A stretch of DNA of 56,447 bases from an uncultured Bacteroides sp. (GTDB taxonomy: Bacteria > Bacteroidota > Bacteroidia > Bacteroidales > Bacteroidaceae). The position numbers and the translations under genes are program-made. Positions 1 to 56,447 of this stretch are shown piece after piece; positions within the stretch are counted from its first letter, which is position 1, and the number at the start of each line of letters is the position of its first letter. Location of the stretch: positions 1-56,447 of the forward strand of contig CAMTPH010000005.1 of NCBI GenBank assembly GCA_947074345.1, given 5' to 3'. Below the pieces are notes generated by a model. The model had not been told where the DNA came from. It worked only from the letters and a program-made list of their open reading frames with translations, and did not search any database.

Positions 1-612
1 TTCATGACTGACGGTGTATGGTGGTTCTTCCTTTTCTGGACTCCAGCTTATATTAGTGATGTATACGGATTCTCTTCTGACAGCCCAACAGGTATGTTGT
101 TGATTTTCGTTCTTTATTTAATTACTGTATTGTCTATCTTTGGTGGTAAGTTACCAACTATCATTATGGCTAAGACTGGTATGGACCCATATGCTGCTCG
201 TATGCGTGCTATGTTGATCTTTGCTTTCTTCCCATTGTTGGCTTTGTTTGCTCAACCATTAGGTAACATTTCATATTGGTTCCCTATCATCATTATCGGT
301 ATCGCAGGTGCTGCTCACCAATCATGGTCAGCAAACATCTTCTCTACAATTGGTGATATGTTCCCTAAAACAGCTATTGCAACTGTTACTGGTATCGGTG
401 GTATGGCCGGTGGTGTTGGTTCTTTCCTTATCAATAAAGGTTCGGGTGTTCTTTTCACTTATGCAGGTGAAACTAACATGACATTTATGGGATTTGAAGG
501 TAAACCAGCTGGTTATTTCATCATCTTCTGTGTATGTGCTGTTGCATACTTGATCGGATGGTCTGTAATGAAACTTTTAGTACCAAAATACAGCCCAATC
601 GTATTGAAATAA
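1..612 (+). CDS. MFS transporter, hexuronate (ExuT)-like, 3' portion only (5' end outside window)
   Basis: Open frame continues to window edge. Hydrophobic MFS protein with HQSWSANIFSTIGDMFPKTAIATVTGIGGMAGGVG, typical of the hexuronate/ACS family. Confidence 0.75.
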   Translation, partial: FMTDGVWWFFLFWTPAYISDVYGFSSDSPTGMLLIFVLYLITVLSIFGGKLPTIIMAKTGMDPYAARMRAMLIFAFFPLLALFAQPLGNISYWFPIIIIGIAGAAHQSWSANIFSTIGDMFPKTAIATVTGIGGMAGGVGSFLINKGSGVLFTYAGETNMTFMGFEGKPAGYFIIFCVCAVAYLIGWSVMKLLVPKYSPIVLK

Positions 613-633
613 TAATTATCAATATATATAAGG

Positions 634-671
634 AAACTGCATCTCAATCTATTGGGGTGCAGTTTTTTTTA
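634..671 (+). terminator. Rho-independent terminator
   Basis: AAACTGCA...TGCAGTTTTTTTT hairpin plus T-run downstream of the MFS gene. Confidence 0.75.
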
Positions 672-706
672 TATTCTATTAGCAATGACTCTAGTCATAA
701 TAGTTT

Positions 707-715
707 TATCTTTGC
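707..715 (+). promoter_or_regulatory. Bacteroidetes -7 promoter box TATCTTTGC
   Basis: Exact TAnnTTTGC match, 6 nt before the ATG at 722. Confidence 0.65.
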
Positions 716-721
716 TACTAT

Positions 722-3700
722 ATGAATGAGATAGATATAAAAGAAGCATACGGTATATTGCAAGCGGTTTGTACTGCTTGTGATGATAAGTTAGTTGTAG
801 CTTACAAAGAGATGCGTAGTTTGCTAGAAAGGCTTTGTCGCAACATGATGGTTGATGAGAACCTCCAAATGACAGACCTTTCGGCTCGTATCAGTTGGGT
901 GTCTGCTCGACTCGGTTTGTCGATAGGTGAACAAAATAGGCTGCATACTTTTCGACTGACTTCTAATAATATATTGAATCATCGCGAACAACCCGAACAC
1001 GATAAACTATTGCGCGATGCTAAAACACTAGCTTTCTTTATAAAGAAGTTATCTAAAAGTGATATACCTGATGAGTTGTATCAATTCTTGCCAAAGACGG
1101 ATGCAACTTTTCATGCTGCTCCTCTTTCTAAAAAGAAAATAGAGAAGATGCGTGTTTGCTACTTGCATCACGATGAGCAATATCTATATGTTACTCCGCT
1201 TGATGTAGTTTTGGACCAACCCTTGAAGGTGTGCTATAATATTAAAGACGTAAATAGTGAGTTTGCTGATACGGTAGATATATTATGGCCACATGCGCAA
1301 CTTAATTTGCTTGATATTGCTATCTATGATGATGAGAATATTCTAACTCCATCGTTTATTGTTTTGGAACCTGATTACCTCATTGATATCAGTTCGCTGG
1401 CAGAGTGCTATAAAGATTATGGTAGTCATCCTGCCAACTATCTGCTTTCACGTCTGCAACCCATCGAAAATGCGCTTCCTTTATTATTAGGAAATATTGC
1501 GAATCTATTTCTTGATGAGTGGATTTATTCTAAAGAAGAACCCGACTACATGAACTGCATGAAGAAGGCTTTTGCACGTTATCCTATAGAACTGGCTGCG
1601 TGTGCAGAACTTTATACTCGCGAAAAAGAGATAGAGTTCTTTGAGGCATGCAAAAAACATTTCGAACATTTGCGCAAAACTGTTACGGAGTCGTTTAGCG
1701 AACCTGGATATGAACTTGATAAAACCGATGCTGTACTTGAGCCTTCTTATATATGTGAGGCGTTAGGTTTGCAAGGTCGTTTGGACTATATGCAACGCGA
1801 TATGAGTTCGTTCATAGAGATGAAATCGGGTAAAGCAGACGAATATGCCATACGAGGAAAAGTGTTACCAAAAGAAAACCATAAAGTGCAGATGTTGCTT
1901 TATCAGGCTGTGTTGCAATATTCTATGGGAATGAATCACAATAAAGTGAAGGCTTTTCTTTTGTATACGCGCTATCCATTATTATATCCTTCTCGATCAT
2001 CGTGGGCTATGGTTAGACGTGTTATAAATTTGCGCAATCGAATTGTAGCTAACGAGTACAGTGTTCAATTCAGAAATAATATTCACTATACCGCCAATCT
2101 TTTTGAGCAGATTAACTCTGACGAACTCAATGAGCGATCTTTAAGCAATCCTTTATGGAACAGGTTTCTTCGACCTGGCATTGATCGCTTCGCCGAGAAT
2201 CTAGAAGCACTTACTCAATTGGAAAGAGCTTATTTCTTTGCTCTTTATAATTTTGTGACCAAAGAACTTTATACTTCTAAGTCGGGCGATATTGATTATG
2301 AAAGTAAAAGAGGGGCTGCTTCTTTATGGTTGTCTACATTGATGGACAAACTTGATGGGGGAGAGATTCTTCACGATTTATCGATAATTGAAAACAATGC
2401 TACCGACGAACATAAGGCGAATATTATCTTTTCTCTGCCCGAATCTTCTCTATCTGTAACATTGCCTAACTTTAGGTTGGGTGATGCAATTGTATTGTAT
2501 CAACGAAACGATGAATCGGACAATGTAACCAATAAAATGGTTTTCAAAGGCAATATTGAAGAACTGAACAGTAGCTCTATCAAAATAAGACTTCGCGCTA
2601 CGCAACATAATATTTCGGTTTTACCGAGCGATAGCCTGTATGCCATCGAACACGACTCAATGGATACATCTTATCGTAGTATGTTTATGTCTCTTGCTAC
2701 ATTTATCAACGCCAATAAGGATAGAAAAGAGTTATTGCTGATGCAACGCGCACCATTATTCGATGATAGTTATCAGCAAGCTATACAAAATGCTTCGGAT
2801 GATTTTGAACGAGTGGCTCTAAAAGCACAAGCTGCAAAAGATTTCTTTTTGTTGGTTGGTCCTCCGGGTACTGGCAAAACCTCTCGTGCTTTGAAGTTAA
2901 TGGTAGAGAAGTTCTATTCTGATGATCAGGCGCAAATACTAATTCTTTCTTATACCAATAGGGCAGTAGATGAGATATGTAAATCGTTATCATCTATCTC
3001 TCCATCGATTGATTATATTCGTATTGGTAGCGAATTGTCATGCGATCCTCTATATCGTGATCATTTGATAGAGAATGAATTAGCTAAATGTAGTAGACGT
3101 ACTGATGTTATAAATAGAATAAATGAATGTAGGGTAATTGTTAGTACAGTGGCTTCTATATCCGGTAAACCGGAAATCTTTCGGATGAAGAAGTTTCAGG
3201 TGGCAATAATAGATGAATCATCTCAGATACTTGAACCTCAATTGTTGGGTATTCTTTGTGCTCAAACTCCGCAAGGCGACAATGCTATTGATAAGTTTAT
3301 TATGATTGGTGATCATAAACAATTGCCTGCAGTAGTTCTTCAAAATGCAGATTATTCGGAGGTCTATGATGATGATTTGCGAAATATAGGTTTAATAAAT
3401 CTTCGCAACTCATTGTTTGAAAGATTGTATTATAAACTTCGGGAAGATAATAATGAATTATATGAATCGGCTTGTGATATGTTGCGTAAACAAGGACGTA
3501 TGCATCCGGATGTAGCCTATTTCTCGAATAAGGCTTTTTATGCAGGACAATTATTGCCTGTTGGCCTACCTCATCAGTTGGAACATTCTGATGATAGAAT
3601 TCGCGTCTCTTTTTATCCTTCTGAAGCCGAACCAATAGGTGGCTCTGTAAAAGTCAATAAGAGTGAAGCATTAATTGTAAGCAAACTGGTTAAAGATATA

Positions 3701-4084
3701 TATGACTCTTATCTTTTAAATAATTTGGTCTTTGATTCGGCTACTACACTTGGCATCATAACTCCCTATCGCAGTCAAATAGCATTAATTAAACGCGAGA
3801 TTGAATCATTAGGAATTGAAGCATTGAATAACATTATCGTTGATACCGTGGAAAGATTTCAGGGGAGCGAACGTGATATCATTATTTATTCGTTTTGTGT
3901 CAACACATCATATCAATTAAAACAATTATCTAATATAACGGTTGAAGATGGAGTTAGTATTGATAGAAAATTAAATGTTGCTTTAACTAGAGCACGTAAA
4001 CAAATGATTATCACAGGTGTACAACAGCTATTAGTTACACATCCTATTTATAAAAAATTAGTAAATTGGTTAACAGAAAAATAA
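722..4084 (+). CDS. Dna2-like protein: PD-(D/E)XK nuclease domain plus superfamily 1 (UPF1/DNA2-type) helicase
   Basis: GLQGRLDYM...FIEMKSGK...HKVQMLLYQAVLQY (Cas4/RecB-like nuclease motifs); Walker A GPPGTGKT; VERFQGSERDIIIYS and LNVALTRARKQ SF1 C-terminal motifs. Confidence 0.88.
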   Translation: MNEIDIKEAYGILQAVCTACDDKLVVAYKEMRSLLERLCRNMMVDENLQMTDLSARISWVSARLGLSIGEQNRLHTFRLTSNNILNHREQPEHDKLLRDAKTLAFFIKKLSKSDIPDELYQFLPKTDATFHAAPLSKKKIEKMRVCYLHHDEQYLYVTPLDVVLDQPLKVCYNIKDVNSEFADTVDILWPHAQLNLLDIAIYDDENILTPSFIVLEPDYLIDISSLAECYKDYGSHPANYLLSRLQPIENALPLLLGNIANLFLDEWIYSKEEPDYMNCMKKAFARYPIELAACAELYTREKEIEFFEACKKHFEHLRKTVTESFSEPGYELDKTDAVLEPSYICEALGLQGRLDYMQRDMSSFIEMKSGKADEYAIRGKVLPKENHKVQMLLYQAVLQYSMGMNHNKVKAFLLYTRYPLLYPSRSSWAMVRRVINLRNRIVANEYSVQFRNNIHYTANLFEQINSDELNERSLSNPLWNRFLRPGIDRFAENLEALTQLERAYFFALYNFVTKELYTSKSGDIDYESKRGAASLWLSTLMDKLDGGEILHDLSIIENNATDEHKANIIFSLPESSLSVTLPNFRLGDAIVLYQRNDESDNVTNKMVFKGNIEELNSSSIKIRLRATQHNISVLPSDSLYAIEHDSMDTSYRSMFMSLATFINANKDRKELLLMQRAPLFDDSYQQAIQNASDDFERVALKAQAAKDFFLLVGPPGTGKTSRALKLMVEKFYSDDQAQILILSYTNRAVDEICKSLSSISPSIDYIRIGSELSCDPLYRDHLIENELAKCSRRTDVINRINECRVIVSTVASISGKPEIFRMKKFQVAIIDESSQILEPQLLGILCAQTPQGDNAIDKFIMIGDHKQLPAVVLQNADYSEVYDDDLRNIGLINLRNSLFERLYYKLREDNNELYESACDMLRKQGRMHPDVAYFSNKAFYAGQLLPVGLPHQLEHSDDRIRVSFYPSEAEPIGGSVKVNKSEALIVSKLVKDIYDSYLLNNLVFDSATTLGIITPYRSQIALIKREIESLGIEALNNIIVDTVERFQGSERDIIIYSFCVNTSYQLKQLSNITVEDGVSIDRKLNVALTRARKQMIITGVQQLLVTHPIYKKLVNWLTEK

Positions 4085-4167
4085 ACTATTTTGTAATATT
4101 AGCACACATTAATTTTTATCCTCCTATTTATTTGATTTGTTAACAACTTTATATGAGGAAAAAAATG

Positions 4168-4333
4168 TATATTTGCATACGTTTTTTTCATAGAGATTTA
4201 GATTTAAGGTTAGAAGAATTGTGGAAGTCGTGAGACTTCCCTTTTTTATTCTTAACCTTACGCATATTTACCTGTTTTTCTTTTTCAAGGGAATATGCAT
4301 GAAAAGCCCATTCGTGAGAAAGGGCTTTTTTAT
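4168..4333 (+). ncRNA. Candidate structured small RNA (promoter box 4168-4176, transcript about 4182-4333)
   Basis: TATATTTGC -7 box; hairpin GGAAGTC-GTGA-GACTTCC with outer AAGGTTA...TTAACCTT pairing; GCATATTtaCC...GGgaATATGC stem; AAAGCCC...GGGCTTTTTT terminator; no ORF. Confidence 0.6.
4302..4333 (+). terminator. Rho-independent terminator of the candidate sRNA
   Basis: AAAAGCCCattcgtgagaaaGGGCTTTTTTATT. Confidence 0.8.
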
Positions 4334-4377
4334 TCAATGTGAAATAATCGTCTGATAATAAATTGGTTACAATTGAA

Positions 4378-4433
4378 TATAATCAAATAATGCCGTTAGA
4401 ATAATATTATTCTAACGGCATTATTTGATTATA
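4378..4433. terminator. 56-bp perfect palindrome, probable terminator for tatC (minus strand)
   Basis: ATAATCAAATAATGCCGTTAGAATAAT|ATTATTCTAACGGCATTATTTGATTAT, with one further pair at the outer ends; all bases pair with no spacer. Confidence 0.75.
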
Positions 4434-4445
4434 AAGATATATGTG

Positions 4446-5255
4446 TTATTCTATATCGTTATTTTCGTCAATTTCTTTTTGTTTATCTCTTATCATCAAG
4501 ATACTCATTTCGTATAAAAAGTAGAGTGGTATAGCAACAACGCTTAATGTAAATGGATCGCCCGTTGGAGTTATAACTGCTGCAGCAATTACAATAATTA
4601 CTACTGCGTGTCTTCTGTATTTTCGAAGAAAACTCTTATTTACCAATCCCAATAGTGATAATAACCAAGTAACAAGTGGCAATTCAAATGCTAATCCCAT
4701 GCATAAAACTAACATCATGAAATTATCAATATATGAATTAAGTGATATTACATTTTCTATTTGAGAACTCAAATGATAGGTTGAAAGAAATCGAAGTGTT
4801 AAGGGATAAACCATGAAATAACCAAGTAGCACTCCAATATAAAACATAACTGTTCCAATGGTTAAGGCTTTTTGTACCCCTTTTCTTTCGTTTGGATAGA
4901 GAGCTGGATTGATAAACTTCCAAACCTCGAAAAATAAATATGGCATTGCTGTAACTACCGACATCCAAAATGCAGTTGACATATGGACGAAGAAAGGAGC
5001 AGCAAGATTGATGTTTATTAAATTGACATGAAACTCTTGTGTGAAGAACTCGTCTTTTAAATCTAGTTTGTGTCCTATTAAACGCAATAAATCATAAAAG
5101 ATAAAGTCATTGTGACATGGAGCCAAAATAACATTATCGAAAAGAAAGGGCATGGCAACAAAATAACCGATGGCTAAAATAAACCAAATCCCAATGACAC
5201 GAAATAACACCTTGCGCAATTCATCGAGGTGATCCCAAAAAGTCATCTCAGCCAT
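4446..5255 (-). CDS. tatC: Sec-independent protein translocase TatC
   Basis: MTFWDHLDELRKVLFRV N-terminus, multi-TM protein, TPTGDPFTLSVVAIPLYFLYE; adjacent to tatA. Confidence 0.95.
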   Translation of the reverse strand: MAEMTFWDHLDELRKVLFRVIGIWFILAIGYFVAMPFLFDNVILAPCHNDFIFYDLLRLIGHKLDLKDEFFTQEFHVNLININLAAPFFVHMSTAFWMSVVTAMPYLFFEVWKFINPALYPNERKGVQKALTIGTVMFYIGVLLGYFMVYPLTLRFLSTYHLSSQIENVISLNSYIDNFMMLVLCMGLAFELPLVTWLLSLLGLVNKSFLRKYRRHAVVIIVIAAAVITPTGDPFTLSVVAIPLYFLYEMSILMIRDKQKEIDENNDIE

Positions 5256-5257
5256 TC

Positions 5258-5479
5258 TTACTTCTTATCCTTACTTGTTGGTTCGTCCAATTCGTCTTTG
5301 GCTTTGTTGATTTCGTCTTTTGCTTCGTTTACACCGTCTTTGAAACTTTTTACACCTTTTCCAAGACCACGCATTAACTCAGGTATTTTCTTACCACCAA
5401 ATAACAAAAGAATAACAAGGGCAATGATAATCCATTCAGATCCGCTAGGTAAGAAGCCTAATAATAATAGAGTTTTCAT
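5258..5479 (-). CDS. tatA: Twin-arginine translocase TatA/E family
   Basis: Single TM then [23 protein letters not shown] amphipathic helix. Confidence 0.93.
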
Positions 5480-5581
5480 ATATCAATATTTGAGTTATTA
5501 CTTAAAATTTATACATATTATATGTACAAATTACGTTATTTTTTCTCAATAACGCAATTATCTATTGATTCTTTATTGGGA

Positions 5582-8122
5582 TTAATCTTGATAATATATT
5601 CTTTTTACTCTATTAGATATTCCTGTTAGTATTTCATAAGGAATGGTATCTAATAAATCAGATAAAACAGTAAGTGGTAGTTCGTCGCCAAATATAATTA
5701 CTGAATCACCTTCATGGCAATCTATATCGGTAATATCAATCATGCAAACATCCATGCATATATTACCTACATAAGCTGCTTTTTTACCATTTACCATACA
5801 ATAGCCATGTCCACATCCCAAATGTCTATTTATTCCATCGGCATATCCAATGGGAATTGCAGCAATACGAGATGGACGGTTTATTTGTCCTTTTCTGCTA
5901 TAGCCAATAGTCTCTTCAGGTGCTACATCACGTATTTGTAGTATAGTAGTTTTTAAGGTACTTACGTTATTTATAATTTGATTATTTATAGGATTAACTC
6001 CATATAAGCCAATGCCCAATCTAACCATATCAAATTGTGCATCTGGGAATCGTTCAATACCGGCAGTATTGCATATGTGCCTAAGTATTTTATATGAATA
6101 AGCTTCTTGCAATATATCTGCAGAACGTGTGAAGTTTTCAATCTGCATTTTAGAGAAACTATCGAAATTAGGCGAATCGCTTCCTACAAAATGCGAGAAG
6201 ACAGTACGTGGTAATATTGCGTTTTGATTTTTTAGTCGCTTTACGAGTTTTGAAATTTCCTTTTCTTCAAAACCTAATCGATGCATACCTGTATCAATCT
6301 TTATATGTACAGGAAAGTTAGTAATACCCTCTTTTTCTGCTGCTTTAATTAAGGCATCTAAAAGGTGAAAGTTGTATACTTCAGGTTCTAGTTTATAATC
6401 AAACATCGTTTTAAAAGCTGATAGCTCAGGATTCATGATTATAATAGGCGCAGTAATACCAGCCTTTCTTAATTCTTCACCTTCGTCGGCTACAGCAACA
6501 GCTAAGAAATCTACTTGATGTTCTTGAAGCGTTTTAGCTACTTCGTAGGCTCCAGTACCATATGCAAAAGCTTTAACCATACAGGTTATTTTTGTTTGCG
6601 GCTGAAGTAAAGAGCGATAATAATTTAAATTATCAATCATTGCGTTCAAGTTTACTTCTAAAGTAGTTTCGTGCACTTTCAAAACTAAAGCCTCTGTTAC
6701 TAGATCGAAATTGAAAGGGCGTGCACCTTTTATTAATATAACTTCATTCTGTAATTGTGCAAACGCTTCAGAAGCTAGTAACTCTTCTGTTGTACGAAAG
6801 AAGTATTTCTCCATGCTAAACTTTGAAGCCATGGAACTGATAGCCGAACCTACACCTAATATTTTATTAATACCTCTATTAAAAGCTAGTTGTGCGACTT
6901 TCTTATATAATGTAGAAGTTGTTTGCCCAGTTTCAAGAATATCTGATAAGATAAGTGTTCTATTTAATCCTTTCTGATCGGTGCGTCTTACAAGAAAATC
7001 AAGTGCAATATCCAATGACGTTAAATCACTGTTATAGCTATCATTAATTAAGATGCAATTATGTTTTCCTTCTTTTACCTCTAATCTCATTGCAATAGGC
7101 TCTAAGCGAACCATTCTTTCTGAAATTTGATCTGAAGGAGTCATCATATATAAACTAGCAGCTAAACAATGAAGTGCATTTTCAATCGAAGCATCATCTA
7201 TAAATGGAATACAGAATACATTATCCATTTCTAAATATCGATAAGAAATGACAGTATGGTCTTCTTTCTTTTGTATGTTGCTTATAAATAATGGACGATC
7301 AGCATTCTTGCAACTCCAAGCAATTTCTCTACAACTAAGCATCGATTTGGTAACACAGTTACTTATCAAATCATTGTCCGCATTGTATATTATTACATCA
7401 CAATTTTTAAACAGGAGAAGTTTTTCCATACATTTCTCTTGTAATGTGCAAAAATTCTCTTGATGGGCACCCCCAATGCTAGTTAATATTCCGATTGTTG
7501 GCTTAATGATAGATTGTATCTCATCCATTTCACCGGGTTCAGATATACCTGCTTCAAAAATACCTAATTCAGTATGTTCATTCATTTGCCAAACCGATAA
7601 AGGAACACCGATTTGCGAATTATATGAACGTGGTGAACGAGTAATATTATAATCTTGATTCAGTAATTGATGAAGCCACTCTTTTACAATTGTTTTTCCG
7701 TTGCTTCCAGTTATACCGATTACAGGTATTTGAAATAGATTTCTATGCTGTTCGGCTAGTTTTTGAAGAGATTTAAGTGGATTCTGAACAATTAGCCAAT
7801 TGCAGATATCCATATTCAATTCGCTTATGGTTGATTTATCTAATGAGCTAATATCATTTTTAGTTTCATTACCACTCCATTGATTTGATTTTAGCCAATC
7901 ATAATCTTCATTAGTTAATACGAAATTGCGTACGCCACGTTCGTATAAACTAGGTATATATTTAACTCCTTTATTTCTTTTTGTACTTAAAGCGAAAAAG
8001 AGAGTTGACTCTGGGAAACTGAGAGATCTGCTATCTGTCAATAACCAATCAATGCTGCTTTCGTTCTTTCCTATTTGTTTGGCGTTAATTTGTTTGCTAA
8101 TATCAAAGATGGAGTATGACAT
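5582..8122 (-). CDS. Bifunctional UDP-N-acetylmuramoyl-tripeptide:D-Ala-D-Ala ligase / alanine racemase (MurF-Alr fusion)
   Basis: N-terminal Mur ligase (GITGSNGKTIVKEW) and C-terminal PLP alanine racemase (VKAFAYGTGAYEVAK...IGYADGINR). Confidence 0.93.
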   Translation of the reverse strand: MSYSIFDISKQINAKQIGKNESSIDWLLTDSRSLSFPESTLFFALSTKRNKGVKYIPSLYERGVRNFVLTNEDYDWLKSNQWSGNETKNDISSLDKSTISELNMDICNWLIVQNPLKSLQKLAEQHRNLFQIPVIGITGSNGKTIVKEWLHQLLNQDYNITRSPRSYNSQIGVPLSVWQMNEHTELGIFEAGISEPGEMDEIQSIIKPTIGILTSIGGAHQENFCTLQEKCMEKLLLFKNCDVIIYNADNDLISNCVTKSMLSCREIAWSCKNADRPLFISNIQKKEDHTVISYRYLEMDNVFCIPFIDDASIENALHCLAASLYMMTPSDQISERMVRLEPIAMRLEVKEGKHNCILINDSYNSDLTSLDIALDFLVRRTDQKGLNRTLILSDILETGQTTSTLYKKVAQLAFNRGINKILGVGSAISSMASKFSMEKYFFRTTEELLASEAFAQLQNEVILIKGARPFNFDLVTEALVLKVHETTLEVNLNAMIDNLNYYRSLLQPQTKITCMVKAFAYGTGAYEVAKTLQEHQVDFLAVAVADEGEELRKAGITAPIIIMNPELSAFKTMFDYKLEPEVYNFHLLDALIKAAEKEGITNFPVHIKIDTGMHRLGFEEKEISKLVKRLKNQNAILPRTVFSHFVGSDSPNFDSFSKMQIENFTRSADILQEAYSYKILRHICNTAGIERFPDAQFDMVRLGIGLYGVNPINNQIINNVSTLKTTILQIRDVAPEETIGYSRKGQINRPSRIAAIPIGYADGINRHLGCGHGYCMVNGKKAAYVGNICMDVCMIDITDIDCHEGDSVIIFGDELPLTVLSDLLDTIPYEILTGISNRVKRIYYQD

Positions 8123-8178
8123 AATTATAGTATGTTTCGATGATGATTTAATAATTATATCCCGATAGAAAAGGTGTA

Positions 8179-9201
8179 TCAGGTTTTAGGTAAATTAAAA
8201 CTAAAATCTAATTTCGGATATTTTCTATTAAGTTGTTCTATTTTTAACACAGTTTGGCTTAAAAACCTTTTATATTCCTCCGATTGAGGATGAATAGGTT
8301 TGTGTTGGAGTAACTTTTCTATTTTCTCACATTCTTCAATGATGCTTTTAGTCTCTTTAGAGAATGCGATTGATGAAAAGCGTTGCCATATGTATTCTAT
8401 AGCTAGTTCTGAAGGATGAAACAAATCATTGGCGTAGAAACGATAATCGCGTAGCTCATCCATCATAATTTCAAATGAAGGGAAATAGAAATTATGATGT
8501 GGATTTAAGTTACATATTTCATCAATAGCTAAGAGCAATGTAGATTTACTGATTTGATTAGCGTGCAATCCATCTCTAACATGACGGATGGGGCTTACAG
8601 TAAATAATACTTTTAAATTAGGAGATGTTTCTCTAATTTTATTTAGTAATGATTTATACGTTTCAACTATTTCGTTGACCGACAATCTTCTTCTATTAAA
8701 AGTACGTTCAGGCTGTTTGTGGCAGTTAGATACAACATTGCCGGTAGATTTGTTGGTATAAACATATGCACTTCCAAACGTAATAAATAACCAATCGGTA
8801 GATTGAGTAAGTTCTTTATTAGCTAAACTCAATCTACTATTTATCTTTTCAATTACCTCATTTTGATTGACAGAAGAAAAAGATCCATGATGCATTTCGC
8901 TATGCCAAGAATCTTTAAATTCAAATATGTCATTAGTTGTATATCTCTTGTTAGAAATGATTTGATTTAAAGCTGCTGCAACTGATAATGGATTATACAA
9001 AATGCCAAAAGGATTAATATCGACTTTGAACTGTCTTTCCATTAATTGTTTGCCAATGTTTTCGGCAAAGCAAGAACCCAGAATAATGAGATTATCCGAA
9101 TGTTTAATCAACGGTATATCTTTGGGTAGTTCAACAGGTGTAATAAGTTGCATAAATAATACTTTATTTGTTCGATTCATTAAATCATTAATCAGAAACA
9201 A
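8179..9201 (-). CDS. GSCFA domain protein
   Basis: IILGSCFAENIGKQL motif and SGNH-like features; start may be the internal Met at 9153. Confidence 0.88.
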   Translation of the reverse strand: MFLINDLMNRTNKVLFMQLITPVELPKDIPLIKHSDNLIILGSCFAENIGKQLMERQFKVDINPFGILYNPLSVAAALNQIISNKRYTTNDIFEFKDSWHSEMHHGSFSSVNQNEVIEKINSRLSLANKELTQSTDWLFITFGSAYVYTNKSTGNVVSNCHKQPERTFNRRRLSVNEIVETYKSLLNKIRETSPNLKVLFTVSPIRHVRDGLHANQISKSTLLLAIDEICNLNPHHNFYFPSFEIMMDELRDYRFYANDLFHPSELAIEYIWQRFSSIAFSKETKSIIEECEKIEKLLQHKPIHPQSEEYKRFLSQTVLKIEQLNRKYPKLDFSFNLPKT

Positions 9202-9285
9202 AAATATTATATTTCTATCAAAACTATTTCATAAGATATGTTGTTTTTTTGATAACATTGAATATTCAATATTAATCTAGTTTGT

Positions 9286-9492
9286 ATGGGCGAAGAAGAA
9301 AAAATGGTGACAATCACCGTGGTGCATAATGGACCATATCTAGTTGATGGTAAATTTAAAATGGTCAATAAAGATGGAACAGAAACCATTTTAAGTGGGA
9401 AGAATGCTTTATGTCGTTGTGGACATTCAAGCAATAAGCCTTTTTGTGACGGTACACATGTGAAAATTAATTTCGATGATACCGCTAAATAG
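9286..9492 (+). CDS. CDGSH iron-sulfur domain protein
   Basis: CRCGHSSNKPFCDGTH signature. Confidence 0.93.
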   Translation: MGEEEKMVTITVVHNGPYLVDGKFKMVNKDGTETILSGKNALCRCGHSSNKPFCDGTHVKINFDDTAK

Positions 9493-9523
9493 AAGCTGTG
9501 GTGTTCTTTTATAAATGAATCGT

Positions 9524-9563
9524 ATAAAACCTTCAGAAATATTATCTTTTCTGAAGGTTTTAT
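9524..9563. terminator. Bidirectional terminator between convergent CDGSH and MATE genes
   Basis: ATAAAACCTTCAGAAA-tattatct-TTTCTGAAGGTTTTAT perfect arms. Confidence 0.8.
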
Positions 9564-9576
9564 ATTGTTAATAGAT

Positions 9577-10947
9577 TTATGATGTAGCGATGCTTATATT
9601 TCTTTCTTTACGTTTATATATAATTAAAACACATAAGAAAGTAAGTAACTCAGAACAAGGTACGGCAAGCCATACACCATTTCTACCTAATATATATGGT
9701 AAGACGATAAAGCAAGTTATCATAAATATAAAGCCACGCAAAACTGTTATGATAGTAGCATTACGAATTCGCTCCACACTCTGGAAATACCCAATAGATA
9801 TTATGTTGATAGCAAAAGGTATGAATCCTAATGCAAACAAAGGGAAACCTTTGGTGGCTATAGCATGAGCAGGAGCAGAAGAACTGATAAACATTGAAAC
9901 GATGTACGAATCGAAAGCGATTGTAATTGATATTAAAACAATTCCGCAAAGCAATGCAGTTTGCAATGCTACCCGTAGAGTTTTATTTACTCGTTTTGTT
10001 AGGTTTGCACCATAATTATAACTAAGTATTGGTTGTGCAGATTGTGCTATTGAGTTGTAAAGCATGAAAATGATTGGAAAGAAATAACACGCTATACTAA
10101 AAGCCGCAACACCATCTTCTCCCATCTCACGCATAAATACATAGTTGCCACAAAGCATCATCGATGCAATTGCTAGTTCGCACAAGAAAGATGAAAAGCC
10201 GAGATTGCACATATACTTTACATTGCGTATAGTGAGTTTCAGACTTCTTCGACTCATCTTTAAACCAACGAAATGTAGTTTGTTATTACGTTTAGATAAG
10301 AAGACTAGCATCATAATAACCCCAACCATCGTGCCGATACCTGTTGCCAAAGCTGCACCAAACATACCCCATTTGAATTCGAAGATAAAAAGATAATCGA
10401 ATACTATATTTATGATGGCAGATATAACAGAAGAGAGCATTGCATAACGAGGCGCTCCGCTAAGTCTAACAAAAAAGCCTGCCGAACAAATTAAAGCGTT
10501 GGTGGTGAGAAACGGTACAAACCCATATAGATAATCTTTAGCTGGCACAAGTAACCTTTCAGAGCAACCAAAAAGAAACAATAAATCATCCGGAAAGATG
10601 AATACCAATATAGTACATAAGATTAAGAATAATGAGGAAACAGTTAATGCTTGTGTCATATTGATTCTAGCAGCCTTTTCTTTACCAGTTGAGAGATGAA
10701 TTGAAGCTACAATAGACGATCCCATTCCAAACATTAAACCGATACCAGTAGAAAATAGAAATAAGGGCGCAACGATATTAATAGCTGCCAAAGCATCACT
10801 ACCTAATCCATGTCCCACGAATATACCATCGGTGATAATAAACACAGCGCTAAATAGCATTCCTAGCAAAGTAGGATATAGCATTTTACGAAATAGTTTA
10901 GTTATGTCTTCGCGTCCAAAATCGATGTTGTCTTTTAATTCTTGCAT
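9577..10947 (-). CDS. MATE family efflux transporter
   Basis: 456 aa, 12-TM pattern; FVGHGLGSDALAAINIVAPLF, QSAQPILSYNYGA. Confidence 0.9.
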   Translation of the reverse strand: MQELKDNIDFGREDITKLFRKMLYPTLLGMLFSAVFIITDGIFVGHGLGSDALAAINIVAPLFLFSTGIGLMFGMGSSIVASIHLSTGKEKAARINMTQALTVSSLFLILCTILVFIFPDDLLFLFGCSERLLVPAKDYLYGFVPFLTTNALICSAGFFVRLSGAPRYAMLSSVISAIINIVFDYLFIFEFKWGMFGAALATGIGTMVGVIMMLVFLSKRNNKLHFVGLKMSRRSLKLTIRNVKYMCNLGFSSFLCELAIASMMLCGNYVFMREMGEDGVAAFSIACYFFPIIFMLYNSIAQSAQPILSYNYGANLTKRVNKTLRVALQTALLCGIVLISITIAFDSYIVSMFISSSAPAHAIATKGFPLFALGFIPFAINIISIGYFQSVERIRNATIITVLRGFIFMITCFIVLPYILGRNGVWLAVPCSELLTFLCVLIIYKRKERNISIATS

Positions 10948-11241
10948 AATAAAAATCCTTTTCTTTTTAAATCGGCTGCAAAATTAGAGGTTACTCTTCT
11001 TATAATATTTACCAAATGGTAATTAATACATTATATGCGATGATACATGATGATTATCATTTCTTTCTACCAAATCTCTTTTGTAATTTATTTATTTATG
11101 TTAATTGTAGTGTGGACTTTATTGAGCAAATAAAGTGGTTTTTTGTCAGGGTTGTGATAAATTGTGGCTTCAAAAAGACGTTATAATCAATTAACATCAA
11201 ACAAAATATTGTTATAAATATTAAATTGTGAATAATATGTT

Positions 11242-11250
11242 TATCTTTGC
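11242..11250 (+). promoter_or_regulatory. -7 promoter box TATCTTTGC for susCD
   Basis: TAnnTTTGC consensus 57 nt upstream of susC. Confidence 0.7.
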
Positions 11251-11306
11251 TTTATATTAAAGTATTAAAGAGTGTATTTATTATTAAAAATTAAGGTAGA
11301 AAATCT

Positions 11307-14300
11307 ATGAGAATCCGATTACTTTTAATTGTTACATGTCTTTTCATGTGGATAGGGCTAATGGCTCAAACCACGACTGTATCGGGAATAGTGATTTCCG
11401 AAGAAGATGGAGCCCCAATTATAGGGGCTAGTATACTAATAAAAGGAACCAATATTGGTACCGTTACCGATATCGATGGTAAATTCCATATATCGAGTGT
11501 TCCTGCTACTGCTAAATTCTTAAAAGTCTCTTTTGTAGGTATGCAACCAACTGAAGTGGCAATTAAACAGAATCTTCGTATTGAGTTGAAATCTGATTCA
11601 AAGCTTCTCGATGAAGTTATGGTTGTTGCTTATGGTACAGCTAAAAAAGGAAGTTATTCAGGTTCGGCATCTTTAGTAAAGGCCGATCAGATTAAAGATC
11701 TCCCTACTACAAGTTTTGAGAATGCATTAAATGGTAAAGTTGCCGGTTTACAAATTACAAATACTTCGGGTCAAGCAGGTTCTGCTCCAAGTATTAGAAT
11801 TCGTGGTAATGGTTCGATGAATGCAAGTAATGAACCCTTATATGTTATTGATGGTGTTCCTGTTTCATCAGGTAATGTCGGTCAAATGAGTGGTTATACA
11901 TATACTTCAAACAATATCATGAACTCATTGAACCCAGACGACATTGAATCCATATCTGTATTAAAAGATGCTGCTGCATCTTCGCTTTATGGGTCGCGTG
12001 CAGCCAATGGGGTCATTATGATCACTACTAAAAAAGGAAAAGAAGGTCGTCCAACTGTCAATCTAAAAGCTTCAGTTGGTTTCACTCCTTCTTGGGCAAC
12101 AGATAATTATGAAGTAGCCGATACACAACAGAACGTGAACATGCTTTATATGGTATTTCATGATTATCGTACATCAAACGGTAAAACGGAAACTGCTGCT
12201 AATGAGTATGCTTTGAGTCAATTAAACAGAAAGTTCAATAAGCACGGTTATTCATTTACTACTGAAGGAACAGGTTTATATGAAAACGTTGTTATATCTG
12301 ATTATAATAATTCAGGCCGTGGTGGACAATTTTACGATTGGGAAGATGCTTATTTCAGAACAGCCGTTTATCAAACATACGATTTATCTGTAAGTGGTGG
12401 TGGTACACATTCTACTTATTTCAGTTCATTCTCATATACAAAAGATGAAGGACGTTTGAAAATAAATAGTTTTGATCGCTTCTCGGGTCGTGTAAACTTA
12501 ACTCAGAAAGTAACTAAATGGTTAGATTTTCAAACGAATGCTAATATATCTCGTACAAGCAAGAGTGGATACAATGATACACGTGCCACAGGTAGCAACT
12601 ATTATATGCAAACTCGCAATTTAATGTGGGGATTATATTGGCCTACCGAATACGAAACAGGCGATCCTTGGACTAGTCGTTATGGAAGTTATGCCCAAAA
12701 TGGTGTCTATTATGACAATGAATGGGATAATAAATCAATAAACACCCGTGTTTTTGCAACAGAAACATTGACATTGAAACCGATTGAAGGTCTCGAAATA
12801 CGTTCAATATTTGCATATGATAATACATCAGTCAAAGATCACATCTATTATAGTGCTAACCATTATAGTGGAGCTTCAACAGAGGGTAGTGTAACCGAAA
12901 TGAACACTACTTACGAAAAATGGGTATCGTCTAATACTGCAAGTTATAACAATACATTTGGCGCTAACTCAATCAGTGCATTATTTGGTTTTGAAGCAGA
13001 GAAAAACAGAACAGATTTTGTTAGAGCAACAGGCGAAGGCCTACCAACAAGTACTTTGCAAACTGTATCTACAGCAGGTACTTTATCTTCTGCAGGATAC
13101 AACTGGGGCAATGCCATGGTTTCATTCCTTTCTAAGTTAGACTATAATTATGATGATAAATACTATATCTCAGGATCTTATCGTCGTGATGGTTCTTCTC
13201 GTTTAAGCCCTTCTACTCGTTGGGGTAATTTCTGGTCGGTTGCCGGTTCTTGGAAAATATCTAATGAGAAGTTTATGAAAGACATCACTGTTATTAGTGA
13301 TTTGCGTCTACGTGGGTCCTATGGTGTGAATGGTACATTGCCAACAAGCAATTATGGTTACATTAACCTCATGACATATACGAATAAGTATATGGGCAAG
13401 CCAGGTGGAGCTATTACTACAATGGCAAATGACAAGTTGACTTGGGAAACAAGTTATACTACCAATATCGCTCTTGAGTTTGGTCTATTCAATCAACACT
13501 TGCGTGGTACAGTAGAATACTTTAATCGCGATTCAAAAGATTTATTGCAAGATGTTCCTATCAGTACAGTAACCGGATTTGGTTCTACTCTTCAAAACAT
13601 TGGAAAGATTAACAATAAAGGTATAGAAATCGAGATTGGAGGAGATATCATCGAAAGAAATGGTTGGTTATGGAGTGCTTCAATCAATGCTGCTTTCATC
13701 AAATCGAAAGTGAAGAAGTTGTATGAAGAGGCTGATATCATCTGGAGAGATCCAACAGGTGGCGATGGCCGTGCTCAATATATTTATCGTGAGGGAGAAT
13801 CTACCCTAGCATTTTATGGTTACGAATGGGCAGGTGTCGACAAAACAAACGGTAAGAGCGTTTATTATGTAAACGATGCTAAAGATAAGATGGCGGGCGA
13901 TTTTGAATACAACGGCCGAGGTGCAACTTATGATTATAGCAATGCAAACTATACGATAATTGGAAATGCTATACCAAAGGTTGCAGGTGGTTTTAATACA
14001 TCTGTTACATATAAGGGCTTTAATCTAGGATTAAACTTCATCTATAAGATAGGCGGAAAACTATACGATGGTGCTTACAAAGATGTTGCGGATGATGGAT
14101 ATTATTGGGAACGCGTTCGTGCCAAAAGTTATTATGAAAACATGTGGACCGAATATAATACAAACGGTACTCAACCTCGCTTAGATGGTAATGACTTGAC
14201 AGACTCAATGCAATATAGTACACGTCATATGCATGATGCTAGCTTCTTGCGATTAAAGAATTTGTCATTCTCTTATTCATTGCCAAGACAATTGATAAGT

Positions 14301-14462
14301 AAGGCTATGCTCAACAATGCTAGATTCTTTTTCAATGCTTCAAATTTGTGGACTATCTCTAAATACAAAGAAGCCGATCCCGAAGTTAACCAATACGGTA
14401 CACGCGGATGGGAAACTCCATTAGGCAAAACATTTGTATTTGGTGTAGATTTGATATTTTAA
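11307..14462 (+). CDS. SusC/RagA-family TonB-linked outer membrane protein
   Basis: Carboxypeptidase-regulatory-like domain, DEVMVVAYG TonB box region, plug PLYVIDGVP, beta-barrel C-terminus. Confidence 0.95.
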   Translation: MRIRLLLIVTCLFMWIGLMAQTTTVSGIVISEEDGAPIIGASILIKGTNIGTVTDIDGKFHISSVPATAKFLKVSFVGMQPTEVAIKQNLRIELKSDSKLLDEVMVVAYGTAKKGSYSGSASLVKADQIKDLPTTSFENALNGKVAGLQITNTSGQAGSAPSIRIRGNGSMNASNEPLYVIDGVPVSSGNVGQMSGYTYTSNNIMNSLNPDDIESISVLKDAAASSLYGSRAANGVIMITTKKGKEGRPTVNLKASVGFTPSWATDNYEVADTQQNVNMLYMVFHDYRTSNGKTETAANEYALSQLNRKFNKHGYSFTTEGTGLYENVVISDYNNSGRGGQFYDWEDAYFRTAVYQTYDLSVSGGGTHSTYFSSFSYTKDEGRLKINSFDRFSGRVNLTQKVTKWLDFQTNANISRTSKSGYNDTRATGSNYYMQTRNLMWGLYWPTEYETGDPWTSRYGSYAQNGVYYDNEWDNKSINTRVFATETLTLKPIEGLEIRSIFAYDNTSVKDHIYYSANHYSGASTEGSVTEMNTTYEKWVSSNTASYNNTFGANSISALFGFEAEKNRTDFVRATGEGLPTSTLQTVSTAGTLSSAGYNWGNAMVSFLSKLDYNYDDKYYISGSYRRDGSSRLSPSTRWGNFWSVAGSWKISNEKFMKDITVISDLRLRGSYGVNGTLPTSNYGYINLMTYTNKYMGKPGGAITTMANDKLTWETSYTTNIALEFGLFNQHLRGTVEYFNRDSKDLLQDVPISTVTGFGSTLQNIGKINNKGIEIEIGGDIIERNGWLWSASINAAFIKSKVKKLYEEADIIWRDPTGGDGRAQYIYREGESTLAFYGYEWAGVDKTNGKSVYYVNDAKDKMAGDFEYNGRGATYDYSNANYTIIGNAIPKVAGGFNTSVTYKGFNLGLNFIYKIGGKLYDGAYKDVADDGYYWERVRAKSYYENMWTEYNTNGTQPRLDGNDLTDSMQYSTRHMHDASFLRLKNLSFSYSLPRQLISKAMLNNARFFFNASNLWTISKYKEADPEVNQYGTRGWETPLGKTFVFGVDLIF

Positions 14463-14479
14463 TTAAGGAGGAAATGTAT

Positions 14480-15958
14480 ATGAAATATTCGATGAAATTA
14501 ATAGTTTTAGTTTTAACAGCGACATTGATCTGCTCTTCATGCGATGACTTCTTGAACATGCAGCCTACCAATTCGGCAAATGCCGAATCGGCTATAGCTA
14601 CTCCTGCCGATGCTTCTGTTGCAATAAATGGTATCATGCGAGCAATGAGCTCATCTTCGTATTATGGAAGAAACTTTTTACTTTATGGTGATGCCAAAGG
14701 AGGTGATTTAACAATCTATGCTGCCGGACGTGGTATGGATGGTCTTTATCGTTTTGACCATACACCCAGTAGTGGTAGTTACTCTTCTTATTGGGTTAGA
14801 GGATACTATTGTATCATGCAAGTCAACAATCTGCTCGAAAACATAGAAAAGCTTGAAGCATCTGGTGTAGATGGGTTTAGTTTTTATAAAGGACAAGCAT
14901 TAACGCTTCGTGCATTGATTTACTTTGATTTGGTGCGTCTTTATGGATTACCTTACAATTACAATAAAGGCTCTTATGGTGTGCCCAATGTAATTAAAAC
15001 ATTATCGGCAGATGCACAGCCTACTCGTGCTTCAGTAGCAGAGAACTATGCACAAATCATTTCAGATTTGAATGATGGTATGGCTCTTTTAGCAAGCAAT
15101 AAAGCTCCTCAAAACAATTATGTTGGTTATTATGCAAATGTTGCTTTGCAAGCGCGTGTCAAACTATATATGGAAGATTACGATGGTGCATTGGCGGCTG
15201 CTAAAGAAGTGATAGAGTCTGGTAAATACAAACCTTATGCTCCCGAAGAGTGGGTTAGTTCATGGACTAAACAAAATGCGTCAGAGTCTATCCTTGAAAT
15301 AGGGATGGATACTGAAAGTGATTTGGGCACTTCTTCATTAGGATTCTATTTCATTCGTTTCAAACATAAAACAAATGCGATGGGATGGTTCTTGGCTAGT
15401 AACTATTTCTTGAATAGACTAGGCGAAGATGCTGATGATGTACGTTGGGGTATAATGGATAACGATGAGTATTGGGTAGACAATAATGTCGATAGAAAAG
15501 GGGCCTGCTATAAATATGTAGGAAGTGTAGACTTTGATGGCGATGGTAAAGAGACTTATACTGCTGTCAATATCAAATTGATTCGTCTATCAGAGATGTA
15601 TCTTATTGCAGCCGAAGCAGCTATGCACAAGAGTACACCCGATAAAGAGATGGCTTCTGATTATCTAAACGAAATACGTAAGCGTTCTCCTAATCTAGCT
15701 CCGGCAACTGCAGCTACTATCGATGATCAAATGATTTTGAATGAGCGTAGTAAAGAGTTGTATGGCGAAGGTCATCGCTTCTTTGATATGATTCGTATGA
15801 ATCAAACCATCGAATTCAACGACGATTTCCAAGGTGTACCTGTTACTCGTAGAGAAAAAACAATCGATCGTACTTACAATAAAATTATATTGCCAATCTC
15901 GCAAGATGAAATAAATGCTAATCCAGCCTTAGAAGACCAACAAAATAATGGGTATTAG
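14480..15958 (+). CDS. SusD/RagB-family nutrient-binding lipoprotein
   Basis: Lipobox LICSSCDD, SusD-like fold; AAGGAGG precedes ATG at 14480 (the ORF-track start at 14408 overlaps susC). Confidence 0.93.
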   Translation: MKYSMKLIVLVLTATLICSSCDDFLNMQPTNSANAESAIATPADASVAINGIMRAMSSSSYYGRNFLLYGDAKGGDLTIYAAGRGMDGLYRFDHTPSSGSYSSYWVRGYYCIMQVNNLLENIEKLEASGVDGFSFYKGQALTLRALIYFDLVRLYGLPYNYNKGSYGVPNVIKTLSADAQPTRASVAENYAQIISDLNDGMALLASNKAPQNNYVGYYANVALQARVKLYMEDYDGALAAAKEVIESGKYKPYAPEEWVSSWTKQNASESILEIGMDTESDLGTSSLGFYFIRFKHKTNAMGWFLASNYFLNRLGEDADDVRWGIMDNDEYWVDNNVDRKGACYKYVGSVDFDGDGKETYTAVNIKLIRLSEMYLIAAEAAMHKSTPDKEMASDYLNEIRKRSPNLAPATAATIDDQMILNERSKELYGEGHRFFDMIRMNQTIEFNDDFQGVPVTRREKTIDRTYNKIILPISQDEINANPALEDQQNNGY

Positions 15959-16013
15959 TAATACTATTCATAAATTCTCTTTTCTTTACTAAGACATTGG
16001 GTTTATTTCATGT

Positions 16014-16050
16014 AGCCATATCAATAATATAATCGTATTATTGATATGGC
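16014..16050 (+). terminator. Terminator after susD
   Basis: AGCCATATCAATAATA-taatcg-TATTATTGATATGGCTTTT. Confidence 0.75.
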
Positions 16051-16084
16051 TTTTATCATTCTTTTGGGTCTACATTTAAGAATA

Positions 16085-16218
16085 GTTTCAATGGGGTGAA
16101 ACTTTATTTTCAGTGCGTTGAAACTTTGTTTTCTGTACATTGAAACAATTGTTTCATCGTACAGAAACTAAAATAAAACCCATTGAACCGATTTGTATAT
16201 TAACCAGTCAATGGGTTT
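16085..16218. repeat. Cluster of short palindromes built from TGAAAC/GTTTCA words
   Basis: GTTTCA-N6-TGAAAC (16085-16102); near-perfect 32-bp palindrome CTGTACATTGAAACAATTGTTTCATCGTACAG (16133-16164); AAACCCATTGA...TCAATGGGTTT (16176-16218). Confidence 0.8.
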
Positions 16219-16251
16219 AAAGAAACTTCATTGTTATAATCAATGTCTATC

Positions 16252-16698
16252 TTAAACCATCTCTCTTACCATCTTCAATACAGTTGGGATAACTCTTTCT
16301 ACCTCGGGCGAAAGATCCATCCCTATCTCTTGATAGTTTTTAATTGAAATCGTTATAAGATCTATTTCAGGAATATTTTCTTGCACAATCATACTCTCTA
16401 TCATATCGCGCAAGCCAAATTCATGCGAACTAAGCAGTTGCGGATAATCTTTCGAGAATTTAGGTTTAATCTTTTTGATAGTACCCGCAGGCGAGTCGTC
16501 GAGTGTTGCATCTATCATCACAATTCTATCAAACTCTTGCAAAACACCAATTATTCCAACCCCACCGGTGCCACCATCAAGTACCTCTACATGCGATGGC
16601 AATTGTTCTTTCTCAAGAGCCTGTACAGCATGAATGCCTACACCCTCATCTCTCAGCACTAGATTGCCTATTCCTAATATTAAAACTCTCTCTCTCAT
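16252..16698 (-). CDS. hyaD: [NiFe]-hydrogenase maturation endopeptidase (HyaD/HybD family)
   Basis: LILGIGNLVLRDEGVGIHAVQAL and LDGGTGG motifs; last gene of hydrogenase operon. Confidence 0.93.
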   Translation of the reverse strand: MRERVLILGIGNLVLRDEGVGIHAVQALEKEQLPSHVEVLDGGTGGVGIIGVLQEFDRIVMIDATLDDSPAGTIKKIKPKFSKDYPQLLSSHEFGLRDMIESMIVQENIPEIDLITISIKNYQEIGMDLSPEVERVIPTVLKMVREMV

Positions 16699-16710
16699 CT
16701 TCTATAAATA

Positions 16711-17502
16711 TTAATTTGAATGTGCAGTTTTCTCTTTCTTTTCTATCTCTTCAATATCCTTTTTGATTTTCTTTTCTTTCTTTAAAATTTCTTCTCGCTC
16801 TAATTCTCCTTCATAGTCTTTTACTACGTCTTCTTCAACGAATTTCCAACCACCAATAATTGATGATGCGATACCGCTTCTTTCGATGTAGTCATGATAA
16901 AATACTAAGTATATATGTACAATCATAAAGAGTATGAAACACCACATCAGGTAATAATGAATTTGCTTAACCACCATCAACCCACCTAAGCTGAATGCTA
17001 ACGATTGAAAACTTTCGGCACCAACTACCTCGGCCGTAGGTGACCATAAACACAAACCTGTTATTGCTTGAACAACTAGCATAACAAATAGTCCCCCATA
17101 AGTAAAGGCTGCTAAACTATTGTGGCCAATATCATAAATAGGTTTCGGAGTTAAAAGAAAGATATCAACTTTGAGTGTATCGAATATACCTCTCCATTGT
17201 TTTTTGGTTAAGGGAACATAGTTGTTCCAACGCGCAAATTTGTTGCCGGCAAACAACCAGTATATTCTTACAAGGAAATTTACGATTAGAATTACACCTA
17301 GAGTCATATGACCAAAGCGAAGATATCCAAACCAATATCCAAACTGTTTTGCTCCCTCTGTGTAGGCTAATCCAGGAGGATATGCTATCAGTATCCCAGA
17401 TACGATAAGAAAAAAGATACAAAATGCATTTACCCAATGGAATATTCTGACAGGAAGCTCCCAAACATAAATCTCTCTTAATGGAACTTTCTTTTCTATC
17501 AT
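16711..17502 (-). CDS. hyaC: Ni/Fe-hydrogenase b-type cytochrome subunit, with unusual charged C-terminal tail
   Basis: VYVWELPVRIFHW-type start (YVWELPVRIFHWVNA), 4-TM b-cytochrome, HIYLVFYHD; tail REEILKKEKKIKKDIEEIEKKEKTAHSN. Confidence 0.92.
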   Translation of the reverse strand: MIEKKVPLREIYVWELPVRIFHWVNAFCIFFLIVSGILIAYPPGLAYTEGAKQFGYWFGYLRFGHMTLGVILIVNFLVRIYWLFAGNKFARWNNYVPLTKKQWRGIFDTLKVDIFLLTPKPIYDIGHNSLAAFTYGGLFVMLVVQAITGLCLWSPTAEVVGAESFQSLAFSLGGLMVVKQIHYYLMWCFILFMIVHIYLVFYHDYIERSGIASSIIGGWKFVEEDVVKDYEGELEREEILKKEKKIKKDIEEIEKKEKTAHSN

Positions 17503-17517
17503 AACACTTGATTTTAA

Positions 17518-19245
17518 TTAAATAGTATCCAACTTATGTATATGACTTCCGTCTTCAGTATATAGATGTACAGCGCAAGCCATACAAGGGTCGAATGAGT
17601 GAATAGTACGTATGATTTCGAGCGGAGCTGTAGCATCGTATACTGGTACACCGATTAATGAGGCTTCAAAAGCAGAGCGTTGTCCTTTAGGATCGCGTGG
17701 CGAACCATTCCAAGTTGTAGGAACTACCATCTGATAACGTTTTACCTTTTCATCTTCTATATCTACATAGTGCGCTACCATGCCACGAGGAGCTTCACAT
17801 ACAGCATATCCTTGTGCTTTTTTAGGCCATGTTTTGGGTTCCCAATAGAAACCGTTAAACATGCGGTCATCACCACCTTTAATGTTTTTTACTAGCTGTC
17901 CATAGAAGTCACTCATCCATTCAGAAACTAATGTAGCTTCCATAGCACGACCAAGTATGCGACCAATAACAGAGTATAATACATCTGTATCTGCATTCAG
18001 TTTCTTTAAGCATCTATTTGTCAAATCGACTATAGGTTCATTGCCAGCAGCATAGTTAACAATACATCTAGCTAATGGTCCTACCTCCATTGCCATACCT
18101 TTGTATCGTGGAGTCTTTATCCAACTGTATGGCTCGTCATGATTAAGGTAATCATAAGGAGGCGTTTTGCCTGTATAGTTTAGAATTGTTTCGCCAACAG
18201 ATGGGTGCAGTCCCACATCTTTGCCTTGCGGATAGTCATACCATGCATTGTTTACATACTCAACCAATCCATCCATTGCCATCGGATCAAATTCTTCTAC
18301 ACGACTTAAGTTTCTATCGGTAACTATACCTCGCTTCATCATGTACGAATTCAAATCACCAAAATGAGTCATCGGGAAGTCACCACCAGCGATGTAGTTT
18401 CTTAAACCACCACCTACTTTTGTCCATTCAGGATAGTAAGAAGCGATAGCGAGTACATCGGGCAAATAAACTTGCTTAATAAAAATCTCGGCCTGTTGAA
18501 TAATTTGGTTTACCCAGCTCAATCGGTCTATGTTAATCGCATTTGGACCATCTACATTGATGGCACAAGCCATACCACCTACCAAGAAGTTAGGATGCGG
18601 ATTCTTTCCTCCAAATATCGTCTGTATTCTTACAATCTCTTTTTGGATTTCGAGAGCCTCTAAATAATGTCCTAATGCAACAAGATTGACTGCAGGAGGA
18701 AGTTTATATTCAGGATGTCCCCAATAGCCGTTAGAGAATAGGGTGAGTTTGTTAGACTCTACGTACTTCTTTACTGTATTTTGTACATCGGTGAAGTATC
18801 CGATTGAGTTTTTAGGCCATGCTGATAAGCTTTGTGCTATGGCGGCTGCCTCTTTAGGGTCGGCTTTGAGTGCGCTCATCACATCTACCCAGTCTAACGC
18901 TTGCAATTGGTAGAAGTGCGTAATATGATCTTGCATAGTTAATGCACCAAGCATGAGGTTTCTAACCATTTCTGCATTAGGTGGTACAACTATATTGAGT
19001 GCATTCTCAACAGCACGCACTGATACTAGTGAGTGCATTGAAGTACAAACACCACACACTCTTCCTACAAATGCCCATACATCTCGAGGATCTCTATTTT
19101 GAACGATAATCTCTATGCCTCTAACCATAGTACCGGTGCTATAAGCATCAGTAATCATACCGTTATCAATATCTGCTTCTATTCTTAAGTGCCCTTCTAT
19201 TCTGGTTACAGGGTCAACTACTACTCTTTTTGTCATAATATTCAA
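17518..19245 (-). CDS. hyaB: [NiFe]-hydrogenase large subunit
   Basis: RVCGVCTSMH (L1) and DPCMACAVH (L2) followed by a 15-aa C-terminal extension, expected substrate of the HyaD protease. Confidence 0.97.
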   Translation of the reverse strand: MNIMTKRVVVDPVTRIEGHLRIEADIDNGMITDAYSTGTMVRGIEIIVQNRDPRDVWAFVGRVCGVCTSMHSLVSVRAVENALNIVVPPNAEMVRNLMLGALTMQDHITHFYQLQALDWVDVMSALKADPKEAAAIAQSLSAWPKNSIGYFTDVQNTVKKYVESNKLTLFSNGYWGHPEYKLPPAVNLVALGHYLEALEIQKEIVRIQTIFGGKNPHPNFLVGGMACAINVDGPNAINIDRLSWVNQIIQQAEIFIKQVYLPDVLAIASYYPEWTKVGGGLRNYIAGGDFPMTHFGDLNSYMMKRGIVTDRNLSRVEEFDPMAMDGLVEYVNNAWYDYPQGKDVGLHPSVGETILNYTGKTPPYDYLNHDEPYSWIKTPRYKGMAMEVGPLARCIVNYAAGNEPIVDLTNRCLKKLNADTDVLYSVIGRILGRAMEATLVSEWMSDFYGQLVKNIKGGDDRMFNGFYWEPKTWPKKAQGYAVCEAPRGMVAHYVDIEDEKVKRYQMVVPTTWNGSPRDPKGQRSAFEASLIGVPVYDATAPLEIIRTIHSFDPCMACAVHLYTEDGSHIHKLDTI

Positions 19246-19264
19246 TTAGCGGTTATTAAATTGA

Positions 19265-20503
19265 TTACTTAGGCTGATCAGCCGGTGGATTAGGATCTTG
19301 ATTTCTCATGTACTTTAATTGATCTACTCTGATCTCATCAATCTTCTTTTCCAAGTTTACAATTCTATCATTAAGATCATTGTCAGTCTTTTCGCTATCA
19401 TCTTTGTTGAGGCTTGTATCATCCATCTGATTTTTGATGAGCTTACGTTTAACAACATTGGTCACAATGCCATGAGCAGTTACTCCAGCTAATGCAACTA
19501 CACCCAAACCAACACCAATATCGGTAGCTGTAACGCTAGCGCCAATACCTGTAATAGATGGTAAGGTATGATATAGTGGCTCTTTATCCCAGAAGTTTGG
19601 TTCGGCACAGCCAATACAACCATGTCCCGATTGAATGGGATAGCTTACATTGTTATTCCACTTAATGATACCGCACGAGTTGTAAGTGTTAGGACCTTTA
19701 CATCCCATCTTGTATAAACAATATCCTTTTTTAGCATTTTCATCATCAAACGACTCAACAAACAAACCTGCATCATAGCATGGGCGGCGATAACATGTAT
19801 CATGAATACGACGACCATAAAATACTTTAGGTCTACCTTGATTGTCAAGTTCGGGAAGCTTATCGAAGGTTACATAATAAGATATAACGCCTGCCATAAC
19901 ATCGGCAATAGGAGGACAACCTTGTACATTGACTACTGGTTTACCAGGATGCAACTTGTGTACAGGTTTAGCTTTGGTTGGATTAGGATAAGCAGCTTGT
20001 ATACACCCTGAACTTGCACAGTTACCCCATGCAATGATTGCGGCAGCTCCTTTGGCTCCTTCATTAAAAACATCTAAAGCGCTATTGCCCGCTATTGTAC
20101 AATAACCAGGATTTCCTGTTGGTACGGCACCTTCAACTACCATTATATATTTGCCATAATTCTCTTCCATAGCTTGCTTTCTTACCGCTTCAGCTTGTTC
20201 GCCGGCAGCAGCCATGAGCGTATCGGTATAGTCAAGAGATATTAACTCGAATAGAATCTCTTGAATAACAGGATGTGAAGCTCTGATGAATGATTCGCTG
20301 CAGCAAGTACACTCTTGGAAGTGATACCAGATAACGACAGGCTTAGGATTCTTTTCAAACTCTTCAACCATTTTGGCTACACCAGTTGAGCTTAACCCTA
20401 ACATACCACCCATCAATCCACAGAACTTAAGGAATTGTCTTCTCGAATATCCCTTATCTGTTAGCTCTTGATAGAAAGTTTTAGTCTTCTTTTTCATACT
20501 CAT
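19265..20503 (-). CDS. hyaA: [NiFe]-hydrogenase small subunit with Tat signal and C-terminal membrane anchor
   Basis: SRRQFLKF twin-arginine motif; ECTCCSES and WGNCASSGC proximal-cluster cysteines; RIHDTCYRR, GHGCIGCAE; C-terminal TM. Confidence 0.97.
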   Translation of the reverse strand: MSMKKKTKTFYQELTDKGYSRRQFLKFCGLMGGMLGLSSTGVAKMVEEFEKNPKPVVIWYHFQECTCCSESFIRASHPVIQEILFELISLDYTDTLMAAAGEQAEAVRKQAMEENYGKYIMVVEGAVPTGNPGYCTIAGNSALDVFNEGAKGAAAIIAWGNCASSGCIQAAYPNPTKAKPVHKLHPGKPVVNVQGCPPIADVMAGVISYYVTFDKLPELDNQGRPKVFYGRRIHDTCYRRPCYDAGLFVESFDDENAKKGYCLYKMGCKGPNTYNSCGIIKWNNNVSYPIQSGHGCIGCAEPNFWDKEPLYHTLPSITGIGASVTATDIGVGLGVVALAGVTAHGIVTNVVKRKLIKNQMDDTSLNKDDSEKTDNDLNDRIVNLEKKIDEIRVDQLKYMRNQDPNPPADQPK

Positions 20504-20521
20504 ATTATTAATGTTTACCTG

Positions 20522-21565
20522 TTAGCAAATTCTTGGTAGCTGCTCTCCGCTCATCATCTCAATAATTCTTTTATTGCCAAAGGATCCTTTTAAATAAACC
20601 ACATCATTCAGTGTATCAATAACCTTTCCTATAATTTGTGCATCATTACCATGTTTACTATTTCTAATAATATCGAGTGCTTGTTGTGCATATTCATTCT
20701 CAACAAACACCAACAGAATCCCTTCGTTTGCCATGTACAATGGATCCATTCCTAATAATTCGCAAGCAGCATTAACTCCCTCGCTAATGGGGAGTGCCTC
20801 TTCTTCTATTTCGATATTCACCTTGGCAGTTTGAGCAATTTCGTTTAACGTACTCGATAAACCACCTCTTGTGGGGTCTCTCAATACATGAATTTGATCG
20901 GGTATCTCCGACATCAAGTTACCCACTATATCATTCAAAGAAGCAGTATCGCTTTTCACATCAGTTTCAAAACCGAGGTTGTTTCTGGTCGATAGAATAC
21001 AAGTGCCATGTTCTCCAATCTGGCCGGTTACGATTATAACATCATTTAACTTGACTTTGTTGGGTGAGATGGATATATTTTTTTGAATTACGCCTATTCC
21101 CGAAGTATTGATATATAATTGATTACCTCTGTTTCTCTCTATGACTTTCGTATCGCCTGTTACGATGTATATACCTGCCTTTTTTGCTGCTTGAGCCATT
21201 GAACGAACAATTTCTATTAGATCTTTAATTGGGAACCCCTCTTCAATGATAAATCCAGCCGATAGATATTTAGGGATAGCTCCACTACATAAGAGGTCGT
21301 TTACCGTTCCATTGATAGCTAATTCGCCAATATTACCACCCGGAAAGAACAAAGGGTCGACAACGAACGAATCGGTGGTGAAAGCTATTTTATTGCCCTC
21401 TAATGTTATCTGTGCACTATCGTGTTCTTGCTCTAAATACTCATTCTTAAAGTATTTATAGAAGATAGAACTAATGAGCTGCTGTGTAAGCTTGCCACCT
21501 CCTCCATGTGCCAACTGTATGGTGTCATGGTTGTATATAGGCATTGCGCATTGAATAGGTATCAT
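20522..21565 (-). CDS. hypE: Hydrogenase maturation factor HypE
   Basis: LAHGGGGKLTQQLI; C-terminal PRIC with terminal Cys required for the cyanide carrier. Confidence 0.96.
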   Translation of the reverse strand: MIPIQCAMPIYNHDTIQLAHGGGGKLTQQLISSIFYKYFKNEYLEQEHDSAQITLEGNKIAFTTDSFVVDPLFFPGGNIGELAINGTVNDLLCSGAIPKYLSAGFIIEEGFPIKDLIEIVRSMAQAAKKAGIYIVTGDTKVIERNRGNQLYINTSGIGVIQKNISISPNKVKLNDVIIVTGQIGEHGTCILSTRNNLGFETDVKSDTASLNDIVGNLMSEIPDQIHVLRDPTRGGLSSTLNEIAQTAKVNIEIEEEALPISEGVNAACELLGMDPLYMANEGILLVFVENEYAQQALDIIRNSKHGNDAQIIGKVIDTLNDVVYLKGSFGNKRIIEMMSGEQLPRIC

Positions 21566-21577
21566 GTTATATTGAGT

Positions 21578-22666
21578 TTAAATATGTTTTTGATATCGAT
21601 AGTATGCAGCGCACACTCCTTCTGATGACACCATAGGCGCACCAAGAGGCAATTCGGGTTTACAGCTAAAACCGAAGTAGGGACAGTCTTTGGGGCTTGC
21701 AATGCCTTTCATTATTTCACCAACTATGCAAGGCTCTTTTTGAATAACTGTTGGCTTCTCTTGATTGAACCTAATACAAGCGTCAAGATGTGCATACTCT
21801 TTGCGAAGTTTAAAACCGGTTGATGGTATATATCCTAATCCACGCCAACCTTGATTGGCTATTTCAAATATTGTTTCTAGCACCTCTTTTGCTTTGGCAT
21901 TACCATTGTCAGATACAATCCGTGCATATGGGTTTTCTACTGTAAAGCGATTATTTTCTAACTGCTTGATGTTTGTATAAATGCCGAGCAGTATATCGAC
22001 GGGCTCAAATCCGGTTACGGTAAATGGTATTTTATATTTTTGTGCCATTCTTTTATAATCACTCAATCCGGTTATTGCACATACATGACCGGCAGCAAGT
22101 ATTCCGTTTACTTCAAAGTCGGGCAAACCACACATATGTTCAATAATGGGTGGAACAGCAAATAATGCAGTTAGCAGTGATAGATTCTTGATATTCTGTT
22201 TCTCTATCTCTAATACTACCTGTCCGTGTATAGGGGCGGTTGTTTCGAAGCCAATAGCAAACAGTACGATTTCTTTCTGCGGATTATCATTTGCTATTTG
22301 AATGGCATCAAGCGGTGAATAAATGGTTCTGATATCTGCTCCCATTGATTTAGCAGTCAGTAAATCGTGTTTACTGCCCGGTACTCGTAGCATATCACCA
22401 AATGAGAGTATAATAACATTTTTGTTTAGTGCTAAATCTATTGCTGTATCAATCGTTTTTTGTGGTGTAACGCATACGGGGCAACCTGGTCCATGAATGA
22501 TTTTTATCTCGTTAGGAAGCATCTCTTCCAAGTTGTATTTAGCTATGGCATGAGACTGACCTCCACAAACGTCCATAATCTTCCATGGTTGTGTTGTTAT
22601 ATGATGTATGGCATCAATAATTCGTTTGCCATATTCAGCACTTCTATATGGATTCTCCGCTTTCAT
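21578..22666 (-). CDS. hypD: Hydrogenase maturation factor HypD
   Basis: IHGPGCPVCVTP, GFETTAP, FGFSCKPELPLGAPMVSSEGVCAAYYRY. Confidence 0.96.
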   Translation of the reverse strand: MKAENPYRSAEYGKRIIDAIHHITTQPWKIMDVCGGQSHAIAKYNLEEMLPNEIKIIHGPGCPVCVTPQKTIDTAIDLALNKNVIILSFGDMLRVPGSKHDLLTAKSMGADIRTIYSPLDAIQIANDNPQKEIVLFAIGFETTAPIHGQVVLEIEKQNIKNLSLLTALFAVPPIIEHMCGLPDFEVNGILAAGHVCAITGLSDYKRMAQKYKIPFTVTGFEPVDILLGIYTNIKQLENNRFTVENPYARIVSDNGNAKAKEVLETIFEIANQGWRGLGYIPSTGFKLRKEYAHLDACIRFNQEKPTVIQKEPCIVGEIMKGIASPKDCPYFGFSCKPELPLGAPMVSSEGVCAAYYRYQKHI

Positions 22667-22902
22667 AGTTTTAGATCTAACCGATCTACTTTGTTTAAAG
22701 CTTCTACGGTAAGTCGAGCCTCTTCCTCATCGATTACCGATATAGCCATTCCCGCATGAGCCAATACATAATCTCCCTCTTTGGCTTCTACCCATGCCAC
22801 ACAGATTTCTTTGGTGATACCTCCAAAATCAACTATTGCATAAGTTATTATATCTTGTGGATTGATAAGTTGAACGACTCTTCCTGGTATTGCTAAACAC
22901 AT
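22663..22902 (-). CDS. hypC: Hydrogenase maturation chaperone HypC
   Basis: MCLAIPGRVV N-terminus, DYVLAHAGMAI; overlaps hypD by 4 nt. Confidence 0.95.
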   Translation of the reverse strand: MCLAIPGRVVQLINPQDIITYAIVDFGGITKEICVAWVEAKEGDYVLAHAGMAISVIDEEEARLTVEALNKVDRLDLKL

Positions 22903-22916
22903 ATATTCTTAATTTC

Positions 22917-22954
22917 TATATTGAACAAACTGTGTTAAATGTTTGTTCAATATA
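22917..22954. promoter_or_regulatory. Perfect inverted repeat in hypC/hypF divergent intergenic region; candidate shared operator
   Basis: TATATTGAACAAAC-tgtgttaaat-GTTTGTTCAATATA, 14-bp arms without mismatch, 10-bp spacer. Confidence 0.65.
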
Positions 22955-22985
22955 ATTAATACTTGTTTGATAAAATTATCTAATA

Positions 22986-25271
22986 ATGCTCAGGCAATAT
23001 GAAATAACCATCAACGGACTAGTGCAGGGCGTTGGGTTCAGACCATTTATATATAGACTTGCTCACGATTTAAACCTATGCGGAACAGTAGCAAACAACA
23101 CATCAGGAGTATTGATTCAATTGCAATCTACTGTAGATGAGAAAGATGTATTCATTGATAGGATACAAAGAGAGAAACCGCAGATATCAGAGATAACCCA
23201 AATCAACATACAAGAGACTATATTAAATGCGCAGTTTCATCAATTTATAATTGCAGCTAGCAATCATTCATCTCACGATATAACGAGGATTAGTCCTGAC
23301 ATTGCTATTTGTCAACAATGCTTGAATGATTATCATCATCAGCCGCACCGTATCAATTACCCGTTTACCAATTGCACGTATTGCGGTCCTCGATTCTCTA
23401 TTGTTCAGTCTATCCCATACGATCGTCCTTTTACTACGATGAGCGATTTTAAGATGTGTGATATTTGTAAGGATGAATATAAAGATGTGTCAGATAGACG
23501 ATTTCATGCACAACCCATTGCTTGCAATCATTGTGGGCCTTCATATGTTGCCTATTGTAAAGTAGGCGATGAATTAAACGAGATAACTGATTATCGTTTG
23601 ATTGTAGATAAGATAGTCGATGTGCTTAACCATGGTGGTATAGTTGCATTAAAAGGAGTAGGTGGTTTTAATTGGTTGGTCGATGCTTCCAATGATTTGG
23701 CTGTACGAAGATTGCGTGAGTTGAAACGGCGTTATGCCAAACCATTTGCTATAATGTGCGCTGATGAAGAGTGGATAAAGGATAATATGTATGTTAGCCA
23801 AACTGAAAGGAACGAACTTCATTCTTGGCGAAGAGCCATCGTATTGCTAAATGAGAAGACGAAACTATCAGAACAGATTAATGGTAGTTTAGGGACTGTT
23901 GGCGTAATGCTTCCTTATTTGCCCATTCATTATGAACTATTCGAGAAAAGTGGATTGAAAGCAATAGTCATTACGAGTGCCAACAAGAGTGGTGAACCAA
24001 TGCTTCGCGATAATGATGAGGCTAAAGAGTATCTGATAGAACACTCTGATTTATACGTTGAGCACAACCGAACAATATACAATCGAGTAGACGACTCGGT
24101 GGTGCGTGTTATTGATGATAAAGCACAAGTCATGCGAAGAGCACGTGGCTATGCACCCGAACCGATTATTAATGTAGACTCAGTGGATGGCGGATTGGCT
24201 TTTGGTGCCGAGATGACTGCTGTTCTTGCTTTAGGTATCGGTCATCAGATATTGATGAGTCAGTATATAGGCGATTTATCAGACTATGAAGTTTATGAAG
24301 CCTACAAAGATACTCTTCAGCGTTTATCATCTTTATTTAAGTTCACGCCTCGTTATTTAGTTTGCGATAGTCATCCTCAATATTTATCATCCAAACTGGC
24401 TATGCAAATGGCCAAGGATAAAGGGCTACCATTGTATCAAGTGCAACATCATCATGCTCATGCCGTATCGGTTATGGTAGAATATGGGTTGACTGAAGAG
24501 TGTTTGGCACTATCGATGGATGGAGTAGGGTATGGCACAGATGGACAGAGTTGGGGATGTGAAGTTTTAGCCTGCGACCGTACTCAGTTTGACAGACTGA
24601 CTCATTTGCCTTATGTGTCGTTGCCGGGAGGCGATAAAGCAGCCAAAGAGTGTTGGCGTATGGCTGCTAGTTATCACTATTCACTTTATGGTTCGTTAGA
24701 GTATTTACCGCAACCATTGATAAACGAGATAGGCGAAGAGAAGATAAATCAGTTGGAACGACTTCTTGTTTCTCCGCTCAATAGTCATAACACTTCGTCG
24801 GCAGGGCGTTTGTTTGATGCGATTGCTGCATTGTTGGGTATCTGTTATAGTAATACTTATCAAGCAGAAGCTGCCATGAAGTTAGAACAAGCAGCGGCAT
24901 CTGCACAAAGTGATACCTGTTTATATCCGTTAGATGAAACAAAAGAGTGGGATATGAATTCTCTTTTTGATGGTATAATGAATGATATGAAGCAAGATGA
25001 AGATATAAATGTTATAGCTATGCGGTTTCATCGAAGTCTTACTGCTCAGTTGGTATCTGTCTTAGAAAGATATATTAAAAAGACTGGTTTGCAAAAAGTG
25101 TTGTTGACAGGAGGTGTATTTCAAAACAGATTGCTCTCTGAGTTGTTGATTAAAGAGATAAAGGCACGCGGATGGATGGTCTATTATCCAACAATAATCC
25201 CTTGCAATGATGGGGGAATTGCCGTTGGACAGTTGGGTGTTGTATCGGCATTGTTAAATCAAAAAACATAA
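22986..25271 (+). CDS. hypF: Carbamoyltransferase HypF
   Basis: Acylphosphatase domain (GLVQGVGFRPFIYR), CxxC zinc fingers, YrdC and Kae1-like domains (HHHAHAVSVMVEYG). Confidence 0.96.
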   Translation: MLRQYEITINGLVQGVGFRPFIYRLAHDLNLCGTVANNTSGVLIQLQSTVDEKDVFIDRIQREKPQISEITQINIQETILNAQFHQFIIAASNHSSHDITRISPDIAICQQCLNDYHHQPHRINYPFTNCTYCGPRFSIVQSIPYDRPFTTMSDFKMCDICKDEYKDVSDRRFHAQPIACNHCGPSYVAYCKVGDELNEITDYRLIVDKIVDVLNHGGIVALKGVGGFNWLVDASNDLAVRRLRELKRRYAKPFAIMCADEEWIKDNMYVSQTERNELHSWRRAIVLLNEKTKLSEQINGSLGTVGVMLPYLPIHYELFEKSGLKAIVITSANKSGEPMLRDNDEAKEYLIEHSDLYVEHNRTIYNRVDDSVVRVIDDKAQVMRRARGYAPEPIINVDSVDGGLAFGAEMTAVLALGIGHQILMSQYIGDLSDYEVYEAYKDTLQRLSSLFKFTPRYLVCDSHPQYLSSKLAMQMAKDKGLPLYQVQHHHAHAVSVMVEYGLTEECLALSMDGVGYGTDGQSWGCEVLACDRTQFDRLTHLPYVSLPGGDKAAKECWRMAASYHYSLYGSLEYLPQPLINEIGEEKINQLERLLVSPLNSHNTSSAGRLFDAIAALLGICYSNTYQAEAAMKLEQAAASAQSDTCLYPLDETKEWDMNSLFDGIMNDMKQDEDINVIAMRFHRSLTAQLVSVLERYIKKTGLQKVLLTGGVFQNRLLSELLIKEIKARGWMVYYPTIIPCNDGGIAVGQLGVVSALLNQKT

Positions 25272-25275
25272 GAGT

Positions 25276-25626
25276 ATGCACGAACTATCCATAGCTATGA
25301 GTATAGCCGATTTAGCTCTCGATGAGGCTCGCAAAGCAAATGCACTGAAAATAAAAGAGATTGAAATAGAAGTGGGTGAGTGGGCAGGTGTAGATTGTGA
25401 TTCGTTGATGTTTTCGCTAGATGCTATATTAAAATCTGAACCCTCATTGAAGGAGACAGTAGTAAACTTACATAAGTTGCAACCAATCATGCATTGTGAT
25501 GGTTGTGGACAAAATTTTAAACCGGATGTTCAGTATATCATGCAATGTCCAAATTGCGACTCCGAGCAGATAACTCTTTTGCAAGGCAGAGAGTTATCAC
25601 TCAAATCGCTTTTGATAGACGATTAA
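25276..25626 (+). CDS. hypA: Hydrogenase nickel-insertion protein HypA
   Basis: MHELSIAMSI N-terminus, CDGC and CPNC zinc ligands. Confidence 0.96.
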   Translation: MHELSIAMSIADLALDEARKANALKIKEIEIEVGEWAGVDCDSLMFSLDAILKSEPSLKETVVNLHKLQPIMHCDGCGQNFKPDVQYIMQCPNCDSEQITLLQGRELSLKSLLIDD

Positions 25627-25647
25627 TTAACAACTAATATAACAATT

Positions 25648-26355
25648 ATGTGTACAGACGACAAGCATCACCACCATCATCATGATGAACATGGTGAACA
25701 TTCTCACAATCGGGTAATCGAGGTTAAGAAAGACATTCTATCGGTCAATCAATCCATGGCCGAACGCAATCGTGGGTACTTTGATGCCAAGAATATATGC
25801 GCTATTAATATAGTTAGTTCACCGGGATCGGGCAAGACTACTTTGCTAGAGCAAACTATACAGATGCTCAAAGACAAAGTTTCTATTACGGTTATAGAAG
25901 GCGATCAAGAAACCTCGCTCGACGCCAATCGTATTGCTGCAATGGGAATCAGTTCGTTGCAGATTAATACAGAAAACGGTTGCCATCTTGATGCATCTAT
26001 GGTAAACGATGCCGTGAAGAAAATTGCACCACAAGACAAATCGCTTCTTTTTATTGAGAATGTAGGCAACTTGGTTTGTCCCGCTATGTTCGATTTGGGC
26101 GAAGATATCAGAGTGGTGGTAGTTAGCGTAACCGAGGGCGATGATAAACCTTTGAAATATCCATATATGTTTGAAAGTGCCAATGTGTGCATTATCAATA
26201 AGATTGATTTAGCTCCTTACTTAAAGAGTAATCCTGAAATGCTGAAGAGTAATGCTTTGAAAGTAAATCATCATCTTACCGTCTTTGAAGTTTCGGCTCA
26301 AGAAGGAACAGGCATGGATAAATGGTGCGATTTTCTGTTGAATGAAGTGAAATAG
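25648..26355 (+). CDS. hypB: Hydrogenase nickel-incorporation GTPase HypB with His-rich N-terminus
   Basis: MCTDDKHHHHHHDEHGEHSH; P-loop SSPGSGKTTLLE; ENVGNLVCPA. Confidence 0.97.
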   Translation: MCTDDKHHHHHHDEHGEHSHNRVIEVKKDILSVNQSMAERNRGYFDAKNICAINIVSSPGSGKTTLLEQTIQMLKDKVSITVIEGDQETSLDANRIAAMGISSLQINTENGCHLDASMVNDAVKKIAPQDKSLLFIENVGNLVCPAMFDLGEDIRVVVVSVTEGDDKPLKYPYMFESANVCIINKIDLAPYLKSNPEMLKSNALKVNHHLTVFEVSAQEGTGMDKWCDFLLNEVK

Positions 26356-26380
26356 TTATATGGTTTTATGTTATGTTTGG

Positions 26381-26466
26381 TAGGTTACCTTATCTACCGT
26401 GGTGGATAAGGTAACCTAGCTTGGTAGACAAGGTAATCTACCATGCTGGATAAGGTAGTCTACCAT
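26381..26466. repeat. Hairpin plus tandem imperfect repeats built from ATAAGGTAaCCTA / GGTAGATTACC words
   Basis: TAGGTTACCTTATCTACC-GT-GGTGGATAAGGTAACCTA (one mismatched pair in 18), then GGTAGACAAGGTAATCTACC and TGGATAAGGTAGTCTACCA. Confidence 0.8.
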
Positions 26467-26516
26467 TCGTAATACAAAGCATTGATTATTAATCGTCGTA
26501 ACTCAAGAATTTTATC

Positions 26517-26525
26517 TATGTTTGC
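26517..26525 (+). promoter_or_regulatory. -7 promoter box TATGTTTGC
   Basis: TAnnTTTGC, 3 nt before ATG of the Crp/Fnr gene. Confidence 0.65.
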
Positions 26526-26528
26526 GCT

Positions 26529-27104
26529 ATGGATTTATTGTTTGATAAAATAGCGAAAGAGTATGCGCTTTCTCCAACTCAAATCGAATTACTATTGGCC
26601 GAAATGAAGCTTGTTAGTTTTCGCAAAGGAGATTTTGTGGTACAAGAAGGTGAACGCAATGATTCTTTCTATCTTCTTAAGAGTGGGGTATGGCGCAGCT
26701 TTAGAATGAATGATGGCGAACAAATGACATTGTGGTTCGCTTCAATGGGCGAGTTTGTTTTTCCTATCTGGGGATATGCCTATGGAGAGCCATCGAAGAC
26801 TACTATTGAGGTCGAAGCAGACTGCGAGGCATTAATGGTTTCTAAAAAACGCATCAACGAGCTTTGTTCTACATCATTAGAAATGGCAAACATAATACGC
26901 ACCGTATTTGAGCATCATGCCTTTTGGGCAGAGAATTTTCTTCTCTTCTTTGCCGATCATGTTAGTGCAGAACAACAGTATTTAGCCATCATGCAAAAGA
27001 ATCCCGAAATATTGCAATTGGTTTCGCTAAAGAAGTTGGCATCTTATCTATTTGTAACTCCACAATCATTGAGTCGTATACGCGCTTCATTAAAAAAGAA
27101 ATAA
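26529..27104 (+). CDS. Crp/Fnr-family transcriptional regulator
   Basis: cNMP-binding-like domain (FRKGDFVVQEGERNDSFYLLKSG) and C-terminal HTH (KKLASYLFVTPQSLSRIRASL). Confidence 0.92.
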   Translation: MDLLFDKIAKEYALSPTQIELLLAEMKLVSFRKGDFVVQEGERNDSFYLLKSGVWRSFRMNDGEQMTLWFASMGEFVFPIWGYAYGEPSKTTIEVEADCEALMVSKKRINELCSTSLEMANIIRTVFEHHAFWAENFLLFFADHVSAEQQYLAIMQKNPEILQLVSLKKLASYLFVTPQSLSRIRASLKKK

Positions 27105-27300
27105 GATAAGATTAGAACTACTCTTTTTTAGTTTTCGAAACCAACTATTTGGACATTGCTATAGATTATGAGATGATTGTTTGGTGATATCGTAGTAACA
27201 ATTTGATTTGTTTTTGCATAAAAGAGTTCTTTTAGAATGTCTATTATAAGCTAAAGTTATTGTTCTTTATGCTATATGCAGATCGATAATATGATACTGC

Positions 27301-27357
27301 AAAAGCAAAGCGGCTATCTAAACTTATTAAAGTTAGACAGCCGCTTTGCTTTTTTAT
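27301..27357. terminator. Strong bidirectional terminator between crp-like and fur-like genes
   Basis: AAAAGCAAAGCGGCTaTCTAAACTT...AAGTTAGAcAGCCGCTTTGCTTTTTT. Confidence 0.88.
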
Positions 27358-27374
27358 GTTATTTGCGCTAATGC

Positions 27375-27773
27375 TTATTTAGCTTTAGTCGTAATTTGAA
27401 TCTGAATATTGTCTATCTCTTCACCTTCGGGCAATTTCTCTAATATACGCTTTTTAATCAGCGCAGATAGAGTCTTGTCTTCAATGTCAATAAATTCATT
27501 GTTTGCAGTTTGAATATGATGGTGCTCATGAGGCGTGATGTCAAAGATTGTTTTTCCTTCTGTATTTACAAATTTATTCAACAATCCCGTTTCGCAAAAC
27601 GAATCCATAATACGATAAACTGTTGAAATAGTTACATCGGGATGCTCCTCTTTAATTCGAGCAATAATATCATCAATAGGGCAGTGACCAACTTCACGCA
27701 TAATCTCGTAGATTGCTCTACGTTGTGGAGTTGCTTTTAATCCTGCGGCTTTAATCTTTTCTCTAATTTCCAT
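27375..27773 (-). CDS. Fur-family transcriptional regulator, probably PerR-like
   Basis: GLKATPQRRAIYEIM, ISTVYRIMDSFCETGLL, HEHHHI metal site; next to ahpF/ahpC. Confidence 0.9.
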   Translation of the reverse strand: MEIREKIKAAGLKATPQRRAIYEIMREVGHCPIDDIIARIKEEHPDVTISTVYRIMDSFCETGLLNKFVNTEGKTIFDITPHEHHHIQTANNEFIDIEDKTLSALIKKRILEKLPEGEEIDNIQIQITTKAK

Positions 27774-27792
27774 CTTATCATATAGTTATGAT

Positions 27793-27826
27793 GCAAAGTA
27801 AACAATAACAAGTGGCATTTGCAAAA
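27793..27826 (-). promoter_or_regulatory. Promoter of fur-like gene with TGCAAATGCC half-site upstream
   Basis: Minus strand TTTACTTTGC (27802-27793), identical to the ahpC promoter 10-mer, and TTTTGCAAATGCC (27826-27814). Confidence 0.5.
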
Positions 27827-27836
27827 TAATTTCGTT

Positions 27837-29402
27837 TTAATTAACAGCCAGTTTGCCGCTAATTCTGTCCTCAAATGCCGATAAGGCTGCTTTTGCACCT
27901 TCGCCCATAGCAATGATAATTTGCTTATAAGGTACAGTACTAACATCGCCAGCTGCATATATGCCATTTGCGCTAGTGCGACATTTTTCATCTATCAATA
28001 TTTCGCCAATGGCATTGGTGTCAACCAACTCTTTGAATGGGGCACTATTGGCAGTAAGTCCAATCTGTACAAACACAGCCGATAAATCAATAATTCGCTC
28101 TTCGTTGGTTCCTCTGTCTTTTACTTTCAGAGAGTGCACTTTGTCACCATTGCCAAGTACTTCGGCTACTTGATGGAAAGTGATGATTTCGATGTTTGAT
28201 TTCTTGTTGGCTTGCTCCTGAAGAACTTTGTCTGCTTTGAGTGTATCCAAAAATTCAATAACAGTGACTTTCTTGCAGATACCGGCTAAGTCAATTGCTG
28301 CTTCGATACCCGAATTTCCGCCTCCTACTACTGCCACTTCTTTATCTTTATAGAATGGTCCATCGCAGTGAGGACAGAATGCTACCCCGCGACCAATATA
28401 TTCGGTTTCTCCAGTTACATTCAACCTTCTCCATCCGGCACCGGTTGCTATGATTATGGCAGGAGCAGAAAAACGTTCATTAGATTGAAGAGTCAATAGA
28501 TGACCGTTTGTCGCTTTTTCGATAGCATTAACCTTTCTATTCTCAAAAATAGAGATAGGGTAAGCTTCCATATGTTTGCGCAAATTACCTGCTAACTCAT
28601 TTCCGGTTGTATAGGTGTTGGATATTAAATTCTCAATGCCAACGGTTTCTTTCACTTGTCCGCCAACGCGATCAGCGATTACTGCAACATTCAATCCTTT
28701 TCTAGCAGAGTAAATAGCTGCCGATGCACCCGCTGGTCCTCCACCAACTACTATTACATCATACTCCTTGATGGATGTATCAATTGCAATATCTTCTGCA
28801 CCAAATTTCGATTCTAATTTTTCTATTAGTATGCCTAATGATGCCTTGCCTACATGTATTAATTCATCATTGCAATAAACCGATGGTACGGCTTGCACGC
28901 CCAATCTCTCGGCATCGGCTGTATAAATTGCACCATCAATAATTTCATGCTTTATATCTGGATTGATTAATGAAATTAAATTTAGTGCTTGTACAACCTC
29001 AGGACAGTTAGTACATGTTAGTGATATGAATGACTGGATAAGATGTTCGCCTTTTATAGCTTTGATTTTATCTTGTAAAAGCGTGTCTGGAATGTTTTTT
29101 CCTTTGCCATCAATATTTAGAATTGAGATGACGAGTGTAGAAAACTCATGTCCGGTAGGTACTGCTTTGAAAGTAAAAGGACTGATTACACTTCTTATAT
29201 TATCTCTGATATATAGTTTTAAAGAATCGCCAGCTTCTACTTCATAACCTATATGGGTAGAGCAAGCAGCTACATCACTAATAATATCTATTAGTTCTTG
29301 TCGAGAAGGATGGCTGGTAGCCACTTCGGCTACCAGCGTATAATCTCCCTCCAATGTAGAAAAAACACTATTTAATTGTTCGCTAATTGCTTTATCTAAC
29401 AT
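27837..29402 (-). CDS. ahpF: Alkyl hydroperoxide reductase subunit F
   Basis: Tandem thioredoxin-fold N-terminus plus FAD/NAD domain; CPHCDGP redox motif, [18 protein letters not shown]. Confidence 0.95.
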
Positions 29403-29431
29403 GGTTTTCGGATTTAGATTTATAATTTTAA

Positions 29432-29995
29432 TTAGATAGCACCCACTAGGTCAAGACTTGGTTTCAAAGTCTCTTTTCCTGGTTGCCATTTTGCAGGACA
29501 AACTTGATCGCCATGTGCAGCTACAAATTGAAGTGCTTGCAATCTGCGGAATAATTCATCAGCATTACGACCAATATTTCCACTTACTACTTCGTAAGCA
29601 ACAATCTTGCCTTCTGGGTTAATGATGAATGTTCCTCTTTCAGATAAACCAACTTCCTCAATCATCACATCGAAGCCGCGAGCCAAAACTGCAGTTGGAT
29701 CTGCTAACATAGGATATTCGATCTTTTTGATTGTTGCAGAAGCATCATGCCATGCTTTGTGCACAAAATGGGTGTCGCAAGAAACTGAATATATTTCGCA
29801 ACCTGCTGCTTGAAATTCAGGATATTTATTTGCTAAATCTTCTAGTTCAGTAGGACATACAAATGTAAAATCTGCTGGGTAAAAGAAGAATACTGACCAC
29901 TTGCCTAAAACATCGCTTTTTTCGATTGTTTTGAACTCTCCATTGTGAAATGATTGAACTTTAAAATCTACGATTTCTTTTCCGATTTGTGACAT
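29432..29995 (-). CDS. ahpC: Alkyl hydroperoxide reductase / peroxiredoxin AhpC
   Basis: FFFYPADFTFVCPTELEDL peroxidatic Cys, QVCPAKWQPG resolving Cys. Confidence 0.97.
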   Translation of the reverse strand: MSQIGKEIVDFKVQSFHNGEFKTIEKSDVLGKWSVFFFYPADFTFVCPTELEDLANKYPEFQAAGCEIYSVSCDTHFVHKAWHDASATIKKIEYPMLADPTAVLARGFDVMIEEVGLSERGTFIINPEGKIVAYEVVSGNIGRNADELFRRLQALQFVAAHGDQVCPAKWQPGKETLKPSLDLVGAI

Positions 29996-30075
29996 AACGT
30001 TTGAATTATTAAATTATACTTATTTGTTTAATACGAACTAATAACAAAACCAATAATAGTTTTGTTGTTGTGTTT

Positions 30076-30119
30076 GCAAAGTAAATACAATTAATTTGTA
30101 AATGCAAATGGTTTGCATT
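30076..30119 (-). promoter_or_regulatory. ahpC promoter with dyad operator AATGCAAA-TGG-TTTGCATT
   Basis: Dyad 30101-30119; -7-like TTTACTTTGC on minus strand at 30085-30076. Confidence 0.6.
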
Positions 30120-30274
30120 AAAAGATTTTTGTTTTACTTTTATTTGCATGTTAAGTTGTTGATTAATAAGTGGTAAGTATTTTGTTTTAATTGTGTGGTT
30201 ATTTGAAAATAAAAAGCCCAGCTAACATTATTATATTAGCTGGGCAATAATTAAGTATAATATTTATATCTTAC

Positions 30275-30871
30275 TTATAGCTCTTTTTTGTAAGTAACAC
30301 CAGTACCTTGCATATGAAGTGTTAGTTCTCCATCTACTTTTTTGATTGTAGCTGTATCTGAAAAAGCAAATGTCTCGCCAGTTCCAATACTTTCACCGTG
30401 TAGGATGATTTGATTTGCGTTTTCTGTTAACTCCCAAGATTTAAAAAGAAGTGTTGCCATTCTTATAGATGATGCTTTACCGTTTATGTCTATTTCGACA
30501 CCCATTACTTCTTTTGGATCAATAGGATCAGGCATAACCCAGCTGCCTACCGCATTTGCATATGTTGCATCACCAATGATTAGGTTTGCTACATTGCTTT
30601 CTTTTGTTTTATGGTAAACTACTTCTACCGCATTACCAATTAGTAAATTTGCATTTTGTACGTTTGTAGAGTCATCAATAACAAACCAGATTGTATCTGC
30701 AGGGATAATTTGACAAACTTGCAAAGCGTGCATAGATGTTCCTGGACCAACTAATCCGTAAACTGTGTCTTTTTTGCATACGTTTTCTTCTTTAGATGTT
30801 TTATTATTTGCACACGCTCCAAATAGAAGTGAACATGCACAAATCATAGTAATAATAAATGAATGTTTCAT
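30275..30871 (-). CDS. Putative lipoprotein (lipocalin-like)
   Basis: Lipobox LLFGACANN; no stronger family motif seen by eye. Confidence 0.7.
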   Translation of the reverse strand: MKHSFIITMICACSLLFGACANNKTSKEENVCKKDTVYGLVGPGTSMHALQVCQIIPADTIWFVIDDSTNVQNANLLIGNAVEVVYHKTKESNVANLIIGDATYANAVGSWVMPDPIDPKEVMGVEIDINGKASSIRMATLLFKSWELTENANQIILHGESIGTGETFAFSDTATIKKVDGELTLHMQGTGVTYKKEL

Positions 30872-30976
30872 AAACTATATTTGTTTAAAATTAATAAATA
30901 TTATACGAATATAATACATAATTAGCTGCCCGTTAGTATATTTCCTCGATAATTATCAATATCTTTTTATTTTTTT

Positions 30977-30985
30977 CTATTTTTG
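30977..30985 (+). promoter_or_regulatory. -7 promoter box TATTTTTGC for dxs-trkA-trkH
   Basis: TAnnTTTGC, 25 nt upstream of dxs ATG. Confidence 0.65.
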
Positions 30986-31010
30986 CGTGATAAATAGGTA
31001 ATATAAAAAC

Positions 31011-32915
31011 ATGGAAACTGAATCCATAAACAATTTGTTAAATTCAATAAATACCCCTGATGACCTGAAGAAAGTTGATGTTGAACAGCTTCCTCAGGTG
31101 TGTGATGAGTTACGACAGGCTATTATTAAAGAACTTTCTACTAATCCTGGTCACTTTGCGGCAAGTTTGGGTGTTGTTGAACTGACTGTAGCACTTCATT
31201 ATGTATTAAATACACCATACGATCGTATTGTCTGGGATGTTGGACATCAAGCATACGGTCATAAAATGCTTACTGGACGTAGAGAATTATTTCACACAAA
31301 TCGAAAATTTAAAGGCATTCGTCCTTTTCCCTCTCCAGAAGAAAGCGAATATGATAACTTTACTGTTGGTCATGCATCAAATTCTATATCCGCAGCTTTA
31401 GGTATGGCTGTTGCATCTCGTGCTAAAGGTGAATTGGATAGACATGTCGTTGCTGTAATTGGTGATGGAGCGATGAGTGGTGGTTTGGCATTCGAAGGAT
31501 TAAATAATGCCTCTTCTACTCCTAATAATCTTCTTATCATTTTAAATGATAATGATATGGCTATCGATAGAAGTGTTGGAGGTATGAAAAATTATCTTTT
31601 AAACTTGACAACTACCAATAGCTATAACCAACTTCGTTTTCGTGCTTCAAGGCTTTTACTTAAAATGGGTGTTTTAAACGAAGAACGCAAAAAGGCTTTG
31701 ATTCGTTTAGGTAATAGTTTAAAATCGCTTGTTGCTCAACAACAAAATATATTTGAAGGAATGAATATTCGTTACTTTGGTCCGATTGATGGGCACGATG
31801 TAAAGAATATAGCTAGGGTGTTGCACGATATTAAAGATATGCAAGGTCCTAAAGTACTTCATTTGCATACCGTAAAAGGCAAAGGTTTTGAACCGGCTGA
31901 GAAGCATCCTGGCATTTGGCATGCTCCTGGTTGCTTTAATCCAGAAACTGGCGAAAGAAAGATTAGTAATAATGAAGGGGTTCCTCCTTTATATCAAGAT
32001 GTTTTTGGACATACGCTTGTTGAACTTGCAGAAAAGAATCCTAAAATAGTTGGTGTGACTCCAGCTATGCCTAGCGGCTGTTCTATGACCTATATGATGA
32101 AGGAAATGCCCGATAGAGCTTTCGATGTAGGTATAGCTGAAGGACATGCAGTTACTTTCTCTGGCGGATTGGCTGAAGAAGGAATGATTCCGTTTTGTAA
32201 TATCTATTCTTCTTTTATGCAACGCGCTTATGATAATGTAATTCATGATGTAGCGATACAAAAACTACCTGTAGTATTCTGTTTAGATCGTTCAGGATTA
32301 GTCGGAGAAGATGGACCGACACATCATGGCGCTTTTGATTTAGCATATATGCGTCCTATACCAAATATGACTATTTCTTCGCCTCTCAACGAACATGAAT
32401 TGAGAAAGCTAATGTATACAGCTCAACTTCCAGGGAATGGTCCTTTTGTAATTAGATATCCTCGAGGAAGAGGTGAACTAGTTGATTGGGAATGTCCTCT
32501 TGAAGAAATTCCATTAGGTAAAGGTCGGTGCTTGAAAGAAGGTGTCGATACTGCATTTGTAACGATAGGACCTATCGGTAATATTGCGTCTAAAGCTATA
32601 TTACGTGCTGAAAAAGAGAATCCTCTTTTGAATATTGCTCATTATGATTTACGCTTCTTGAAACCTCTCGATGAGGAAATGCTACACTCTATAGGACAGA
32701 ACTTTAAACGTGTTATAACTGTTGAAGATGGTATATTGGCTGGTGGTATGGGTAGCGCTATTCTTGAGTTTATGTCAAAAAATAGATATAATCTGCAAAT
32801 AGATCGTATTGGTATAGATGATAAATTCGTGGAACATGGTTCTGTTGCTGAATTATATCATCTGTGTGGAATGGATGAAGAAGGTATTTACAATGTTATC
32901 AACAATCATAAATAA
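31011..32915 (+). CDS. dxs: 1-deoxy-D-xylulose-5-phosphate synthase
   Basis: [62 protein letters not shown]. Confidence 0.97.
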
Positions 32916-34256
32916 ATGAAGATAATCATCGCTGGTGCCGGTAATGTGGGCACGCATCTTGCTAAATTGCTTTCACGCGAGAAACAAGATATCATATTGA
33001 TGGATGACGACGAAGAGAAACTCGTTACTCTTAGCAATAATTTTGATTTAATGACTGTTGTGGCTTCACCTTCATCAATTTCTGGATTAAAAGAAGCTGG
33101 TGTTAAAGAGGCTGACTTATTTATCGCTGTTACTCCCGATGAAAGTCGTAATATGACTGCATGCATGTTGGCTACCAATTTGGGTGCTAAAAAAACTGTT
33201 GCACGTATAGATAACTATGAATATCTTCTACCTAAAAATAAAGAGTTCTTTAAAACACTTGGAGTAGATTCGTTGATCTATCCGGAAATGCTCGCAGCCA
33301 AAGAAATTGTATCTTCAATGAAGATGAGCTGGGTGCGTCAATGGTGGGAGTTTTGTGGAGGTGCTTTGATCTTGATAGGTACAAAGATGCGTGAAAAAGC
33401 AGAAATTCTTAATATCCCTCTTTCAGAACTTAGTGGAGAGAATAAACCTTATCATGTTGTAGCGATTAAACGTGATACTAAAACGATTATACCACGTGGT
33501 GATGACACTATCAAACTTAATGATATTGTTTACTTTACAACAACGCGCAAATACATTCCTCTTATAAGAAAAATCGCAGGTAAAGAAGATTATGCTGATG
33601 TTCGTAATGTGGTGATTATGGGCGGAAGCCGTATCGCTGTTCGTACAGCTCAGTATGTGCCAGATTATATGCAAGTGAAAATTATAGAAAATAGTTTGAG
33701 CCGTTGCAATCGCTTGACTGAACTTCTTGATGATAAAGTGATGATAATAAATGGTGATGGACGTGATATGGACTTGCTGTTGGAGGAAGGTCTAAGAAGT
33801 ACTGAAGCATTTGTTGCATTAACAGGCAACTCTGAAACAAATATTTTAGCTTGTCTTGCTGCTAAACGAATGGGTGTTGATAAGACTGTTGCAGAAGTTG
33901 AAAATATAGACTACATCAGTATGGCTGAAAGTTTGGATATTGGTACGGTAATCAATAAAAAGATGATTGCTGCAAGTCATATATACCAAATGATGTTGGA
34001 TGCAGATGTTAGCAATGTGAAATGCTTGACATTTGCTAATGCTGATGTTGCTGAATTTACAGCAAAGCCAGGATCTAAGATAACAAAGCACCTAATTAAA
34101 GAATCAGGATTACCTAAAGGTGTTACAATTGGTGGTATGATACGCAACGGTGAAGGCATATTAGTTACTGGTGATACACTGATTCAACCTGGTGACCATA
34201 TTGTTGTATTCTGTTTAGGAATGATGATTAAGAAAGTAGAGAAATACTTTAATTAA
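32916..34256 (+). CDS. trkA: Trk system potassium uptake protein TrkA
   Basis: MKIIIAGAGNVGTHLAKLLS; duplicated TrkA_N/TrkA_C domains. Confidence 0.95.
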   Translation: MKIIIAGAGNVGTHLAKLLSREKQDIILMDDDEEKLVTLSNNFDLMTVVASPSSISGLKEAGVKEADLFIAVTPDESRNMTACMLATNLGAKKTVARIDNYEYLLPKNKEFFKTLGVDSLIYPEMLAAKEIVSSMKMSWVRQWWEFCGGALILIGTKMREKAEILNIPLSELSGENKPYHVVAIKRDTKTIIPRGDDTIKLNDIVYFTTTRKYIPLIRKIAGKEDYADVRNVVIMGGSRIAVRTAQYVPDYMQVKIIENSLSRCNRLTELLDDKVMIINGDGRDMDLLLEEGLRSTEAFVALTGNSETNILACLAAKRMGVDKTVAEVENIDYISMAESLDIGTVINKKMIAASHIYQMMLDADVSNVKCLTFANADVAEFTAKPGSKITKHLIKESGLPKGVTIGGMIRNGEGILVTGDTLIQPGDHIVVFCLGMMIKKVEKYFN

Positions 34257-35708
34257 ATGATTAATTCAAAAATGATATATCGCATCATTGGGTTTCTATT
34301 ATTAATAGAAGCTGTAATGTTGTTTTGCTGCTCTGGTGTTTCTCTCTTTTATGAAGGTGATGATCTACTAAGTTTCTTGTATTCATCAGGAATTTGTATT
34401 TGTGTTGGCTTGCTTTTACTATTTATAGGTAAGGGCGCAGAAAGATATTTGGGGCGTAGAGATGGATATGTCATTGTAACTGTTGCATGGCTAGCTTTTT
34501 CATTGTTTGGAATGCTTCCTTTTTATTTAAGTGGTTATATACCGACTATTACAGATGCCTTCTTTGAAACAATGTCTGGTTTTAGTAGTACAGGTGCCTC
34601 TATTTTAGATGATATAGAACGACTGCCTCATGGCTTACTTTTTTGGAGAAGTATGACTCAGTGGATAGGTGGTTTGGGTATTGTCTTTTTCACAATTGCA
34701 GTGTTGCCTATATTTGGTGTAAGTGGCATACAGGTATTTGCCGCTGAAGCAAGTGCTATGGCACATGATAAAGTGCATCCTCGAATCGGAATTACTGCAA
34801 AGTGGATTTGGGGTGTGTATTCAGGTATGACCGGCGCATTGATAGTATTGTTGTATTTCGGTGGCATGGATATCTTTGACTGTGTATGCCATGCATTTAC
34901 TACAACAGGTACGGGAGGCTTCTCTACCAAACAAGACAGTATAGCATACTTTAATTCACCCTATATTGAATATGTAATAACTATTTTCATGTTCTTTTCT
35001 GGGACCAACTTTACGTTGTTGTTATTGCTATTCACAGGTCGATTTAAAAAGTTTTTCGGCAACATAGAACTTAAATGGTATTTTGTATCAGTCGCATTGA
35101 TTACTATAGGTATAGCTGTTGGCTTATATGCAACTACTCCTATGGATAGTGAAGAGGCTTTTAGAAAATCTATATTTCAAGTAGTATCTTTGCATACCTC
35201 TACAGGATTTGCGACTGCCGATTATATGACATGGGCTTCAGTTTTATGGGGTATATTAGCTGTAGTAATGCTTATGGGAGCTTGTGCTGGTAGTACTACA
35301 GGTGGTATAAAATGTATACGCTTACTAATTCTTGCTAAGATATCTCGTAATGAATTCACTCACATTACACATCCAAATGCGGTTCTTCCTGTTCGTGTTA
35401 ACAAGCAAGTTATTTCACCCTCATTGCGTTCAACAATTCTAGCTTTTACATTTCTATATGCTATAATTATAATATTTAGTACCTTAACCATGATGGGATT
35501 GGGAATGGGGATGGTTGAATCTTTAGGTTGTGCTATTTCTAGTTTAGGTAATATGGGCCCTGGTTTAGGTGAATTTGGTCCATCGCATTCATGGAGTGCA
35601 GTACCAACATTTGCAAAATGGATATTATCTTTTTTAATGTTATTGGGACGTTTAGAAATCTTTACAGTACTACTTCTTTTTACTTCTAATTTTTGGAAGA
35701 AGAATTAA
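34257..35708 (+). CDS. trkH: Trk system potassium transporter TrkH
   Basis: MTQWIGGLGIVFF, TTTGTGGFSTK, AGSTTGGIK pore-loop motifs. Confidence 0.95.
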   Translation: MINSKMIYRIIGFLLLIEAVMLFCCSGVSLFYEGDDLLSFLYSSGICICVGLLLLFIGKGAERYLGRRDGYVIVTVAWLAFSLFGMLPFYLSGYIPTITDAFFETMSGFSSTGASILDDIERLPHGLLFWRSMTQWIGGLGIVFFTIAVLPIFGVSGIQVFAAEASAMAHDKVHPRIGITAKWIWGVYSGMTGALIVLLYFGGMDIFDCVCHAFTTTGTGGFSTKQDSIAYFNSPYIEYVITIFMFFSGTNFTLLLLLFTGRFKKFFGNIELKWYFVSVALITIGIAVGLYATTPMDSEEAFRKSIFQVVSLHTSTGFATADYMTWASVLWGILAVVMLMGACAGSTTGGIKCIRLLILAKISRNEFTHITHPNAVLPVRVNKQVISPSLRSTILAFTFLYAIIIIFSTLTMMGLGMGMVESLGCAISSLGNMGPGLGEFGPSHSWSAVPTFAKWILSFLMLLGRLEIFTVLLLFTSNFWKKN

Positions 35709-35730
35709 CTATTTATCTCATTATAGCAAT

Positions 35731-35772
35731 ATAATACTTTAATATTAGCTAGTAGCAGTGTTAAAGTATTAT
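35731..35772 (+). terminator. Hairpin after trkH
   Basis: ATAATACTTTAA...TTAAAGTATTAT perfect 12-bp arms. Confidence 0.5.
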
Positions 35773-36023
35773 ACTCTTATACTATATGATTTAAACTTGG
35801 TATTATGTTAAAAGCATGGGTTTGGCAAAAAAAACATTTAAATAATATACTGATAATTAAATAATTAATTATATTTGTGTATTGAACGTGTTGTACTTAA
35901 AAGAGCTTTAACTAATACTATTTCCCCTCATATCTATATTATTAGCTCTTCTTTCTAGGGTTTGATTTCAATAAGTTGAAATCTTTAATTCATTTAGTGG
36001 TATTATCTTTAATAACCAGTACT

Positions 36024-36416
36024 ATGAATAGGAGAACTGTTTTTATATTTCTTATTTCCTTCATATCAATATTCAGTTTGTATGGATGTCGGAAAGCTGT
36101 GTTTAATAATCCCGAATCAATAGCATCTTATGTTGTTGAGTCCCTTTTATCAGGCAATTATGATAATCTAAAAAAATATGCAATAGATGATGTTTCTAGA
36201 AACTTAGATAGCGCAACTGCATCTGCTATATTTGAGAAAATAAGCATCTTTAAAAATATGTATATTGAAAACCTATATGTTACTGAGCAGTCGTATGATG
36301 GAACAATCAAGAATGTAAATTTTGTTATGCGAAACAACCAAAGGAAATCAATAATTTGTATAACAATGGTAGATGATGATGGGCAGTGGCTCTATTCCAA
36401 TATACAATGCAAATGA
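36024..36416 (+). CDS. Small putative lipoprotein, unknown function
   Basis: Signal peptide with lipobox FSLYGCRKA from internal Met; ORF track starts at 35976. Confidence 0.65.
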   Translation: MNRRTVFIFLISFISIFSLYGCRKAVFNNPESIASYVVESLLSGNYDNLKKYAIDDVSRNLDSATASAIFEKISIFKNMYIENLYVTEQSYDGTIKNVNFVMRNNQRKSIICITMVDDDGQWLYSNIQCK

Positions 36417-36569
36417 TCTTATTCTTTCTCCTTTTAGACCATATATTATCAATAGAATCTAATTTTAGTATTAAGCAATACAATTATTCCACCTAATGAA
36501 ACGGAATTTATACGCTTTTCTTTATATTTCTTAATAAATTTGCAACAATCAATTAAGTTGCAAGAGATT

Positions 36570-38297
36570 ATGAAAAGTAAATTATTACTATTACTGAGTT
36601 TATTTTGTTTGCTTACTGCTTTCCGTAGTGACAAATCTCCAATAACAATCTTTATGATTGGTGATTCTACAATGGCCAATAAGAATATCACTGGCGGAAA
36701 TCCAGAAAGAGGTTGGGGAATGATGCTGCCAGGCTATTTTGATAAAAATGTGATTGTAGACAATCATGCAGTTAATGGTCGCAGTTCGAAAAGTTTTATC
36801 GATGAAGGTAGATGGGATAAGGTTCTTTCAAAGATTAAAAAAGGAGACTATGTATTTATACAGTTTGGGCACAATGATTCTAAAAAAGATAGTTTGCGAC
36901 ATACCACTCCAGGAACAACTTTCGACGACAATCTGCGTAAATTTGTAAACGAAACACGTGATAAAGGCGGTATACCTGTAATCTTCAATTCAATTGTAAG
37001 AAGGAATTTCGTTTGTCCTAATGACGATTCTATTAGTAAAGATACCCGTTATGATGCTGGCTCAATAGCTCAGCCTGAAGAAGGAAATATCTTGTTTGAT
37101 ACTCATGGTGATTATTTATTATCTCCTTACAATGTGGCTCAAGAGATGAATGTTCCATTCATTAATATGAATCGTATCACTCATGATTTAGTTGAGAACC
37201 TTGGTCCCGTAGAATCTAAAAAGTTATTTATGTGGGTAGCACCCAATGAAGTTTCTGCCTTTCCTAAAGGACGTGAAGATAATACTCATCTAAATATTTA
37301 TGGAGGAAGAGTTATTGCTCGTTTAGCTGTTGATGAAATATCAAAGATAATTCCAGAATTAGCACCTTATGTTCAGTATTATGACTATGTGGTAGCACAA
37401 GATGGAAGTGGTGACTTCTTTACAATACAAGATGCTATTGATGCGGTGCCTGATTTCAGAAAGAATATTCGTACTACTATTCTAGTGCGTAAAGGCGAAT
37501 ACAAAGAGAAGGTTGTAATTCCCGAAAGTAAAATTAATATCTCCCTAATAGGCGAAGATGGTGCGACATTGACTTACGATGATTATGCAAATAAACAAAA
37601 TGTTTTCGGAGAAAATAAAGGTACTTCAGGTTCTTCTTCATGCTATATCTACGCGCCCGATTTTTATGCTGAGAACATTACGTTTAAAAACTCTTCGGGT
37701 CCGGTAGGACAAGCAGTTGCTTGTTTTGTGTCAGGCGATAGAGCTTTCTTTAAAAATTGTCGTTTCTTAGGCTATCAAGATACTCTTTATACATATGGAG
37801 CAAACAGTCGTCAATACTACGAAGATTGTTATATTGAGGGAACTGTCGACTTTATCTTTGGTTGGTCTACTGTACTTTTCAATCGTTGTCATATTAATAG
37901 TATTGGAAACGGTTATGTAACAGCTCCTTCAACCGATGCTGGAAAAGAGTATGGATATGTATTTTATGATTGTAAATTGACAGCAAACGATGGGGTAGAT
38001 AAAGTTTATTTATCTCGACCATGGAGACCCAATGCTCAAGCTGTATTTATAAATACTGAGATGGGCGGTCATATAGTACCTGAAGGATGGCATAACTGGA
38101 ATAAGAAAGATGCAGAGAAAACAGTCGTTTATGCCGAATACGGCAGTACAGGCGAAGGTGCAAATACCAGCAAGCGTGCAAAATTCTCTCATCAACTTAA
38201 AAACTTAAAGAGATATCAAATTACCGATATTCTGAAAGGAAACGACAATTGGAATCCGACTGTTGATGGTAATGTTTTATTAAATAAATCAAGATAA
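36570..38297 (+). CDS. CE12-CE8 fusion: rhamnogalacturonan acetylesterase (SGNH) plus pectin methylesterase
   Basis: GDSTMANKN...FGHNDSKK (SGNH/CE12) then AQDGSGDFFTIQDAIDAVP...VDFIFG (CE8 right-handed helix); start placed at MKSKLLLLLS. Confidence 0.92.
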   Translation: MKSKLLLLLSLFCLLTAFRSDKSPITIFMIGDSTMANKNITGGNPERGWGMMLPGYFDKNVIVDNHAVNGRSSKSFIDEGRWDKVLSKIKKGDYVFIQFGHNDSKKDSLRHTTPGTTFDDNLRKFVNETRDKGGIPVIFNSIVRRNFVCPNDDSISKDTRYDAGSIAQPEEGNILFDTHGDYLLSPYNVAQEMNVPFINMNRITHDLVENLGPVESKKLFMWVAPNEVSAFPKGREDNTHLNIYGGRVIARLAVDEISKIIPELAPYVQYYDYVVAQDGSGDFFTIQDAIDAVPDFRKNIRTTILVRKGEYKEKVVIPESKINISLIGEDGATLTYDDYANKQNVFGENKGTSGSSSCYIYAPDFYAENITFKNSSGPVGQAVACFVSGDRAFFKNCRFLGYQDTLYTYGANSRQYYEDCYIEGTVDFIFGWSTVLFNRCHINSIGNGYVTAPSTDAGKEYGYVFYDCKLTANDGVDKVYLSRPWRPNAQAVFINTEMGGHIVPEGWHNWNKKDAEKTVVYAEYGSTGEGANTSKRAKFSHQLKNLKRYQITDILKGNDNWNPTVDGNVLLNKSR

Positions 38298-38307
38298 TTA
38301 TACTATT

Positions 38308-39468
38308 ATGCATTCAATACGTTTTATTGCTTTATTGATCCTCTTTTTGTCCTGTCAGATGCTTTGTGCACAACAGCAAAGCAATAAAACGTATGAATTT
38401 GAAAAAGATTATCCCACTTTTCTAGACCAGATAAAAGCTGAATTAAATTATCCGTTAGCTTGGGGTAATAGTTCAGAAACAGATTTTGGTAAGTGGAAAA
38501 ATCAAACTCGCCAAGTAGTGTTTGATGCGATGTTAACACCACCAGCTAAATCCGACGAATATGATTTAGAAGTTGTGGCTACACAACAAAGAGAAGGTTA
38601 TCAAGCTCGAAAAATACTATTCAACTTAACCGATTACTCACGCGTTCCTGCTTATTTACTTGTTCCTGAAGGCGAAGGCCCTTTTCCGGCAATAGTTATG
38701 TTGCACGATCATGGTGCACATTTTACAATCGGCAAAGAAAAAGTTATTCGTCCTTTTGATGTTGACTCTATTATTAATAATGATTCTAAAGGATGGGTTG
38801 AAAAGTGTTATGACAATCAATATCCAGGAGATTATTTAGCTTCACAAGGATATATCGTTTTAGCTTTTGATGCTTTATTTTGGGGAGAACGTGGTCGCAA
38901 GGAAGGTGCTCGTTATGAAAGTCAACAAGCCGTATCTTGTGTATTTGAAATGTTAGGTCGTAGTTGGAGTGGTTTTATGACTTACGAAGATATTTATGCA
39001 ACAGATTTCTTGGCAACATTGCCCGAAGTCGATTCAGATAATATAGGTTGCATGGGTTTTTCTATGGGTGCTTATCGTTCATGGATGTTAGCTGCATTAT
39101 CTGATAAAATAAAAGCGGGCGCTTCAGTATGTTGGATGACGACCACCGAACATCAACTTTCTTCACAAAGTGGTCGTGCAAAAGGCGATTCAAATTATGC
39201 AAATGTATTACCAGGATTACGTCAATATTTAGATTATCCTCATATTGCTTCACTTGCTAGTCCAAAGCCTATGTTATTTTTCAATGGTATTACTGATAAG
39301 CTTTTCCCTATTGAAGCAGTGAATGAAGCATACCATACCATGCGTTCTGTATGGGAAAGCCAATCTTCATCAGACCAGTTAGTTACCAAATTATGGGAAG
39401 CACCACACATTTGCAATAAAAGTATGCAAGAAGAAATTATCCAATTCTTTAGAGATGCATTAAAATAA
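38308..39468 (+). CDS. Secreted alpha/beta hydrolase (dienelactone hydrolase/acetyl-esterase type)
   Basis: Signal peptide; GCMGFSMGAYRSWMLAAL nucleophile elbow; in pectin esterase locus. Confidence 0.82.
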   Translation: MHSIRFIALLILFLSCQMLCAQQQSNKTYEFEKDYPTFLDQIKAELNYPLAWGNSSETDFGKWKNQTRQVVFDAMLTPPAKSDEYDLEVVATQQREGYQARKILFNLTDYSRVPAYLLVPEGEGPFPAIVMLHDHGAHFTIGKEKVIRPFDVDSIINNDSKGWVEKCYDNQYPGDYLASQGYIVLAFDALFWGERGRKEGARYESQQAVSCVFEMLGRSWSGFMTYEDIYATDFLATLPEVDSDNIGCMGFSMGAYRSWMLAALSDKIKAGASVCWMTTTEHQLSSQSGRAKGDSNYANVLPGLRQYLDYPHIASLASPKPMLFFNGITDKLFPIEAVNEAYHTMRSVWESQSSSDQLVTKLWEAPHICNKSMQEEIIQFFRDALK

Positions 39469-39488
39469 ATCTCTAATCTTATTCTTCC

Positions 39489-39518
39489 TTATTGTATATC
39501 ATATATTTATACAATAAG
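39489..39518 (+). terminator. Hairpin after hydrolase gene
   Basis: TTATTGTATA...TATACAATAA. Confidence 0.45.
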
Positions 39519-39677
39519 ATTGGTTATTCATTATCATTTTTATTCTTCTTTTTGTTAGTCAATATTGTTGACAAAAACAATCCTTTTATTAGTTTCATCT
39601 TACTTAAAACATTACTAAAAGGCTCTTAAGTACTTGTAAAATAAGGCCAAACATATAGATGTCAAACGTTAAATTAG

Positions 39678-39686
39678 TATCTTTGC
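39678..39686 (+). promoter_or_regulatory. -7 promoter box TATCTTTGC of HTCS gene
   Basis: TAnnTTTGC consensus; 3 nt from ATG 39690 and 21 nt from ATG 39708. Confidence 0.65.
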
Positions 39687-39689
39687 CTC

Positions 39690-42600
39690 ATGAAATTTCA
39701 CAATGTCATGAAAAAGGTCTTATATCTAATTATATTTTTAAATACATTTATAGGTTTAAAAGCCCATCAGGGTAGCTTTTTTACTCATTATTCATCTGAA
39801 GATGGTCTTTCACAAAACACTGTGATGAGCATGTTGCAAGATCATAAAGGCAATTTATGGTTCTCTACTTGGGATGGCATAAATCGTTTTAATGGATATG
39901 CGTTTAAAGCTTATAAAGCTGGACAAGGTAATGTTGTTAACTTGACCAACAACCGCGTTGATAGAATGGATGAAGATATCTATGGCTTTTTATGGCTTTT
40001 AACATACGATAATCGTGTTCACCGCTTTGATCCTCATGCTGAAACATTCATACAAGTACCGGCTATCGATAATCCCGGTTCAAACTATAATATTCGATTA
40101 ATAGAGACGCTTGCAAATGGCACAGTTTGGTTATTAACCGAGAATGACGGTGCTATTCGTGTTCTTACTTCTGAAAAAAATACCAATGATATAGATACCA
40201 AACATTATTCAGTGAAGACAGGTTTATTTCCTGCAACAAAAGTATATCAAGTGCATCTTGATAATGCAGGCAATGAATGGATGTTAACAGATAATGGTTT
40301 AGGTAGAATACCTGCTGGAAATAACTCTATCGTTTCTTATTTTGTTGAAACCAAAGAGAGATACTCTGATCCCAAACAAGCTTTTTATTCTATATATGAA
40401 GGGCCCAAAGAAATTTGGTTTGGCTCAGATAGAGGTCGTATTTGGAAATACCTAAAATCGGCTGATAGATTTGAGCTGTTAGAACTTCCTACAAAAGGAA
40501 GAATAAACTCTATTAATCCGATCAACGAAAATGAAATTGTCATTGCAACAGACATTGATGGTTTTTATACATATAGTTTAGCGGACAATAATTATACACA
40601 TTACTCATCATATGTATATAATAATCTTCCTTCTGAACCTATACTATCAACTTATGTAGATAACTATGGTGAAGTTTGGTTTGAACAAGAAATTCCCGGA
40701 ACTGTAGCGCACTTTAATCCATTTACTAAAACCATCAAAAAAGAACAATTGAAGGTTGAACCGACAGCAGCCGATCGTTCTCGTCCATCTTTTCATATTC
40801 ATGAAGATATAAACAATAAACTTTGGGTACATCCTTATGCCGGAGGGTTTTCTTTGTATGATAGAGAAAACGAAAAGTTGGTTCCGTTCTATAATGATTT
40901 AGGTAGCCCTAATTGGAAGTTTTCCAATAAAATACACTCTAGTTTTTCCGATAAACAAGGCAATCTATGGATTAGTACTCACTCTAAAGGATTAGAGAAA
41001 GTTACTTTCCGTAAGGTTCAGTTTAATATGTTTACTCCCGAAGAACATGATTATGAATCATTGGCTAACGAAGTTCGATCTATAATCGAAGACAAGAACA
41101 AAAATATCTGGGTTGGATTTAAAGATGGCAGATTAAGAGTTTATGATGCTAATCATAAATATTTAGGCGTACTGAATACACAGGGGCAAGTTTCTCATTC
41201 GGGAACTCCTATGAAAGGAACTGTTTATGCCTTAACTCAAGATAGCAAAGATAATATCTGGATAGCAACAAAAGGCGACGGTATCGTTTGTGCACAACCT
41301 CTTGATGATAACGGATTAAACTATAAATTGACTAGATATCGTTACAATAAGAATGATATGTATAGTTTAAGTAGTGACAATGTTTATTCGATATACGAAG
41401 ATCATAATGGTCGTATCTGGATTGCTACTTTTGCAAATGGCATTAATTATGTCTCAAAAGATGCAGATGGACAAACTATCTTTGTTAATCACAGAAATAA
41501 CTTAAAAGGCTACCCAATAGACCAATGCTATAAAACTCGTTATATCACTTCTGATAATAACGGTAGTTTGTGGGTAGGCACAACAGCTGGTGCAGTAGCG
41601 TTTGACGAAAACTTCTCTACTCCCGAATCTATCGACTTTAAACTATATCAACGTGTTGCCGATGATGTAAATAGTTTGAGTAATAATGATGTGCATTGGA
41701 TTATTCCAACAAAAAGAAATGAATTATACTTTGCTACTTTTGGTGGTGGATTAAATAAGCTTGTTTCAATAGATGCTTATGGAAAAGCTATTTTCAAATC
41801 ATATACTGTAGAAGATGGTTTACCTTCAGATATACTCCTATCTATTCGCGAAGATGAAAAAAATAATCTTTGGATTAGTACCGAGAATGGTATCAGTAAG
41901 TTTGTACCCGAGATTGATCGTTTTGAAAATTATGATGATCGAAGCATAACTTTCAGAGTACGTTTTAGTGAGGCTGCTTCGGCAGTAACCTCCAATGGTG
42001 AGATGTTATTTGGAGCAAGTAATGGTATTTTCTCTTTCTATCCTGATTCAGTTAGCAAGAGTCGATTCGTTCCACCAATTGTACTTTCTAAATTAACCAT
42101 TGCCAATCAAGAAATAGTTCCTGGAGAAAACTCCATATTGAAAGTGGGTTTAGACGATACAGAAAAGCTAACCCTATCTCATAAGCAAAATATTATTGGT
42201 ATTAATTATGCTGCTCTCGATTATACTAATCCACAAAACGTACAATACGCTTACATTTTAGATGGATTTGAAAACGAGTGGACATTGGCCGATAAACAGC
42301 GTACGGCAATTTATACGAACCTTCCAAAAGGTGATTATACATTTAAAGTTCGCTCTACTAATAGCGATGGAGTGTGGGTAGACAATACACGTTTTCTTAA
42401 TATCACGGTATTACCTTCGTTTTGGGAAACTCCTTTTGCATACATACTTTATGTGCTGTTTGTATTAGCCATTATATTCTTGGCCGTTTACTTTCTATTT
42501 ATGATTTATAGATTGAAGCACGAAGTGTCTGTAGAGCAACAAGTGTCCGATATTAAACTTCGTTTCTTTACCAATATATCTCACGAATTGCGTACTCCTT

Positions 42601-44177
42601 TGACTCTTATTTCGGGGCCTGTAGAGCACGTTTTAAATCATACTGATTTGCCTGCAGATGCTAGAGAACAACTTGTTGTAGTAGAGCGTAACACTAATCG
42701 TATGCTACGTTTAGTAAATCAGATTCTTGATTTCCGTAAGATACAGAATAAGAAGATGAAGATGCAAGTTGAGCAAATTAGCTTAATTGATTTTATTCGT
42801 AAGGTGATGGGTAACTTTGAGTCTATAGCCGAAGAGCATGATATTGACTTTTTGCTAGAGACAGAGAAAGAAGAGCTTTACTTGTGGGCCGATTCTGATA
42901 AATTAGAAAAGATAATATTCAATCTTCTTTCTAATGCATTTAAGTATACCCCAAATGGAAAATCAATTCGTATCCTAGTTCGCGAAGATGAAAAAACAAT
43001 AAGTATTGCTGTACAAGATCAAGGCATTGGTATTGCCGAGAATCGTAGAAAATCGTTGTTTGTTCGTTTCGAAAATATGGTCGATAAAAACTTGTTTAAT
43101 TATTCACAAGCAAGTACAGGTATTGGTCTCTCATTGGTAAAAGAGTTAGTTGAAATGCATCATGCCACTATCAATGTTGATAGTAAATTAGGAGAGGGTA
43201 GTAATTTTGAAATAGACTTCTTAAAAGGAAAAGAACACTATAGTGATTCGGTTGAGTTTATATTGGATGATGCTACAACATTGCCCAATAGTATATCGCC
43301 AATTGCCGACGTAGTACCCGAAGATTTAGATATTTCATCTATAAATAGCACTTTACCAGAGGGCGCAAGCAAGCAGGTTATGCTTCTAGTTGAAGATAAC
43401 CAAGAGTTGCGTTCGTTTTTACGAACTGTATTTAGTTCGGTTTATCGCGTTATTGAGGCAAAAGATGGTATGGAAGGTTGGAGCAAAGCATTAAAGTTTG
43501 TACCCGACATTATTATCAGCGATGTGATGATGCCCGAAAAAGATGGTATCGAACTCGTTAAAGAATTGCGTGCAGATATGACAACCAGTCATATACCTAT
43601 TGTACTCCTAACAGCCAAAACATCTATCGAAACTAAAATCGAAGGTTTAGAGTATGGTGCTGATGATTATATAACAAAACCATTTAGTGCTACCTATCTT
43701 AAAGCCCGTGTAGAGAACTTGCTCGAACAACGTATGAAGTTGCAGAATCTCTTCCGTGATAATCTCCTTACTAATGGATTATCACCTCTAAAAGAAGAGA
43801 CTCAAGATGCTGAAGAGAAAGAGAAGTTGCCAGAGATGTCTCCTAATGATCGTCGCTTTATGGATAAACTGCTCGAGCTAATGGAAAAGAACTTAGACAA
43901 TGGCGATTTGGTAGTCGATGACTTGGTGCGCGAAGTGGCTGTTAGCCGTTCGGTCTTCTTCAAGAAATTGAAAACGATAACCGGTCTAGCACCTATTGAG
44001 TTTATTAAAGAGATGCGTATTAATAAAGCTGTTCAACTTATTGAGACAGGTGAATATAATATGACTCAAATATCATATATGGTTGGTATTAATGACCCAC
44101 GTTACTTTAGTAAATGCTTTAAGGCTAAAATGGGAATGACACCGACTGAATATAGAGATAATATAGGTAAGCGTTAA
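39690..44177 (+). CDS. Hybrid two-component system sensor/response regulator (HTCS), AraC-type output; true start may be 39708
   Basis: Reg_prop repeats, Y_Y_Y domain, FTNISHELRTPLTLI HisKA, HATPase, receiver (VEDNQELRSFL...SDVMMPEKDG), C-terminal AraC HTH. Confidence 0.95.
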   Translation: MKFHNVMKKVLYLIIFLNTFIGLKAHQGSFFTHYSSEDGLSQNTVMSMLQDHKGNLWFSTWDGINRFNGYAFKAYKAGQGNVVNLTNNRVDRMDEDIYGFLWLLTYDNRVHRFDPHAETFIQVPAIDNPGSNYNIRLIETLANGTVWLLTENDGAIRVLTSEKNTNDIDTKHYSVKTGLFPATKVYQVHLDNAGNEWMLTDNGLGRIPAGNNSIVSYFVETKERYSDPKQAFYSIYEGPKEIWFGSDRGRIWKYLKSADRFELLELPTKGRINSINPINENEIVIATDIDGFYTYSLADNNYTHYSSYVYNNLPSEPILSTYVDNYGEVWFEQEIPGTVAHFNPFTKTIKKEQLKVEPTAADRSRPSFHIHEDINNKLWVHPYAGGFSLYDRENEKLVPFYNDLGSPNWKFSNKIHSSFSDKQGNLWISTHSKGLEKVTFRKVQFNMFTPEEHDYESLANEVRSIIEDKNKNIWVGFKDGRLRVYDANHKYLGVLNTQGQVSHSGTPMKGTVYALTQDSKDNIWIATKGDGIVCAQPLDDNGLNYKLTRYRYNKNDMYSLSSDNVYSIYEDHNGRIWIATFANGINYVSKDADGQTIFVNHRNNLKGYPIDQCYKTRYITSDNNGSLWVGTTAGAVAFDENFSTPESIDFKLYQRVADDVNSLSNNDVHWIIPTKRNELYFATFGGGLNKLVSIDAYGKAIFKSYTVEDGLPSDILLSIREDEKNNLWISTENGISKFVPEIDRFENYDDRSITFRVRFSEAASAVTSNGEMLFGASNGIFSFYPDSVSKSRFVPPIVLSKLTIANQEIVPGENSILKVGLDDTEKLTLSHKQNIIGINYAALDYTNPQNVQYAYILDGFENEWTLADKQRTAIYTNLPKGDYTFKVRSTNSDGVWVDNTRFLNITVLPSFWETPFAYILYVLFVLAIIFLAVYFLFMIYRLKHEVSVEQQVSDIKLRFFTNISHELRTPLTLISGPVEHVLNHTDLPADAREQLVVVERNTNRMLRLVNQILDFRKIQNKKMKMQVEQISLIDFIRKVMGNFESIAEEHDIDFLLETEKEELYLWADSDKLEKIIFNLLSNAFKYTPNGKSIRILVREDEKTISIAVQDQGIGIAENRRKSLFVRFENMVDKNLFNYSQASTGIGLSLVKELVEMHHATINVDSKLGEGSNFEIDFLKGKEHYSDSVEFILDDATTLPNSISPIADVVPEDLDISSINSTLPEGASKQVMLLVEDNQELRSFLRTVFSSVYRVIEAKDGMEGWSKALKFVPDIIISDVMMPEKDGIELVKELRADMTTSHIPIVLLTAKTSIETKIEGLEYGADDYITKPFSATYLKARVENLLEQRMKLQNLFRDNLLTNGLSPLKEETQDAEEKEKLPEMSPNDRRFMDKLLELMEKNLDNGDLVVDDLVREVAVSRSVFFKKLKTITGLAPIEFIKEMRINKAVQLIETGEYNMTQISYMVGINDPRYFSKCFKAKMGMTPTEYRDNIGKR

Positions 44178-44189
44178 TATAAATTATAT

Positions 44190-45221
44190 ATGAGAAGTTT
44201 TGCTTCAGACAATAATTCAGGCGTTCATTCATTGGTGATGGATGCTATACAAGCAGCAAATAATAATCATGCTTTGGGTTACGGCGATGATCGCTGGACA
44301 CAAGAAGCAACAGAATATATAAAAGGCGCTTTCGGAAACGAATGCGAACCGTTGTTTGTTTTTAATGGAACAGGAAGTAATGTCATTGCTTTGCAACTTA
44401 TTACTCGTCCTTTCAATTCTATATTGTGTGCCGAAACAGCACATATTTATGTAGACGAATGTGGCTCTCCTGTAAAAATGACCGGTGCACAAATTCGTCC
44501 TATACAAACTGTAGATGGTAAGTTGACTCCCGAACTGATTAAACCTTATTTGCATGGTTTTGGCGATCAACATCATTCGCAGCCAGGTGCAATCTATCTT
44601 TCGCAATGCACCGAAATGGGAACTATTTATACCCGAGACGAATTGAAAGCGATTACACAATTGGCACATTCATATGGAATGTATGTGCATATGGATGGTG
44701 CTCGTATTGCAAATGCCTGTGCCACACTTTCATTGTCTTTGAAAGAGATGACTGTAGATTGCGGCATTGATGTATTGAGTTTTGGAGGAACCAAAAATGG
44801 GCTTATGATTGGCGAAAGTGTTATTACTCTAAACCCGGCTTTGTCTCAAAATGCTAAGTTTATTCGTAAGCAGTCTGCTCAATTGGCATCCAAAATGAGA
44901 TATCTATCTTGTCAGTTTACGGCATATCTTACAAATCAACTTTGGTTGCAAAACGCTACTCATGCCAATGAGATGGCTCAACGATTATATAACGGATTGA
45001 AAGAGTTTCCTTTTGTCAAGTTTACACAAAAAGTAGAGAGTAATCAGCTGTTCTTAACTATGCCTCGTACAATTATCGATGCAATGTTGCAGCACTATTT
45101 CTTCTATTTTTGGAATGAGGAGGCTAATGAAGTTAGATTGGTGACCTCTTTTGATACAACGGTCGAAGATGTTGATGCTTTTATTCGTTTATTAAAGAGC
45201 GAGAGCAATAATTTGTCTTAA
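44190..45221 (+). CDS. Threonine aldolase family PLP enzyme
   Basis: DNNSGVHSLVMDAI, HMDGARIANA, DVLSFGGTKNGLMIGE (PLP Lys). Confidence 0.9.
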   Translation: MRSFASDNNSGVHSLVMDAIQAANNNHALGYGDDRWTQEATEYIKGAFGNECEPLFVFNGTGSNVIALQLITRPFNSILCAETAHIYVDECGSPVKMTGAQIRPIQTVDGKLTPELIKPYLHGFGDQHHSQPGAIYLSQCTEMGTIYTRDELKAITQLAHSYGMYVHMDGARIANACATLSLSLKEMTVDCGIDVLSFGGTKNGLMIGESVITLNPALSQNAKFIRKQSAQLASKMRYLSCQFTAYLTNQLWLQNATHANEMAQRLYNGLKEFPFVKFTQKVESNQLFLTMPRTIIDAMLQHYFFYFWNEEANEVRLVTSFDTTVEDVDAFIRLLKSESNNLS

Positions 45222-45256
45222 ACCTGTTTGCTATTTCAATACAAATGTTCATATTT

Positions 45257-45288
45257 GTCGCTAAAGAATATTTAGCGACTTTTTTTTT
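45257..45288 (+). terminator. Rho-independent terminator
   Basis: GTCGCTAAA-gaata-TTTAGCGACTTTTTTTTT. Confidence 0.9.
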
Positions 45289-45318
45289 GAACGATGCAGT
45301 CGCTTTAATCATCTTCTA

Positions 45319-45999
45319 ATGAAAATTAAAATGAAAAGATCTATCATCATATTATTCGCTTTATTTGCAATATCAACTAGTTTTAAAGCCTTCTCACAAC
45401 AATTGGCAAAAGAGTTGTTTGTGAGTATGCCCGATTCATTATTGCCAACACTGACCGCCGTAAATCGTGCTGATTGTATTGATTTCCTTGAAAGTAATAT
45501 GAAAGCTCGTGTTGAAAATCGATTTGGTAAAACATCCGAAATGGTTGCTCTAGGTGATGATTATATTAAAATGGAGATGAGTCCCAATAGCACATGGCAA
45601 ATGAAGTTATTGCCAATCAACGATTCGACTCAAGTGATTAGTAGCATTACTACAGTTTGTGCTCCTATATGCGATAGTAATATTAAGTTCTATGATACAA
45701 AATGGAATGAATTACCGACAAAAAACTATATACCGGTAAAACCTACTATTGCCGACTTTGTTAATTTGCCCGATTCTGCCGCTACAGAAGAAATGAGAAA
45801 TGATATGATGGCTATCGATGTATTGTTAACTGAAGCACAATTTAATAAAGAGGATAATAATTTAGTTTTCAATTTTACGACTCCTCAATATATAGAAAAA
45901 GAAAAGGCAGAGAAACTAAAAACAGTTCTCCGCCCATCTATTATTTATTCTTGGAATAATAATCAATTACTTCCCTTGCAAGCAAGTGTCGATGAATGA
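45319..45999 (+). CDS. DUF3256-like secreted protein
   Basis: Signal peptide; LAKELFVSMPDSLLPTLTAVNRADCIDFLES pattern; family name from memory. Confidence 0.65.
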   Translation: MKIKMKRSIIILFALFAISTSFKAFSQQLAKELFVSMPDSLLPTLTAVNRADCIDFLESNMKARVENRFGKTSEMVALGDDYIKMEMSPNSTWQMKLLPINDSTQVISSITTVCAPICDSNIKFYDTKWNELPTKNYIPVKPTIADFVNLPDSAATEEMRNDMMAIDVLLTEAQFNKEDNNLVFNFTTPQYIEKEKAEKLKTVLRPSIIYSWNNNQLLPLQASVDE

Positions 46000-47055
46000 T
46001 TTCATCTCTTCAGTATGTTCTTCTACGCTTTGCAATAATTTAAACTGAGCCTTTGTACGTACCAAATTGTGCTCAGGATATTTAATCTTATAATAAGTAT
46101 CACCATTGATGTAATCTGCCAAGAATCTCACACATTGCATGTATGGGAATAGGGCCGCTGCGTATGATAAATTCTCTATTTCGATAGGAGTTAAGAATGT
46201 AGCGCCTTCTAAATAGCCTTTTGTAAAGGCTTTAAATATTTCCATGTTAAAAGATACGCGATCTAAATCTTTGTCGTCCTCATCGCCTGTATTGGCTCCT
46301 GTACGAAGAAAATCACCATAGTCAGAGAAGATATAACTTGGCATAACTGTATCTAGATCGATTACGCACAATACTTTTCCTTCTTCGTCGAACATCATAT
46401 TGTTTACTTTCGTATCGCAATGGCATACTCTTTTAGGAAGTTTTCCTTCGCGGAATAAACGTTCTGCTTTGCACATCTCGTCTGCACGCTTCTCTATTTC
46501 ATCAATATAGTATTTTACTTCATCCAATCGTCCTGCTGCATTGGCTGCAACAGCATCACGCAGTTGTTTCAATCTAAACTCCATGTTATGAAAGTCAGGA
46601 ATCGTTTCGCCTAATGTTTCAGGTATATCAGCAAGTTTCGATTGAAAATCGCCAAAAGCTTTACCTGCATAATATGAATATTCGGGGGTTACTGCTTCGT
46701 ATGTTTTAGCGCGTGGAATAAAAGTCATCATGCGCCAATAGTTATTGCCATCAAACCAATATGTTTTGCCATCGTTGCCTTCAATGAAATGCAATACTTT
46801 GCGATCAATATCATTTTCGCCTTGTTCTACGAGCTTTTTACGTATTTGTCTAGTTACAGCATCAATATTATTTTGAAGCATTTCTACGTCTTGAAAAATA
46901 GCGTGATTAATTCTTTGTAGAACATAGTCGGGCGTTGTAGTTTCGGTAGTAGTTACTTTGTACGTGTCATTGATTAATCCGGCGCCTAGAGGAGTGATTT
47001 CTTGTACGGTGCCTTCTGTTTTGAACTGAGAAACAATGTTCGATAAGTTTTTCAT
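45967..47055 (-). CDS. Phosphotransferase (APH/choline-kinase fold), N-acetylhexosamine 1-kinase-like
   Basis: ITPLGAGLINDTYKV, RVCHCDTKVNNMMFDEEGKVLCVIDLDTVMP. Confidence 0.85.
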   Translation of the reverse strand: MKNLSNIVSQFKTEGTVQEITPLGAGLINDTYKVTTTETTTPDYVLQRINHAIFQDVEMLQNNIDAVTRQIRKKLVEQGENDIDRKVLHFIEGNDGKTYWFDGNNYWRMMTFIPRAKTYEAVTPEYSYYAGKAFGDFQSKLADIPETLGETIPDFHNMEFRLKQLRDAVAANAAGRLDEVKYYIDEIEKRADEMCKAERLFREGKLPKRVCHCDTKVNNMMFDEEGKVLCVIDLDTVMPSYIFSDYGDFLRTGANTGDEDDKDLDRVSFNMEIFKAFTKGYLEGATFLTPIEIENLSYAAALFPYMQCVRFLADYINGDTYYKIKYPEHNLVRTKAQFKLLQSVEEHTEEMKSFIDTCLQGK

Positions 47056-47140
47056 GTAAGTGTTATATTAGAGTTTATTAAATAGTAGATTAATACCGGG
47101 GTACAAAAATAAAATTTTTTCTAATATATTCGGCATAAAA

Positions 47141-47172
47141 AAAAGAGAAACTGAATATTCAGTTTCTCTTTT
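47141..47172 (-). terminator. Terminator of tRNA transcript; 32-bp perfect palindrome
   Basis: AAAAGAGAAACTGAAT|ATTCAGTTTCTCTTTT followed on minus strand by a T-run. Confidence 0.85.
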
Positions 47173-47179
47173 CTTGAGA

Positions 47180-47251
47180 GCGGAAGACGGGGCTCAAACC
47201 CGCGACCCTCAGCTTGGAAGGCTAATGCTCTATCAACTGAGCTACTTCCGC
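47180..47251 (-). tRNA. tRNA-Gly (anticodon TCC)
   Basis: GCGGAAGTAGCTCAGTTGATAGAGCATTAGCCTTCCAAGCTGAGGGTCGCGGGTTTGAGCCCCGTCTTCCGC, cloverleaf intact, CCA not encoded. Confidence 0.97.
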
Positions 47252-47260
47252 AAATTTTGT

Positions 47261-47342
47261 GGGCAAAGATGGATTCGAACCACCGAAGTCGAAAGACAAC
47301 TGAGTTACAGTCAGTCCCATTTGGCCACTCTGGTATTTGCCC
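47261..47342 (-). tRNA. tRNA-Tyr (anticodon GTA)
   Basis: GGGCAAATACCAGAGTGGCCAAATGGGACTGACTGTAACTCAGTTGTCTTTCGACTTCGGTGGTTCGAATCCATCTTTGCCC, long variable arm. Confidence 0.97.
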
Positions 47343-47391
47343 TTTTTGCTTTTGAGATAGTTTGTTTCTCAATTGCGATGCAAAGGTACGA

Positions 47392-47886
47392 TTATTTATT
47401 TAAACTCCAAATAAAATCGATCATTTTTATTGCAGTAATTGCACATTCATCCCCTTTGTTACCGAGCTTTCCGCCGCATCTGTCCTCTGCTTGCTCCATT
47501 GTATTGGTAGTAATTAATCCGTAAATAACTGGTACATCGCCAATTGCGTTTAAATGTGCTACGCCTTGAGTAGTTCCCATGCAAACATAATCAAAATGTG
47601 GTGTATCTCCTTTTACTACGCAACCAATTATAATAATTGCATCAACATCGCAACTTTCTATCATTTGATTAGCGCCAAAAACTAATTCGAAACTTCCGGG
47701 AACAGTTTTCACGAGAATATTTTCTTGTTTAGCACCATGTTTTTCTAAAGTAGTTACGGCTCCTTCTAAAAGTTTTCCAGTGATGTTGCTGTTCCATTCA
47801 GATACAACGATACCAAATTTCATTTCTTCTGCGTTAGGTACAGAATTAAAATCATAGTCCGATAAATTGTGATAAGCTGTTGCCAT
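47392..47886 (-). CDS. ribH: 6,7-dimethyl-8-ribityllumazine synthase
   Basis: [46 protein letters not shown]. Confidence 0.97.
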
Positions 47887-47957
47887 ATATTTTATATATT
47901 AAATTATTTGTTTGCCAAATAAACTCCGTTTGGCTCGGTTTTGTTTAGATTAAAAAA

Positions 47958-47977
47958 GCCAATTATGAATAATTGGC
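47958..47977 (-). terminator. Hairpin followed by T-run on the minus strand
   Basis: Minus strand GCCAATTAT-tc-ATAATTGGCTTTTTT. Confidence 0.6.
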
Positions 47978-47979
47978 GT

Positions 47980-48043
47980 GATAACTGTTAACAGTTATCG
48001 TGTTGGTTGTATAGGTTTAGCTCGATAATAGTTAACAGTTATC
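47980..48043. repeat. Two copies of a 20-bp palindrome (GATAACTGTTAACAGTTATC)
   Basis: Perfect copy 47980-47999; degenerate copy GATAATAGTTAACAGTTATC 48024-48043. Confidence 0.8.
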
Positions 48044-48070
48044 AACTCATTATTGAGATACCTTCTCATA

Positions 48071-48128
48071 AATAAAGCGAGTGAAAGACGCTGCCTATTA
48101 AAGAACAGTGTTTTTCACTCGCTTTATT
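48071..48128. terminator. Bidirectional-type terminator downstream of TPR gene
   Basis: AATAAAGCGAGTGAAA...TTTCACTCGCTTTATT perfect 16-bp arms. Confidence 0.85.
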
Positions 48129-48147
48129 ATTATTCCACTTACAGCAA

Positions 48148-48831
48148 TTATTTGCTCAACAAGTTAGCTTGCTCGATATATTTATCGATGCTCATAGCTT
48201 GGTAAGATTGGAAGAATTTATTTTTAATTTGGTTGTAAGCTTTGATTGCATCAGCATATTTACCTTGGCTAACGAAGATCTCGCCTGCTTGTTGCAAGAA
48301 GATAGGGCTGATAGTATTGCTATTAGCTTTTTCGGCAGCTTTCAATAGGTTTGCAGTAGCTTTGTCTAATTGACCAAGTTGCGCATAGCAGTTACCTGCT
48401 GCACCCATTACTGCAGCGCTTACCATTTGGTCTTTGCCACTGAAATCGTTTAAGTAAGTAAGAGCTTTTTCGTATTGACCTAGTTTAGCGTAAGAAAGTC
48501 CTGTATATGCTTTAGCTAAATTGGCAGCTTTAGTACCGCTGTATTGATCTGCTACTTGTAGTAAACCGATAAAACCAATGCTGTCGCCGTTGATAGCTTG
48601 TTCGAACGATTCTTGAGCAAACAAATCTTGTCCTCTGAAAAGAGCAGCTTGTGCTTTTTGTTCACGTGGATCAGCATAAAGGTGTTTGTGCATAATGATA
48701 CCACCAATGATAACAACAATAGCTACAATACCGATAATAATACTTTTTTTGTTTTTGATAAGGAACGCTTCTGAATGACTTACAGCCTCTTCAACATTTG
48801 CATGTCCGTTGTTGTGTTTTTGTTCTGCCAT
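48148..48831 (-). CDS. Membrane-anchored tetratricopeptide repeat protein (YfgM-like)
   Basis: N-terminal cytoplasmic segment, one TM, TPR helices (AYTGLSYAKLGQYEKALTYL). Confidence 0.8.
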   Translation of the reverse strand: MAEQKHNNGHANVEEAVSHSEAFLIKNKKSIIIGIVAIVVIIGGIIMHKHLYADPREQKAQAALFRGQDLFAQESFEQAINGDSIGFIGLLQVADQYSGTKAANLAKAYTGLSYAKLGQYEKALTYLNDFSGKDQMVSAAVMGAAGNCYAQLGQLDKATANLLKAAEKANSNTISPIFLQQAGEIFVSQGKYADAIKAYNQIKNKFFQSYQAMSIDKYIEQANLLSK

Positions 48832-48964
48832 TTTTTATATAATTTTTTTGTTATAATTCGTAATTAGATGTTTTGAATGGCAAAAATAATTCTTTTATGA
48901 TGATTCATGAAATTTCAAACTATGTTTTTTTCTTATTTCTAGCCTCTAAACACCGAAATCTTTC

Positions 48965-48973
48965 TAATTTTGC
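48965..48973 (+). promoter_or_regulatory. -7 promoter box TAATTTTGC for recF
   Basis: TAnnTTTGC consensus 20 nt upstream of ATG 48994. Confidence 0.6.
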
Positions 48974-48993
48974 ATATAAATAAAGGTGTACAC

Positions 48994-50109
48994 ATGAAAT
49001 TGAATCATATATCCATATTGAATTATAAGAATATCAGTCAAGCTGATTTGCATTTCTCCGAAAAATTAAACTGTTTTTTCGGACTGAATGGAATGGGCAA
49101 AACGAATTTGCTTGATGCTATTTACTTTTTGTCGTTCTGTAAAAGTTCTCTCAATCCTATTGATTCACAGAACATGATGCATGATCAAGACTTTTTCATG
49201 ATTCAAGGATTTTATGAACAACTCGATGGTACTGCCGAAGAGATTTATTGCGGCATGAAGCGCCGAAGCAAGAAACAATTCAAGCGTAATAAAAAGGAAT
49301 ATTCTCGTCTATCAGATCATATCGGTTTTATTCCATTGGTTATGGTATCACCTGCCGACTCTGATTTAATCTCTGGTGGAAGCGAAGAACGTCGTAAATT
49401 TATGGATGTTGTGATATCGCAATATGATAAAGAGTATCTCAATACTTTGATAAAGTACAATAAAGCTCTGGCTCAAAGAAATACGTTGTTAAAAAACACA
49501 GAGGTAGTCGACGAAGAACTGTTTTCTATTTGGGAAGATATGTTGGCTCAAACTGGTGCGATTATTTACGAGAAACGGGCTAATTTTATTAATGAATTTG
49601 TTCCAATATTTCAATCTATCTATTCGTATATATCTCAAAATCAAGAAGAGGTCGAATTGATTTATAATTCGCATGCTGCCGAAGGTAACTTAATGGAAAC
49701 GATTCAGGCTAGTCGCCAACGCGACCTAATCATGGGCTATTCGTTGAAGGGAATACATAAGGATGAATTGAGTATGCATTTAGGTGGTTTTCCTATCAAG
49801 CGCGAAGGGTCACAAGGACAAAATAAGACATATTTGATTGCTCTTAAATTGGCTCAATTTGATTTTCTGAAACGTACAGGTTCTTCAGTGCCATTGTTGT
49901 TACTCGATGATATATTTGATAAATTGGATGCATCGCGCGTAGAGCAAATTGTAAAGCTTGTTGCTGGTGAGAATTTCGGACAGATTTTTATTACTGATAC
50001 TAATCGCGAACATCTTGATCAGATATTATATAAGGTGGGAAGCGACTACAAGATGTTTGAAGTTGTGCAAGGTGTTATTACTGATATGAATAATGATAAA
50101 GAGTCATGA
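48994..50109 (+). CDS. recF: DNA replication/repair protein RecF
   Basis: MKLNHISILNYKNISQADLHFS, GLNGMGKTNLLDAIYFL, LLLLDDIFDKLD; start from Met9 of ORF. Confidence 0.95.
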   Translation: MKLNHISILNYKNISQADLHFSEKLNCFFGLNGMGKTNLLDAIYFLSFCKSSLNPIDSQNMMHDQDFFMIQGFYEQLDGTAEEIYCGMKRRSKKQFKRNKKEYSRLSDHIGFIPLVMVSPADSDLISGGSEERRKFMDVVISQYDKEYLNTLIKYNKALAQRNTLLKNTEVVDEELFSIWEDMLAQTGAIIYEKRANFINEFVPIFQSIYSYISQNQEEVELIYNSHAAEGNLMETIQASRQRDLIMGYSLKGIHKDELSMHLGGFPIKREGSQGQNKTYLIALKLAQFDFLKRTGSSVPLLLLDDIFDKLDASRVEQIVKLVAGENFGQIFITDTNREHLDQILYKVGSDYKMFEVVQGVITDMNNDKES

Positions 50110-50396
50110 AAAGAAAAAATGCTGAACCTATCGGAAAAATACTCCAACGTTTCTTACGACAAGAGAGTTTGGAGTCGCCTTTGAACGAACAACGTTTAAT
50201 TAGTGCTTGGCCCGAAGTGTTGGGACCGGCAATGGCTGCTTATACAAGCGAATTATATATTAAAAACCAAATACTTTATGTTCATTTGACTTCGGCCGCA
50301 TTGCGTCAAGAGTTGATGATGGGTAGAGATTTGTTGGTGCGATCTTTAAATAAGAAGGTTGGCGCTACTGTAATTACTAATATCATCTTTAGATAA
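50106..50396 (+). CDS. DUF721 (DciA-like) protein
   Basis: LISAWPEVLGPAMAAYTSELYIKNQILYVHLTSAALRQEL; 4-nt overlap with recF. Confidence 0.88.
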   Translation: MKRKNAEPIGKILQRFLRQESLESPLNEQRLISAWPEVLGPAMAAYTSELYIKNQILYVHLTSAALRQELMMGRDLLVRSLNKKVGATVITNIIFR

Positions 50397-50416
50397 AGAA
50401 GTTGTGATTTGTTCTT

Positions 50417-50953
50417 CTAGGAATAAATCACTTGATTCATTTTAATATCAAACGGCTCTACCGGAATATCGTCTATTATTTGTAATGGGTAACAAATTCC
50501 TATTTTATATGCATCGATTTTTGGTAGTAGTCTATCATAATAACCTTTCCCTCTTCCTAATCGATTGCCTTTCAAATCGAACCCTACACCTGGTATAATG
50601 GCTAAGTCTATTGCTGAATAGTTATCAAAAACTTCTCCTATCGGTTCTTTTATATTATATCTTCCAACAGCTAAGTCTTGCTTGCCGGTATAATATCTGA
50701 GTTCTAAGTCATCGCCAACAACAACCGGTAGAATAATTGTTTTGGTATCTTTCCATTTCTCGATGAATTGATGGGTAAAGACTTCGTCGGGCAACGAATA
50801 ATAGAGTAGTATTATACTTGCCTCTTTAAAAACAGCAAGTGTTTCTAAAGAGGCAAGTATATTATGAGATAGTTCTTTAAGCGTAGATTCGCTCTGTTGA
50901 ACTTTGAGATTTGCAATCTGCTTTCGCAATAGTTTTTTCCTTTGCATCATCAT
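50417..50953 (-). CDS. 5-formyltetrahydrofolate cyclo-ligase
   Basis: GVGFDLKGNRLGRGKGYYDRLL motif; overlaps upstream protease gene. Confidence 0.93.
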   Translation of the reverse strand: MMMQRKKLLRKQIANLKVQQSESTLKELSHNILASLETLAVFKEASIILLYYSLPDEVFTHQFIEKWKDTKTIILPVVVGDDLELRYYTGKQDLAVGRYNIKEPIGEVFDNYSAIDLAIIPGVGFDLKGNRLGRGKGYYDRLLPKIDAYKIGICYPLQIIDDIPVEPFDIKMNQVIYS

Positions 50954-52610
50954 TGTTATCTGTCGCAGGGTTTTCTATTATTTCGGGAGCCTTAGGAAAA
51001 GCTTCTCCTTTTTTTAATACATCAATTGCTTGTTGTACTGTTTTGTCTGAATCGTTGATGTATTTAATATAAGCTTCTCTACCAAGCATATTGTATATGA
51101 TATTGCCGTATAGATTTCTTTCGAGAAGCTTTTGCGATTTCTGAATCAATATATTACGTCTTTTAACTCCTTTGCTATCTGCATAGCGGATGAACTGTTC
51201 TAGCACACCTGTTTGACGAAGATATTTTAATAATGACTCTTCAGTATCGTATTTATTAAGTTTTTCACGATTCTTGTCTGTATATTGAAATGCAAACTGA
51301 ACAGTTAACCCTTTAGTGAAGACTTCTGTCGAATATGATGTTAGACCAGTTGTATCTTGCGGTACAAATATGTCGGGCATTATACCACCACCTCCATAAA
51401 CAGGTCTACCATTACCTGTTGAGTATCTTTGCGATTCATCCATTTTGATACTGTCTTTGTAGAAGAATTCGCCATGCGCATAACGGTTGTAAAGATCCAT
51501 TTCATAGTTTTGATCTTTACCATTCTCGTAAGGGCGCTGAATGCATCGTCCTGATGGAGTGTAATATCTAGCTATGGTCAAACGAATGGCCGAACCATCA
51601 TTGAAGTTGATAGGTTGTTGAACCAATCCTTTACCAAAAGAACGGCGACCAACTATTGTACCACGGTCATTATCTTGAATTGCTCCTGCAAAAATCTCAC
51701 TTGCCGAGGCAGAACCTTCGTCAATCAATACCACAATCGGTAAATCTTGACAACTACCGGTGCCATTAGCAAAGTATTCGTCTAGGCGTTTGTACTTTCT
51801 ACCTTGGGCGTAAACTATCAACTTGCCTTGTGGTAAAAACTCATTTACCATCCAAGTGGCTGCTTCCATGTATCCACCAGTGTTGCCTCTCAAGTCGATG
51901 ATTAATCCTTTACTTCCTTTATGTTTTAATTGAGCTAAAGCATTCAATAATTCGATATGTGTGCTACGGCCAAACTTGGTGATTTGAATATATCCATATT
52001 CATCATCAATCATGTATGCTGCATCGATTGTATTTTGTGGAATATCGCCCCTTATAATGTCAAAAGTAAGGATGTCTTTTTCGGATGGTCTTTTAACACC
52101 AATCTTTACTTGACTTCCTTTAGGACCTTTCAGGGTTTTCATCGCTTTTTCGTTTGTAACCTCTTTGCCAACAAACAATGAGTCATCGACGCTCACAATT
52201 CTATCTCCTGCCATCATTCCAACTTTTTCAGATGGTCCACCTTGGATTACAGAATTTACATGTATGGTATCATTTTGTATCGTAAATTGAATACCAATAC
52301 CACTGAAACTACTTTCTAGTTCAGAAACAACATCTTCTAAATCTTTGGCTGGGATGTAAGTAGAGTGGGGGTCTAACTCTCCTAGTATTTGAGGCATTGC
52401 TTTCTCAACCAAATCAACCATATTGACAGTATCGACATATTGATCGTCAATTACTCTTAATAAAGCGTTTAGTTTATTGGATGATCCATTTATGATGCCG
52501 AGTCTATTACTGGAGTAATGTTTCGTGTAAAAAGTTCCAATAACAATACCTATCACAACACTTAATGCTATAATTAAAGGTATAAAGCGTGAAGAGCCTT
52601 TTTTACTCAT
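50877..52610 (-). CDS. S41 family C-terminal processing peptidase with PDZ domain
   Basis: GIGIQFTIQND...PDZ, LRGNTGGYMEAATWMVNEFL, DEGSASASEIFAGAIQDN. Confidence 0.94.
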   Translation of the reverse strand: MSKKGSSRFIPLIIALSVVIGIVIGTFYTKHYSSNRLGIINGSSNKLNALLRVIDDQYVDTVNMVDLVEKAMPQILGELDPHSTYIPAKDLEDVVSELESSFSGIGIQFTIQNDTIHVNSVIQGGPSEKVGMMAGDRIVSVDDSLFVGKEVTNEKAMKTLKGPKGSQVKIGVKRPSEKDILTFDIIRGDIPQNTIDAAYMIDDEYGYIQITKFGRSTHIELLNALAQLKHKGSKGLIIDLRGNTGGYMEAATWMVNEFLPQGKLIVYAQGRKYKRLDEYFANGTGSCQDLPIVVLIDEGSASASEIFAGAIQDNDRGTIVGRRSFGKGLVQQPINFNDGSAIRLTIARYYTPSGRCIQRPYENGKDQNYEMDLYNRYAHGEFFYKDSIKMDESQRYSTGNGRPVYGGGGIMPDIFVPQDTTGLTSYSTEVFTKGLTVQFAFQYTDKNREKLNKYDTEESLLKYLRQTGVLEQFIRYADSKGVKRRNILIQKSQKLLERNLYGNIIYNMLGREAYIKYINDSDKTVQQAIDVLKKGEAFPKAPEIIENPATDNNDDAKEKTIAKADCKSQSSTERIYA

Positions 52611-52644
52611 ATTATTATTATTAGGTTCTTAAATCTATTGTTTA

Positions 52645-53073
52645 CTATTCAGTCTCTTGTGGATCGATATAAACCACCTCGATACCGGCTCTTTTCAATA
52701 ATTCTATTCCGTCTTCTAAACGATAATGTTCTGAATAAACTACTCGCTTAATGCCCGCTTGAATAATTAATTTGGCGCACTCAATGCAAGGAGATGCTGT
52801 GACATACATAGTTGCTTTGTAGCTGCTATTATTGGAACAAGCAATTTTTGTTATAGCGTTTGCTTCTGCATGAAGCACATATGGTTTCGTTAAGTTATTC
52901 TCGTCTTCGCAGATATTTTCAAAACCAGATGGCGTACCATTGTAACCATCTGATATTATCATCTTATCTTTAACAATAAGGGCTCCGACTTTGCGTCTAA
53001 CACAGTATGAATTCTCAGCCCATACAAGTGCCATACGAATATAACGTCTGTCTAATTCTAATTGTTTATCCAT
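52645..53073 (-). CDS. dCMP deaminase family protein
   Basis: HAEANAI and SPCIECAK zinc motifs. Confidence 0.93.
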   Translation of the reverse strand: MDKQLELDRRYIRMALVWAENSYCVRRKVGALIVKDKMIISDGYNGTPSGFENICEDENNLTKPYVLHAEANAITKIACSNNSSYKATMYVTASPCIECAKLIIQAGIKRVVYSEHYRLEDGIELLKRAGIEVVYIDPQETE

Positions 53074-53089
53074 ACTAACTTAGTCTATT

Positions 53090-53590
53090 TTACGGATTAT
53101 TGGGAGCGAAAACTAAACAAAGTGTTTCGGCGTTATATTCAAAATATAAGAATAAGTTACTCGTATCGCCGGAATATGAAGTTGCTGTTTTTAGACCTTC
53201 AATAATATATTTTCCTAAGGTATCTTTAGAGTCTATTACAGAACTTTTTTGAACATTTGCCGAGAAGACATTGCTCTTCCCGTTAGCCATCCATGTTCCA
53301 GAAGATGTTACTGACCCTGAACCAATGAAACTTCCATAAATAGCACCATCTTCTTCGTTGCCGGTAAACTCGATAGTGAATTTGCGACTACCATTTATAG
53401 GATCGTAAGATTCATAAACCTTATCGTCAACACCTGGAAAACGAAACCAACCATGTTCATTCTTTTTGGTAATGTAGGTAAGTCTCCATGTTCTACCGGT
53501 AAATATCTTTTGAACATCATCTGTATCATTACAACTTCCTAATATGAAAGGAATGATGAGTAGTATCAACCAAGTGAATTTTTGTTTCAT
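53090..53590 (-). CDS. Putative lipoprotein, unknown function
   Basis: MKQKFTWLILLIIPFILGSCND lipobox; ORF track start at 53614 appears upstream of the real start. Confidence 0.7.
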   Translation of the reverse strand: MKQKFTWLILLIIPFILGSCNDTDDVQKIFTGRTWRLTYITKKNEHGWFRFPGVDDKVYESYDPINGSRKFTIEFTGNEEDGAIYGSFIGSGSVTSSGTWMANGKSNVFSANVQKSSVIDSKDTLGKYIIEGLKTATSYSGDTSNLFLYFEYNAETLCLVFAPNNP

Positions 53591-53610
53591 AATCAGTAAT
53601 CTTTCTTTAA

Positions 53611-55719
53611 TCATTTATTAACTTCAATGCCGTTTCTTTTAAGTAAGGCATCTATGGTTGGCTCTTGACCTCTGAATCGTTTATATATAACCATTGGGTG
53701 TTCTGTTCCACCAGTAGAAAGTATGTTATCTCTAAATGATTTAGCAACCTCTTGGTCGAATAGTCCTTTTTCTTTAAATAGTGAGAATGCATCTGCATCT
53801 AATACTTCGGCCCACTTATAGCTATAGTAACCTGCAGAATAACCTCCCGCAAAGATGTGTGAGAATTGTGTACTCATACATGTATTGTCAACTACAGGTA
53901 ATATTTGAGCTTTGCTCCATGCTTCTCTTTCGAACTCTTTTACATCACCATCAAATGGAGTATTGCGAGTAAACCATCCCATATCTAATAATCCGAAACT
54001 AACTTGACGTATACATGCATAGGCTGCATTGAAGTTTGCTGCATCTTTAATGCGATCAATCAAATCAGAAGGAATGTTTTCGTTAGTTTGATAGTGTTTA
54101 GCAAATGTGTTTAAGAACTCCTCTTCTGTTGCATAGTTCTCAAGAATTTGAGAAGGTAGCTCTACGAAATCTCTATAAACACTTGTTCCACTTAAGCTGT
54201 TGTAACTTGAATTAGCAAAAATGCCATGCAAAGCATGTCCAAACTCATGCAAGAAAGTTTCAAATTCGTCGAATGTTAATAACGATGGTTTGCTTTCTGT
54301 AGGTTTGGTAAAGTTCATTACGATCATAACATGTGGGCGACTGTTTTCACCTGTTTGCTGATCAATCCATTGTCCTTTAGATTCTGTCATCCATGCTCCT
54401 GATCGTTTGCCGGCACGTGGATGAAAATCAGTGTAAAGTACAGATAAGAACTTACCATCTTTATCGAAAACATCGTAAGCATCAACGTCTTTGTGGTAAA
54501 CAGGAATATCGTTGTTTTTCTTGAATGTAATACCGTAAAGTTTAGTTGCCAATCCAAATACGCCTTCTTTCACACTTTCAAGTTCGAAGTAAGGGCGCAA
54601 CATCTCTTCGTTGATATTGAACTTTTGATCTTTTAATTGATCTGCATAAAAACTCCAATCCCACGGCATCACAGTAAAATCGCTACCTTGATCTTTGCGA
54701 GCTAGTTCTTGCAATTCATTTAATTCGTTTTGTGCTATAGGCATATATGCATCTATCAATTGATTTAATAAACCATATACAGCATCGCTGTTTTCTGCCA
54801 TACGCTCTGTTAATACATATTGTGCGAAATTGTCATAACCTAATAGTTGTGCAATCTCCATACGTAGATTAACTATATCTTTTACAATATCAATGTTGTT
54901 GTATTCATTATTGTTAGAACCTTTGGTGTTGTAAGCCATGTATAACTCACGACGCAACTCACGATTCTTTGAGTATTTCATAAAAGGGATATAGCTTGGA
55001 GCGTGCAAAGTGAATGCCCATCCTTCTAATCCTTTTTCTTTTGCAGTCTCTAAAGCTGCTGCTACTACATCTTCGGGTAGGCCAATTAATTCCTCAGGTG
55101 ATGTAATTGATAAAACATACTCGTTTGTCTCTTTTAGATTGTTTTGGCTATACTTTAAACTTAATAAGTTTAATTTCTCAGATAGTTGACGGTATGTTTG
55201 TTGGTCTTCTTTAGATAAATTTGCCCCAGAACGTGCAAAGTTTTTAAATGTCTTCTCTAGCAATCTGTTTTGCTCAATATTTAAGTTTAGCTCTGCTCTT
55301 TGATTGTATACAGATTTAACTCGATCAAATAGAACTTCGTTTAATTGAATATTGTTGCTATGTGCATTCAATGCGGGTGCCATTTTTTGAGCCAATGCTA
55401 ATAGGTCATCATTTGTTTCGGCACCTTGCAGGCAACTAAATGCTCTCATAACACGAGAAAGAAGATCACCTGATACTTCAAGCGCTAAAATTGTATTGTC
55501 AAAATTGGGTGCATCAGTATTATTGATGATTTGATCAATTTCGACATTTTGCTCCTTCATGCCTTCTAAAATGGCTGGTTCAAAATGTTCTACTTTTATT
55601 TTGTCAAATGGAACTGTTTCGTGCGGAGTGTTGTACTTTTCGAAAAAAGGGTTTTGAGCATTCATCATACTTATTACAAAAGTTGCGATTAAAGTAGCTG
55701 TTATTTTTCTAATATTCAT
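53611..55719 (-). CDS. M3 family metallopeptidase (peptidyl-dipeptidase Dcp-like), secreted
   Basis: HEFGHALHGIF zinc motif; signal peptide from internal Met. Confidence 0.94.
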   Translation of the reverse strand: MNIRKITATLIATFVISMMNAQNPFFEKYNTPHETVPFDKIKVEHFEPAILEGMKEQNVEIDQIINNTDAPNFDNTILALEVSGDLLSRVMRAFSCLQGAETNDDLLALAQKMAPALNAHSNNIQLNEVLFDRVKSVYNQRAELNLNIEQNRLLEKTFKNFARSGANLSKEDQQTYRQLSEKLNLLSLKYSQNNLKETNEYVLSITSPEELIGLPEDVVAAALETAKEKGLEGWAFTLHAPSYIPFMKYSKNRELRRELYMAYNTKGSNNNEYNNIDIVKDIVNLRMEIAQLLGYDNFAQYVLTERMAENSDAVYGLLNQLIDAYMPIAQNELNELQELARKDQGSDFTVMPWDWSFYADQLKDQKFNINEEMLRPYFELESVKEGVFGLATKLYGITFKKNNDIPVYHKDVDAYDVFDKDGKFLSVLYTDFHPRAGKRSGAWMTESKGQWIDQQTGENSRPHVMIVMNFTKPTESKPSLLTFDEFETFLHEFGHALHGIFANSSYNSLSGTSVYRDFVELPSQILENYATEEEFLNTFAKHYQTNENIPSDLIDRIKDAANFNAAYACIRQVSFGLLDMGWFTRNTPFDGDVKEFEREAWSKAQILPVVDNTCMSTQFSHIFAGGYSAGYYSYKWAEVLDADAFSLFKEKGLFDQEVAKSFRDNILSTGGTEHPMVIYKRFRGQEPTIDALLKRNGIEVNK

Positions 55720-55869
55720 GGGGGATATTAAATGTGTATTAATTATATGTATATACAAACGTACAAAAAATGTACTAAATGACCTTGTTAATCGGTTGCT
55801 TTTTAAAAAGTATTAGAATTTAACTTAGTTATTATTGGCAACGGATACAAAAAAAGTCGCTTTGAGTTA

Positions 55870-55900
55870 ACAAAGCGACTTTCTATAATATTATTGGAGT
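55870..55900 (-). terminator. Terminator after gapA
   Basis: AAAGTCGCTTTG-agttaa-CAAAGCGACTTT (core approx. 55852-55883). Confidence 0.6.
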
Positions 55901-55902
55901 GA

Positions 55903-56447
<545 letters not shown>

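Follow-up and report, generated by a model that had tools for sequence, protein, structure and literature searches.

A predicted group 1d-type, six-cysteine uptake [NiFe]-hydrogenase in an uncultured Bacteroides

Organization of the hydrogenase locus

The window, a 56,447-nucleotide stretch of DNA from an uncultured Bacteroides sp. (contig CAMTPH010000005.1 of assembly GCA_947074345.1), carries a [NiFe]-hydrogenase locus in which hypC, hypD, hypE, hydA, hydB, a cytochrome b gene and hyaD follow one another on the minus strand, and hypF, hypA and hypB lie divergently on the plus strand. Its genes, together with tatC of the same window, are as follows (best family or structure matches in brackets).

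4446-5255, minus strand: tatC, of the export system that the small subunit would use (PF00902, 2e-62)
16252-16698, minus strand: HyaD/HybD-type maturation endopeptidase (TIGR00072, 3e-34)
16711-17502, minus strand: cytochrome b subunit of the HyaC/CybH type, predicted membrane anchor and quinone reductase (TIGR02125, 7e-48, above cut-off)
17518-19233, minus strand: hydB, hydB/hyaB-type catalytic large subunit, 571 aa (PF00374, 1e-213; PDB 3myr_B, 9e-204, and Hyd-5, 3e-193)
19265-20503, minus strand: hydA, hydA/hyaA-type [NiFe]-hydrogenase small subunit, 412 aa (TIGR00391, E 7e-139; PDB HoxK, 1e-120)
20522-21565, minus strand: hypE (TIGR02124, 2e-138)
21578-22666, minus strand: hypD (TIGR00075, 1e-134)
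22663-22902, minus strand: hypC (PF01455, 8e-24)
22986-25271, plus strand: hypF (TIGR00143, 1e-218)
25276-25626, plus strand: hypA (TIGR00100, 3e-22, slightly below cut-off)
25648-26355, plus strand: hypB, with a His-rich N-terminus (TIGR00073, 4e-81)

Neighbouring structural genes are separated by only ~10 to 30 bases, which fits a single transcript. Promoter-like sites did not exceed shuffled expectation. The order hydA-hydB-cytb-hyaD is common among Bacteroidota loci, and the P. distasonis locus has the same arrangement as that of the window. The cytochrome b subunit conserves His 22, 65, 127, 182 and 196. A strong stem-loop (17 pairs, followed by a T tail) at 16014-16051, between a susD-like gene and hyaD, is probably a terminator shared by these two convergent genes.

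Directly beyond hypB, at 26529-27104, stands a gene for a cNMP-binding-domain (CRP/FNR-like) regulator; because none was found adjoining hypB in relatives, a conserved role in regulating the hydrogenase locus is improbable. The original prediction had also taken ahpCF and a fur/perR-like gene in the same window as fitting oxygen exposure. This argument carries no weight, since fur and ahpF, unlike hypB, are not conserved neighbours in relatives, and a linkage of either gene to the locus was rejected. Tat was likewise rejected as a hydrogenase-specific co-occurrence, TatC being present in 98 of 101 relatives and near-universal in the order.

Iron-sulfur ligands of the small subunit

HydA has an ATG start, a Tat signal, ligands for three Fe-S clusters, a C-terminal transmembrane helix (read from the sequence and from alignment to HyaA) and a charged C-terminal tail. 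Three of its motifs are central to what follows.

20426-20446, minus strand: twin-arginine motif SRRQFLK, HydA residues 20-26 (sequence; TIGR01409, 1.9e-4)
20300-20311, minus strand: CTCC motif, in which C67 corresponds to Hyd-1 C19, the first supernumerary cysteine (alignment)
20003-20020, minus strand: CASSGC motif, in which C167 corresponds to Hyd-1 C120, the second supernumerary cysteine (alignment)

The codons fall exactly where they had been predicted: within ECTCCSES, C65 is encoded at 20311-20309 and followed by T66, C67 (20305-20303) and C68 (20302-20300), and within GNCASSGC, C162 and C167 are encoded at 20020-20018 and 20005-20003. We aligned HydA using MAFFT with E. coli HyaA and HybO and C. 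necator HoxK, all taken from annotated records; with an offset of 45, the mature numbering of HyaA places Cys or His at all 13 known ligand positions. HydA C65/C67/C68/C162/C167/C196 match HyaA C17/C19/C20/C115/C120/C149, and C67 and C167 also fall at the same positions of HoxK, so that the proposed equivalence to Hyd-1 C19 and C120 holds exactly. The distal and medial ligands likewise align with those of HyaA (H234/C237/C262/C268/C277/C296/C299), the distal His/Cys3 set, the medial Cys3 set with Pro242, and Glu76 all being kept; altogether, 13/13 Fe-S ligands and the small-subunit Glu76 are the same in HydA and Hyd-1. Positions 19 and 120 are Gly in HybO and Cys in HydA, which therefore lacks the glycine pair typical of standard group 1 enzymes. 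As judged from the alignment, the match is not due to chance, because the positions are homologous, the homologue is full-length and the residues are conserved in relatives. HydA shows 51% identity with HoxK, 49% with HyaA and 39% with HybO, and its best PDB matches are the O2-tolerant HoxK (1e-120) and HyaA (2e-116).

Two further features of HydA were observed. Residue 242 (19778-19780) is Cys in place of the RPHFDAG His common to HyaA, HoxK and HybO, and relatives have N, F, Y, C or A at this site. Long, charged, coiled-coil-like tails end both HydA (19265-19460) and the cytochrome b subunit (16711-16850); the closest relatives and Barnesiella share the HydA tail, which is short in Muribaculaceae-type and Marinilabiliales relatives.

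The large subunit and the Glu73 position

HydB keeps the active-site cysteines as well as Asp118, Arg509, Asp574 and His229 (alignment), and its C-terminus reads DPCMACAVH followed by a 15-residue tail that is predicted to be cleaved. Its top PDB match is HydL of A. vinosum, an enzyme of the O2-sensitive type, which scores above Hyd-5. One substitution bears directly on O2 behaviour.

19063-19065, minus strand: Gly57 of HydB (codon GGA), at the Glu73 position of O2-tolerant large subunits (alignment)

Glu73 is conserved in O2-tolerant enzymes, and Salmonella Hyd-5 needs both this residue and the large-subunit His229 for full tolerance; in its E73A variant, inhibition by O2 was complete when the potential was high, ~50% of the activity was kept at -0.059 V, and recovery was incomplete (PMC3940037). 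Among 119 rows of Bacteroidota and related large subunits with a residue at position 73, duplicate fetches included, Gly is found in 67, Glu in 30, Gln in 9, Met in 7, Ala in 5 and Ser in 1. Since Gly73 is shared by relatives whose lineages include aerobes (Mucilaginibacter and Chitinophagales are examples), its presence alone is no proof of O2 sensitivity. Moreover, Phaeodactylibacter, whose enzyme is named as 1d, has Gln here, so that Glu73 is an associated rather than a defining trait of group 1d.

Phylogeny, distribution and four-cysteine members

In a small-subunit tree built without the columns of the two supernumerary cysteines, HydA joins HyaA, HoxK and HupS in a clade of 68 rows (100/97), with A. 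vinosum, A. macleodii, D. vulgaris and HybO outside; it also groups with Phaeodactylibacter xiamenensis (L042; 1d in PMC5037454, matched by species name). By gene content, alignment and phylogeny, it is thus near certain that the product of the locus is a membrane-bound uptake [NiFe]-hydrogenase of the six-cysteine, group 1d type. The predicted grouping with O2-tolerant-type rather than standard enzymes was borne out, and the uptake assignment stands as that of a putatively cytochrome b-linked enzyme. Membership of group 1e, a candidate raised by the A. vinosum match of HydB, was rejected by the same tree. That match and the missing Glu73 would also suit a standard O2-sensitive hydrogenase with coincidental cysteines; contradicted by alignment, clade and conservation alike, this reading is highly improbable.

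The six cysteines are widespread among relatives: both extra residues are present in 85 of 86 rows of a similarity-based set, in which the window's own gene is represented twice, and in 28 of 30 loci of a family-based, evenly drawn Bacteroidales set, the other two having Gly at both positions. These two four-cysteine small subunits, L117 (the same gene as L005; genome G076) and L118 (genome G549), belong to the clade and carry the motifs ECTGC and CASAGG/CSSYGG. As L117 is nested among six-cysteine enzymes (97/89), the G076 enzyme probably lost both extra cysteines jointly; L118 sits on a long basal branch, and its four-cysteine state may be ancestral. CydA (cytochrome bd subunit I) was not detected in G076, a genome 96% complete, and is present in G549; with only two cases, no correlation between the four-cysteine state and CydA absence can be drawn.

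A 2015 survey had found only six-cysteine enzymes in the Cytophaga-Flavobacterium-Bacteroides group, and four four-cysteine Firmicutes enzymes inside the six-cysteine group (PMC4486115); HydDB classes the Bacteroidetes enzyme of Phaeodactylibacter as 1d (PMC5037454), and a 2025 gut study names 1d hydrogenases of Parabacteroides (PMC12578642). Six-cysteine Bacteroidetes hydrogenases are therefore already known in kind, the surprise attached to finding one in a Bacteroidales-type genome falls away, and the sole addition to the known picture is that four-cysteine members exist in Bacteroidales.

Within the genus, hydA was found in 7 of 160 genomes, all at 85-100% identity, and the matching named records are Bacteroides MAGs; a host habitat of the sister MAGs was not found in the literature. 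Forty-two of 394 genomes in an evenly drawn Bacteroidales sample pass the family cut-off, and relatives extend to Flavobacteria, Chitinophagales, Saprospiraceae, Chlorobiota and a few other phyla. From these counts and this spread, the hydrogenase is a phylum-wide, patchily held enzyme. Two records deserve separate mention. NZ_OY725764.1 (L089), a circular 'plasmid 19' of P. distasonis (57.7 kb), bears the complete hydrogenase locus, with genes for mltG, acetate--CoA ligase and glycerol kinase beside it; the molecule resembles a piece of chromosome, the alternative being an unusual mobile copy. In a single MAG (JAAVDA01), two contigs encode the same small-subunit protein (L024 and L025), reflecting either a duplication or an assembly artefact.

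This distribution bears on a possibility that we consider doubtful, namely that the six cysteines are a relic of the clade with no present role towards O2, the cluster being kept through ancestry or for its redox properties in an enzyme of purely anoxic fumarate respiration. Retention of the cysteines regardless of lineage, the patchy occurrence within the genus and the existence of two four-cysteine enzymes, one in a genome with no detectable CydA, speak for such a history; against it, the six cysteines are kept almost everywhere alongside CydA, which is present in 42 of 46 hydA-positive genomes, and the other four-cysteine genome has CydA as well.

Small-subunit maturation proteins

HyaE was not found in the window's own genome, where gene absences count as weak evidence because the assembly is a draft (84% complete); HyaF (HupH_C) was found in 0 of 46 hydA-positive Bacteroidales genomes, and BLAST with HyaE/F and HoxO/Q/R/T gave no match near Bacteroidota loci. 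The equivalent HupGHIJ proteins of R. leguminosarum are held to be an adaptation to O2 that is less needed at ultra-low O2 (PMC3534401). HyaE/HyaF (HoxO/HoxQ) are associated with Proteobacterial members and do not define group 1d.

Proposed function and O2 behaviour

The window's genome also has CydA, a cytochrome b558 of the fumarate reductase/SDH family and one [FeFe]-hydrogenase. From these genes and those of the locus we infer an electron route, a catalytic direction and an acceptor. HydAB would be matured by HypA-F and HyaD, exported folded via Tat and anchored by the transmembrane helix to a di-heme-type cytochrome b. H2, supplied by the cell's own [FeFe]-hydrogenase or by neighbours, would be oxidised in the periplasm, with electrons travelling by way of the proximal cluster (predicted [4Fe-3S]) and then the medial and distal ones to cytochrome b, and from there to menaquinone. 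Given CydA and the fumarate-reductase cytochrome b, the H2 is likely spent on fumarate or trace O2, with fumarate reductase as the likely acceptor when O2 is absent and cytochrome bd when traces of it are present.

In laboratory work that speaks for this reading, the C120-Fe3 bond is crucial to the super-oxidised state and a C19G/C120G exchange yields a near-cubic [4Fe-4S] cluster (PMC10583674). Of the O2 tolerance originally proposed, the six cysteines and the clade speak in favour; because Gly replaces Glu73 and HyaE/HyaF-type proteins were not found, tolerance would be at most partial. Assembly is expected to require anoxic conditions or very little O2, and the enzyme is expected to withstand transient O2 rather than to work in air.

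A fully O2-tolerant hydrogenase serving H2 respiration under aerobic or microaerobic conditions at oxic-anoxic interfaces, as first suggested, appears unlikely, if less so than coincidental cysteines. Both supernumerary cysteines and CydA are present, aerobic Bacteroidota such as Phaeodactylibacter, for which HydDB predicts aerobic H2 oxidation (PMC5037454), carry relatives with the same six cysteines, and lineages with aerobes share Gly73; set against this are the exchange of Glu73 itself, the missing HyaE and HyaF, the unconserved fur and ahpF neighbours, and cytochrome bd as the only oxidase checked. H2 oxidation at such interfaces is possible, but does not follow from the cysteine motif, because HydDB assigns to group 1d both aerobic and O2-tolerant anaerobic respiration (PMC5037454). 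Taken as a whole, the evidence is best explained, with good confidence, by a 1d-type six-cysteine H2-uptake enzyme that is cytochrome b-linked and at most partially O2-tolerant.

Somewhat short of an even chance, in our estimate, is the broader proposal that Bacteroidales six-cysteine hydrogenases are a reduced O2-tolerant form, in which the [4Fe-3S] cluster was kept, Glu73 and the HyaE/HyaF route are missing, and some lineages lost both cysteines together. If true, the clade would offer a natural series along which the components of O2 tolerance can be told apart, and anaerobes could assemble a [4Fe-3S] cluster without HyaE/HyaF-type proteins. The enzyme itself offers an ordinary route for H2 use by gut Bacteroides. 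Its wider relevance is that the six cysteines, a widely used marker of O2 tolerance, are present in a large anaerobe-rich clade where Glu73 is mostly missing, as are the known small-subunit maturation proteins. The cysteines by themselves are therefore no sufficient basis for calling an enzyme tolerant; the natural four-cysteine members provide ready-made comparisons.

Comparison with known systems

E. coli Hyd-1 (HyaABC) and S. enterica Hyd-5 share with the window's enzyme the six-cysteine proximal site, Glu76, all ligands, the combination of Tat signal, transmembrane helix and cytochrome b, and a HyaD-type protease. The window differs in lacking hyaE/hyaF, in the Gly of HydB at position 73, in Ser for Trp of CASWGC, in a longer C-terminal tail and in the His-to-Cys exchange at residue 242, with HydA and HyaA 49% identical. 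The membrane-bound hydrogenase of C. necator (HoxKGZ) has the same six cysteines and architecture at 51% identity, but is accompanied by HoxO, HoxQ, HoxR, HoxT and HoxV, the first four of which have no homologues near Bacteroidota loci. A. vinosum HydSL (3myr), the closest solved large subunit by score, has Gly/Gly at the two cysteine positions and lies outside the clade. Closer relatives are found within the phylum: the 1d enzyme of Phaeodactylibacter xiamenensis belongs to the same clade (55% identity, six cysteines) but comes from an aerobe and has Gln at position 73, and those of Parabacteroides (P. distasonis, goldsteinii and gordonii) match the window in operon layout, the six cysteines and Gly73, with HydA ~60% identical and differing in its shorter C-terminal tail (365 aa).
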